This document shows, one piece after another, positions 1-64,000 of a stretch of 64,000 bases of DNA. The stretch is from Colius striatus. Taxonomy: Eukaryota; Chordata; Aves; Coliiformes; Coliidae. The notes under the pieces are model-generated. The model was not told the DNA's origin, made no database searches, and saw nothing but the letters and a program-made list of their open reading frames with translations. Location of the stretch: the NCBI RefSeq assembly GCF_028858725.1, contig NC_084773.1:10096350-10160349 (forward strand), read 5' to 3'. Position numbers and translations under genes: made by a program. The stretch's first letter is position 1. Every line of letters begins with the position of its first letter.

Positions 1-3000
1 GTGGGAACCACCTCTGCTCCAAAGGGCAGCCCAACCCCACACTACTCCAGGTGTTCACCGTCACACTCTCCCTCCTGCACACCGGTGCCAGCTGGGGGCT
101 GAGCCTGCCCTGAGTCACTTTAGCACTGAATCTGCTGATAACTAGCAGGAAACATACCATGGGTACGTTATCTGCCAGCTCAGTGTGCCAAACTGGCTTC
201 ATGCAAGGCACACCTGATGAGAGGGAGGGAGGCAGGACACGGCTGCTGATCCTTGGACTCATTTAAGTTGTGGAAATGCAAACTAAGAGAAGGTGAATGG
301 GAGCCAGGGCTGCTGGACTCTCCTTATGTGATGCCAGCAAGTTCATTACCAGGTTTCCATCTTCACTTCTTCACCTGCAGGACTGTCTCACTGTTACCAA
401 TCCATCTCTCAAGAGTGGGGAGCCTGTGACATCTGGTTTGTCAGTGCTGCCAAGACACAGCTGCAGAAGAACCTGGGACCAGTTAAAACATGGAGTGGAC
501 AAAAGAAAAGCTTTGATTAATGAAATGATGGAGAAAAAACCCTTTCAAATGCAACATGATTTCTTCGAGTGGGGAGGAAAGTATCCCCACAGCTCGGCCC
601 CAGGACTATGGGCCCTGCACATGACAGCAGTGTGTGGCGCAGAGCTTTTCCCAGTCCCAGCTGTAACAGGAGACCCACGTGCTGGGCTGTTATGAGCAGT
701 CATTCATGGTGAGTTACAGTGTCCATTGGCTGTCTTTTCCTAAAAGTTTCCTTTTGAATGTCTGTTGATACAATGTGCAAAGCAATCAAAACCCCTGTGA
801 AATTTCCTCCTTCCTCCTCTACATACCTTTGTTACACAGGCAGTAACCTCACACTAAGTTCCTGTGTCATTTGCTAGCTTTCTTGGCATGGCCAACAGCT
901 GTGTCATGCAATAGCTGTTTGTGGCAAGTTTCTCATCCTCTGTGGGAATGCAGCATTTTCTCAGACTGACGAGGCAAGATCCTGCCTGCCTTGAAGAACA
1001 TAAGACTCCTGGCACTCAGGAGGATCAGTGTCAGCAGAAAGGTCCTTGCTATCCAGGCTGGATGCCTGTCTTTTGGCACAGATGAGAGATACTTTCATTC
1101 TGCCACTGGGAATGTAAGAAGACAGTGGTAGGAGAGTGGCAAATGGAAGTACTGAGCTGTGGCTCTTGCATTTTGTCTGGCTCTATGGACATACACATGC
1201 TGCTGCCTCCATTCCACCAAAATACATGAGACCTGGGAGAAATCTGCAGTGAGCAGCCCACCACACTTACCTTCAGTAGCCTGTGAACAAAACCGTATTC
1301 CTCATCTCATCACTTGTTTGTTAATAGCAAAATCCAGTGAAAACCCATAAAAGTGGATCCATTTGAAACATGATGCCAGTCATTGCCAATCACTAAAATA
1401 ACTCTTAAGAAATTCATCCTCTGTCCTTGAGGGACCTACACACAGGTGAGCAGATCTCTAAAGTTATACTGATGGCTCTTAAGACATTTACCAGTGGAGA
1501 AACCTCAACCTATTTCAAGCACTTATCCCTCTAAACCAGGAAGGAAGAATGCCTCCAGCTTTGATTTTCTTCCCTTTGTGACATCTAACCTCTATTTACT
1601 AATCTTCTTGATCCAATTAGAGACAGTAAAACATTACATATCTTGTACTGTCTCTTTGCTTTTGTCCTTGGACAGAAAGGGACCCTCCCTTTCTCTTCTT
1701 AGTCCATGAAGTGGCACAGTGAACAGACATAAGACCCACCACCTGGTTGCTGAACTTGGAATGGCCTGCAGGGAGGTCCAGGGAGAACGTCACCTTAGCT
1801 GTGGTACCTACAAATCCTTGACATTAGCTGTGAACATCTGACATTCCCCACAGTACCTAATGCATTCACCTTTTTCTGTGGACACACAGCTACCCTGCCT
1901 TTGGCCATCTGTGGCATTACAAGCTTGGGGAGAGCCTCCTCATTCCTCTGACACTCGTCCAACATATTTCAGCTCTTCAGAGTCCTGCAAGCCCTCGTCC
2001 TCATCAATGGACACAGCTCTGGGACCCTTCTTTGCTTCTGTGCCCAGAAAGATGGAGCACCAACCCACAGTGAATGTACTGCTCAGTGACAAAAAGCTGT
2101 CCTCTCTCAACTAGCTTCCCTCTTGTCACCTCTGGCTTTCCAGAGCAGCTTCCTCAAATGATCATTATAAACATCTAACTTACTAAAATTAGAAAAGGGG
2201 AAGTAAAATGCAGTAAACACAAAGTCTCTTGCTTTTGTACTCCAAGCTTTGTCATTCTTTGATTTATCTTGTCCAAAGCAGATTCCCCCTGCTTGTGCTG
2301 GCATTTTGTTCATTAGAAACCTTCAGCTATTGCATGGCCAGGTGTGCATTTCCACTGGCAAGAGTGCAGCTGTAGTCTTTTGCCTGCCCTCTTTTCTAAT
2401 CCCTGCCAGCAGGGCAAATACTGCTCTGGTAATCTACTAATGCTTTCACCTTTGCAACCCTCAGCTGATTTCTTAGTCATCCAGCAGCAACATATGAAAG
2501 CAAAAAGCTCTGGACAAGACCAGATACCAACCATAGGAAGCAACTGCAATCATGTTATCTCACGGCAGATCTTTAATCAGACCTGCTGAGGTGCAGAGGA
2601 CATGCATATAGAACAAGGGCTTACCAGCATCTGTGCTCTCTGATAAATACAGCTGCTGGAGGGGGAACATCTAAAAAAACCAAAGCACTGATAAAGGGTC
2701 TAAATGCAGCCACTGAAGCCTCAGCCCCACACAGTGGGTTGTCCTGCAGTGCATAACTCTGCCAGGTTCTCTCCCACCAGACAAAGGAGACACAAACACC
2801 TAAAAGGAATGACTTTGGCAGTTTGATGGCTTTCCCCTGCTCAACAGTAATAGCCACAAACCACTGCAGAGCTGTGTTCCCTTAGATACTAGGAGGTGGC
2901 AATGCTGGCACCTCCCCTTAGATGCTAGCTCACACCCTGAGATGTGAAGGTCCCCATCTCTCCCTTGCTCTGCCTTTGAGTCACAACCTCCCACAGAGAC

Positions 3001-5860
3001 TACAGACAATCCCCTAAGACAAGGCTGGCCCTGGAAAGACAGGCAGGGAGAAACAACCACATGCCATGGCATAAGATAGCACTACCCAGCTTAGTACTTA
3101 CCCATTGGCACCACTGTAGTTATCTGGAGCTTGGACTGGTGGAAGTCAAAGCCTATATTCAAGTGTCAGGAGGTAAAGGGGTGTTTTGATGGTCCAGACT
3201 TTGGGCTTGGTGACAGAGAGGAACCTACTTCCTATTCATGACTGTAATCCCAAGAGGTTGGCACATAAATAGTGACCATCAGCAGCATCCCCCACCGGCC
3301 TCCCAGCTGCAGAAGTTCTCCAGCACCTTCCCACTTTTACAGCTGGTGCTAAATACCAGTTAATTAATTTTTTACAGCTGTGTTGGAGGGATGCAGGGTA
3401 ATTTCATAGGATTGCTCTCAGGACTCAAGTGGAGAAGATGATCCAGGGAGTGAAGTAACATCCCTGAGGCCAGAGTGAGTCAGTTATTTTGTCAGATCTG
3501 GGTCCCTCTAAACATGGGCATGTCCAAAAGGTTTTAAAATTGTAGGAATGGTATAAAAGTAGGTACAGAGAGAGGTGCACACAGCCAGCACTGAACTGCA
3601 CAGGCCTTTCTTCATCAATCAAGGTTTTGATAGAGGAGTGTGTTACCAAAGCAGCAGGTTCTGCAAGCTAACCCTTACCAAGCTCTGAAGCCCTCACAGT
3701 GGTGGCCTGGCATGCCTGAGACCTCTCAGCTCATGACACTGGTGGGTTTGAAGGCATGGGGCCAGGCTGATGGCTGGCAGTGCCCAGAACACTGTGCAGG
3801 ACCCACAGGTTCCGTGCCACTGCTCCTCTCTGTGTGGGGCAGTCTGTGACGGGGTGGATCAGCCACATCAGCTCTGCAATTAGGAGTTTCGTGGCAAAGG
3901 TGGCTGTGTCATACTGTTGTTGTACCCAGAATGTGTCATGGGACAGGAGCCTGGTGCCACGTGACCCCTGGGAGCAGGACACTTCATGGGAGAGGTGACA
4001 CACATGTTGCTTCTTCCTTAGCAGTGAGTCAGTGCCAAAAGGTGTCCGAAAGACAGTGCTCCATGGGTAGGAACCAAACTGGCTGCATGTGTGGTCTCCA
4101 GGATCTGCAGGTCCATCTTGGATGTATAAAGACCCTCTACAGAGGCCCAGGGAGCTCTTTTGGGCCCTTCCATGGGAAGGACACAGCCACATCCCACAGC
4201 ATAATTCCCTCCTTGAACACCAGCCACCTCTCTGCAAGCACAGGGCGCTGTCTATTAGCTTCAGATCTATCCGCCTCAGCTCTTTCAAGTCACATATTTT
4301 TGCAATCCCCTCTTGTCTGCTCTAAAAGGAGAAGTAAATTCCGTATCAATGGCAACCACGGGAAGCCTGTATAATTTGGAGTGCATGTTTTCAAAGAAGG
4401 TGACAAAGATACTCAGCCTTGAAGGATAAGAGTGTGTGGGCAGTAAGGTTTGCTTTGCTTTTATCTCGGACAAGGCTTTTCAATGCCTGGTGCCTCAGCA
4501 GCTGCATTTTTGACCCCAGGGAGTTATGACTCAGTGTTTGCAAATCCCTGAGCCACCAAATTGAAGGTATGCCCAGCAAAGCACAATTGCCTAAAACTGA
4601 AATGGTTGTAAGTGGGTGTTAAAGCTTCACTTACTTGGTTCCAGCACCCAGGGCTGCCTCCATATCCCTGCCTGATTTTTTGGCAAATAAAACCCAGCAC
4701 TGCTTACTTTATTAAGCTGAACAAGATCTCTCTGGGTTTGTCTCCTTTAGTGGAGTCCTCAGCCATCCTGAGAGCTATCAGGCTACAAAAGATGCATTAT
4801 TCCAGCACAACACCAGGCTGGGGAGCATCTGCTCTGCCCCATCTGCCCTCCCACCCACTGCCAGACTGCTTCAGGCCCTGGAGCCTCCCCAAGATCAGAG
4901 AGGGAGCTGGCCTGCTGGAGTACAGGGCAGAGGCTAAGGCTGCCCTTTAGCTGCTTTCTGTGTGACCTGTGTCAGACTACATGCCTCAATACCTGCCATC
5001 CTTTCTGTTGGGGTCAGTCACTTTGCTCAGCAATACCTGTGACTTAGGGAAAAACAATGCAAACATCACATTCAGACATTTCTTAGCAAGCAGGTAGGAG
5101 AGATGTGTATGACAAGTGTGAATAAGAAACAATGATCTTTTATCTTTAATTTTCTGTTTGGGGTTTTTTTCCCCTTGATCTCAGTGGTTCTCTTCTCAGG
5201 AAAGAGGATTGCATCCCCTGCTGCAGGCCAGTGCTGTTCACAGAGGGTTAATGCTCTCTCTTTTTGGGTCACATATCAAAGAGCCTGCTGAGGGAAGAAA
5301 TCATCACCTGCCATCTGTCAGAGCAGGATGGGACTGTCTTTGGGGAAGGGGACATTTCGAACTGCATGCCTGAGGTCTACAAGCAGTCAGGCTTGGGTCA
5401 GAGGTTTTGATTGAGCCTGGCAGGGGCACAGGGGCTGCCTCAGCAGAAGAAAGGTAAATCCCAGCTGGTACTTTGCAGGGCATCATGCAGGGAAGTCCCC
5501 GCCCACAGATTCTGAAATGTAGTAACCCGGTGAGAAACCTGCATGATCTCAACAGCAAGCAGAGCACAAACACGAGGCTCCTGGAGGAAGCAGAAGGCAC
5601 AGCAAGAGCTGCCAATCTGCAAATGACCCCCCCTCCCCTTGCTGCAGTTAGCGGGATCCTCAACTTCCCACTGTCTGTGGCAGACCCTGCAAAACCGAGC
5701 CTTTGAAATCCAGGTTTAAATCTACGTGAACAACAGGCTCCCGAGGTAAATACACCCGCAAGCGTTTTCCTTTCCAAACACAAGCTGAGAGGGAGAACGC
5801 ATGCCAAGAGGATTTCACGCAAAGATGGAAACTCGGTCATTGCACCCAGAGCCGTGGGTG
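1..5860. other. Non-coding left flank, no exon recognised
   Basis: I read both strands and found no open frame with recognisable protein similarity and no exon with credible splice sites; the open frames here are short and mutually overlapping. No CR1 copy, tandem array or CpG island was seen. By mammalian synteny this could be the large first intron of RAB7A on the minus strand, but none of its coding exons is visible, so that is inference. Confidence 0.5.
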
Positions 5861-6412
5861 ACGGTTCCTCACCGGGCTCTGCTGACGCTGGCGTCAGGAC
5901 GGTGGCCCTGGGACTGCACGGTTCCGAGGCGGGGCCCAGCACCACTGGAAAGATGCAACAGCGCTGATGTGAGCGATGGGGCGGCCTCTCACCCCACGGC
6001 CCCGTGGCAGCGGGCTCCCGCACAGCCCGTCCCCGCACGCTGCCGTGTGCTGCGGGACAAACGCCACTCCCTGCGGCAGCCCCGGCGGCTGCGCTCAGCA
6101 CCCGGGCCCGGGGCGGCGATGGCCCGGGGCGGCCGCACGGAAGCCCGGTGATCCCCGCGATACCCCCACAGACCGGGGGTATCTGCCCGCCGCAAACAGC
6201 CCCAGCACGGGAGGGCTCCCCGCCAGCGGGCTGGGCGCTGCCCTTCATCAAGCGCTGCCGCTACGGCGAGAGCCGCAGGACCCGGGAGACGGGGGCTCGG
6301 CCGCCCGGGCCCGGCTCTGCCCCGAGCGCCGTCCGCCAAGGGGCGGCGCTGCGACACCGACCCCGCGCCGCAACGCGGCCCGGCGCGCCTCGCGCCCCCT
6401 GGCGGCCGCGCG
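5861..6412. promoter_or_regulatory. CpG island, candidate promoter (possibly minus-strand RAB7A)
   Basis: This stretch is very GC-rich and dense in CpG, in sharp contrast to the AT-balanced sequence to its left. It contains GC boxes, the run of CGG/CCG-rich sequence typical of constitutive promoters, and a CTCF-like site at its right edge. On the minus strand a plausible 5' splice site (CCG followed by GTGAGG) falls with its last exon base at 5873, which would suit a non-coding first exon read leftwards. In mammals RAB7A is the divergent neighbour of RPN1, which makes it the leading candidate, but no RAB7A codon is in the window. The long open frames here come from base composition. CpG island is well supported; the gene it serves is inferred. 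Confidence 0.6.
6392..6405 (-). promoter_or_regulatory. CTCF-like core motif
   Basis: The plus strand reads GCGCCCCCTGGCGG, one base from the reverse complement of the common CTCF core (CCACCAGGGGGCGC), so the motif points left. It sits in the CpG island directly beside the G-rich minisatellite. Motif only; occupancy is not shown by sequence. Confidence 0.5.
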
Positions 6413-6760
6413 GGGGCACGGCGGGGAGCGGGGGCACGGCGGGGAACGGGGGCACGGCGGGGAACGGGGGCACGGCGGGGAGCGGGGGCACGGCGGGGAG
6501 CGGGGGCACGGCGGGGAATAGGGGGGCACGGCGGGGAATAGGGGGCACGGCGGGGAGCGGGGGCACGGCGGGGAGCGGGGGCACGGCGGGGAATAGGGGG
6601 GCACGGCGGGGAATAGGGGGGCACGGCGGGGAGCGGGGCACGGCGGGGAATAGGGGGGCACGGCGGGGAATAGGGGGGCACGGCGGGGAGCGGGGGCACG
6701 GCGGGGAATAGGGGGCACGGCGGGGAAAGGGGGCACGGCGGGGAAAGGGGGCACGGCCGT
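6413..6760. repeat. G-rich minisatellite, about 19 copies of a 17-20 bp unit
   Basis: A tandem array with the core GCACGGC occurring 19 times. The unit is approximately GGGGCACGGCGGGGARYR. Variants differ at the unit junction: AGCG, AACG, AATAG and AAAG types alternate, and AATAG units are 1-3 bases longer. Nearly every unit carries two GGGG runs on the plus strand, so the array has strong G-quadruplex potential. Because the unit lacks stops in several frames, it creates long proline/arginine- or glycine-rich open frames on both strands that should not be taken as genes. Confidence 0.95.
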
Positions 6761-9700
6761 TGCAGCCCAGGGGAAAAGGAGAAGCTGGCTGAGGTGTGAT
6801 CCGGTCCCAGGCCCTGGCTGAACACATCCAGCCTGTAGTGCCAGGGTGCCAGTCAGCCGCTGCCCCAGCAGCCAACCATCACCCCTCTGCACACGGCTGG
6901 AGACCCCCAGCCCCCTCCGCCGGAGCGTGGAAGGGCAGCAGCTTCTCAGACCTCCTGGTTCTCTGCAAAAGGCAACATTTGTATTTCCCAATCAAGCTTT
7001 GCACCCTGTCCTTGTGCCTCCCCTGGTTTTGCAGACACTAATCCACCAAAGGCAGTTTCCCGCTTCAGTGTGACATGGACAGGCCACGTCAGGGTTGGCT
7101 GGAAGCAGGCGTTGTACCCAGGTCACACCTGCTCTGGGAAGTACTCAGTGGCAGCCCTCAGCATACCCTCATTTCCTGACAGTTAAGCCAGCACTATGCC
7201 TTGATCCCACAACAAAACCCAGGCTCATCCAAGCCAAAGCAGGTCTCCTCGGGTGGGCAGCGTGCCCATTCCTTGCTCAGGCTCTGCATTTTAGCCTCAC
7301 ACGTGCAGCAGGTTTCTTGCATTAGCAGCCCACCAGTGCCTGGCCGTGGCTGTTACAGTTACATTTCCAGTAAGATTTACAAACTCAGTTAAAAGTAGTT
7401 TTTATAGTGACAAAGTGATCTCCTTGCTGCAATTTCCCCCTCTCTTTTGTGACCAATGCCTGTAACACAGTGGTCTCACCCCCTAACAAGGGTCAGAGGT
7501 GCTCTCCCACTTTCTTCCCTTGGGTTTTCCACTGTGCTTCCCGATGCTCTGCATGGACTGTCTTCACCACTTCTTCTGAGTCTCGTGGTCTAACGTGGGA
7601 AGGAAAACAGATTATTATTTTAAAGAAAGGTGAACACTGTAAGGGGAGCTAGTGCAGATTCCAAGAGGCAGGCCAGGTTTCCAGGGCAGCCGAACAAAGC
7701 GCAGGAGCTGAGCCCGACCAGCCCCCCCTCCAGGCCCTCCCCTCACATGGAGATCACAGGCCAGCCCCAAGCAAGGATCAGGGTGTTTTGCTTGGCAGAG
7801 CCTCGGTGTGAGTTGTGCTGACTAGTTGAAAAATGAGGTTGTAAAAATAATGAAAATGCAAGGCTTCTTTTTCTTCTTGTTATTATTCTCCCCCAGCGCT
7901 TTTGCAGGGCTCAGTGAAGTGCCAGCACCCAGCCAGGTCATACCTGCGCTCTCGTGGCTGGGAACTGCAAGACCTTGGCCAGGACTGAATAGAGAGAAGT
8001 GGCCTCGGCCTCCCACTGGCAGCCAGGAGTGGATTACATAGTGAAACACCACTAAAACCTGAACCCCAGAGTTTTATCTCTGTCACCACCACAGCCACGT
8101 GCTCCTGTTGTTTTTCAGGACTGCTGGTAGATTCTTACTAAGATCTGCAAGCTAAGGTGCTGCCAGGATGACTTCTGCTACATACACTGAGCTCTGTTTG
8201 ATATCTCCTGCCCCTGGCCTGGGCTCTTCAGAGAGCAACACATGATATCATGGTCCCTGCACATGCCTGGTGCCAGCTCCCCACTGGGATACGGCTCACA
8301 CTGGGATAAATCCTCTTCCCTGCTGCTACAGGCTTCAGTGTGCTCCCGTGGCCACAGCCAATTCGCTCCTTCAGGAAAACAACTTCTTCTCCTTTCCTCC
8401 TTGAGAACAAATTGCTCTGACAGATGACACAGCTCTGAGTTTGGCAGCAGCCCTGTACAAACAGACGAGCCTAGGGTTTTTCCTGGGGTGCAGTTCTGCC
8501 CATGGCTTATCCTGCCAGAGGCATTTATGAGACCGCTCCTGTCCCTCGGCCCTGGCAGACGGCTGGGCTGGCACCAGCTCTGTTGTGGCTATTCCCCTCC
8601 CTCTGCTCTGTGTCCCTGAGGGTGATGTGCTCTCTCCACAGCTGGGGCATTGTGCCTGGATGGCAGTGGGGTCTGTAACCTCTGACTCACAGCCCTCTGG
8701 GGCATTGCTGCTGGAGGGGAGCATTCCTCACAATGGCAGAGTTAAAAACCACAAAAGAACCAAACAATCAAACTCATAGAGAAAAACAAGTGGCTCTGCA
8801 GTTCTGTCTCTTGCTGCTGCTTGGCATCAGCCCTGGGTGGCCGGATCTGCAGGCAGGCACGACAGCCTGGGACAATTAGGAGGGCCCTGCAGTGCTCCTC
8901 ACCTGTAAAAGCAGCCTCTCCCTGATCAAACATGGCCTGCAAGCTATCCACGAGCTATCCCAGCCACCAAACTCAGCACACTCAGCCAGGGGCCTGCTGC
9001 CAGCTGTGAAATGAACCCATACACAAAGGAACAACAGCTTTGCAAGGCTTGGTGCAAGCCTAAAAGTCCACACAGCATGTAGGGAAGCAATGAGGGGCCT
9101 GCAGAGCCAAACTCATCCTTGAAGCAAGCCTGAAAGCTGCAGCTTTTCATCCCAAAGATGAATCTAACCTCCATGGTAGGGCTGGAATCTTGTAACAAAT
9201 GCTGCAGAGGCTCATCATGACTCAATTATGACAATGAGAAATGGATCCAAACACGGGGTTAGTGTAGAACAGCCTGATTCAGAGCTTGCCAGGATCTGGC
9301 CTGGGTCAGATGTTGCAACTTCTGCAGTCGCCAGCAAGCTCAGATCCAGGCTCTGGGCTGAACCCATCAGTGATCAACCTTTGGCCCAGGATGTAACAAC
9401 TGAAGCCCAATTATCTCCAGACACAAGGGGGATGTGCATTTATTTCTACCCTTCCCTTTGCCAGGAGAAATTGCCCTGAGGGAGAGAGGGGAAATAAAGG
9501 CTAGAGTGTTATCAAAGACACAGCCTGGAGTTCATTTATTCTCTGTGACATGAAGGCTGGGGTTGAAGGAAGGACAATGACAGCTGCTCCTAGCAGAGGA
9601 ACTTTCCACAGCAAAACCAACCTGCAGGGAGTCTCCAGATGCAGCACTGCTGTCCAGCCTTGAATCAGAGACCAGCCTTAAATTAGGGATGGCTGTTTCA

Positions 9701-10900
9701 CTCAGCCCTCCGTGTGTTTTGCGGTTGTTTCTCCCTGAACTCAGTTCCCAGGCCTCCAAGCCTGGCTCTTTGGAGAAGAGTGCCAAGAGAAACATGCTTT
9801 TCCTAGAGAGCACAGGGACCTGGAACAGTTCCTCAGCTGGAAGCACGAGGCTGAGGAGGTGGACACCCACTCCTGCAACCAATCTCCTGCCGTGCTGCTA
9901 GAAGATAGCCCCACTGTCACCCAGACACGGAGAGAAAACGACCTGCTTGAGCTAGGATAGCTAACAGGGGCAGCTGCCAAATTCACAGCTCTGGGGCCTG
10001 AATAAATCCAAGGCAAACTGAAGGAATTTGCCAAGAAAATCTGCATAATAGGAATTGGGGGGAGGAGGGGGGAGGCAGTGAGAGGAGAAAGGGAAGGCAG
10101 GTTAAGAGGTGACGCTGTTTTGCATACAGTGCACCAGGAGATATCCCATTGTATTTAGCCTTTGCCAAGGGGCTATTTGACTCCAGATCCAAACTCACAT
10201 CATTTAGGAAATCCCCTCCTGATACTTGGCAATCACAGGCCAATTGAAATCATTATCTTCATCACTCATATTAGTATCCTAAAGAAAGGCTGAGTCCTGG
10301 ATCACATTATGCAAACATGAAAAGTCTGTTGTCCCACAGGGCTCCCAGGCAAAAGCTCTGCTCGGGAATCACGGCAGACAACATCCTGGCTTTTATCTGC
10401 TTTAGATGTTTGTGAGCGAAGTGGCAATCACCTCCTTCCCAGTCATGTGTTAAACCACTCACATTTTCCTTTCTCCTGCTCTCTTTTGCCTCTCGGCTCA
10501 GGGCTGGTTCCTGTGCCTCGGTAAACCACTTCTATTCTGGCATTGTTTAGCTGTCAGTTATCAGCCTTTCTTAGCAGAAGAGTTGGATTCAGCTTAAAAG
10601 GTTCTTGTGTAAAACCCTGCCTTCCAGAGCAGCAGCGGGGCCAGCGAGACAAACTGTCCCAATTTGTAGCTCATTACTTCGTCAGGGTAATCACAAGCAC
10701 CCAACTCCATCTCCGTGCAGCGCCCAGTGCCACCCGTGCTGACAGCCCCTCTCCAGGGCCGTCCCACGCCGGGCACCACCGCGCACCTGACCACTCGGAA
10801 GCCACACGAGAGCTCTTGGCCCTTTGAAGCCACCACTGTGCGAGCGTTTGGCCACTCCATGACACCGCTACGAGAGCAGGAGCCGGCATTGCTCCGAATG
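6761..10900. other. Non-coding sequence between the CpG island and the RPN1 promoter
   Basis: No recognisable exon, RNA gene or transposon was found. Isolated GATA-type motifs occur (TTATCT at 9411 and 10253), about as expected by chance. Open frames are short and without similarity I can name. Confidence 0.5.
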
Positions 10901-11269
10901 GCAACAGAGCTGCTCGCTGCAGCTGCGGGAGGAGCGGGCCCCTCACACCCCGCGGGACGCTGCAGTTGCTTTTCAGGCCCCGCAGCGGTTTTCCCGGGCG
11001 CCTCTGGTGCCTGACCGACCGCGAGGCCCGGCAGCCGGGCAGGGCTCAGGGCCGTGAGCCCGCACGCCCCGCGGGAGCCCCGGAGCTTCCCGCCCGGGGC
11101 TGTCCGGCGGGAGGCGCCGGGGAAAGGAGGCGGCGGCGGCCCAGGGCAGCGGGAAGCCGCACACAGCCCTCTTTCTCCTCAGGCACTCGCGCGGTCAGCC
11201 CTACGCCCTCGGGAGGGGGCCTCCAGCGCCACCGGGCGCCGCCATCGCGAAGCCTCCTCCCCGCCGGAC

Positions 11270-11286
11270 GCCGCCATCTTGTGCGG
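11270..11286 (-). promoter_or_regulatory. RPN1: YY1-type motif, copy 1
   Basis: The plus strand reads GCCGCCATCTTGTGCGG; its reverse complement carries the YY1 consensus AAGATGGCGGC. It lies 57 bp upstream of the RPN1 start codon. Confidence 0.7.
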
Positions 11287-11304
11287 TCCCCGTCCAGCGC
11301 GGGC

Positions 11305-11320
11305 GCCGCCATCTTGTGCC
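11305..11320 (-). promoter_or_regulatory. RPN1: YY1-type motif, copy 2
   Basis: The plus strand reads GCCGCCATCTTGTGCC, sharing a 15-base identity with copy 1 (GCCGCCATCTTGTGC). It lies 23 bp upstream of the start codon, so it is either at the transcription start or in the 5' UTR. Confidence 0.7.
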
Positions 11321-11342
11321 CTCCCGGTGCGGCGCGTCGGCC

Positions 11343-18542
<7,200 letters not shown>

Positions 18543-18914
18543 CCCCCCTGGGGGCAGGGCCACGTGGAGGGGAGAGCTCTGAAGGAAGATGAGAAGCCTG
18601 GGAGTGGATCCACTTTGAGCCAAAACTCCCTCCCAGCAAAATGAGGGGAAAAGTTGATGTGAAATGTCTGAAAGTTCATTTTGAGTTTAGGTTTTTCCAT
18701 AGAGCTTCTGCTCAGCAACGTGTGCTGTGTGAGGGACCACACCACCATGCTGGCTGGGTAACGGTTTCCCTAGCAGAGGTGAGAGTCAGCCAGGTTATAC
18801 AACAGTGCCCTGCTTCTGGTTTTCTCTGTACACTGTGCTGTGACCAAACACACAGCCAGCCCAGCTGAGCACAGACACGCTGCTGGCCAAGCTCAATGTC
18901 ACATCTCTGCGATG

Positions 18915-18920
18915 AATAAA
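18915..18920 (+). terminator. RPN1: Poly(A) signal AATAAA, proximal
   Basis: AATAAA 373 bases after the RPN1 stop codon. Confidence 0.7.
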
Positions 18921-18942
18921 AGATACCTTTGCTCTTTTTTGA

Positions 18943-18948
18943 AATAAA
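18943..18948 (+). terminator. RPN1: Poly(A) signal AATAAA, distal
   Basis: A second AATAAA 23 bases after the first, preceded by a T-rich tract (CTCTTTTTT). The two together make 3'-end formation here likely. Confidence 0.7.
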
Positions 18949-18970
18949 ATCACCAATGCTTTGCCTCTTC

Positions 18971-21900
18971 ATGTGCTGGGGGGAGGCAGAGGAGCTGGGT
19001 GGCCCTGTCCTGCCCACAGCCAGGCTCCCTGGGGAGCGGAGTCAACTCTGACCACCCATCAGCTGTGTGCCTTCAGTGCAGAGCTTTGCCACCCCCCCAG
19101 GCCCTGACCCAGGCAGGGGAGAAACCTGAGCCCTTGTTCCCTCGGGAGCACGCACCTGCACCCTCGTGAGGAGAAAGCCCATGCCCCTCCTGCCTCTCCC
19201 TGCTTTCCTGCTGCACCTGCCAAAGCTCCTGCCTCCCCTGCTCTGCCTGGGCCAGCCCTTGCTCACACCTGGATACCCCAGGGCTGTCTGCAATTCCCTG
19301 CTCATTTCACAGTACAATTCAGGGCACTGCTGTACGCCCCTGAGCTGGCTGCAGGGCTGCCAGGGGAGCTGTTCCTCACTGCACGGGGAGGGCTTGGTCA
19401 GTTACCAGAGGGCTTGGAGATTCTAATTAGAACGAACCAGGAGACAGCAGGAGGGGCTGTGTGTCGCCCTGCCCCACGTGTGTCCCCTGGAACCCTGTGA
19501 CCATGCTGGGGATGATCTACAACTAAAAATCAAATCATTAACTCACTGGGCCAAAACAGAGTGCTGGGAGAGGTACAGGGGCACCAAAGCCAGATGGAAG
19601 CTGCCAGTGGCACCCAGAGAAGTGGGATCAAACTCGTAATCCCAGAGACACCCTTAGCTTTCCAATCCTCCTGGCAGAGGAAAGGCAGTGCCACCCATCC
19701 TTCCCTCATCCTGCCTGGCTTAGGAGGCACCCCAGACCCCCAAGGGTACAGTGGAGCTTGTGCCTGTTACAAAGCCCTGGAGGGTTGACAGTGTGTCTCT
19801 GCATCTTCCCCTCCCTATCCCCAGAGGCTCTGCTTCATCAGCCTCTCAGCTGCTGGGCAGCTTCAGATCCTGCTTGTTAGTGGAAACCACGGCTGCAGAG
19901 ACAGCAGCTATAAATAGGCGGGATGAAGGCAGGCAGCCCCAGTGCCTCCAGTCCCCAGGGAGAGCTGCCCCAGTTCCAGAGGCTGAGAATAAACCAGCTG
20001 CTGCAAAGAGAGATGCTTTGGCTCCTCATCCTGCAGCTCCCTTCTGCCCCCTGTGCCACCCTCAGGGCAGCTCATGCAGGGGAGGCCCTTTGGGGGCCAG
20101 GGGCCCAGGGATGTCCCTGTGCTGGGGCTCAGTGTGCGGCCTTGGGCTCGGCAAGGGCCCCCTGGGAGGCAACCTCTGGCTCCTACAGACTTTTCACCTG
20201 GGTTATGAAATAGGATGGAGACACATATGCTGGGATATTCCCCAAGGCGAGCATCACCCCCAGGGTGGTCCCCAGCCTTTGTACCTGCTCCCCTGTGCCA
20301 GGAACCCACAGGACTGCTGCAAAGGCCCAGCGAGGAGGCATTTCACACCCCAAAGCATGAGACCAGGTGCCCTCCAGGCTGAGCTCTCACAAAAAAAGGC
20401 AGCAAAAGGAGCAGCCCACAGCAGCACGTACATCAGGGAACCCTTTCAACAAGCACACAGCAGCAGGGTGACCTAGAAACCAGAACAATTTCTGGATTCC
20501 TGCAAATGTACTCCTGACAATAAACTAGAAAAGGAGTAAGACAAAACATAGCACTTACAAGAAGCTCAGGGCCTGCAGGAACCGGGAGAGCATCACAGCA
20601 ACAACACCTGATGGCAGCAAATGCACTAATGAAGGCTGTAGTTCTTTCCCTCTGCCAAACTTAAAGGGAGCAGCCTCCAATCCATGGGATGGGAGAAAAA
20701 GGGGGAGGGCCATTGGGCCAGAACGGCAGGCAGCTGCTCACCTCCTGCAATCTTCCCCCTCAGCAATGAGGGCTTGAGGAGATCTGACTTCAAAATCATT
20801 CTTGTGGTTGGGTTTCATGAATTAAATGCATCCAAGGAGGTTTTGAAATGACCTCCCTTCTCAAACCTCAGTGACAGGCAGCCACTTGACAGATGTGTGT
20901 CCCAAGGTGCCTGCAGGGCAGCCCGAAAGGGTGTCCATCAGCAGAGCCATCAGGGAGCTCAAGCTCTCCTCCACGGAGCTCAGACTGTGCCTGCTTCACT
21001 GCATCCTTCAGCCAGGGTCAGCATGCTGGCTTTTGCCACCAGGGCCAGCCCAGCTGGTCCTTGGCCAGGGCTGGCCTTGCTGGCACCATTTTTTGATGGG
21101 TTAGGGATTTCCCTGAACTCCAGCTTTCTGAGGATATCCCTTATTTCTCCCAGGCTCAGCAGCTCATCAAGCACGAGGAATCAGAGCCAGCAGGTTCCTA
21201 AAGCATCGCAGTCAACATCAGGCAGGAATGTGGGCACTGCCTACAGGGAATCCAGGCAGGAGGGCTCCTCTTCCCTTCAGCTCTGCTCATGGGCATCTAA
21301 CCTGAAACCAGGGGGAATCCCAAGCTGATGCACAGGATGACCTCCATCCTCCTGAAAACTGCCAGGCCTTCAGGGGAGAGCTGAGAGCTGCAAAAGGACT
21401 GGGCTTTGTCCCTGCTGCTCTGCACAAAAGGTTTCCTGGGCTAGGAGGTTCATTTGTGATCTTGTTCAGGAAAAGAACTGGGGAGGCTGTGAGGAGCCTG
21501 GGGAGGCTGCAAGGAGCTGAGAGGCATCTGCCACAGGAACTGCAGAGCAGCAGAAGGAAAGGGAAGGCTTGGATAAAGGAGCACTTGAGACCCTCCATCA
21601 GATTAACACCTCATGGGTAATTAAAGCTGTGCCCAGCTGGTGATGAGTTTTGCTCCTGTGCAGAGTTTGGAACCAAAAGGCTGGAAGGGCTGAAATTTGT
21701 CTCCACAGCAAAGGGAACAAGAGAGCAGGAAAAAATTATACACAGAAGAAGGAAAAGGAAACCACACAAATGCAAGATTTGCTGGCGAAAGCGAGCAGCC
21801 ATGATTGCAGGTCCCCAGCTCAGCACAGCCACCTGCTCAGGGACTGGCACACGGCTCCTGCTGCTCCCCCTGGCCTCCCCACGCCCCACAGCTCCCCTTC

Positions 21901-23000
21901 TCACCAGGGCGCTACCAAAGCTTCTCCTGGGGCTCCCGGGCAGTCAGACAACAACTTCTCTCTCTTAGACTTCTTATGGTCCTCTAAGGGAAACTGCAGA
22001 ACTGAAGGCTCGCCCAGGAGGTCCAACCCATCCTGCAGTGGATGCTCGAACTTAGGGGATGGGGAGGAAATTGGGTTTTATAGTCAGGTGCATCGCCCCA
22101 GTCAGCCTCCTCCTGGGTGGGGATAGCCCCGTCCTATTTCTGTGCCATCCACCCTGTCCCCCCTCCCTGTGCTGACACCTCCCCTCTGCTCTACAGGGAC
22201 CAACCATTTCATTTGTTTATGTATTTATTTATTCCTCTAACCAAATAAAACTACCAGGCTGAACTGAGAGCAGATCTTGCAGGTCTGTGGTCAGCTCTGA
22301 GGGGTGCTGTGTCTCTACACCCTGAGGAAGCAAGTCCAAAAGCAAAGCTGCTTTAGGAATGCCACTTGTAGCCGCCGTGAGCCCAGGAGGTAGGGCAGGA
22401 GCAATGCCCAGCACCGTGCCAGCAGCTATGTGTCAATGCTGCCTGCTACCTCACATACGCCTGCACACCCATACATGCACCCCGCACCAGCACAGGGGGT
22501 TGGTGACCTCCCAGCTTAAACAACAGCCATGGTCTGACCCTTCACCTGTCTGTCCATGGACTCAGTGAGGCACAGCAACTGGGGAACTTGAACCTGGCAG
22601 CCACCACTCTGCAGACAGGCAGATGGATGTGCCACATGCTCTTTCACTGTGTCCCTCCATCCATGCCCAGGAGTGCTGCCTGGCTTCTAGTCTGCCCAGT
22701 CTGGCGGCTGCTCAGCACCATCTGATGGCTCTGGAGCAGTGGCCTGAGGAGCACCCAGCTGGATTGGAATCACTGCAGCATCTCACATCACCCATGGCTC
22801 CAGCTCCCTCAGCAGCACAGCATAGGCCATGTCCCAGAGCAGGACTGTGTCCCACTGGATGCCAGCACCGGGAAGAGTTCCACGTCCCCGTGGGCAGCAG
22901 TGCCAGGAGTGATGGGAGAAGGCCAAAGATCCCCACGGTGCTGGTGGGCCCACGGTGTGGCCGTGGCACCTTGGGCCTCCGCTGCCACTAGAGGCCGACA
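18971..23000. other. Intergenic sequence downstream of RPN1
   Basis: No recognisable protein gene, RNA gene or transposon. The one point of note is a CTATAAATAG element at 19908, described separately. Open frames are short and without recognised similarity. Confidence 0.5.
19908..19917. promoter_or_regulatory. CTATAAATAG element: TATA box or MEF2-type site
   Basis: CTATAAATAG fits both the TATA-box consensus (TATAAATA at 19909-19916, followed by GGCGGG) and the MEF2 consensus CTA(A/T)4TAG. The first ATG at a plausible distance downstream is at 20013; it opens a 66-codon frame with a hydrophobic start. Neither reading can be proven from sequence. Confidence 0.35.
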
Positions 23001-23011
23001 GTGCCCAGGGA

Positions 23012-23053
23012 GGCCACGCCATGCTGGCCACGCCATGCTGGCCACGCCACGCT
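23012..23053. repeat. Three tandem copies of a 14-bp unit
   Basis: GGCCACGCCATGCT is present at 23012 and 23026, and with one change (ATGCT to ACGCT) at 23040. A degenerate partial copy follows. Confidence 0.9.
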
Positions 23054-23164
23054 GGCCACCCCATCCCGCCCGGCCCCAGCCCACCGCCCGCCCTGGCACC
23101 TGGGGGACCCATTGCCCCGCCAGGCTCCTGCCCAGCCCTCACTGAGGATGCTGGCAGCATCTTT

Positions 23165-23360
23165 CTTTTTTGATTTAATTTGTTGTTTTGTTTAAATTTA
23201 TGATTGCTTCTTTCTCCCCCCCTCCCCTTCTCGCTCCTCCTCGTCCAATTTGTCTTCGAGGCTGACATGAGAGAAAACCCCAAATGACAGCGCCTGGCCG
23301 GCACAGTTTTACCACAGTATCCTGAAAAAGGCATCTGGCGAGCTGATAGTGCAGGGGGGC
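23165..23360. promoter_or_regulatory. Candidate distal enhancer with RUNX, ETS, E-box and GATA motifs
   Basis: An AT-rich then pyrimidine-rich block changes into a motif-dense segment. Between 23285 and 23349 one can read TGACAG (MEIS core, 23285), ACCACA (RUNX, 23311), ATCCTG (reverse of CAGGAT, ETS core, 23319), CATCTG (TAL1-type E-box, 23332) and TGATAG (GATA, 23344). The E-box and GATA motif are 6 bp apart, close to the spacing in known TAL1-GATA composite elements. The site lies 4.4 kb beyond the RPN1 3' end, in the interval where mammals carry the distal GATA2 haematopoietic enhancer. Orthology to that enhancer is a hypothesis; the motifs themselves are seen. Confidence 0.45.
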
Positions 23361-23600
23361 TCCGGGCGGGAGCCCCTGCCGGAAGCGGAGCGCTGGCGGC
23401 GGTTGAAGGGCCGATGCTTCAGCTTGGGCAGCAAACAGGAAACGTCCCCTGGGCCTGGGGAGCTCCTCCGGGGCTGCCCCGGGGTCTTGGGGCATAGCCG
23501 AGGCAGCTCATCCCGCTGGGGCCACGGCAGGCCCGCCGGGACCCCTGTCCTCCCTGCCCAGCCCTGCCGCCATCTTGTGCTGGGCCCCGTCTGGCACCTC
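23361..23600. promoter_or_regulatory. Small CpG-rich segment with YY1-type motif
   Basis: GC- and CpG-rich sequence following the motif cluster. At 23566-23580 it contains GCCGCCATCTTGTGC, identical over 15 bases to both YY1 motifs of the RPN1 promoter. This could mark an unannotated start site, for example of an enhancer or long non-coding RNA. No coding exon is recognised. Confidence 0.4.
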
Positions 23601-25859
23601 TGAGCTGCCTCCTCCTGCCGAGGCCAGCGGCCCTGCACACCATGGCTGGAGAAGCACTGTGGGGTCAGCGTGGGCCTCCTCTGCCGTGGCAGGCGAGACC
23701 TGGCTTTGATGGCTCTGGCTTCAGGAGATGTTCCCCACAGGTGCCACCGGCACAGAGCCCAGCCTGAAGCTGCTGCGGTGCCAGGGCTTCCAGGGGCAGT
23801 GGGCAGTATCCTCCTCCCATGGGGACACGAGGGCTACACGTGGTAGTGGCTCAGGTGGCCCAGCCACCAGCTGCAGAGCACTGCTTGGCCAGCGGCGATG
23901 CGGCTGCATCAACCCAACAGCCACGGGCTGGAGAAAGCTGCCCTCAGTGAAGAGCAACCCAATCCCACACCTCTGAGTTCGGCATGACATGGGGCACTCA
24001 AAAGAGAGGACAACCACCTAACACCTCTGAGAGCACACAGGCAGGCGGCAGAGAATCAGCAAGCTCATGGCTAAAGCAAGAGCCACACTGCACGTTGCAT
24101 CGGGTCCCTCCTCACCAACAGCAGATATTGGCCCAGGGACACAGGCTCTGCCAGCTGCCTCCATGTCATTGTGCCTCTGACCACTCAGCCCTCTCACATC
24201 CCTCTGCTCGGAACACAACTTGGTCCTCTCACACTGTCCTTCTCAGTTCCTGACTGTAGGAAGCTACTGGTCAGCCATGCAGGGCTCTGCCCTGGAGCTC
24301 ATTGTTAGGACAAGTCCTTGCTCTCAGCCAGGAACACAAGCAAAAAGGCACTTCTTGCCTTCTAGCTCTTCAACTGGCCTAGGGCTTGCTGGGCTTGGGC
24401 CAAAGATCAGAGATGCTGACTTAGCAAATGTCCTGCCAGGAGGAAATTTCCATGCTCACCGCCCACAGAACAGCACCACAGTGGCAACGGTTCAGAGTGG
24501 GGATGCAGAAGGCAATGCCCAGCAGCTCTTTGGCAAACTTGCCATGCAAAGAGAAAAAGAGACTGGTGAAGGAAGTGGCAATGAGGAGCTGGACCAGCCC
24601 CTGGGAGATGCTGCTCCTAAAGGCAGGCTGGTGCCCTCAGCCAGAGGGAGCTGCTCAAGGTGAGGGTCACATGAGGAGGAGAATTGAAGAGATGATGCTG
24701 AAAGAACAAATCCAAATGGTGTGGGGTAGCAGCAATCAGCAGGGATAAGGCGTGAGCTCAGGTATGGAGGAACAAGTGAGTACCAGCCCTGGGAAAGTAA
24801 ATTACCTGTGTACTCAAGTTCAAAAGTAAGTAATAGAGCTAGAGTATCAGAGTGAGCATCTTAACAGAGCTCCCTGTCCCACAGAAACTGGTCCCTGATA
24901 GCAAGGGCTGCTGTTCAGGATATATACCACCTGGCTTGTTTAGAAAGGAGCTGGCAGGGCAGAGCTGCAGAAGCTGAAGGCTCAGCATTGACCAGAGAAA
25001 TAAGTGTTCCTCACCTCTGAGCGAGGCTGTGGATTTTTGCATCCACCTGTGGATTCAGAACTCCTCTTTGCTTTATCCCAGCCAGCAGCCCAAGAGAACC
25101 CTGGCAAAGGGAACAGCCTCTGAGGTGGCCAGTGCAGAGCAGAAGAGCGGCCAGCTCACCCCACAGGGGCCAGAGATACGGGAGGAGGATGCACATCCCA
25201 TGAGCGGTAAGCAGGGCTTGTACCCTGCCTGCCTCCCTCCCTCCTCCCCCACCGCTGCGGTTCCTGTGCCCGCAGTGCCCCCTGCCTTCACTGGCACAGG
25301 CCAGGCCATGTCCCAGGACAGCTGTGCCCTCAACATCTGGTGTAGCTTCAGCCTTGGGGCATCCTGGTGCTGGAGGAGCGGAGCCCGCAGGAGGTGTTGC
25401 TGCCTTTGGGGTACCGGGTGCCTGTGCCACGGAGTGTCTCTCAATAGCAGCTTTATGAACAGGCAAATCTGCTGGAGCGCAGTGCTGAAACTTGCTGAAG
25501 ACTTGCAAGTGCACCTTAGTTTTCTTGCCTTGCATTCAGCATCCCCGGTTGTCCCAGCAGCCCGGTGAGGGGACAGGCGCAGGTGAGGCAGACGGGCGCT
25601 GCACACCCTGGCCTCGCAGCTCCTGCCACATGGACTGTGGGCTGCTTGCAGGATTCTGTCACCCACCTGGTGGTGCCTGGGGCCGTGCTCCTGAACCTCC
25701 TCCTCCTCCACACCACGGGAGTCTTGCAGCAGCTCTGCATGTGCTTGCAGCCTGCCCGTCCACGCAGACCCACAGGGAGGCGAGAGGGAAACCAAACTAG
25801 GAAGGGGCTGAAAAAGAAAATGCCTCTCCCTGACTACCCAGCCTAGGGGAGGGAAAAGT
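23601..25859. other. Intergenic sequence, nothing recognised
   Basis: No exon with similarity I can name, no transposon and no tandem array. Open frames on both strands overlap one another and look like chance. Confidence 0.5.
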
Positions 25860-25959
25860 CGTTATCTCCCCTTCTCCTCCTTCCTACGAGCGCAGCAGCC
25901 GCGGGGATGCTGTAGGGCAGCCGAGCCCCGGGGCGCGCAGGCCGCAGCGAGGGCAGCAG

Positions 25960-25973
25960 CCGCCAGGGGGCCC
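25960..25973 (+). promoter_or_regulatory. CTCF-like core motif
   Basis: CCGCCAGGGGGCCC, two bases from the common core CCACCAGGGGGCGC, in plus orientation and therefore pointing away from the motif at 6392. RPN1 lies between the two. Confidence 0.4.
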
Positions 25974-26011
25974 CGCAGCCCCGCGGGTGGCCGCAGCCGC
26001 TGCCGAGCCGA

Positions 26012-26034
26012 GCCGGGCCGGGCCGGGCCGGGCC
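26012..26034. repeat. GGGCC pentanucleotide repeat, about 4.5 units
   Basis: Perfect GCCGG-type repetition at the right edge of the CpG island. A GCCGA-type variant precedes it. Confidence 0.85.
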
Positions 26035-26060
26035 GCTGCCCTCACAGGCTGCTGCGTGGG

Positions 26061-29000
26061 AGCGTGCCCTGCGCTGGTGCTGAGGGGCTGGATACCCCTC
26101 CCTTGGGAGAGATGTACACAGAGCGCAGGGAACGGGGAGGAAGGCTGGGAGAGGACGTGGATTGCCTCACTCAGGTGGAAAGAGGGTGTGAGTCACTGAC
26201 GTGAATGTTGCCTGGCAGAGCAGCTGAGAAAGGAGGGCTAGAAAGAAAACCACCACCGGGGTCACCAAAGGTGATGGAGCAAAGGCGGCCCCCAAGAGGC
26301 TCTTGTACCTGCATGGCTGGAAGCTGCAGGGTCCCGGAGAGGCCGTGGTGACACCAGGAAATGAGGCAGTGCAGGAGACACTGAACAACCAGGCTTCTCT
26401 GGCAGTGCAGCGAGGCTGGAGCAGCTGCTAGCAATGCTGAGGGGAGCTTTGTTCTGCCAACCAGCCCTGGTGAAGCACCTTCTTGCACCCCAGAGCTCTC
26501 CCATCCCCGAGTTAGTGCTCGGGCTGGTGTGGAGGGGAGAACTCCCACCTGCAGCAGTGGGAGGACTTGCAGGACAGGGTCTGGCGAGGGCGATGCACGT
26601 GCTTCAGACAAACCCCTCGTCCCTTCTCTCCTCTAAGGCTGTAGGGGGGGATGCAGATCTGCAGATGGAGCAACGCCGGGAAAAGCAGCATCTAGCCTTC
26701 ACCAGCACGCTCCAGTATCTGTTTGAGTGCTGTCCGCCTGAGTTTCCTCCCCTCTGACAATCTGACATTAATCTCCCCCGCGCCGCTGTCCTGGTCACGT
26801 TCATTTTTATCACAGTTCCGTTAGTGCCAGGCTGAGCTTTCCGGGCGCCAGCGGGGCCCTGCGTGCGGGCCTGGTGCTGGTGCCGCCGGGCCCCCGCGGT
26901 CCCGCTGCCAGCAGGCTCCCCAGTGGGGCTGCCCCCCCTCGCCGCTGGGAGCTGCTCACCACATCAGGATACAGAGCGCTGCACCAATTCCGGCCGGGCT
27001 TATTTCAGCGCTCTGGTCAACCGCAAGCGCGGCGGGTTTCACAAACACGGCCTGCCGGCCCCACGCAGCCCAACGGATGCCCCGGCTGCTCCCCGACACC
27101 GCGCTGGCAACACGAGCCCCCCGCGGCCTCCCCACAGCCAGCACGGCCTGGGTCCGGGGCCTCTGCTCCAGGCCACCCATCCTGGGGCCAGGTGGGTGAG
27201 AAGCCCGAGGCGTGTGTTGAGCCTCTTGGGTCCTCAGCCCGGGCTGCGGCGCTTCAGATGGCACGTGGCAGGCCGTGAGCAAGGCAGAGGCTCTGTGGAG
27301 GCCGCCTGCCTTCTCCCAGCAGCTCGGGTGCCTCCGTGGCCCGGCTGGGCACAGCTCTGTGTGCCAGGCTGTTGTGGGGCAGGATGGGGCCGAGCCCAGG
27401 TGTGACCCATGCTGGAGGAGCTGGGGCAGGTGGGTGATGGCATGTGTTCAAATTACCCAACACTTCATCAGTTATCAGGGCAAATGGGTTATCAGAGCCA
27501 AGCAAAAGCTGGTGCTGTGTGTTGCGGGGTGAAGCTGTGGCTTCAGCAGGGAGCAATCACTGCAGCTCACTGATGGAGCAGCTCCTTGCATTGCTATAGG
27601 TGGCCCTGGCACTGCTTTGCCTCTCTTTTCAGCTCTGCTCGGGTGCAGGGTTCTACTCGTTTAAACTTGGCTCTTGGTGACTGAGGCTTCAGCAAAAATG
27701 TGGTGAGAAGAAACAGGAGTGAGCAGGCACAAAAGGACTGCAGAAAGCAGGAGAGCAGCTCTGGGAAATCCCGTGCACATGCACAAGCTCCCCCTGCCCA
27801 GTGCCTGCTTGAGGTATGGCTGTGTGCCCTGAGGAAGCAACAGCCCACAGGTAAAACCCATCTGTCCCCTAGCCCCTGAGGAGGCCTGTCCCCTCCCTCA
27901 CATGCCCATACAGGACCTGTTTTTGGGAAGGAGGTGCCACCCAACATGGTGCTGGTGTGGGTCTCCGGGCAGGAAAGCCCTGAGGAGCAGCAACCCAGCA
28001 AGGCAGAGAGGCTGTCACTCTCCAGGTTTTCCATTCTAATTACTCCTATTGCACATTACTACAAAATAAATAACTGCCCTTCTGCATGTGTTACCTGTTT
28101 CCCTGCACACCTCCCTTGTCCCAGGCTCTGCTGGTACCTTCACATATGTCCCAACACAACATCCCAGCGGTCTCCAGCACCTCCCCATGGCAGTGATGGC
28201 CTTGGCTGGCACAGAGAGATGCCCTGGGAAAAGCTGGCTGCAGCAAGGCATGCTCTGTGCCCCAGTGGGCTTCCCCTGCCCCCAGGAATTGTCAGAGGTG
28301 CTCAGATTCAGCAGTCCTCTCAGCTCCTCTGGAGCCAAATGTCATTTACAAACCCAGCAACTGGAGAAGCTGCTATCTGTCCTCAATACTCTGTGAACAA
28401 ACGCCGTGGCAGTGCCCTGTGCCCCATTTGCCTGCCTACAGGATCAGTGGTGCTGGGGGGTCCCGGGGCACATGGGAAGGGTGTCCTGGCAGAGACAGAG
28501 CTGCAAAGCAGAAGCACCTGCCCTGAGCACATCCCACCTGTGTCAAGAGGCAGAGGCTGCTGAGAGATGCTCCTCTCACCTGTCATCAGTGCAGCTTCTT
28601 CTCTTCAAGGTCCTATTGTGCCCCTTTGAGCACGCTGGGAAGCTTTGCCAGACTAATCCTGCCAGGTATCCACCCGCTCTGGACCTGAGAAAACAATACC
28701 AGCCCTTAACTTTCTAATCCTGGGAGCATTCACGCTGTGCTTTGAAGGCAGTCCTGCTTCAGCCCATCTGCAGGGCAGGGCTGGGAGCCTCTGTCCTCCC
28801 TTGACATCCCCTGACAGCTCCAGGAGACATCTCTCACCACCAGCCTGATGCGAGGGCACGGGTGGGATGGGACAGACTGCTGGAGGGAGCTCTGCCCATC
28901 ATCTCCCCTTTCCCCCCCTGCAGCAAAACCCAGCTAGAGGGGAAAGACACGTGCAAGCCACTCTTGGGATCTGCCCATTGCCTTTCCCAAAGCCCCAAGA

Positions 29001-31189
29001 GGGTGGCTCGGGGAAGCTTGCAAGGGGCTCTGAATCTGCTCAGACCTCCACAGGGACTGATCTGCACAGCCCAGATACCTGGGGAGGCAGCAGGTCCTGG
29101 TGGGAGAGGAGCAGGGTCTCAGAACTCTGACAGCCCCAGGGGTACCCCGGGGAATGCCACAATCCTCAGCCCCCAACCCTGCAAGGGCCAGGCTGCTGGG
29201 GAGCAGCGGGGTGTAACACAAACAGGAAAGCTGACAGGGACCCAGTCCTTCCCAGCTGGGACAGGAGAGAGACACGCTGCATCATGCTCAGGGCCCGAGA
29301 TGGGTGCACTGGTGACTGCAATGAGGACACCAGCACGGAACAGAGCCCAACCCCACGTGCCCATCCCACCAGAGTCCCCTCATCCCTTAATGCTCCATTC
29401 CCTGCCCACCCGAGGCTAGATGGCTTCCAGATTCCCTGAACCTAAAGACAAGTGTCTGTTGCCACCCTTTGAGTGGGAGCCTGGCAGGCTCAGCGTCCCC
29501 GATGAGGCTGCAGGGACCTTCCAGCCCGGCTGTGGGGAAGGGTCTGTCCCTGCGCAGCTCTCAGCTGCCACCGGGCTGCTGCAGCACCGGGAGCTCAGCA
29601 GACGGGAAGACAGGGAAAAATCTCCCGATGAGCAAATGAAAGGAGCCGAAGAGCCATCCAAACTCGCCATCCCAGAGGCTGGCTCGGCAAGCGCGGGGGT
29701 GTCTGTCGGCGCGGTGCCGGTGCCGCAGGAGGGCACCATCCGCCCGCTCTGCCGGCGCTCAGCGCCGGCCCCACTGCACACAGCGGCTGGCACCCCGCGC
29801 TGTGCAAAGGCACCTTAAACCTGCTCACATCTACGACGTGCTTTCTAATGCGCGGACCTGCCCCCGCTCCTGCAGCATCCCGAACGTCCGCACACACGGT
29901 GGGACGCATGAGAACGGGCAGGAGGGAGCAGGACCCAAGGGACAACAGGACCCAAGAGAGATGATACCTCAGCATCCCAAAGAGAGGAAGTGATCCCATG
30001 GCTCCTGAGGGCTCCTGGTCCTCCTGGGAAACAAGAAAAGCCTCACAGCCCTGTGCTGCATCTCTCTGGAGGGGCAATGCTGGTACTTCGGGGTTAGAAG
30101 CAGTGTAGTTTGGTGCACACTGTAAGGAAAGGGCTGGGTAGCCTGCACTCATCACCCTCTGGTGACGGGTACCCACCACAACCCCATGCTGAAACCACCG
30201 AAGTGTGGTAGGGGCAAAACATTGCTGAGTGCCCACCTGAGCTCAGCCATGCTGGTTCCTGCAGAACCCCAGCCCCACTCAGGGACTGCCTGCAGTCCTG
30301 GGAGTAAATGTGCCCTGGGCAAGAGGCTGAGATCCAAGCTAACAGCATGGCCCTGAGTTCAAAGACAGTCACACCTGAGTAGTAGGAAAAGTAGCTGGAA
30401 ATCCACAGTGGTTCCTGTTCTGGGACTTCGGCAAACTCCTGGAAAGACCTGACAGCTGGGGTCTGATATTTTTCAGGAAGATGGAGATTGGGGGAGCCTT
30501 TTCTGAGAGCCTCTCCGAGCCTTTTCTTGAGCCTCTGCTCACCACCTAGTTCTCCCACAATGGCAAAAAGCAGCCTGGCCAAAGCACAGCACAGCAAACA
30601 CAAACTTACTCCCTAGGCTTGAGCGTTGCAGTGACAGAGGAGGAGAGGTGACTGCCTGACCTCTCCTCATCCCTCCCTCAGGGTCCCCAGCACTGTCCTC
30701 AGCCCATGCCCACTGCAGACACCTTCACCTGCCCGGTCAGACTCAGGCACGTCCCCTGTCACCCTGCTGCTTGCCTTTATTTGCAGCACCTTGCTGCTGC
30801 CTGCCAGCGCCGGGCCTCTGTCAGCGGCCTCATCCCCCCTGTCAGCGCCCCGGCTGCCGCGCAGGTGTGAAGACAGGACAGCCCTTTGTGTGTGAGCCTT
30901 CCCCTGCCGCCCGCAGCTCCCTCCAGCCCTGGCACGCTTCCCCTCAGCTTTTCATCGCCTCTCCTCTCGCCCATCACAAAGGGCAGCCCTGTCCTGTGTG
31001 GGGACGGGAGCCGCAGCGGGATGGCGTGTGCTGGGCGGCACATGCAGGCTGGGCTCCCCGGGGCCGGGCTCCCCACAGAGGGAACCAGGGAGCAAGGTGC
31101 AGCTCCTGGGCAAACTGGGATGGAAGGCAGGACACAGCCCTAAGAGAGCTGGCTCACTGGCACTCCTGGATGCCATTGGATGTCATTTC
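26061..31189. other. Intergenic sequence with a GC-rich patch at 26.8-27.3 kb
   Basis: No gene recognised. The patch at about 26.83-27.30 kb is GC-rich with moderate CpG and is preceded by an AT-rich segment holding TTATCA (GATA type) at 26807. A second small CpG-rich patch lies at about 29.64-29.83 kb, inside a 132-codon open frame (29420-29818) that resembles nothing I know. Confidence 0.5.
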
Positions 31190-31859
31190 CAATGGAGAGC
31201 TGGCTGCCAGAAAAGGACCTGGCAGTGTTGGTTGACAGTGGCTGAACATGAACCAGCAGTGTGCCCAGGTGGCCAATGGTAACCTGTCTTGTATCAGAAA
31301 CGGTGACCAGTAGGACCAAGGCAGTGATTGTCCCCCAGTACTTGGTGCTGGTGAGGCTGCACCACAAATACTATGTTCAGTTCTGGGCCTCTCACTACAA
31401 GAGGGACATTGAGGTGCTGATGTGTGTCTAGAGATGGGCAAAAAGCTGAGTCTGGAGAACAAATCTGATGAGGAGCAGCTGAGGGAGCTGGGGGTGTTTA
31501 GTCTGGAGAAGAGGAGGCTGAGGGGAGACATGATCACTTTCTACAACTACTTGAAAAGAGGCTGCAGTGAGGTGGGGGTCAGTCTCTTCTCAAGTAGCAA
31601 AAGATAGGACAAGAGAAAACAGCCTCACATTGCCCCAGGGGAGGTTTAGATCGGACATTAAGAAGAACTTTTTTCCTGAGAGGGCTGTCAGCCCCTGTGC
31701 CAGGCTGCCCAGGGAGGTGGGGGAGTCCCCATCCCTGCAGCTATTGCAAAGCCGTGTAGCTGATGTGCTGAGGGCCATGGGTTAGTGGTGGGATTGCCAG
31801 GATGAGGGGAGGGGTTGGACTTGATCTTAAAGACATTTTCCAACCAAAATGATTCTGTG
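31190..31859 (+). mobile_element. CR1-type LINE fragment, 5'-truncated, plus orientation
   Basis: The order of landmarks is that of the CR1 3' region: AGCAGTGTGCCCAGGTGGCCAA at the left, then GTTCAGTTCTGGGCC, then the decayed end of the ORF2 frame (L-F-S-L-E-K-R-R-L type motif, here [14 protein letters not shown]), then the 3' UTR ending AATGATTCTGTG. It is truncated at its 5' end, as is normal for CR1. The frame is broken by stops. The left boundary is approximate. Confidence 0.9.
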
Positions 31860-34800
31860 CCTGCCAGGGAGAGAACGCCTCCCACCTGCAGCCATGCATC
31901 TGGGAGAGGAGTGATTTTGGGTGCAGACTGCTGCAGTGAGCAGCTGTGCCTCTCCAGTACAGCCCTCTGTGGTGCTTCTCAGGGTGGGCAGAAACCTGGT
32001 CCTCACAGAAGGGCTTGCTCTTCACTAACCTCTGCAGTACCAATGCTCTTACCACCATCAAGCAGTGAATCTGACCTCCTCCTCTCCTCCAGTTCCTTCT
32101 ATTTGCAGTTTCTAACTCATTTCACTGAGGAATTTCCCCAGGGAGGACAGTGAGGCAGTTGCTGATGGGTGTTTGCCTGCAAGAGATGGAACCATTTGGA
32201 AAACAGAGAGAGAAAACAGGTTATATCTAAAGTATTTGCAGTTCTTCCTGTAACAGCGAAAAATCTGCTGGCAGCCCCTGACCTGGCACATGTCACAGCC
32301 CGTGTGTTTGTTTGGTGGCCCTGAGGTTTACACCTGGCCAGTGGGGCCAGGCAGGGAGGGCTTCAGCGGCAGCAGGAGAGCAGCCAGTAACAGCGCTGCC
32401 CCAGCCGCTGGCCCCGCTCCGGGCTAGGGATGTCTGTGGGCTCGGGATATCCTGCTCCTCCTGCCCAGGACAGCAGGTGCTGCCCCATCTCAGCAGCCCC
32501 CTGGCTCCTTCTCTCACACTCAGCTCTGGCCAGGACAACAGACTGTGGAAAGGGTCAGTGCCTCTGTGCTGTGGGCTGCTCACCTCGAGGCCTTTGCAAA
32601 GCAGTTTTCCCCCTCCCCTACTCCACCTCTGCAGCACTCAGAGGGGCTATTAAATCCCAGTGATTTAAAAGTTTGCTTTGCAGAATGTCAGCCTCTAGTT
32701 GAGTAGGGCTGGCAACCAAAGTGCCACAGGCTGCAGAGACAGCGTGGAGAGCCCATTCCCTGCACATGGGATGGGGGCTGGCTGCTGCTGTCTCAGCTGT
32801 GCTGTGCTGATGGTGCAGCCCTTCCATGCCCATCCAGCAGCTTCATCTCCCAGCTGGGTCTGACAGTGCAGAGGTGAAGAAAAGATGCCTCTATGTCCTA
32901 CACCTGCACAGAGCATCAGGGACACATTCAGTCCGTGCAGTTTTTGCTGAAGAGCATTGCCCTGGCCTGTTTCCTCATCCCATGCTGTGCTGCACTGCAC
33001 AGCCCTGCTCCAGTCTGGGACCACAGGCCCAGCAGCACTCAGGCAAGGAGGGGGCAAAGCCGGCACATGCTGGCCAAGAGGCAGCAGGATGATGGGCATG
33101 GAGTTAGGCTGGGGAAGCCTTTCTCATCCATGAAGCCTCCCCACTCTCTGAAAACAAACTAGGCAGTTCCCTTCTGCACTCTCCATTTTCCAAAGCGCTT
33201 GCCAGACATCCCTCTGTGCCTCCCCTCCTCTGCAGGGCCCTCGCTGCAAGCACTGGCCCTTCCTGTCCTCTGTCCTGCAGATCATTAACTAGCTCTGCTC
33301 TCTCTCTTTTTATTTTTTTCTTCTTCCCTTTTGAACATATCAGCCTCATGGAATCAAAGAGGCATTTCAGTGACTCAGGCGTTTCCCATTGCCCTATTCC
33401 AGCATCCTCTACTCTTAACGCTGAGAGCTTTTCACGTCCTATTTGGAACTGATAGGAAGCCCTTTCATTGTTTCACTACATGGATATTAACACTGATGAA
33501 GGAAATGCTCCATCTGATAACAGAACCGTTGAAAAGAGCACCATTTCCAAACTAGCAGACTTAGAGACAGTGCATTCCTGCAGCTCACACTGGCTTAGTA
33601 CACCCACCTCGGGCAGCCCCAGCACGGCCACGACTGGCTTTTCCTTAGTTGTGTTCATGCAGGCTGGCATCTCACATCAGGACCTCCAGAAAATGGGCTC
33701 TTCTCTGTCAGGGGCAAATGACATTGCCCATGTCTATTCTTGAGATCAACTTGGCGTCTTCCAGGCTGTAAGGAAAAGCTGCAGTTGCTCTGAGATGCTC
33801 TGACTTGAGCAGCCCAATGGCCAACAGTGAGGTCAGCCCCCGGCTGGAGAGAACATACCTCACTCAAGCAGTGGAAAAAGGCTCTAACTGGAGCTCAGAA
33901 GAGGTAGAAAGGTCATGGTGGCATAGATACGGAGAAGAGTCAAAAGCTCAGTCTCACAGCCCAGTGCGGAGTACAGCCACCAGTGTTTCCATGGGGCTTC
34001 CAGGCCAATGACAGCTCTGTCCTACTGAGGAGCCGGCCCCTCAGACAGCATGGACAGGTACCCCGGGCCAGGCACCATCCCAGCCTTTTGATCATTCTGG
34101 GACTCTCTTCTCTCCATGAGACCTCTACAAAGCTGGCTGGGCACTGCAGCTTTCTATCACTACTGAAAGTCGTTTCCTCCTGCTGTGGCTGCCCTAATCA
34201 ATTAGTGACTTATAAATAACCTCCCTAATTGCACGGTGACATCCGGAGAGCGTCATCTCTGCCAGCTTCCTCCTCTACCTGGGGAGTGAGCTTTTTCCAG
34301 AGCACGAGGGCAGCTGGGAGCACCCTCTGCCCAACCCTCTCTAATGCTTCCCACCACAGGGTGACTTTCCACACTCTGCCCGTCTCCCCCTGCTCCTGTG
34401 AGGTGGGACTGGTTCCGTTTTCAGCAGTGGGATGTTCTGGTAACACATAGCAAGGTCTCTCTCAGGAATGCTGCTCTGAACCCTGCCCAAGCCCATTTTG
34501 GTGTGGTGGTCACTCCTACACTGTCCCTCCAAAAAAGCCCATACCATCCACTCCTGAGACCACTGGGATTGGTGCAACAACCAGTTTCCACAAAAGATGC
34601 TCAGCACAGATCCCAGTCAACAGCAAACCTCCCAATTCTATAGATAAGCCAAAAAGAGAGTCAGGAAGCTCTGGAGGGTCACCCAGCACAGGGACCATGA
34701 GGGAGACTGCAGCTGAGACAGCCTGGCAGCGCCTACCTGAGACAAGCCTCTTCCCACGCTGTGGCACTCCCCATGGCTCAGGCAGGAGAGCAACGTGTGG

Positions 34801-34985
34801 CCACTGCTGCATGCTTACTGCTGCAGGACCATCATCATCTCTTCCCTGGTTCAAGCAAAAAGTAATGTTAACAACCAAAACATTCATTGAAAGAAATACA
34901 GTGAGTGGGCTGATGGCAGGTGCCCCTGCTTTTGCTGTGATTTCCCTCTGGCAGCTGATGCACAAACCCTAGACCCCACGGGCCC
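31860..34985. other. Intergenic sequence, nothing recognised
   Basis: A pyrimidine-rich run at about 33297-33330 is the only low-complexity feature. No exon or transposon was recognised. Confidence 0.5.
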
Positions 34986-35170
34986 ATTGGCTTCTGCTCC
35001 ACACTCGTTCGGTAGATGAGCTGATTAAGAGCTTTTGCTTTGGAGTTCCTGCACCAACCAAGCTTGCTCATGAGCCTGGAAATGCAGGAGTTCACTTTTT
35101 TGTTTTTGTTAAGTATGTGTACAGGTGGCAATCCAAGGTCATCTATCAGAAGTTATCTGTTTTATTTGTG
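34986..35170. promoter_or_regulatory. Candidate regulatory block with E-box and two GATA motifs
   Basis: An AT-balanced segment carrying CAGGTG (E-box, 35122), CTATCA (reverse of TGATAG, 35143) and TTATCT (reverse of AGATAA, 35153). The two GATA motifs are 10 bp apart, in the same orientation. Regulatory role is inferred from motif grouping only. Confidence 0.3.
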
Positions 35171-36005
35171 TCCCTCGGCTCTCACCTGGGCGGCACAGCA
35201 GTGGCTGTCTGAGCAGCCAAGGCACTTGGTACTTAAAAGGTTTCTTCTTTTCTTGTCTCTGGCCATGAAGGGCTGCCTGCCCTTCTGGCACCATAGGAGG
35301 AAGTCACCCAGTGTTCTGTTCTCGTAAGCTGCCCCTTTGATCAGCTGTGACTTTAGTGGATCAAACAGCTCAGAGGACATAACCTCACGTGCTGGGCTGC
35401 GCCGTGACGGGCAGGGAAGCGGCGTCTCCAGCATGAGTTGGCAAAGCCTCAGCCAGAGCAGCCGGGAAACAGTCCCCCTCTCTGAACCCCCCCAAACCCC
35501 CAGTGGCCATCTCTGAGTTGCTACAAGGGTTTGGAGCAAAACTGCTGGGACATGGGCCAGGAGGGAGGGTCCTGCCCTGCCAGTGCGCTGGACCACAGCA
35601 CTGGGGCTGTGCTGCCCAGCCCCGGGCACGTGGCAGGTTCCTGCATCTCCCCAACTGCTCCATGGTTGCTGCCTTTTGCCCAGCTCCTTCCCCTCCTTTG
35701 GGATTTCAGAAGTCCCTCATACCTGCTGTCTGGGGCTATCCCCCTGCCTGGGTAGTGGCACAACCTGCTCAGAGGTTTCCAGCCCACCCTGCACGAAGAC
35801 ACTGAGTGAGAGCCTGCCCCAAGCCTCAGAAAGCCACCCATGCTCAACCTCCTGGGCACACACAGAGGGGCTTGGGTAGAAAATGAGATCCTCTAGAGAT
35901 GAGGCTGAGCCATAACATCACATGTTCGATATTTTTTCCATGTATAAAAATCAAGGGGTGGGAGCTGGGCACATGGTTCCTCAGGAGGGACCAGAGTGGT
36001 CCCTA
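35171..36005. other. Intergenic sequence, nothing recognised
   Basis: GC-moderate sequence between a candidate regulatory block and a CR1 copy; open frames overlap and show no similarity. Confidence 0.5.
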
Positions 36006-36280
36006 CATAGAATCAGAGAATCATTTTGGTTGGAAAAGATCTTCAAGATCAAGTCCAACCCCTCCCCTCACCCTGGCAATCCCACCACTAACCCGTGGCC
36101 CTCAGCACCTCAGCTACACGGCTTTGCAGTAGCTGCAGGGCTGGGGACTCCCCCACCTCCCTGGGCAGCCTGGCACAGGGTCTGACAGCCCTCTCAGGGA
36201 AAAAGTTCTTCCTAATCTCCAATTTAAACCTCCCCTGGTGCAACTTGAGGCCATTTCCTCTTGTCCTACATCTGGTCTCC
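36006..36280 (-). mobile_element. CR1-type LINE 3' fragment, minus orientation
   Basis: Starts with the reverse complement of a duplicated CR1 3' terminus (CATAGAATCAGAGAATCA) and continues through the 3' UTR (GGTTGGAAAAGAT, CACCTCCCTGGGCAGCCTGG) to CAACTTGAGGCCATTTCCTC. It belongs to the same subfamily as the copies at 31.2 and 38.4 kb. The distal end is approximate. Confidence 0.92.
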
Positions 36281-37429
36281 CAATTAAATTCTTGAATACA
36301 CACCAACTCACCATGATCCTTGTCTTAAAAGCACATTGGTCTGGGAGCAGCTGTCCTACAGAGACAGCTTTCCAACTGTTCAGCTGCATTTTGCCAGCCC
36401 CAAGGCTGACCATTGCCCACAGCAGCCAGCTCATGGCTAGTGAGCTAATCTGGCTGTGCTTTTCTTAAATCCCGGCTGCTGGAGTCAGGGGAGCTTTGGT
36501 TTGGTTGTGATATATATTTTTTTCCTTAAAACAAGGGTATTTTAGCCCTTGGGACTGCAGAGAACAGACCATCTCCATCAGAGGACTTACCATGGAGAAG
36601 GGTGGCCACAGCTGCCGGGCAGGGAGGTTGCGTGCCCCAGGGCAAGGACGAGTCCTAGCAGGCCCTTCATCTCTCGGCATGGACCAGCCTTAAGCATATT
36701 TCCACACAGCTGGAGGGAAACCCCAGCTGCAATCCTGAAAAATAACAAATAATAGAAGTGGCTGTGAGCAGCAGCAGGGCTGGCAGGAAACATTCCCAGT
36801 AGCAGCTGCTTCCTGAGTGCGACATTTATTTGATCCCCTGGCACCATCTGGGCCATGCCCCACTCTTTGTTTTCATTAAGAGTTTAGGAAAACAATTCAG
36901 CTTTGACTAATTGCTCTTTAAGGTCCCAAGCTCACCCTTTCTCCTCCCCCCATATTTCCTCTCCTAACCCCTCACCCTCCATCCATGCCCTCCATCCCCT
37001 CCAGCCAGTCCCAAGCTCTCCCCTTCCACCCATGCTACCTAACTCCCGCTTTTCCCGCGGTACCTGGTGTCCCCCAGTGCCAGGTGTGACACATCTTTGT
37101 GTGCTGCCCCTCAGGAGCTTCCTCTTTTCCTTGCACAAGCAGCACTGGCACAAACGCTGCCAATATGTGCCAGGTTAGGGCCAGGTGCCCTGCGGCAAGG
37201 AAGACGAGGCAGGTCAGTGACAGATCAGCAGCACCATCCAGGACCACCGTGCTGTGCATGGACACCTCCCAAATCCTGTGGGCTGGGAGCTGCTGGTGCC
37301 CTGCCCAGACCTCTCACAGTCCTCTTTCCACCTCCAACATGAGTGTGTTGACCCGGGGGAAGCAACCCTGCAGGGCCCAGCCCGGAGCGAGAGCCTGTTT
37401 TGTTGAGTGTATATTTTCCACCCTGGAAT
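36281..37429. other. Intergenic sequence, nothing recognised
   Basis: No gene or repeat recognised. A pyrimidine-rich patch occurs at about 36940-37050. Confidence 0.5.
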
Positions 37430-37960
37430 AATCAGAGAGAAAAAATGTCAAGCCTTGATGTGAAATCCTTGCCACGCCGGGAAGGGGGTTGTTATTGCAC
37501 AGGACTTGTGTGTTCCCCCCTCACCCTGTGTCCTCACCTGATGGCTTTAGCAGGATTTGCAGAGAGGACGAGGAACTGGAGGAATTCCGGCCCCCTAATT
37601 ACACTTGCTGGGAGGAATTTGCTTTTGCCATGTCCCCGCTGAGTTAACCTAACAAGCATGGAGACGAGCCTTTCTTACTTAATTAGCGGCTCCACCGTGA
37701 AGTCCCCTCCACAGCACGCACACGCCGGCTCCCCCTCCTCCAGCGTCGTGCCGGTATTTGTTCCCTCTCCCCTCACCCTTTGCCCTTTGCAATCCTCTGC
37801 GACAGCTCAAAGCGCTTTTATGCCTTCCCGCTCCCACTTTCCGGTCCTAAAAACTGGGCTGGGGTCGAGGCAGCGGCTCCGTTTCCTTGCTCCTTCCTAA
37901 CAAGCGCTTCCTGCGACTGGATGGAGCTGATGAAGCGCTGGGATTTCCTTCCCTGGAAAC
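37430..37960. promoter_or_regulatory. Candidate conserved non-coding block with two TAATTA sites
   Basis: Sequence character changes here: non-repetitive, with homeodomain-type TAATTA at 37596 and 37680 and a cluster of CpGs without a full CpG island. It looks like a developmental enhancer by composition. Conservation cannot be measured here, so this is a weak call. Confidence 0.25.
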
Positions 37961-38390
37961 CCTCCCCGCTCCTCGGAGGGCTGAGGAACTCGGGGCTGCA
38001 GCTCTGCAATCTCGGCTGGGAACGTGGCCGTGCGGGAAACCGCAGCCGCTGTCCCGCTTCCTACGGCGGTGGGTTGGCAGAGGGCTGAGCCCTGCACAGC
38101 GGGGCAGAGCCGCAGGGAAGCTGCCTCTGGGATCTGGGACAGGGGGCAAAGGTTAACAAGTGGGAGCTGTGGCTGGACTGAGGTGGCAGCGGTGTGGGCA
38201 CTGCGCTCACAGGAGTCATCAGAGCCCATGGGCTGGGCTGCGCTCGAGGGGTTTGGTGAAGCTCACAGGCAGAGTTTGGCTCTCACACGGGGATGGGTCT
38301 GCTTCCAGGGAAAGGCAGCCAAGGCAACAGCCTGCTCCCAGTGCAAGGAAAAGCACTGGGAGGTTGCAGGCTGAGCCAGACCAACCCTGG
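37961..38390. other. Intergenic sequence, nothing recognised
   Basis: Moderately GC-rich, ending at the CR1 copy. Confidence 0.5.
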
Positions 38391-38800
38391 AATCATAGAA
38401 TCATTTCAGTTGGAAAAGCCCTTTGAGCCCCTGGAGTCCCAGCCCTCCCCTCACCCTGCCTAGCCCACCACTAACCCACAGCCCTCAGCAGCTCAGCACC
38501 TCGGCTTTGGGATCCCTCCAAGGATGGGGACTACCCCACCTCCCTGGGCACACTGTCTAGCAACCCTCTCAGTAAAAAAGTTCTTCCTCATGTCCAATCT
38601 AAACCTCTCCTGGCACAACTTGAGGCCATTTCCTCTTGTCCTATCATTCATTACTGGGGAGAAGAGACCAACCCCCACCCCACTACAACCTCCTTTCAGA
38701 TAGTTGTAGAGAGTGATCACGTCTCCCCCCAGCCTCATTTTCTCCAGGGTAAATAACCCAAATTCCCTCTCCGTGGCTGAGCTGCACTGGAAAAACCGTG
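38391..38800 (-). mobile_element. CR1-type LINE fragment, minus orientation
   Basis: Begins AATCATAGAATCATTT (reverse complement of the CR1 terminus) and runs through the 3' UTR into the decayed end of the ORF2 frame (minus-strand [27 protein letters not shown]). It extends further 5' than the 36.0 kb copy. The right boundary is approximate. Confidence 0.92.
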
Positions 38801-40094
38801 TAGCATAGAGGATTGCCCCGTTCACCAGAGTAGTTAGACTTGTGCTACAATGAGAGACAACAGAAAAACAGGTTTTCTGGGCCTAGAGAATGCGTGGCAC
38901 TGGCCTTGAGGTGTTGCTTGAGATATTTTCCCCTGCTGTGAAATGTAGGGCTTCAACTGCTCTGGTTTGCACCTCTAAGCTATATGTCATGTACCAGCTT
39001 CAAATAGGAAGACCAGGATCCTCTTTCTAGCCAAAAAGCTGCCTGGTGGGACATCTTTCACCGCTTATACCCTCGGCCAGTTGTGCCAGCCGAGGTTGGA
39101 AGCAGGGGCTCCTGCAGCCATCCCATACTCTCAGTGCCACTGTCCTCAATGGCTATCAACACTGCCCAGCACCCTGAGAGGGAAATCTCCAGAAAGAAAG
39201 GACAGGGTCCAGAGCAGCAGTGCTGCAATCAAGGGCAGCAGCAGTTTTGCATGACTGCCAGATGACCTGCAGCCAGGACACAACCAACAGCAGGACTTTC
39301 TGTGGCAAGAGTAAACTTGGACGTTGGCATCTTGCAGAGGACTGAGCTCACCTGGTGGGCTGTCAGAGGAGAACGAAGCTGACAACTCTCTTGGAGACAT
39401 GTTGTTGCACTGATGCAGAACCCAGGCTTGTATAATCAGCACATCAATTAATAAAACCTTCTACGAGCATAAGCAAGGGGGAATCATAGAGCTCTAGGAG
39501 GAAAGTAAAAGGAATCACCGTAGTTATTCATCAGTTGAGGTCTTTCCAGCTAAAGCACAAGCATCTTAACAAAGGAAATAACCCAAAGCACAGGCATGGA
39601 AGAGGTTTGGGAGAAGAACCCAAAGTCTCATTGCCCTGCCTGCATTGCAGACAGCAGGACAGGCAGGAGGAAAGGGGGAAACCCCAGCTGGAGGGGACAC
39701 AGTGACAAGCTTCCCTCTTGGCTGTGATCCTGCTGTGGGCCACGTGTGGCTGGAGGAGAGGATAATGCCATTCCTTAGGAATGGCAACAACTGTTGTAAC
39801 ACAGGACAGCTTAGGTTTCTCTGGGGACAAACCCCAGGAGATACACATGGAAACAAGATCCCTTGGGGCACTGTGGGTGCCTGGCATGGAGCAGACGTGC
39901 TGGGACAAGACTACAGTTGTAGAGGAGCAACAGGGCACTGCCATGGGTGCACAGTGCTTGGTCTGGGACTCCTTGCCACGGGGCACTGGTTGTTTCCACA
40001 CCAAGATCACCCAAAACACGAATGTACTGTTACCTGTTGCAGTTAGCTGTGGTCTCACCTCAGCATAACTACTGACTGAGGTGCGATCATCACC
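38801..40094. other. Intergenic sequence between CR1 copies
   Basis: No gene recognised. GAATCATAGAG at about 39481 looks like a CR1 terminus but no CR1 body follows. Confidence 0.5.
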
Positions 40095-40632
40095 GCAGTT
40101 TGGATTTCATATGAGCCAGCAATGTGCCTTCGTGGCCAAGAAGGTCAATGGCATCCTGGGCTGTATTAAGAAGAGAGTGAGCAGCAGGTCGAGGGAGGTT
40201 CTCCTCCCTCCCTACTCTGCCCTGGTGAGGCCTCATCTGGAGTCCTGTGTCCAGTTCTGGGCTCCTCAGCTCAAGACGGACAGGGAACTGCTGAAGAGAA
40301 TCCAGTACAGTGCCACCAAGACGATCAGGGGACTGGAACATCTTTCTTATGAGGAAAGGCTGCAGGGCTTGAGGCTGTTTAGTCTGGAGAAGATTGAGAG
40401 GGGACCTTATCAACACTTATAAGTGCCTAAAGGGTGGATGGGCAGATGAGGGAGCCCTGGCCCAGGCTGCCCAGGGAGGGTGTGGAGACTCCTTCTCAGC
40501 AAGTTTCCAAACCCACCTGGACATGTTCCTGTGCCCCCTGATGGAGAGGAACCTGCTTTAGCAGGGGGTTGGGCTGGATGAGCTCTGGAGGTCCCTTCCA
40601 ACCCCCACCGTTCTGTGCATCTGATTCTATGA
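40095..40632 (+). mobile_element. CR1-type LINE fragment with readable end of ORF2, plus orientation
   Basis: A 113-codon open frame (40081-40422) contains the C-terminal region of the CR1 ORF2 protein, after the reverse transcriptase domain: motifs [39 protein letters not shown] and [10 protein letters not shown]. It is followed by a CR1 3' UTR and ends TTCTGTGCATCTGATTCTATGA at 40632. Its 3' UTR differs from that of the 31.2 kb copy (for example AACCTGCTTTAGCAGGGGGTT), so it is another subfamily. The element is 5'-truncated and not autonomous. Confidence 0.93.
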
Positions 40633-41025
40633 CCTGCGCCTGAAGCATCCTCAGGACATCCCACCCTGAGAACCAAAGCCCCCTGCACCCCTTTGCCCCA
40701 CAGCTGAGCACAGGGCCCTGCAGTCGGGGCTGTATCCACGCCGGGGCTGGGGCGGAGGCACTGGGCCGCAGGAAGCGTGACTGGTGTTTCCAGCACGCAG
40801 GAATGCCGGCGGGGCGGCGTGGGGACAGCTTCCTGCTGCTGCCGCACGCTTCCTGCCCGGCCCTGCCCCCGCCACGGCCTTACTGGAAACCCTGAGCTGT
40901 GCCCGCTGCTCCCAGCCTGGCCACCAGCACTGCCCAGGTGCCACAGGGCTGGCGTGAGCCACAGCCCCGCTCTCCCCCTTCCCCTCTGCCTGTGCTGCTG
41001 CTGCAGCAAAGTGCTGGTTTTCTTT
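40633..41025. other. GC-rich spacer between two inverted CR1 copies
   Basis: About 390 bp of GC-rich, moderately CpG-rich unique sequence, with no exon recognised. It is bounded on both sides by CR1 3' ends. Confidence 0.6.
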
Positions 41026-41285
41026 CACAGAATCCCACAGTGGTGGGGGTTGGAAGAGATGTCTGGAGTTCATCCAGCCCAACCCCCTGCTAAAGCAAGT
41101 TCCCCTCCATCGGGTCACACAGGAACATGTCCAGCTGGGTTTGGAAACCTCCAGAGAAGGAGCCTCCACATCCTCCCTGGGCAGTCTGGGCCGGGGCTCC
41201 CTCACAGTAAAAGTTCTCCTCATGTTCAAATAGAACTTCCTATGTTCCTGCTTGTGCCTGTTACCCCTTGTCCTGTTCCACAGGG
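41026..41285 (-). mobile_element. CR1-type LINE 3' fragment, minus orientation
   Basis: Begins CACAGAATCCCACAGTGG and includes CCAACCCCCTGCTAAAGCA and TGGAAACCTCCAGAGAAGG, the reverse complement of the same 3' UTR type as the 40.1 kb copy. It is short and truncated. The right boundary is approximate. Confidence 0.9.
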
Positions 41286-43540
41286 GTATGAAGTGGAATA
41301 GGACAAGAAAGGCAAGGGGGATAAGTGGCAGAAGTCCTGGCAGTGGGAGATGACATTGGCTTTCAAGGCCATGGATAGTGCAAGCCAACACGTCCCACTT
41401 GCTGCCTGGACTTTTGGGGCAGGTGCTCTCCATGGAGATCATCTAGGATGCTCCCACTGCCTTCACAGCAGCATCAGCCAAGCAGAGAGTTCATCCTTGC
41501 AGGGTTTGGCACACAGAACTGTGCTGAGTGCCTGGTGGAGGCACCACTCTTCATTCCCCTTGCCTTAAAGCCCACTCTCCTTCCCATCGCCCAGGCCCCA
41601 CACCTAGACTCTCCCCCAGGGGACTGTCTCACTCTCCTCCTTGCCCATTGTACATCCATCTCAGGCTGGACCAGCAGTTTCTCACCCTTTCACATCTACT
41701 TTGTCTCATGTGAGTTCCTCTCCCAGCTTCTCCCCTCTAACCCCATGGGATACTTTAACCTTCTTGGGACCTACCTTAGCCCCAAAGCTGCTTAAAAACA
41801 TCACATATAATTTCTCACCACTTCCAGCCCAGCTTGACTCACATTGCCTGGTCTCCCCTTGATCCCATCTCTGCAGGAGACACTTCTCCCTGTCAGGTCC
41901 CTGCAGGGTCACCTCTTTGCAGTTCAAGCCTCACCCTCAAAGCGAATCCTCTCCCTGCAAGGCAGCCCTAAGCCTCCTTGTCCTTTTCTCCTTTCACCCC
42001 ATTCTGAGGATGGGTAAACTCATCCCACCTGCCTTCAGGTCATCCCCAGCTCGCTCTTGACACTTCAAGCAGGAGTTGGTCACACACTTACAGCCCACCA
42101 CAGACATCAGTCAGCAGCCGATCATCCTCACTGGGGCAGACAGCAGCCATCCAGCTCTGCCATGAAACACCAGGGACATCCATCCTTAGCCAGACACCAA
42201 ATCAGTGTTGCTTACACTGCACCTCAGCTGACTGGGCAGGAGTGTCTCACACCGTACTAGGCAACCACCTAATCTCCCCAGAGACAGTCCTTCAGGCCTG
42301 TTCCTGTTCAGGCACTGATAAAAATCTGACCGAGATGTTTTCAACAGTAAGCCTGGTGCGATTACAAAGCAACCGTCCCTTACCCTCCAGCTGGGAAAGC
42401 TCAGCCTGGAGTTTTCTTTAGAAACATGGATTTTTCTTTAGTTTTATTTTAATCGTTGGTTCCAGCATGACCTGGTGGTGGGCGAGTCCCAAACCTGGCT
42501 CCCTGGAACTGACAGGAGGAAGAGGGACAGACAGGACGAGAGGCAGAGCCTTGCTCTCCTTCTGCCAGCTGAGTGCCATGGTGGTACTTGGGCTCATCTC
42601 CAGGCAACCTCTTCACCTTTGGGAAGGTGGCAGAGCTCTGCTCATGCTGATGGCCAGGTAGCAGGGTGGGGAAAGAGAGGATGGCAAACCAGAAGGAAGC
42701 AGTAACTCCTGAGGTGGGCTTTCACTTCCAGCTCCCTTTGGGTGCGTGCACAGCCCAGGCCTCATCACACATCTCGGGCAATAAGTAACCCCAATGCAGA
42801 GGCACATGTTGGGCACTGCAGCAGTGCCTGCAGCAGCTCTGCCATGTAGAGATGCCAGTAACTGCATCTGTCATGGCTCATTTTTCTTCACCAGACCCTC
42901 ACAATGACAGTGTTTGCGATGGCCCCACAGCTGAGTGCTGTGCCTGAAGGAGCCACGCTCAGCCTCACACTCATCCCTACCTGCTCCTTCCTGCTGCCAG
43001 CAGGATGAGGGTGCAGCCTTGGGCTGGCTCTCCAGGGGTGTGAGGAGGCACATCCTTGGAGGTTTGACTGAGCAAAGCCAGAGCTGAGCTGATCTAGTGC
43101 CAGCAACACTCCTGGCTCTCAACCTGGAGCCCTCCAGGAGTGGCTTCCAGCCAACATCTGAGACTGACCCTCCTCTCCTGTAGCCAGCCAGCTGAAGGAC
43201 CTGCAGGCAGAGCTGCTTATGTGATAGACCCCAGATTCACATTGGTGAAACTCTCCAGGCTTGGCAAGGACACACACTGCAATAAAATGAGTTAAGTCAC
43301 TCCAGGTAGCCTTGTCCCCTTGGCTGGGGAGGTAAAACACAAACACATTGATACAAAGGGCAAGCAGCACCCAGGCAGGGAAGCTGGCAGCAGCTCTCCC
43401 AGGCCAGGGCTGCCACACATCCTTGCTGTGGCATCAACTCACAACAGCTCCACAGGACCCATCCAGCACTGCTGCTTCTGCAGTTCATGGGGTTTATAGG
43501 TGCAGTTACCCACCAGTTTAAAAACACCACCACCAAAAAA
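41286..43540. other. Intergenic sequence, nothing recognised
   Basis: The left part (41.55-42.0 kb) is rich in CCTC-type pyrimidine runs. No gene or transposon recognised. Confidence 0.5.
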
Positions 43541-43542
43541 TC

Positions 43543-43555
43543 CTATCACAGATAA
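43543..43555. promoter_or_regulatory. Palindromic GATA motif pair
   Basis: CTATCACAGATAA holds two WGATAR matches on opposite strands (CTATCA at 43543 and AGATAA at 43550), separated by one base. Paired GATA sites of this form can bind both zinc fingers. Motif only. Confidence 0.3.
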
Positions 43556-43879
43556 AGCATTTGGCATGAGGGTGAAGGAGACAGCATTTTTGGCTGGAGG
43601 ACTTAAATACTTTTCCTTTATAGTGCTGCCAACCCACAGCAGTGCACAAAACCCATTCTGTACAATTCAGCAGGCTCATTAGCCAGAGGCATTAGGGGCG
43701 AAAATTGACCAAAACACCCTGAAAAGTAAATCATGTTAAAAAAAAAAGAAGTCCTGGATGAACGTGTGACAGCAAGATCCCAAGGGGAAAGAGCCAGCCC
43801 AGCACTGGGACATGAGGTCCTCCCCAGGCCGCTCTGACACTGCCATCATGAGTTTGGCTCAGTCTCAGGGTTGGACTCA

Positions 43880-44300
43880 GCGCACACCATGGCTGTGCTC
43901 TGGCTAAATCACAGATTTAATTAGCACTTCAGCTGCCAGGGAAAGTATCAGTAGCTGATCTCAGGGAGCAACAGGTACTTTAAAAAACAGCCTTTTTTAA
44001 TCCTCACAGCCATAGGGAAATTACAAACCAGTCACTTGATGGTCAGAGGAAAATTAAAAGTCCAACTTCAGTGACAACAAAAATAACCCAAAGTCACGAT
44101 GTGCAATAAACAGCACAGGGACCAGAAGGCTCTTTAAACAGGTTTTTTAATCTCCTTTCCCCTCTGCTCATAATATTGGCTTTATTATTTTCTGATGCAG
44201 AGCCTGATTCTCACAAGTGCAGCGGATGCTGACAGCGGGTAATGGAGCAGCGGCAATTTCTCCCGGCCAGACCTCGGGGATTTAATATGCCTGCAGAGAG
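43880..44300. promoter_or_regulatory. Candidate conserved non-coding block
   Basis: AT-rich, non-repetitive sequence with a homeodomain-type TTAATTAG at 43917 and several T-rich and A-rich tracts, changing to CpG-containing sequence at 44.22-44.28 kb. It is called on composition only. Confidence 0.2.
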
Positions 44301-47300
44301 TAGGATGGGTGAGAGGCAGCTCAGGAGAGAGGGAGCTGGGCCAGGAGGTGCCATGCAATAAAGCCATGGTGATAAAGAGCCTGCCACACTGAGCAGGGTT
44401 CATCAGTGATGGTGAGCGATGGCTCAATGTGTCCTTTCCCAGTGCTCGGCAGGGCCCACCGCAGCCAGTGGGAAGGTGTCCCAAGGACAGGGATGGATTG
44501 GGGTGGTGAGACCCATGGCCTGTGGCCCTTATCCCAAGGCTGCCCATGGTTGAGGGTTGCCAGTTCATCTTCACAGCCCTTGATATTCCTGCCAACTCAG
44601 GAGACCTGAGTTGTTGCACAAGTGCCCTTGCAGCCGAGGCCCCACTTATTTGGGAAGGCGACTAGCAAAAGCCCTAAAGAACAGAGATGCAGGATGGGAG
44701 GGAGATGTCCCATTGCTGGCCTGGCTATTGCCTCCAGGAGCCTCTCTGCACACAGACAGGAAGAATCCTGCTCCCCATTTGATGTTGCTCACCCAAAGGG
44801 CTACATTTTAGTTGAAAAAAAGTCATCTGGCTGCATAGGAACAGTGTGGATGCTCTTGTTCCTGCTGACACCTGCAGTCCCCTCCCTTCCTTTGGCTTTG
44901 AGCTCTCACAACTTTCTCTGACCTGCACAACATCCTTCTCCTGCAAGGGAGGTACCTGGGGTCTACAGCTGCCACAGCTCCTTCTCACACATGCTTGCTG
45001 TGGTCAGATGTGGTGGGACAGCTCGATTGAGCACCCTGCACTGACTGCTGTGGGAGACAGCCTGGCCCACAGGGCCTGTGGAATGGTCTCTGCTGGGTTA
45101 AGAGGAAATGTTGAGATCTGGACAGCAGCTTCCATTGTCCCATGTCATGTCTGGCCTCTCAGAGCTGCTACAACCATCACCTCTGCCACGCTTCCCTGCT
45201 GAGTTTTGCACCACCATCCACACACCCCCAGTTTGACCACAGGCATGAAAGCAGCAGCACTGACAGACCCTGAGGAGGAATATGTAATGGCAGGACACAA
45301 GTGGCAACGCAACGGATCTGATCTGAACGGCAAAGGGCACCGGAAGAGAGGTCGTATCCCATCTGCCTCCGCACAAGAGCACCCACTGCAAGGGAAAGCT
45401 CTCCTGGTGCCTACAGCCCCTGAGCTGCCTGCCTGTGCCCTTCTGCCTGACAGCAGGACACGTGACTGCGGCTGGAGTGATGGATGGGGCCGGAGACTCT
45501 CTTTAATAGTATCTCACGGTGGTTTCCGTAAGTTGATGGAGATTGCACAACACTACCAACTGCCATGCCGGATATATTTTGCAACCAAGGCTTCTATGCC
45601 ACATCTGTAGGATGATATGCCAGAGCCTTCTGAGGAGGTCTGGGGAAGTTTGAGCACAGGAAGAAAAAAAAAAGAAAGAAAAAAGGAAAGGGGAAAAACC
45701 AAGTCAACAAACCTCTTTCCATAGAAGCTATTTTGGTGAGGCACCCTGGGGTGAGGGAGGTTGGCACCAGCCAGCTTTGGAGGCACAGCAGACCCACGGG
45801 CTTGCTCACAGCTCTGCCCATCCCCAGCAGCTGGGAGAAGGCCCCTCTCCCATGGATGGGTGACAGTACACCATGAAACACTCAAATGGGAGCTACCGAC
45901 ACAGCCTGTGCTTGCTGAGGAGTAGCCACAAGACAGGGCTTGAGGTTGCACCAACCTCCCCAGGGAAGGAGCATTGCTGAGGCATGATGGAGTCATTGGC
46001 CAGCTGCCCAGGGGGGCTGTGAATTGTTCCAGCTGATAGCCCAGGCAAGCACCATCCCTGCCACCCAGGTTCAATGTCTCCTGATGGAAGGGGAAAGCTT
46101 CCATGGCCTAAGCTCACGTCTCCTTGGCCTCTTTCTAGAATAGGGAGAGAGCCATCGGGATACATGGACTGGGCTGAAAGATGTTCAAAGATGTTCACGC
46201 ATCCGAGATGCCAGCTCCAGTAGCATCATGGCAGAAGCCCACAGCAGTGGCTCAAAGAAACATTTACTCTCAACATCAACCTGCATGTTGACATCACATC
46301 TCAAAACCCTTGACAGCCTTAAAATACACAGCACAACCCTAAATGCAAACTAGCACGTCCCACAGCAGTACTTCCACAAAGCTACCCTCTGTGGAAAAAC
46401 TTTAGCCCCAGCAAAAGAGCCAGTGTGCTGACTTCATCAGATTAAGCACACCAAGGAAAGAGGCCTCTGGAATTGCTGTGTTCCTGAACCTGGACATCAG
46501 CTCCTGATCTAGAGGGAAAGAGATAATGTCTGAAACAGGGAACCTAAAGGAGTCTGTGGACCAAGAGAGGCCACAGGGAAAGGAGCACCAGGGGCAGGAC
46601 AGCAAAGATACAGGCTGGCTTCTCTATGCAACAGCTGCTCATCAGCAGGGAGACATGGATGCAGAGGGGAGCGTGCAGCCAAGGCTTCAAAGATCCTTAG
46701 GGCTGAAGTGGCTGAAAATTAAAGTGCTGAGACACTTTTTCAGCCTGCACTTGACAGAGGGAATGAGATAACATCAGAAATGCTGAATGGGGAGCATCTC
46801 TTGCAGAAGATTGATTACGCCAGCAAGGAACAAAGCCAAAAACATCACATCAGCATCCATCCCTTTGGAGCTGAGCACTGCCACTCGAGGGATTCTGCCA
46901 TGCAGGGACATGGCTGACCAATATGGATCCAGTCATGGGTTCCACATCACCAGTGAGCCAGACTCCAGTTCATTCACATCACCCCTGTACTGGATCTCCC
47001 TGCTCCCACTTCAGGACTGGACCAGGCAGGGAACTAACAGCTCTTCTGTCCCCAAATCTAACAGGTTGAAGACCATTCATATACCAGCTGGGTCTCTTTT
47101 TTTCTTCATGGGTGTCGAGGAAGGTGTTTAGAAAGTAAACAGTAAGTCACAACTCATTGGTAGATCTGCTAAGGACTCCCCAGGTCTTTTGCAACTCATC
47201 CATTTTCCCCAGCTCTGCCAACACATCTCAGTCCTACCCACGCTTAGTCTTCTGAATGACCATTGGCTTGAGCATGATTATTAGGGCAGAGGGATCTCAC

Positions 47301-48969
47301 CAACATGAGACTTCAGGGAAGGTATCATTGAATTATGTCTTGCCCCAGTGTAAATGTACCTGAGTGGCCACGTTCCCATTGGCACAAGGAAGAGGATGCA
47401 CTGTGCTGCTTTTGCCAGTGTCTTACTCTGGAGGTGGTTTTTGGAAGCAGTCAGCATTCCAGCTGCAGGACAGATGTTGGCAGCCCAGGAGAAAGCTTGG
47501 GATCTCCTCAAGGTGCAGGTGAGTCCATGGGTCAGCCCGGCTGCAGGACTGCCTGCCCTCCTACCAGCCAACCCAGCTGCAGCCTGACCTGCAGCCTCCC
47601 TTAGAAGCAGATGGAAACAATCTTCTTTTCCCTTTTTCATATGGGATCTGAGCTCTCAGCTGCTTCTTCCAAGCACTGGCTTCACCCACCATCTTATTTC
47701 TATCTCTTCCCATGTCTCCTGCTACTTGGAGACATGTATGAGGACCATCCTTGTAGCACTGCCTGCTCATCTCAGAGCCACCATTACCCTATTCTGGGTG
47801 CCTTTGCATGTGGATCTGCTTAACAGCTTTAAATCAGATGTGCTGGAGTCCTGGCGCGTTCCTGTAAGCCTCAGCCACCCTAAGGGTGCCTGGGTGGCCT
47901 GGCTAATGGTGCCCACGGTTCCTATGCCTGCATTCTCTCATTGCAGGTGTCTTAGTGCCAGCCTTAGACAAGCAGGTATCCAGCTCATCCCCACTCTCTG
48001 CAATTGTATGAATGAAACAAAAATGGGGCTATCCTCATGCCAGGAACCTTCCCATTCTTTTTGAAGAGCCACCTGGGAATATGTAGGCAGCAGGGCTGGC
48101 CTCTCCTCCAAGAGCAAGCACCAGGTCTCCTTCGGTGCCTCAGTGTAGCTTCATTTCATCCCGTTCAGCAGTGCAGATAAGCCAAACCTCAGCCACTGGC
48201 CACTCAGGATGCATTGCCCAGACCCTGCTCAGCAACACCATGCTAATACACCCTACCACATTCTCCTTATGATACCCACCCAAGATAATAATTATGTTAC
48301 TGCTACTGCCTGGTTTCCTCTGAGCAGGTTAAACAGCCAAAATGATCCTTAGGGAGCCTGGGCTGAAAGCAGCAGGATTGTGAGAGTCCAGAGCACAAGC
48401 ATCCAGATCCACTTGGGAATGGGGATCAGAAATAGGACCCATGACACAGGGAGGGAGGATGTTGGAGAAATAACATGGAAAACACTATGTTCAAATTTCC
48501 ATGCACACCCTCACTCTTGGGGGGGAAAAAAAGGAAGAGGAAAAAAGTATCCTCTTCAAAGCAAGGATGTGGTAAGGCCCAAACAGCCTCCCCTGACACA
48601 TGAGCCAGGATGCAGAGATGCTGTTTTTTCCAGGAGGAAAGGAGAGATTTTACCATTGAGGAATTCATCTCACTCCTCTGCAGGCTGGGGTGGCTCAGCA
48701 TTGCCGCCACCACCACAACTCCGAGGCCTCCCTCTCTGCTCTGTGCCTCAGTTTCCACACCAGTAAATCAGGTTGATGCCTCTCTAATGGCAGAGCCATG
48801 TGGCAAGGCTTAATCTGCCCTCAGAGGCCTTCACACCTTCCACCATCCATCATCATGTGGAACACGAACATGGGGTTTTTGCCCTTCGGGGCTCAGATCC
48901 TCTCTCTTCTCACCTCCCCTCCTCCAGCAACAGGCTCCTTTCCCTCATCTCCTTCCTGAGCAGGTCAGA
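44301..48969. other. Intergenic sequence, nothing recognised
   Basis: No exon, RNA gene or transposon recognised. An A/G-rich run lies at about 45660-45698. Single AGATAA motifs occur at about 46521, 48175 and 48293, at roughly chance density. Confidence 0.5.
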
Positions 48970-49225
48970 AACAGAACCAAGCTAATAATTTAGATGACAG
49001 AATTAAACTGATCCTGATTAGAAAAAGCCTTTACCCTGAAGAGAGCAAAATCAGGCTCTGTGCTGCCTGTAATCCGATAGTCTCCCACGGCCCAGCAGCA
49101 AACCCGAAACCTGCCTCCAGGCAAAGACACTTTGTCTAGAAACAAGAGAAGTTAAATGTGCCTTAATGGGAATTTTGACACGTTTTGCTTTGATTTTACT
49201 AATGTTACCAAAGTAGCTGCTAGAA
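48970..49225. promoter_or_regulatory. Candidate conserved non-coding block
   Basis: AT-rich, non-repetitive sequence with several TAAT-type homeodomain half-sites (AATAATTTAG, GAATTAAAC, CTTAATGGG). Weak call from composition only. Confidence 0.15.
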
Positions 49226-52200
49226 GACATTGCAGCCACACCAGGAGAGGCCGGGTCCTCCTGTGCGTGGGCACACTGCCCAGCTGGGCCCAGCTCAAAA
49301 GGAGCGTGGTTACAGGGAGAAGAGGTCTCAGTGCCATATCTCTCCACACTTCCCTGGGTGCAACTATTGCATTAGGGGTCCACCAGGGAGGCAGGAACTC
49401 TCCAGCTCCCAATGGTTTGCAATAATATCTGTGGGGCAGCCAGCACCATGGAGGAGACCTGTTCTTGTCCACTCATATGGCCAAAAAACAGGGATAATTC
49501 CAAGTTGAGGGTCTTGGGGCTGTCAGGATGGTGGGGTCTGGCATTGCACTTTGTGGGCATCCCATGGGACCACAGAAACAGCATCAGGAGATGCAGGAAA
49601 AAGGAATTGCCAGAGAGATACTAAGCCAGCACCCACCCCTGAGACCTTTCAGAAGCCAAAGGCAGGTTGTCCCCAGCATTCCCCAGGGCAAATGAGAATA
49701 CTTCTCAGCCTGTTTCCTATTTCACTTGCACTGTTTGGATATGACAAGAGTCTCTCTTTGCAGGAGAGACACTGGCTCTGCATGGACATGGCATGGACCA
49801 AGCAGCAAATGCTGAGCCACATTTCACCTATGTCTGCAGGCACTGCAGGAGAAATCCTACTGTAAGGGAATGCCACCGCCACGCTCTTAGAGAGCATGGA
49901 GCCTGCTGGCAGCCACACCTGGTGTTTCCAGCCCTGGGCTGGTGTCTCTCATCTGCCCCAGGCAGAGCAGGTTTGGATTGGGCACAGGCAGGGTGGTGAC
50001 ACGAGCACATTAGTGACTTCCTGAGGTTTCAGATATTTCTTTCATTTGGCAAAATGAAAGCTGATGGCTCTTGGGGCTGGGGAGATCTCCTAGATGTTAG
50101 ATGGACTCCACTGACATTTCTGGTGCATTTAACCCTGAAGCATCTGGGGAAAGACGTCAGAAGGGGGGACAGGGGCCTCCCATAGCAAGGCACTAAGGTT
50201 TCAATAAAACTCTGGGGCAGCTGGAGCAGGATGTGCTCTCCCCAACCTGTGGGAACTCCTCTACTCCATGTTCACAGGCAGGAGCATCCCTGATGGATGC
50301 AATTTGGACCTTTACTGCGATTCCAATGAAACATGACACATAGCTCCCAATCCCAGGCACTTTGTGGGCAAGCAGCAGGTTTTCCTTGGCTTGGCAGCCC
50401 CTGTTCAGCCTGATGCTCACCCTTGCAGCACATCACTGGCTGAGCTTTGGGCTGGAGCACTCAGGTGCCCACTGCAAGGCTGCTGCACTGGCTAAACTAG
50501 AAGAGGGAAAAAGCCCAAACCTGATGCAGTCAGCACAACACTAATTTTAGAAAGGCTGGATGCAACGATCCCAACTGGAATAAATCAAACAAAGAGCCAA
50601 GGCTGTGGGGTTGCAGGAGGAATCCCTGTGCACCTCCTCAGAGGTGGTGTTTATTCACAGCAGCTTTTCCCACCCCTGCTCCCATGGCCCCGTCTCCACA
50701 GCCCACATTTGTGAGCTGTTTTCTGTTGTTTCAACACAATGCTGCAATTCTAACCCAGAGCCTTGGATTGTCAAACAGTTTTTCTTTTCTTTTCATTTCT
50801 TTTCTTTCCTGCAGAAAAAAAAAGTACAGCTGAACTAATTTGATGAAAGGGGAAAATAAAATGTAAGCCAGACTAAACACATGCAGTTCCTACCTACAGC
50901 CAGGGCCAGGCTTCTCCCAGGCCAAAGTCAACACATGTCAATTTTTAACATGACAGGGCTCTAAAAGGGAGGTTTGAGCTCTGGATGAGAGGCGGCTGGA
51001 AAACATTAATAACAAAGTCTGTCAATTAAAGGCAGCCATGACAAGCCACCAAGACAAGGGCTGTGGGGTTTCCCTTCCTCCCCTTTTCTTACCACTTAAT
51101 TTGGTTAAAAAAAAATGATTTATGGTGAAATCTATCCATTTGTCAAAAAGCCACGTTACCCAATGAAGGATGGGCTTTGTTTAGGAGCTTCGACAGTAGC
51201 CCAGTGGGCAAGAGTTGAGATCAACAAGTTAAGGAAATGCTGCCTTGAGAGATGTACCCAGTGGCCCCATGGATCCCAGTGGGGTTGTTCCCAGTTCACC
51301 TGGGCAAGCTAGGGAAGAGCAGCAGCCCAGCTGCCTCCTCCAGAGCATCACCATCTCACAGCATCTGTGGTTACTGTGCTGAGCTGACCTCGTGGGGATG
51401 TGCCTGTTGCACTACAAATTGCTATTTTAGGTTCTGGCAAAAAACAGACCCCAAACCCAAACCAAAACAACCTCCTTTTATCAGCCCCATAGGAAGCATT
51501 TTTATGGCTTCTGTGGGCTGGGCAGGTTTCTGTCTGAAGTCACCCACTGGGCTCCAAAACAGCCGGGAAAAACAAGGGGAAAGAGGCAGAGCAGCAGCAG
51601 CCCAACCAGCCTTTGGAAATGAAGGTAAAAGTGGGTGGGAAGATGGGTAAGGGAGAGTGAGTGTTTCATTAGGGGATAGAAGGTGAAAAGGCTTTTCTCC
51701 CAAAGTCTGGGAAACATCCACCCACCATCCTGGGATGAGGCTCCCGTGCTCCAGAGAGGAAGTGTTGGCTTTCAGCAGGGGGAGCAGGTAAAGATTCAGC
51801 CCAGAGGGAAACAGCAGAGATTCATTACACCTTCAACACCTAAATAAATACTGCATGCCCAGTCACACACTCTGGCCAGCACACACGGTGCTGGTGTGCA
51901 TTACACAGCACACGGCACAGGAACTGCCTGGTGGAGCTGCTCCAGATGCCCCCCTGCAACATCCTGTCCCCGGCAGCAGCTACACCAGATGCTCCAGGGG
52001 CTCTTAAAAGCCCACAGTAGTCAAACACGACCCACTCTGCCTCCCAGCATGGGCTATCTTAGTCTCACAAGGTGAGAGGACCTTCCTAGAGAGTCTCCAG
52101 GTATGGACATCACATCCACCCATGGACTTGAAGCTGCCTATGTTGGTCTGGAGCAACACAGCTCGAGGGGCTGCTCAGATGTGCAGGAGGTCTGAGGACC

Positions 52201-55200
52201 AGAGGTGCAGGATGCTGCTCTGCCACTTCATGTGCCACTTACTCCAGCCCTGCTCTCAGGTTGTGCTTCAGTTTCTCTGGACCAGCAAATAAAACCTCCT
52301 TCCAACACACATGGGGTTTACTTTGCAGGGCTAGACAGTGCCAGCCCAGGCTGATTTATTTAAACAAGCATCAGGCCTGGCCCTTAAAGGGGTAAAAGGC
52401 TCCTAGGTTCTACTAGATACCATCTTCTCTCTCTGTTGGATGCAAAACAAAGGTATTTTGTTCTCTTTTGCTCAGGGCACTGTCACCATTAAAGACTGTT
52501 CCTTAGTACAGGGAGAGCAATATGCCAAGAGAAAGCAATGGCGAAGGTGAAGCCAATGCTTTCAGTTCAGTACAGGCTAAACGTACTCAGAATGCAGAAA
52601 CCCTGCAGGAGGGCCCATTCCTGAGCCCCTACACTAAGCACAGATCCATGTCTTCACCGTTTAGGCCATGCCAGCCTGGCTGCCCAGCTTTGGCCACTGC
52701 CACAGCATCACAGGCCACTAGCCCAGGTATGGTCTACAAAGCCACACTTGGCACTCCAGAGCTGGAGCAGGCAGCAGGAGATGATGTTCAACAAGCCAAG
52801 CCAGGCACACCCATCCCAAGGAAACATCACCAAAAAGCACTTGGAGGCTGATCTCAGATAACCTTCAGCTGTCCTTGCTCTGTGCTCAAAGCTTCTACGG
52901 AGTGCCTCAGTGACACCTCCCACCACCACAGCCCTGCTGAGGCAGCATCTCCACAGGCAGCGGCTGGTAAACACCAGCCTGAGCAATGGGAACACCTGGC
53001 TGAGGTCAGTAGCAGCTGCCTCCGCTCCTGGAGCTAGTCACTTGGGTGGTTAGCTGGGGTGGCTGCTCCCCGAGCCCCCGGCAGCAGCTGAGCGCCGCTG
53101 TGAGCTCCTGGCGGGACAGAGGCAGAGCATGGCTGGGCACAGGTACGCTCACTGCGGGTGATTTATGCCTCTGCAGATACACTGCTCGGGTTTCTGAGAC
53201 AGGCTGTCAGCTGTGGCTCGGTGGGCAGCAGCTCCGATGAGCCTGAGCCGGGGGAGCTGGTGGCTCTGCAGCCAGCAGGGACTATCCCTTCATCTCAACC
53301 CCCATGGCTGTGCTGTCACTGTGCCCACACTGTCCTCAAGCACATGGCTTTGCCCTCAGCCACATCTCAAATGTGCTGTTCTCATCGTTCTCCAAATGAT
53401 CAGCACAGCCTCCCATGCTGTTCTCGTCCTTCTCTCCCTTTCCAGGCAGGCAAAGCAGCCTCTGCTCCCCACAGTATCACCTCACAGGATCGCACAGCAC
53501 AGGGGAAAAAAATTGAAGGAGAGACCTTTTAAATCAAGTTCATGCCCTGCATCAAGAAAGGTTAGTCTTCTCACTCCCTAGATAAAGGATACAGATGTTA
53601 AACTGATGCCACATTTGATCTCAGAGGGGAAAAAAAAAAGCCAAGAGGGTTTAAAACATTAATTCATCTCGAGCTGTAAGCAAAGCTTATTTTCACTAAT
53701 CTCGATAATTACTCTGCTTCTCCCCCATCAGGAGGAGCAGCCATGTGATGGTGAGGTTTCCTTCTGCCATGAGACCCTGCTCAGAGCACAGATTTGCAAG
53801 AAATTCCCTCTTTAAAGCAGTTCTGTTGGGAAAGCTGGGCTGGATTCAATGGGATTGCTCTGCACTCAGAGCAGGATCTGCCTCCAAACTCGTCCTGCTC
53901 AAGATGAGCGACTTTGGTCCAAAAACATCAGGGCTGTTGGCGTCACTGTAAGACCAGGAACATACAAAGTCTTGAGGGATCAATAGGACTTAAATCCATC
54001 AGAAACACCACAAGATCTTTTCAGACACAGCAACGGGGATGAGGATGAATTAAACACCTCCAGTGGGGTATCAAGTGAACAATTAGCAGAAAAAACCTGC
54101 TCATGAGGCCCTGATGGAGCAGAGCAAGGAGATTTTTTCTTTGCAGAGATGTCTGCTAGAAACAGCCTGAAACATTTCCATTTCTGTTGCCTTCTAACAG
54201 CAAGGTCAGCTCCCTTCTTCCTACCCTGACATCCTCCATCAGGGCCTCTTTCTGGGAACTCACAGCAACACACCAGATGTCACAGAGACAGAAAAACAAC
54301 CAGGGGCCAAACTGGGGCATTTCACCACTGCCCTGAATCCCAAACCACATAGCACCTGACTCACTGGGGAGGGGGAGCACAGAGCATCCCCTCAGAGACA
54401 CCGACAGCCCCCCCAAGCCCCTTGGGTTGGAAGGAGCCCCTTCCTCTCAGGCACAAGTGGGCACCCTACACCTTCCAAACAGCAGCCCCACTTGCCTCCA
54501 GCAGAAACTGGTCACTGGAAAGAATCTATTTGCAGCCCAAAGGGGACTTGGGTTTTGCCCATTTTTGTTCCATACTGGGTTTGAACAGTACTCAGCACAG
54601 CACCCAGAATGGCTCTGCAGGGTTTCCACAGCCCCCGTGGGCACTGGCACACAAATATCTCCACTTGCTGGAGGAGAGGGATGCTCACAGAGAGCTCTGA
54701 AACAGCCCCCATGTAGCACTCGTGCTGCCAGCACCAGCGCAGCTCAGCCTCAACCTCCCCCCACAGCAGATTTCACAAGAAAACTAGAGCTCTCAGAGGA
54801 GAAGCCCAACACCATCATTCCAAGAAGAAAGTGCCAGCACTGTAGGCAGGAAAACACTTCATCTTTAGCTGAAGAATACAGTGACTCACAAGATTTTGAG
54901 GAGCTTTCTCAGGGCTGCAGGCTCCAGAAGGGTCAATACCATGCCAGCCTCTGCCCAGGGCAGCAAGGATGAAATAGGGAAGGAAAGAAACCATAGGACC
55001 TAAACCAGAACCTCACCTGTATTTGGTGATGCTACGCATTCTTCTTCAAACTTTCAGCTCAGGACATGCTTTCAGGCTCCTTCCCTTTGGTACAAGCCCT
55101 GGGACTACACATAATGCCACCTTATTAAAAGCAAAAATGAGGTGAGACCTTCAGTGCCAAGATGCAAGGCTTAAAGCCAGAGAGCTTTGCACTAGCCCTG

Positions 55201-56479
55201 AAAAAACACAGCCATTTGCTCTCTACAGAAGAAAGCAGAGCCCAAAGAGAGGGGAAGCATGCAGGTGTGGGCTTTTATGGGTGTGTAGGTGCCCCAGGTG
55301 AGTAGGGCCTCAGGTGGGGCAGCCACCCTGGTACCTCCCTCCCAGGTGTGCTGCTGAGAGCAGGGGCTGTTGCCTGCTTTTTGGGAGGTGGGAATGGCTC
55401 TGAGCACTGCTGTGCAACACCTGCTGCACACAGCTGATTGAAAGCACCTTTGGACAACATGGTGTGAGTGTGTGCCCTGCATCACTCCCCTCACCCAGGC
55501 TGGGGCAAGCAGGGGACAGAGGGTCAGGGCTGGGATTTGCCTTTGCTCATCCTGGTTCCTATCCCCTACTCCAGTGCACTGCAGCATATGCAGGTCGTCT
55601 CCAGGAGTAGCCTGAGACACGCCGTCCCTGCTAACACACCTCCTGGCCAATCCTGGGCTGCTCCAACAGCATGGCCAGAGCCACCAGAATGTCCCTGTGG
55701 GGCCATCAGAGGATGGAGGGAAGGGGAAAAGAAAGGAAAAAAAGAATTCTCCAGTCCTTGTGCCACCCACAAGCTTCTCCCCATTTGCACATGTTTCCAG
55801 AGCCCCTCTTTTTCACCACTAAAAGGGGCTGGAATAAATGTCACATTGCAGCAGGTCCCTCTGAACAAAGCCACGAGTGAGGGTGGCCACATGCACAAAT
55901 CGTCTCTCCCTGATCTTCCACATTTCCAGGAGTGACCTTGAGGAAAAAACCCGAGTGAGCCATAGTTCTTCATGTCACGGGTGATAACACGTTTGCCACC
56001 ATTCAAACTGTCTGCAAAGTGCCCAGGCTTTAGTTTATTGCATTTCTAGGTGTCACCAAGAAACAGCTGAATTACGTTGCCAAGCCCTTCATAAAAAGCT
56101 AAAAGAGAAGAATAGTGACTTTGCTTTCCTTCTGCACACCACACTCGGGGTTCACCTGAGACACTCACCCGCGGCCAATGCAGATGGGGGTCGTTTGGCA
56201 AGTGTGCAATAGCTGAAACTTGCAGGTGAAACCCTTTTGAGCACCTCAGCACCACCCCACTGAGAAAGGAAAGTGTTTAAGCGTCGCGGAACGCGCAGAT
56301 TACAGACCCTTGAGACGTTTGCAAAGACTCTGGTCATTCCTAGGGAGTGATGCCTTCCCGGGCATGAGGAACCTCCACTCGGGAAGATTTGCTAGGCGGA
56401 GGGGAGATGCTGCAGGGAGAACGAGAGCCCGGCTCCATCTCCCCCGGTCTGACCCCGCTCCGCCGCTGTCTCACCCTCC
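49226..56479. other. Intergenic sequence, nothing recognised
   Basis: Long stretch without recognisable genes or transposons. A pyrimidine run followed by an A run lies at about 50780-50823. AT-rich patches with homeodomain-like TTAAT/TAAT words occur near 51.0 kb and 53.65-53.72 kb; these could be enhancers but the evidence is thin. Confidence 0.5.
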
Positions 56480-56610
56480 TCAGCCAGAAGGTGACGCCGT
56501 CCGCCCGCAAATTGCTCTCAGCCCAATTAGGCAGCGGCTATCGGCTGCAATCACGGCTGCTGATAGAGATAAATGGGGAAGGCACTATCTGCCCAACAAT
56601 AGCAACGTGG
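56480..56610. promoter_or_regulatory. GATA motif cluster (three sites in 30 bp)
   Basis: TGATAG at 56561, AGATAA directly abutting at 56567 and CTATCT (reverse of AGATAG) at 56585. All three match WGATAR. The flanking sequence is non-repetitive with moderate CpG. Under the GATA2-synteny hypothesis this would be an upstream GATA-bound control element. Confidence 0.4.
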
Positions 56611-56689
56611 GTTGTTTTTTGTGTTGTGGGTTTTTTTTTTAAGGAAAAAAAAAAACGTGGAAAAAGAAAAAAAACCCCAAAACAATTGA

Positions 56690-57130
56690 ACTTTTCATCA
56701 GCTGCTAATCATGATTTTTTTATTGCTTTGCTTAGCATTTTCTGGGGAATAAAACCTCAGAGGAGCCCAGTCTTTTGTGGAAAATGAAAGGGCATATAAA
56801 AAAATGAATGTACATGGATTCTAAATATTTCAGGTTGTATGACTTTGTGTTTGACCTTAGCAGAAGATGAACTAATCCTGCAATATAATAGACTTTCATA
56901 GAGATATGGAAAATGGCTGCTTTTTTATCTCAGTTGCCATGGGAACCATCAGAGAGAAGGCCTAGCTGAGATGCAATAGAAGGTTATTAAATGTGTGCTT
57001 GTGTATATTGGAAAAATACAGCTTTTTGTCATCTTGTGTCACTCATAGGTCTTTAATACGTAATGTTTAGGTTATTAATAAACTAACACAGGTCCATTTT
57101 TTACAGGGAACAACTGTGAATACCGCCATA
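56690..57130. promoter_or_regulatory. AT-rich candidate conserved non-coding block
   Basis: About 440 bp of AT-rich, non-repetitive sequence, unlike the flanks. It includes CTGCTAATCATGATT near 56702 and TTATCTCAGTTG (GATA motif next to an E-box/MYB-like word) at 56935. It resembles deeply conserved enhancers in composition; conservation is not tested here. Confidence 0.3.
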
Positions 57131-57579
57131 AAAAAATTAGTACAAGTTGAACATTTGCAAAACTCTTGAGCAGGAGCAGGGGTGGGCTGGGGCTGCTGCT
57201 TGCCCACAACTTCCCACCAAAGTTTCTCTCCCTTTCCAAGCTCGAGAGGGATGAACTTTGCTGGACAGGCAGAGGTGATTGGGGCACTGGCTGTCCCGTC
57301 TCCAACCCAGAATCTTGCAGGGCCCCTGGGCTCAGGATCCAGGGCAGCACTAGAGATACACAGGTGTGTTATGGTAGTGCAAAACAAAGTGTCACCTTGT
57401 TTGGTACCTGAGCAGGTCAGGCACTGCCAGGGAAAGGAGGAGTGAGTGAAAGCTGAGGGGATGTCTGCCCTCTGCTCTGAGTTGGAAGATCTGCTGTGAA
57501 GTCAGGGGCTGCACAGCTGGGCTTAGGAGGCATTTACTGTTATGTAGATTGTTTGGGGGTCTTGGTCGGGGCCAGGGGA

Positions 57580-57740
57580 AGGGGAAAAGAGAATAAGAAA
57601 ACCAAGGGAGAAGAGAGAGATAGAAAGAAAGTAGGAAAGACTGAAATAAAGACAGATAGAAAGAAAGGTAAAAGACAAACAGAAAGACAGAAAAAAAACC
57701 CCAGAAAGACAGAAAGGAAGAAAAGAAGAAAGGAAAACCT
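57580..57740. repeat. Degenerate purine-rich simple repeat (GAAA/GACA type)
   Basis: About 160 bp of GAAAGA, GACAGA and AAGG words on the plus strand. It generates a lysine-rich open frame that is not a gene. Confidence 0.85.
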
Positions 57741-58504
57741 GCTACTGCCCTGAGCTGGACAGCATTCTCACTGACTCCTGAAGCAAAGAAGCACTCCCTT
57801 GCTGTGGGGTTTATTTGTTTTGTTTTCTCCTCAGGATCATCAGTTGCCCCCTAAATTTGGGCTGCTCCAGGTGCTTTCTTCTTCCTGCAGCTGGATGTGG
57901 AGGGATCCTCCAGCATCAACAGGGAAGCTGGCCTCAGTACCCAGGGGACCTGAGGCATTGGCTGGGCTGCCAGGATTTGGGAGAGACAAGCTGAGAAGAG
58001 CACCAGGAGGTTTTACCAGACTGGTCCAGCTCAGCCCTGAGACTGCCGAGGGCTGGGGCAGGACTAGGGCACAGATGAGACTAAAAGTTTCTGAGAGGTG
58101 CATGTTGGGATGCTTCCACGCAGCTGGGGCTCAGCACCCTTGAAGCATTGACAGCTGTGAGTGTGGGCAAATTCAACTGCGTGTGCAGGAGCGAGCAGGA
58201 GCAGGTGCCTGGGGTGCTGAGGGTGAATCTCACACCTCTTCCCCTCTCCCTGCAAATCCACCAACGGTGCAAACCTAAATTTCCAAGCTCACCGAGCAGT
58301 AGCACCTTGCAAGGTGGGTTACTGTCCCACCCTGCTCTTCCGTGTCGGGGACAGGCAGGGGACACTCATCACTTCGCAGAGCCCACAGCAAAGACCTGCG
58401 TGTGCTAAGAGCCTCGGGGGTGTCCCAGGCCCGGCCGGGGGCACCCCGCATGCACAGCAGCTCCGCGGCCGTGCATACTAAGTAAAGCAAGGAACACATA
58501 GATT
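57741..58504. other. Intergenic sequence, nothing recognised
   Basis: Ordinary sequence without gene or transposon signals. Confidence 0.5.
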
Positions 58505-58740
58505 TTGCCTATCTGCCGATCAAACGCGGAGATCTGCTCTGGTAAATGATGCATTAGATGCGGTGGCTGTATTTGTTGTGTGAGTTTTGAAAGGGTTCCG
58601 ATAATCTGGAAGCGAGAGATAAGGAACACCATTTATTCAGCAGCACTTTGGAACCAATTTTCAACCCTGTTCAACCCCATTCTCCAGCAGCCTCCAGGAG
58701 CCCAGGAGATAAGGATTGGGCTATTCATTATCTTCACAAG
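58505..58740. promoter_or_regulatory. GATA motif cluster (four sites in 225 bp)
   Basis: CTATCT at 58509, AGATAA at 58617, AGATAA at 58707 and TTATCT at 58728. The last two face each other at 15 bp spacing. The block is AT-balanced and lies just upstream of the CpG-island complex, the position expected for proximal upstream GATA switch elements if GATA2 follows. Confidence 0.45.
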
Positions 58741-59099
58741 GAACAAAGATTAGCTAGCAGAGATGAAAAATTACCCCTGGATAGTAATAATAAGGAAGCG
58801 AACCTGGAGAGTTGCTGAGCCTATATTCTCCCTGCTGCTGGTGCTGCTTCTTCTCTTTTTAAATTCTCTCCCCCTCTTTTTTTGTTGAATCAATATAGAA
58901 AAGGTTGGTTCGTTTTCTTTTTTAAAGGAAAAAAAAAAAGCCACCCCAGCCTTCCCCAGCGTCTCTCATATTTTTCAATACGCAGAATATGGTTGTTACC
59001 GTGGAACAGAGCAGAGAACGGTCCCCCCTTCCTCCCAGACTTTCAGATGACATCTTTAGTACGAAAGCTAAAACAGCAGAGGAAAACATCTTTCTCTTC

Positions 59100-59420
59100 C
59101 AGCGGGCAAGAGGGGAAAATCGCAACTCCGCCGGCCCTTCGGTCCCAAATGCCTCTGATGGCGCTTTGGGGGTGGCCGTGGCCGCGGGACAGCCGGGCCG
59201 GCACGCAGCAGCAGTGCTGTGGACAGCCCCGTTCCTCCGCCGGTCTGAGGCCCCTCAGCCCCCGGCTCAGACACCCCCGTCTGCCCCGGCTTCGGACAAA
59301 AAAATCCACGGGCTTCAAAGCCCTCTTTCCCCCTAGTTTTTCTGCCTGAGCGACGGTCCCTCGGCTCAGAGTCGTTCGGTGCGGGGGCGATCCCAGGGCA
59401 CGGCTGGCGACGGCGTCTCC
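59100..59420. promoter_or_regulatory. CpG island, first part of the right-hand complex
   Basis: CpG-dense, GC-rich sequence beginning a roughly 5-kb region with repeated CpG islands. No coding exon is recognised in it. Confidence 0.65.
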
Positions 59421-59455
59421 CTCTGCCTGGGCACAAGGGAAAACAAGAGGGGGAG

Positions 59456-59474
59456 ATATATATATATGTATATA
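59456..59474. repeat. Short (AT)n repeat
   Basis: Alternating AT interrupted by a single G. Confidence 0.9.
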
Positions 59475-59594
59475 TTTTAATACCGCATTCTTTTGTATTT
59501 TTTCTCCCCTGCATAAATCTAGCGATGTATCTCCTCTCAGAGGATGAAGGGTAATACAGGAGTAATTAAAACACTTACTTTGGAAATGGGCTGC

Positions 59595-59745
59595 GTGGGG
59601 CTGATAAGAATTATCTGCCGCATATCAAGGACCCTTTTTCCCCCCGAACCATATCACAAAGACAGACAGAAAATGCCAGCAGAATAAGATTCCCCCTCCC
59701 CTTTCTCCTGCTCACATTTTTACCTCCATTATGATGATAATTCCT
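59595..59745. promoter_or_regulatory. Head-to-head GATA pair plus a third site
   Basis: CTGATAAGAATTATCTG at 59601-59617 holds TGATAA and TTATCT as an inverted pair with 3 bases between, and a further TGATAA lies at 59735. It is set in AT-rich sequence between two CpG islands. Known autoregulation of GATA2 through GATA motifs makes this worth testing. Confidence 0.45.
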
Positions 59746-59759
59746 CTCCCGCGAAACTT

Positions 59760-60070
59760 TTCTCCTTCCCTTCCTCAAATGTATTTCGTTCCCCCGCTCC
59801 CGCAGGGCCCCCTCCGGACGGTCCGGCCTTTGTCTCTCCATTAATATGGTTTTCCCGCAGCCTCGGGCGGGGGTCTCGCCGCGCTCCCCCCGCAGAATCC
59901 CGCCGCGTCCCGCTGCGCCTCGGCGCGGCCCCGCGGCCGGCCCCGGCGCCCCATCCAGCCTCCGGCCGCTCGGAGAGGGCATCCCCAAGCCCCGCACACA
60001 CACACGCACCGGGAGGCAAATCCCCAGCAGGTGAGGACTGCCAAACCGAGGCCGGGGCGTGCAACAATTT
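59760..60070. promoter_or_regulatory. CpG island, second part, with plus-strand donor
   Basis: Very GC- and CpG-rich. It ends with CAG/GTGAGG (last exon base 60030) on the plus strand, a strong donor that could close a non-coding first exon. A short CACACACA run lies at 59996-60005. Confidence 0.6.
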
Positions 60071-60126
60071 CCAAAACCATTCGTTCTGGCTGAATTTCCT
60101 ATCAGTCTATGAGATATGTATTTTAC

Positions 60127-60222
60127 CGTTTCTTTCCTAGCTATAACAACGACTCGTCGAGTAATATCTGCTTGCGCCTCTTCCAGCTTCTCCACTGCAT
60201 CTCTTAGGTGCAGGTGCATAGC
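60127..60222 (-). other. Exon-like 96-bp block, minus strand
   Basis: On the minus strand a pyrimidine tract and TCTTTCAG precede the block, and it ends ACG/GTAAAA. It is exactly 32 codons with no stop, phase 0 at both ends, and reads as a charged amphipathic helix (begins AMHLHLRDAVEKLEEAQADI). It is an AT-balanced island inside CpG-rich sequence. I do not recognise the peptide. It may be an exon of an antisense transcript or just a conserved regulatory element. Confidence 0.25.
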
Positions 60223-60439
60223 CTGAAAGACTGAGTTTCGGAAGGGAGAGGGGGGAAGAAGGAACACGAGGTTATACAAAAGCCGGGCTGGCCCAGGCAA
60301 AAGAAAAAAAATCCAAAACTCAAAAACCATCACCTTCACTACGGAGAGGAAACCAAATTAATATGAATAGGAATAATTTATACGAATAATTGTTCCTACA
60401 AAGCGGGTCCCTCCACCACACCTTCCCGGGACTCCGGTG

Positions 60440-60717
60440 GAAGAAGCGAGCGGCTGGGGAGAGGCTAGGGCTGCGGCGGAGTCCGCTTTCCCAGCGCCGG
60501 GGATGTGAGTGTGTGGTGTTGGTATAATATCAATTCATTTAAAATATGAAAGTCAAGTCGCGTAGACTGTGACAGCAACCGTAACAAAAGGTGCAAGCAA
60601 CAGACAATGTGATGTGCTTGTACAGATATTGTAATGATGCAAATGAAGTGGAGGGGACGAGCTGCCTTATTATGTACATAAATACACATGGCTCTCTGTG
60701 CCATCCTTGCATGCAGG
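60440..60717. promoter_or_regulatory. AT-rich candidate regulatory block with octamer motif
   Basis: AT-rich, non-repetitive sequence between two CpG islands. It contains a perfect POU octamer ATGCAAAT at 60637 and a SOX-like ACAATG at 60605. Called on composition and motifs. Confidence 0.3.
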
Positions 60718-60838
60718 AGAGTGAGAGAGAGAAAGGGGAGGGAAAGAGGGAGAGAGTAAAAGAGGGAGGAGGAAGGGAAGGGGGGAAGGAGGGAAGGGAG
60801 GGAGAGAGGAAGAAAAAAAAAAAGAAAAAAAAAAAAGG
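60718..60838. repeat. Homopurine tract on the plus strand
   Basis: About 120 bp of A/G with only two T interruptions (60722 and 60757); the last 81 bp (60758-60838) are pure purine with GGGAGGG-type runs then poly(A) interrupted by G. Such tracts can form triplex DNA. It also creates a phenylalanine/serine-rich open frame on the minus strand that is not a gene. Confidence 0.95.
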
Positions 60839-60839
60839 C

Positions 60840-61420
60840 TCCGCTGGTAAACTGCTGCCAGTTTTAGGCAGCGCGCACCTCGGCAGCCCCTCGGCCGGGC
60901 TGCGTGCACCCACCGCCCGCCGCACAGCCGCCGCTTGCGGCACAGGCCGGCGGCAGAGGCTTCCTGCGGCCGGAGCCCCCTCCCCAGCCGGCAGAGCGGC
61001 CTCGCGGAGGAGGAGAAACGGCGCTTTCCGAGCACCGGGCGGCAAACTGAAAGAAAAACCGAGGACGGGCGAAAGGCGAGGTAAGGGGATGCGGCTGCGC
61101 GGCTCCGCGCGGCCCCGGGGTTGCCGTACCGGCACGGCCGCTCCGCCGCGCACCGGGATGCGGGTCCCGCCGTTGGAGCGCATCGCTCGGGGCAGTTTCC
61201 CCTGGGAACAAGCCTGGCAGGATTTTGTAAAGAACGAAAAAAATGCCCCTGGGACGCCCGGACCTTCCCCCTCTCCCTGGGCCGCCTCCTCCCGCCCGGC
61301 CGGGGCCGGGGCTGCCGCTCCCGGAGGCAGCGCGGGGCTCAGCCGGCTGTGCCCCGGCCGGGCTTTCCCCACACCGGCACCCTGAGCCAGCGGTGCTGCC
61401 TTTGCGTTTGAAGGTTGTTT
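60840..61420 (+). promoter_or_regulatory. CpG island with strong plus-strand splice donor
   Basis: The largest of the right-hand CpG islands. GAG/GTAAGG (last exon base 61080) is a near-consensus 5' splice site on the plus strand, so a non-coding first exon ending there is plausible. If GATA2 follows, this could be its distal first exon; no coding sequence supports this yet. Confidence 0.5.
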
Positions 61421-61499
61421 ATTTTTTTTCCCTTTCCCATTGTCACCCGGGTAATTATTTAAATCTCCATCTTGGAAAGTTGCATTCAGTCAGGGTGGC

Positions 61500-61720
61500 C
61501 AGGCAGACACGTCCCGGAGCCGGCGTGTGCGGAAGCCCCGCGCCCCCTCCCCGCAGCCACATCCTATCTCCTCGCTCCCATTGTTGGCAGATTTGGGCAT
61601 TAAAAAAAAAGCTAAAAGAAACAAAAACCTGCGAGGGTTTGTTCGAGTCTGGGAAGCCGGCGGGGCCCGGCCCCGCTCCCCCTGCACCTGCCTGCCGGGG
61701 AGTCCTCTCGTCCCAGTCCC
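61500..61720. promoter_or_regulatory. CpG-rich segment
   Basis: Continuation of the CpG-island complex, interrupted in the middle by an AT-rich stretch (61.58-61.63 kb). Confidence 0.5.
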
Positions 61721-62079
61721 GTGCGGCAGCTTTACGGGGCTTTGCATGATTTAGAATTACCCAGCCACATCGGGCATGGGCCGCTCCTCTCCGACGGCTT
61801 TTTCACCCCCCGCTCCCTTTTTTTTTTTCGGTTTTGTTTTTGTTGTTGCCGTTGTATGTGCAAAGTTCCCTTCTTTATCCTCCTTTTGCTTTGGGGTGCT
61901 GAGGCTGGAAGGCAAAGAGAAAACAAAATAAACCCAGAAGGATCCAGGAACGGAGCCTGCCTGGATTTCAAGAGATTTCAATAAGAAAAGCGACTTCACT
62001 GAGAGGGGCACGGGGATTGTTCTCCCCTGGACTGTCTTGATTAAACGCAATATTTTTTTTAAGTTGTTTTTTTTTCCCC

Positions 62080-62290
62080 CCCCGGGAGCCTAAGCCCCGG
62101 CCTGGCTGCAGCCCCTGGTTCCAGCGCCTGGTTTCCAGCGCCTGGTTGCAGCCCCGCTGCTGGCAGCCGGGCTGGGAGCGAAGGGGAGCAGCCGCGGGCG
62201 GTGCCGGGGCCAGAGCCGCGCGTGAAACGAGCCCCGCTCCCCCTTCCGGGCTCTGTCCCTCCCCGGCCAAGTTTGCCTGCGGAGAAACAA
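62080..62290. promoter_or_regulatory. CpG-rich segment with short tandem repeat
   Basis: GC-rich stretch beginning after a T/C run. It includes about 3.5 copies of a 13-15 bp unit (CAGCGCCTGGTT type) at 62108-62156. Confidence 0.55.
62108..62156. repeat. Tandem CAGCSCCTGGTT-type repeat
   Basis: GCAGCCCCTGGTT, CCAGCGCCTGGTTT, CCAGCGCCTGGTTG and a partial GCAGCCCC follow one another. Confidence 0.85.
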
Positions 62291-62695
62291 ACCAAACCTG
62301 CGGGATCGGCCTCTTTCCTCCCTCCTGCAACAGCTGCGCCCGAAATAAGCTTGTAAGGAAAAGAAAAAATAGATAAAATTGAAACGAGCTCCAGCGAACG
62401 AAATCTTTCCTGCCAGTGCCTAAAAAATACGTTTTTACCTTTTTCCGTACAAAGCTTTGTGCAACCCCCCTCCGCACGCGTTTTCCTTTGGGAAGTTGCA
62501 CCAAAGGCGTTTTGGTGAGCAGGCTGGGAGCCACTAGAGGCTTTTCCTCCCCTTTATTTGTAGCCAAGCGAGATGCGCGGGAGGCGGCCGGGAAACTGCG
62601 GACAAAGCACAGGTGAAAGCTTGTGCAGAGCTCCCGCGGTGGGGGAAATCACCTGCGGGACGGGGGGAGAGCGAGGCGGCTCGGATGGTATTTAC

Positions 62696-62801
62696 AAAAA
62701 AAAAAAAAAAAAGCAGCAAGTATTCTGTGATTTATTCCCCGACTCCGAGGCGGCTTGTTTTGGGGTTTTTTTTTTCCCTTTTTCTTTCTTTCTTTTTTTT
62801 T
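62696..62801. repeat. Poly(A) run and pyrimidine run
   Basis: A run of 17 A at 62696-62712, then a T/C-only run at 62766-62801. Low complexity, no retroposon body attached. Confidence 0.9.
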
Positions 62802-62804
62802 AAA

Positions 62805-62900
62805 TGCAGTTTAAATAGGGTCCTGTGGTTAAGAGGGAACTGTGTCATTTTATAACCCTATTAGCAGCCATTAATACGCGCTAGTAACAGGCCATGGGAG
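62805..62900. promoter_or_regulatory. Candidate conserved non-coding block with RUNX motif
   Basis: AT-rich block with TGTGGTT (RUNX, 62824) and CATTAATACGCG at about 62870, next to CpG-rich sequence. Called on composition and motifs only. Confidence 0.25.
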
Positions 62901-63029
62901 GGCCGGGGGAGAAGAAAAGCAGAGAGGAGACAAGATCGGAGGGAGAAAAAGACCGGAAAAAAAGAGAAAAAGGTAGAAACAAGAACCGTCTTCTCCCCTG
63001 AAATAATAATCACCCCCAAGGAAATAAAG

Positions 63030-63500
63030 CCAGGGTGGGGGGGGCTGCTGATCGCGGCCGGTTCTGGCCCCCGAGAGGGCACGGGGCTCCTACCTGCGGG
63101 AGCCACTTACACCGGCCGGTTGTCTGTGTGCCGCGGCCCCGGCGGGGCGGGGGGGTCGGTGCGGGACGCCCGCAGACGGCCGTCCCAGCCCCCTCCCCGC
63201 CGCCGGGCAGCCGCCTTCTCCTGCCTGCCCCGGGGCTCGCACATCGCCCGCCGTCAGTACCACGGGGCTCACCGTTTCTCTCCTTTTCCTTTCTTTTCAC
63301 TGAGTTTTTCCTCCCCTCTCGGCTTGAGGCCGCCGCGGGTTGTACTTCGTGGGGAGTGCATGGGGGGAAGATGTTGCACGGCCATCCCAGGAGGTCTCGA
63401 CCCCCGGGTCTCCGGGGGCCGGGGGTGCTGCTGGCAGTACTCTGGGAAGGGGATACGTGGAGGAAAGTGCCCTGGGGACTGTGGGTCCCACCCTGCCCAG
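63030..63500. promoter_or_regulatory. CpG island, last large part of the complex
   Basis: CpG-dense. Potential donors occur on the plus strand (CAG/GTACGT, last exon base 63514) and on the minus strand (CAG/GTAGGA near 63092), so transcription could start in either direction. No coding exon recognised. Confidence 0.55.
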
Positions 63501-63649
63501 CCCCGTTTGCTCAGGTACGTTTTATCCCGGCTGCAAGCACCCAGGAGCAAAGGGGGAAAGAAAAACCAAAGTGGAAGAAACGCCACTCCGGGCATGTAAA
63601 TAAACAGCCCCGACCTGGGGTTTGCTTTCTGCCTTCGCTTCTGCCCGGG

Positions 63650-63800
63650 CATAGGTGACAACTCCATCACATGGCGCTACTAACTGTTGCTAAAACATGT
63701 TGTCGTCTCCCCCCCTCCCTTAACGACATGACATCACCTGTCAATCAAATCAAAATAACCAGTTGTGCTTCCCAGATCTGGGAGAGCTCCCTTATTAAAA
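63650..63800. promoter_or_regulatory. Candidate regulatory block with PBX-MEIS and MYB-type motifs
   Basis: CTGTCAATCA at 63738-63747 is the exact reverse complement of the PBX-MEIS/PREP consensus TGATTGACAG. MYB-like words TAACTG (63682) and AACCAGTTG (63757) flank it. The block is AT-balanced between GC-rich sequence. Confidence 0.4.
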
Positions 63801-64000
63801 AAGGGGAAGGAAAAAAAGCGATGGCAATAACAAAATAAAGTTAAGAAAACGGACCCAGCTGTGTAGGATGTAAAAAACAAAAGGGAAGGTAAAAAGATGG
63901 GGCAAAGGCGGCAGATGAGGGTTCGCGAGGAGCGGGGTGAGGGAGCAGGCGCGTCCCGGGCCCGGCAGACCCTCTCCCCAGGGGCTCGGCAGAAAATCGC
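63801..64000. other. Right edge: A-rich then GC-rich sequence
   Basis: A-rich sequence with AATAAAG words to about 63.9 kb, then CpG-rich sequence that runs off the window and probably belongs to the next CpG island. Confidence 0.5.

What the first reader, a model, noticed from the sequence alone, without database searches (positions are those of the whole stretch)
23285..23349. RUNX-ETS-E-box-GATA cluster 4.4 kb downstream of RPN1: candidate avian counterpart of the distal GATA2 enhancer
Seen: MEIS core (TGACAG), RUNX (ACCACA), ETS core (ATCCTG), TAL1-type E-box CATCTG and TGATAG packed in 65 bp, with the E-box and GATA site 6 bp apart. Known: this motif set is the signature of blood stem-cell enhancers, and the mammalian RPN1-GATA2 interval holds the -77 (mouse) / -110 (human) GATA2 enhancer, which inv(3)/t(3;3) leukaemias redirect to MECOM. 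Inferred: this is the bird version, brought closer by genome compaction.
Basis: partly seen in the sequence, partly recalled or inferred. Interest (0 to 1): 0.75.

Follow-up and report, generated by a model that had tools for sequence, protein, structure and literature searches.

The report
Possible bird blood-cell GATA2 enhancer
Between the bird genes RPN1 and GATA2 lies a short, single-copy stretch packed with docking sites for blood-cell regulators, at roughly the place where mammals keep a key GATA2 switch; whether it is the same switch could not be tested here.

Summary
The host is a bird. RPN1 ends at 18.54 kb, and the GATA2 start codon lies 4.4 kb beyond the window on the same strand, about 45 kb from the cluster. 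A published GATA2 blood enhancer, Up2, is recognisable at about 58.54-58.78 kb, and a weaker match to its neighbour Up1 at 56.85 kb. The cluster is unlikely to be pure chance: the five exact motifs recur in 1 of 700 shuffles, a looser version in 12, a nine-class version in 32. It is single-copy and next to a local drop in G+C. Against the reading: the E-box-GATA spacing is 6-7 bp where blood enhancers favour about 9; the motif order does not follow the two-module layout of the human enhancer; and at enhancer scale other stretches of the interval are richer in the same motifs. No mammalian -77/-110 sequence and no second bird was available, so orthology is untested. I read it as a plausible blood-type GATA2 enhancer core, possibly the -77/-110 counterpart: a candidate member of a known kind, not a demonstrated one.

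The parts
23285..23349 (+). Motif cluster: MEIS TGACAG 23285, CAGTT (AACTG core) 23304, RUNX ACCACA 23311 (overlapped by a C/EBP-like TTACCACA 23309), ETS-type ATCCTG 23319, E-box CATCTG 23332, TGATAG 23344
   Evidence: chance controls; genome-wide RUNX/E-box/GATA count
23332..23349 (+). E-box-spacer-WGATAR composite, 6-bp spacer
   Evidence: 6-14 bp definition from PMC10065080 passages; ~9 bp preference from PMC4267662 passages
23151..23350 (.). Single-copy segment of low G+C (0.46) between flanks of 0.68 that contains the cluster; the likely extent of the element. The drop is mostly a T-rich run at 23161-23260 (0.39); the cluster itself is 0.54
   Evidence: G+C; single copy; no Pfam domain; no Rfam match
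23400..23442 (.). Possible outlying sites: MYB-type CGGTTG 23400 and ETS-type AGGAAA 23437
22985..22997 (+). CTCF-like site CCACTAGAGGCCG (12 of 13 to a recalled consensus), one of two in the RPN1-GATA2 interval; 8 such sites in 200 kb of background DNA
11400..18542 (+). RPN1 coding exons (start approximate, read from ORFs); stop codon 18540-18542
56850..56953 (+). Weaker match to zebrafish GATA2 conserved element Up1: primer ends match 18 of 24 and 17 of 20 bases in the right order and orientation; 104 bp apart, where the fish element is given as 82 bp
   Evidence: (E 0.45 and 0.062 singly); primer sequences from PMC1988811
58544..58777 (+). Match to the zebrafish/mammal GATA2 haematopoietic enhancer Up2: two pieces by BLAST, the 3' primer end (15 of 16 bases), and a 10-base 5' piece and RUNX-type piece found by eye, all in order
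   Evidence: (E 1.8e-5, 5.3e-5, 0.062)

Best explanation
The segment 23151-23350, with the 65-bp cluster as its core, is a distal blood-type enhancer of GATA2 and a candidate counterpart of the mammalian -77/-110 element. Shown: position, motif content, single copy, local drop in G+C. Inferred: a GATA2 (later GATA1)-TAL1-LMO2-LDB1 complex binds the E-box/GATA pair; RUNX1 and an ETS factor bind the adjacent sites; MEIS/PBX binds the outer site. Together they recruit p300 and loop about 45 kb to the GATA2 promoters, giving self-sustaining GATA2 expression in progenitors and silencing when GATA1 replaces GATA2.
For: Cluster real and unusual: 1, 12 and 32 of 700 shuffles for the exact, loose and nine-class tests; 0 exact and 0 loose five-class clusters in 200 kb of real DNA of the same contig. 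RUNX + CATCTG + WGATAR in this order and spacing range: 108 sites in 1.21 Gb, at least 14 of them in one repeat family, so about 0.004 expected in the 49.8-kb interval for this order alone. Locus: GATA2 ATG at window coordinate 68367, + strand; Up2 and, more weakly, Up1 in order. The distal mammalian element lies close to Rpn1. CEBPA, FLI1, MYB and RUNX1 sites matter in the human enhancer, and TAL1 and GATA2 motifs lie in one of its modules. Independent of motifs: in 18.7-60 kb, 23161-23260 is the deepest 100-bp G+C dip and 23151-23350 the second deepest 200-bp dip. Single-copy.
Against: No homology test possible. E-box-GATA spacing 6-7 bp against the preferred ~9. In the human core, MYB/RUNX1/CEBPA motifs are centromeric (GATA2 side, by recalled map order) and PU.1/GATA2/TAL1/IKZF1 telomeric; here RUNX is on the RPN1 side and E-box/GATA on the GATA2 side, and no PU.1 or IKZF consensus was found in 23100-23900. 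By motif richness the segment ranks 6th at 150 bp and is outside the 12 listed at 400 and 755 bp. Looser tests are weak or null: four classes within 50 bp in 53 of 700, five-of-nine in 463 of 700; motif choice was post hoc. The G+C dip is mostly the T-rich run beside the cluster, and Up1 and Up2 themselves dip by only about 0.11-0.12, so the dip is a weak sign.
Confidence: 0.36

Rival explanations
1. A chance concentration of short motifs in a compositionally odd, non-regulatory stretch of a GC-rich region; a reader who knows blood motifs will find such a block somewhere.
For: Five-of-nine classes within 65 bp occur in 463 of 700 shuffles, four classes within 50 bp in 53, six-of-nine in 32 and once in 200 kb of real DNA. 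CATCTG-N6-TGATAG alone occurs 208 times in the genome. Not among the 12 richest stretches at 400 or 755 bp. The G+C dip is largely a T-rich run.
Against: The exact and loose five-class tests are rarer (1 and 12 of 700), and the place fits the known distal element.
Confidence: 0.34
2. A real regulatory element of GATA2 (or RPN1), but not the -77/-110 counterpart: for example an endothelial, neural or urogenital GATA2 enhancer, or a boundary-linked element with the CTCF-like site 288 bp upstream.
For: GATA2 has other tissue enhancers, neural ones among them (PMC10335940 abstract and passages); TAL1/GATA pairs are also used in neurons (recalled). G+C dip and single copy fit any conserved element. 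CTCF-like site nearby.
Against: A RUNX site next to E-box/GATA is most typical of blood enhancers (recalled; 'GATA + Runt' pairs enriched in progenitors, erythroid and myeloid cells in PMC4267662 passages). The neural cRE1-3 lie 3' of GATA2, on its other side.
Confidence: 0.2
3. The true -77/-110 counterpart lies elsewhere in the interval (for example near 26.8-27.5, 33.4-34.1, 44.9-45.6 or 48.0-48.7 kb), or has been lost in birds.
For: These stretches score higher for the same motif set at 755 bp; 33500 holds five of seven blood classes (ETS, E-box, GATA, MYB, C/EBP) within 65 bp. No mammalian sequence was available to place the orthologue.
Confidence: 0.1

Closest known systems
Mammalian GATA2 distal haematopoietic enhancer (G2DHE; mouse -77 kb, human -110 kb)
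   Same: Between RPN1 and GATA2, close to RPN1; RUNX, ETS-type, E-box and GATA motifs
   Different: Human core is 755 bp and bimodular with MYB/RUNX1/CEBPA and PU.1/GATA2/TAL1/IKZF1 modules (PMC8550965 passages); here the motifs sit in 65 bp, in a different order and without PU.1/IKZF consensus. Sequence homology untested. Distance to GATA2 ATG 45 kb.
GATA2 +9.5 (intron 4/i4) enhancer
   Same: E-box/GATA composite with ETS-type sites
   Different: Intronic and with ~9 bp spacing (PMC7018942 passages). In this bird the likely +9.5 core, near extended coordinate 73.4 kb, reads TATCTG-N8-AGATAAGGAAA (my identification, not tested); the strict composite scan missed it.
GATA2 Up2 haematopoietic enhancer (zebrafish/mammal)
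   Same: Blood enhancer upstream of GATA2 with RUNX-type, GATA and other sites
   Different: Found separately in this window at 58544-58777.

Membership tests
GATA2 distal haematopoietic enhancer (-77/-110) | Lies between RPN1 and GATA2, nearer RPN1, same synteny | tested here: met
   RPN1 stop 18542, GATA2 ATG 68367, cluster at 9.5% of the interval
GATA2 distal haematopoietic enhancer (-77/-110) | Sequence homology to the mammalian core | not testable with these tools
   No mammalian or second avian sequence held; one exact-pattern scan each of the viral and prokaryote collections gave 0, as expected
GATA2 distal haematopoietic enhancer (-77/-110) | Two modules: MYB/RUNX1/CEBPA and PU.1/GATA2/TAL1/IKZF1 over about 755 bp | tested here: inconclusive
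   RUNX, C/EBP-like, E-box, GATA, ETS-type and one MYB site present, but intermixed; no PU.1 or IKZF consensus in 23100-23900; not among the 12 richest stretches at 755 bp. Consensus scans only
GATA2 distal haematopoietic enhancer (-77/-110) | p300/GATA2/RUNX1 occupancy and GATA2 loss on deletion in progenitors | not testable with these tools
   No chromatin or functional data
E-box-spacer-WGATAR composite element | E-box followed by WGATAR with 6-14 bp spacer | tested here: met
   CATCTG-6-TGATAG; definition
E-box-spacer-WGATAR composite element | Preferred spacing of about 9 bp for the TAL1/GATA complex | tested here: not met
   6 bp to WGATAR, 7 bp to GATA; preference from PMC4267662 passages
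Up2 haematopoietic enhancer | Collinear match to published zebrafish Up2 pieces | tested here: not met
   The significant matches fall at 58627-58737, not at 23.3 kb

The most novel reading that the evidence does not exclude
Birds keep the -77/-110 GATA2 blood enhancer next to RPN1 in compressed form: the binding sites that mammals spread over two modules and 755 bp sit in one 65-bp block about 45 kb from GATA2, with a shortened E-box-GATA spacing and a changed site order. That would be a natural test of how much grammar this leukaemia-hijacked enhancer needs.
Probability: 0.22. Interest if true: 0.6.

Novelty: new member of a known kind. Interest (0 to 1): 0.35.

Why it matters
The -77/-110 enhancer sustains GATA2 in blood progenitors, and its relocation to MECOM drives inv(3)/t(3;3) leukaemia. 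An avian counterpart would show which sites are ancestral and offer a compact version for dissecting spacing and order rules in chick embryos. If it is not the counterpart, the region is still a GATA2 upstream landscape in which Up2, and probably Up1, are now placed.

Tried and rejected
Coding explanation: the five ORFs of at least 60 aa that cross the cluster have no Pfam match at E 0.1 (three, two) and are expected in GC-rich DNA; rejected.
RNA gene: no Rfam family at gathering score in 18-64 kb.
Repeat or transposon: only the window's own copy in the genome; a 14-bp tandem array lies nearby at 23012-23064.
GATA2 or RAB7A coding exons in the window: none found; the weak tblastn hits were discarded as noise.
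CR1-tail pattern as a bird marker: no hit; the beta-keratin family was used instead.
Ranking the interval by motif density was unfavourable to the candidate and is kept as evidence against.
Genome-wide counts for other E-box-GATA spacers: not run.
Changed on re-checking: the Up1 match is now called weaker (spacing is not shown to be right), the Up2 start is moved to 58544, and the G+C dip is told to be mostly the T-rich run beside the cluster; for the last reason I lowered the best explanation from 0.38 to 0.36 and raised the chance rival from 0.32 to 0.34.

Full report
The observation. The E-box and TGATAG are 6 bp apart. An AACTG core (as CAGTT, 23304) lies between the MEIS and RUNX sites but lacks the pyrimidine of a full MYB consensus; within 23100-23900 the only YAACNG match is at 23400.

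Chance. In 700 local dinucleotide shuffles of the window, all five exact motifs within 65 bp arose in 1, four of them in 29, the five classes with looser motifs in 12, four classes within 50 bp in 53, six of nine classes in 32, and five of nine in 463. An earlier run of 60 shuffles gave the loose five within 65 bp in 0 and within 100 bp in 1, six of seven classes within 65 bp in 1 and within 100 bp in 16. In 200 kb of real DNA from 20 places on the same contig there were 0 exact and 0 loose five-class clusters, 2 four-class clusters within 50 bp and 1 six-of-nine cluster; that sample has lower G+C (0.438) than the window (0.544). Genome-wide, ACCACA-N5-40-CATCTG-N5-10-WGATAR occurs 108 times in 1.21 Gb; among the 100 places listed, 14 belong to one repeat family on contigs 19, 20 and 22, and the cluster is one. 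The expectation in the 49.8-kb RPN1-GATA2 interval is about 0.004 for that order alone, and several times more if other orders are allowed. CATCTG-N6-TGATAG by itself is common: 208 sites. So the cluster is unusual, but motif choice was made after seeing it, and the evidence is moderate.

Locus. The genome is 1.21 Gb, with the window on contig 17; 150 scored matches to the beta-keratin family and the genome size point to a bird (my inference). RPN1 is on the + strand and its last exon matches residues 549-607 of the 607-residue solved protein, with the stop at 18540-18542 and AATAAA at 18915 and 18943. No GATA2 coding exon is in the window; the start codon lies at extended coordinate 68367 and the zinc-finger exons at 72.5 and 75.65 kb, + strand. 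GATA2 5' untranslated exons could still lie in the last kilobases of the window; I did not map them. The cluster is 4.7 kb from the RPN1 stop and 45.0 kb from the GATA2 start codon, 9.5% of the way across.

Known elements in the same interval. Sequences of the zebrafish GATA2 upstream elements were taken from primers in PMC1988811 (I read parts 1 and 2 of 6 and passages). Two Up2 pieces match at 58627-58666 and 58708-58737 with E 1.8e-5 and 5.3e-5, and the 3' primer end at 58762-58777 with 15 of 16 bases (E 0.062). The 5' piece (58544-58553) and the RUNX-type piece were not among the BLAST hits and were found by eye in the right order. Both Up1 primer ends match at 56850-56953 in the right order and orientation, 18 of 24 and 17 of 20 bases, but singly with E 0.45 and 0.062 and 104 bp apart against a stated fish element of 82 bp, so Up1 is likely rather than sure. 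Up2 is the element reported in that paper as necessary and sufficient for haematopoietic GFP in zebrafish and active in human myeloid cell lines.

A motif-free sign, weak. In 18.7-60 kb, 23161-23260 is the deepest 100-bp drop in G+C and 23151-23350 the second deepest 200-bp drop. Drops this deep were seen 3 times (100 bp) and 2 times (200 bp) in 200 kb of background DNA; in the extended sequence there are 11 of the 200-bp kind, of which the cluster's is the only one between 12.1 and 56.6 kb and most of the rest lie in the GATA2 5' region. Two cautions: the deepest part is a T-rich run that precedes the cluster (G+C 0.39; the cluster itself is 0.54), and Up1 and Up2 themselves dip by only about 0.11-0.12, though deeper dips adjoin or partly overlap them. 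The segment is single-copy, without a Pfam match in the five ORFs that cross the cluster and without an Rfam match.

Against the -77/-110 reading. The TAL1/GATA pair prefers about 9 bp (PMC4267662 passages); here it is 7 to the GATA core, though within the 6-14 bp range used for composites (PMC10065080 passages). The human core is 755 bp in two modules, MYB/RUNX1/CEBPA centromeric and PU.1/GATA2/TAL1/IKZF1 telomeric (PMC8550965 passages); with GATA2 on the centromeric side (recalled map order) the order here is the reverse and the sites are intermixed. At 150 bp the segment ranks sixth by motif richness and at 400 and 755 bp it is outside the twelve listed. The strict composite scan also found CATCTG-N7-TGATAA at 2628, on the far side of RPN1, and a CAGATG-N12-TGATAG beyond GATA2, and it missed the probable +9.5 core in the GATA2 intron, so that scan neither singles out the cluster nor excludes other elements. 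I could not obtain the mouse or human core or any other bird; one pattern scan each of the viral and prokaryote collections gave nothing, as expected.

Mechanism. If functional, the most likely working is combinatorial binding of a GATA2-TAL1-LMO2-LDB1 complex with RUNX1, an ETS factor and MEIS, p300 recruitment and looping to GATA2. Every step of this is inferred from established knowledge of blood enhancers and of the mammalian element (PMC4409096, PMC7793295, PMC10550934 and PMC12628035 passages), none shown here.

Novelty. A counterpart in birds would be a new member of a known kind. My searches that named chicken, avian or chick terms listed no paper whose title or abstract start describes it. 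They cover only openly licensed papers; one search listed 20 of 33 and one search was unspecific (4,516 papers, 15 listed). From these lists I opened only PMC1988811, PMC6972633 and PMC6484780 (passages or parts); of the rest I saw listings.

Noticed in passing
window 58544-58777 (+): Match to the deeply conserved GATA2 haematopoietic enhancer Up2 (zebrafish to mammals): two significant BLAST pieces plus weaker pieces in order; the best-supported blood enhancer found in the window.
   Followed up: yes
window 56850-56953 (+): Weaker match to both ends of the conserved GATA2 upstream element Up1 (heart expression in zebrafish reporters).
   Followed up: partly
window 22985-22997 (+): CTCF-like site (12 of 13 positions of a recalled consensus) 288 bp before the cluster; only one other (40532, -) in the RPN1-GATA2 interval at this stringency.
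   Followed up: partly
extended coordinate about 73390-73420, beyond the window in the GATA2 intron between the two zinc-finger exons: Probable avian +9.5 enhancer core: TATCTG-N8-AGATAAGGAAA, so the E-box's first base differs from the canonical CATCTG (my identification, not tested).
   Followed up: partly
window 2628-2646 (+): A second CATCTG-N7-TGATAA composite, upstream of RPN1.
   Followed up: no
   Followed up: partly
contigs 19, 20 and 22 of the genome: A repeat family carries ACCACA...CATCTG...TGATAG in 14 near-identical copies among the 100 places listed.
   Followed up: no
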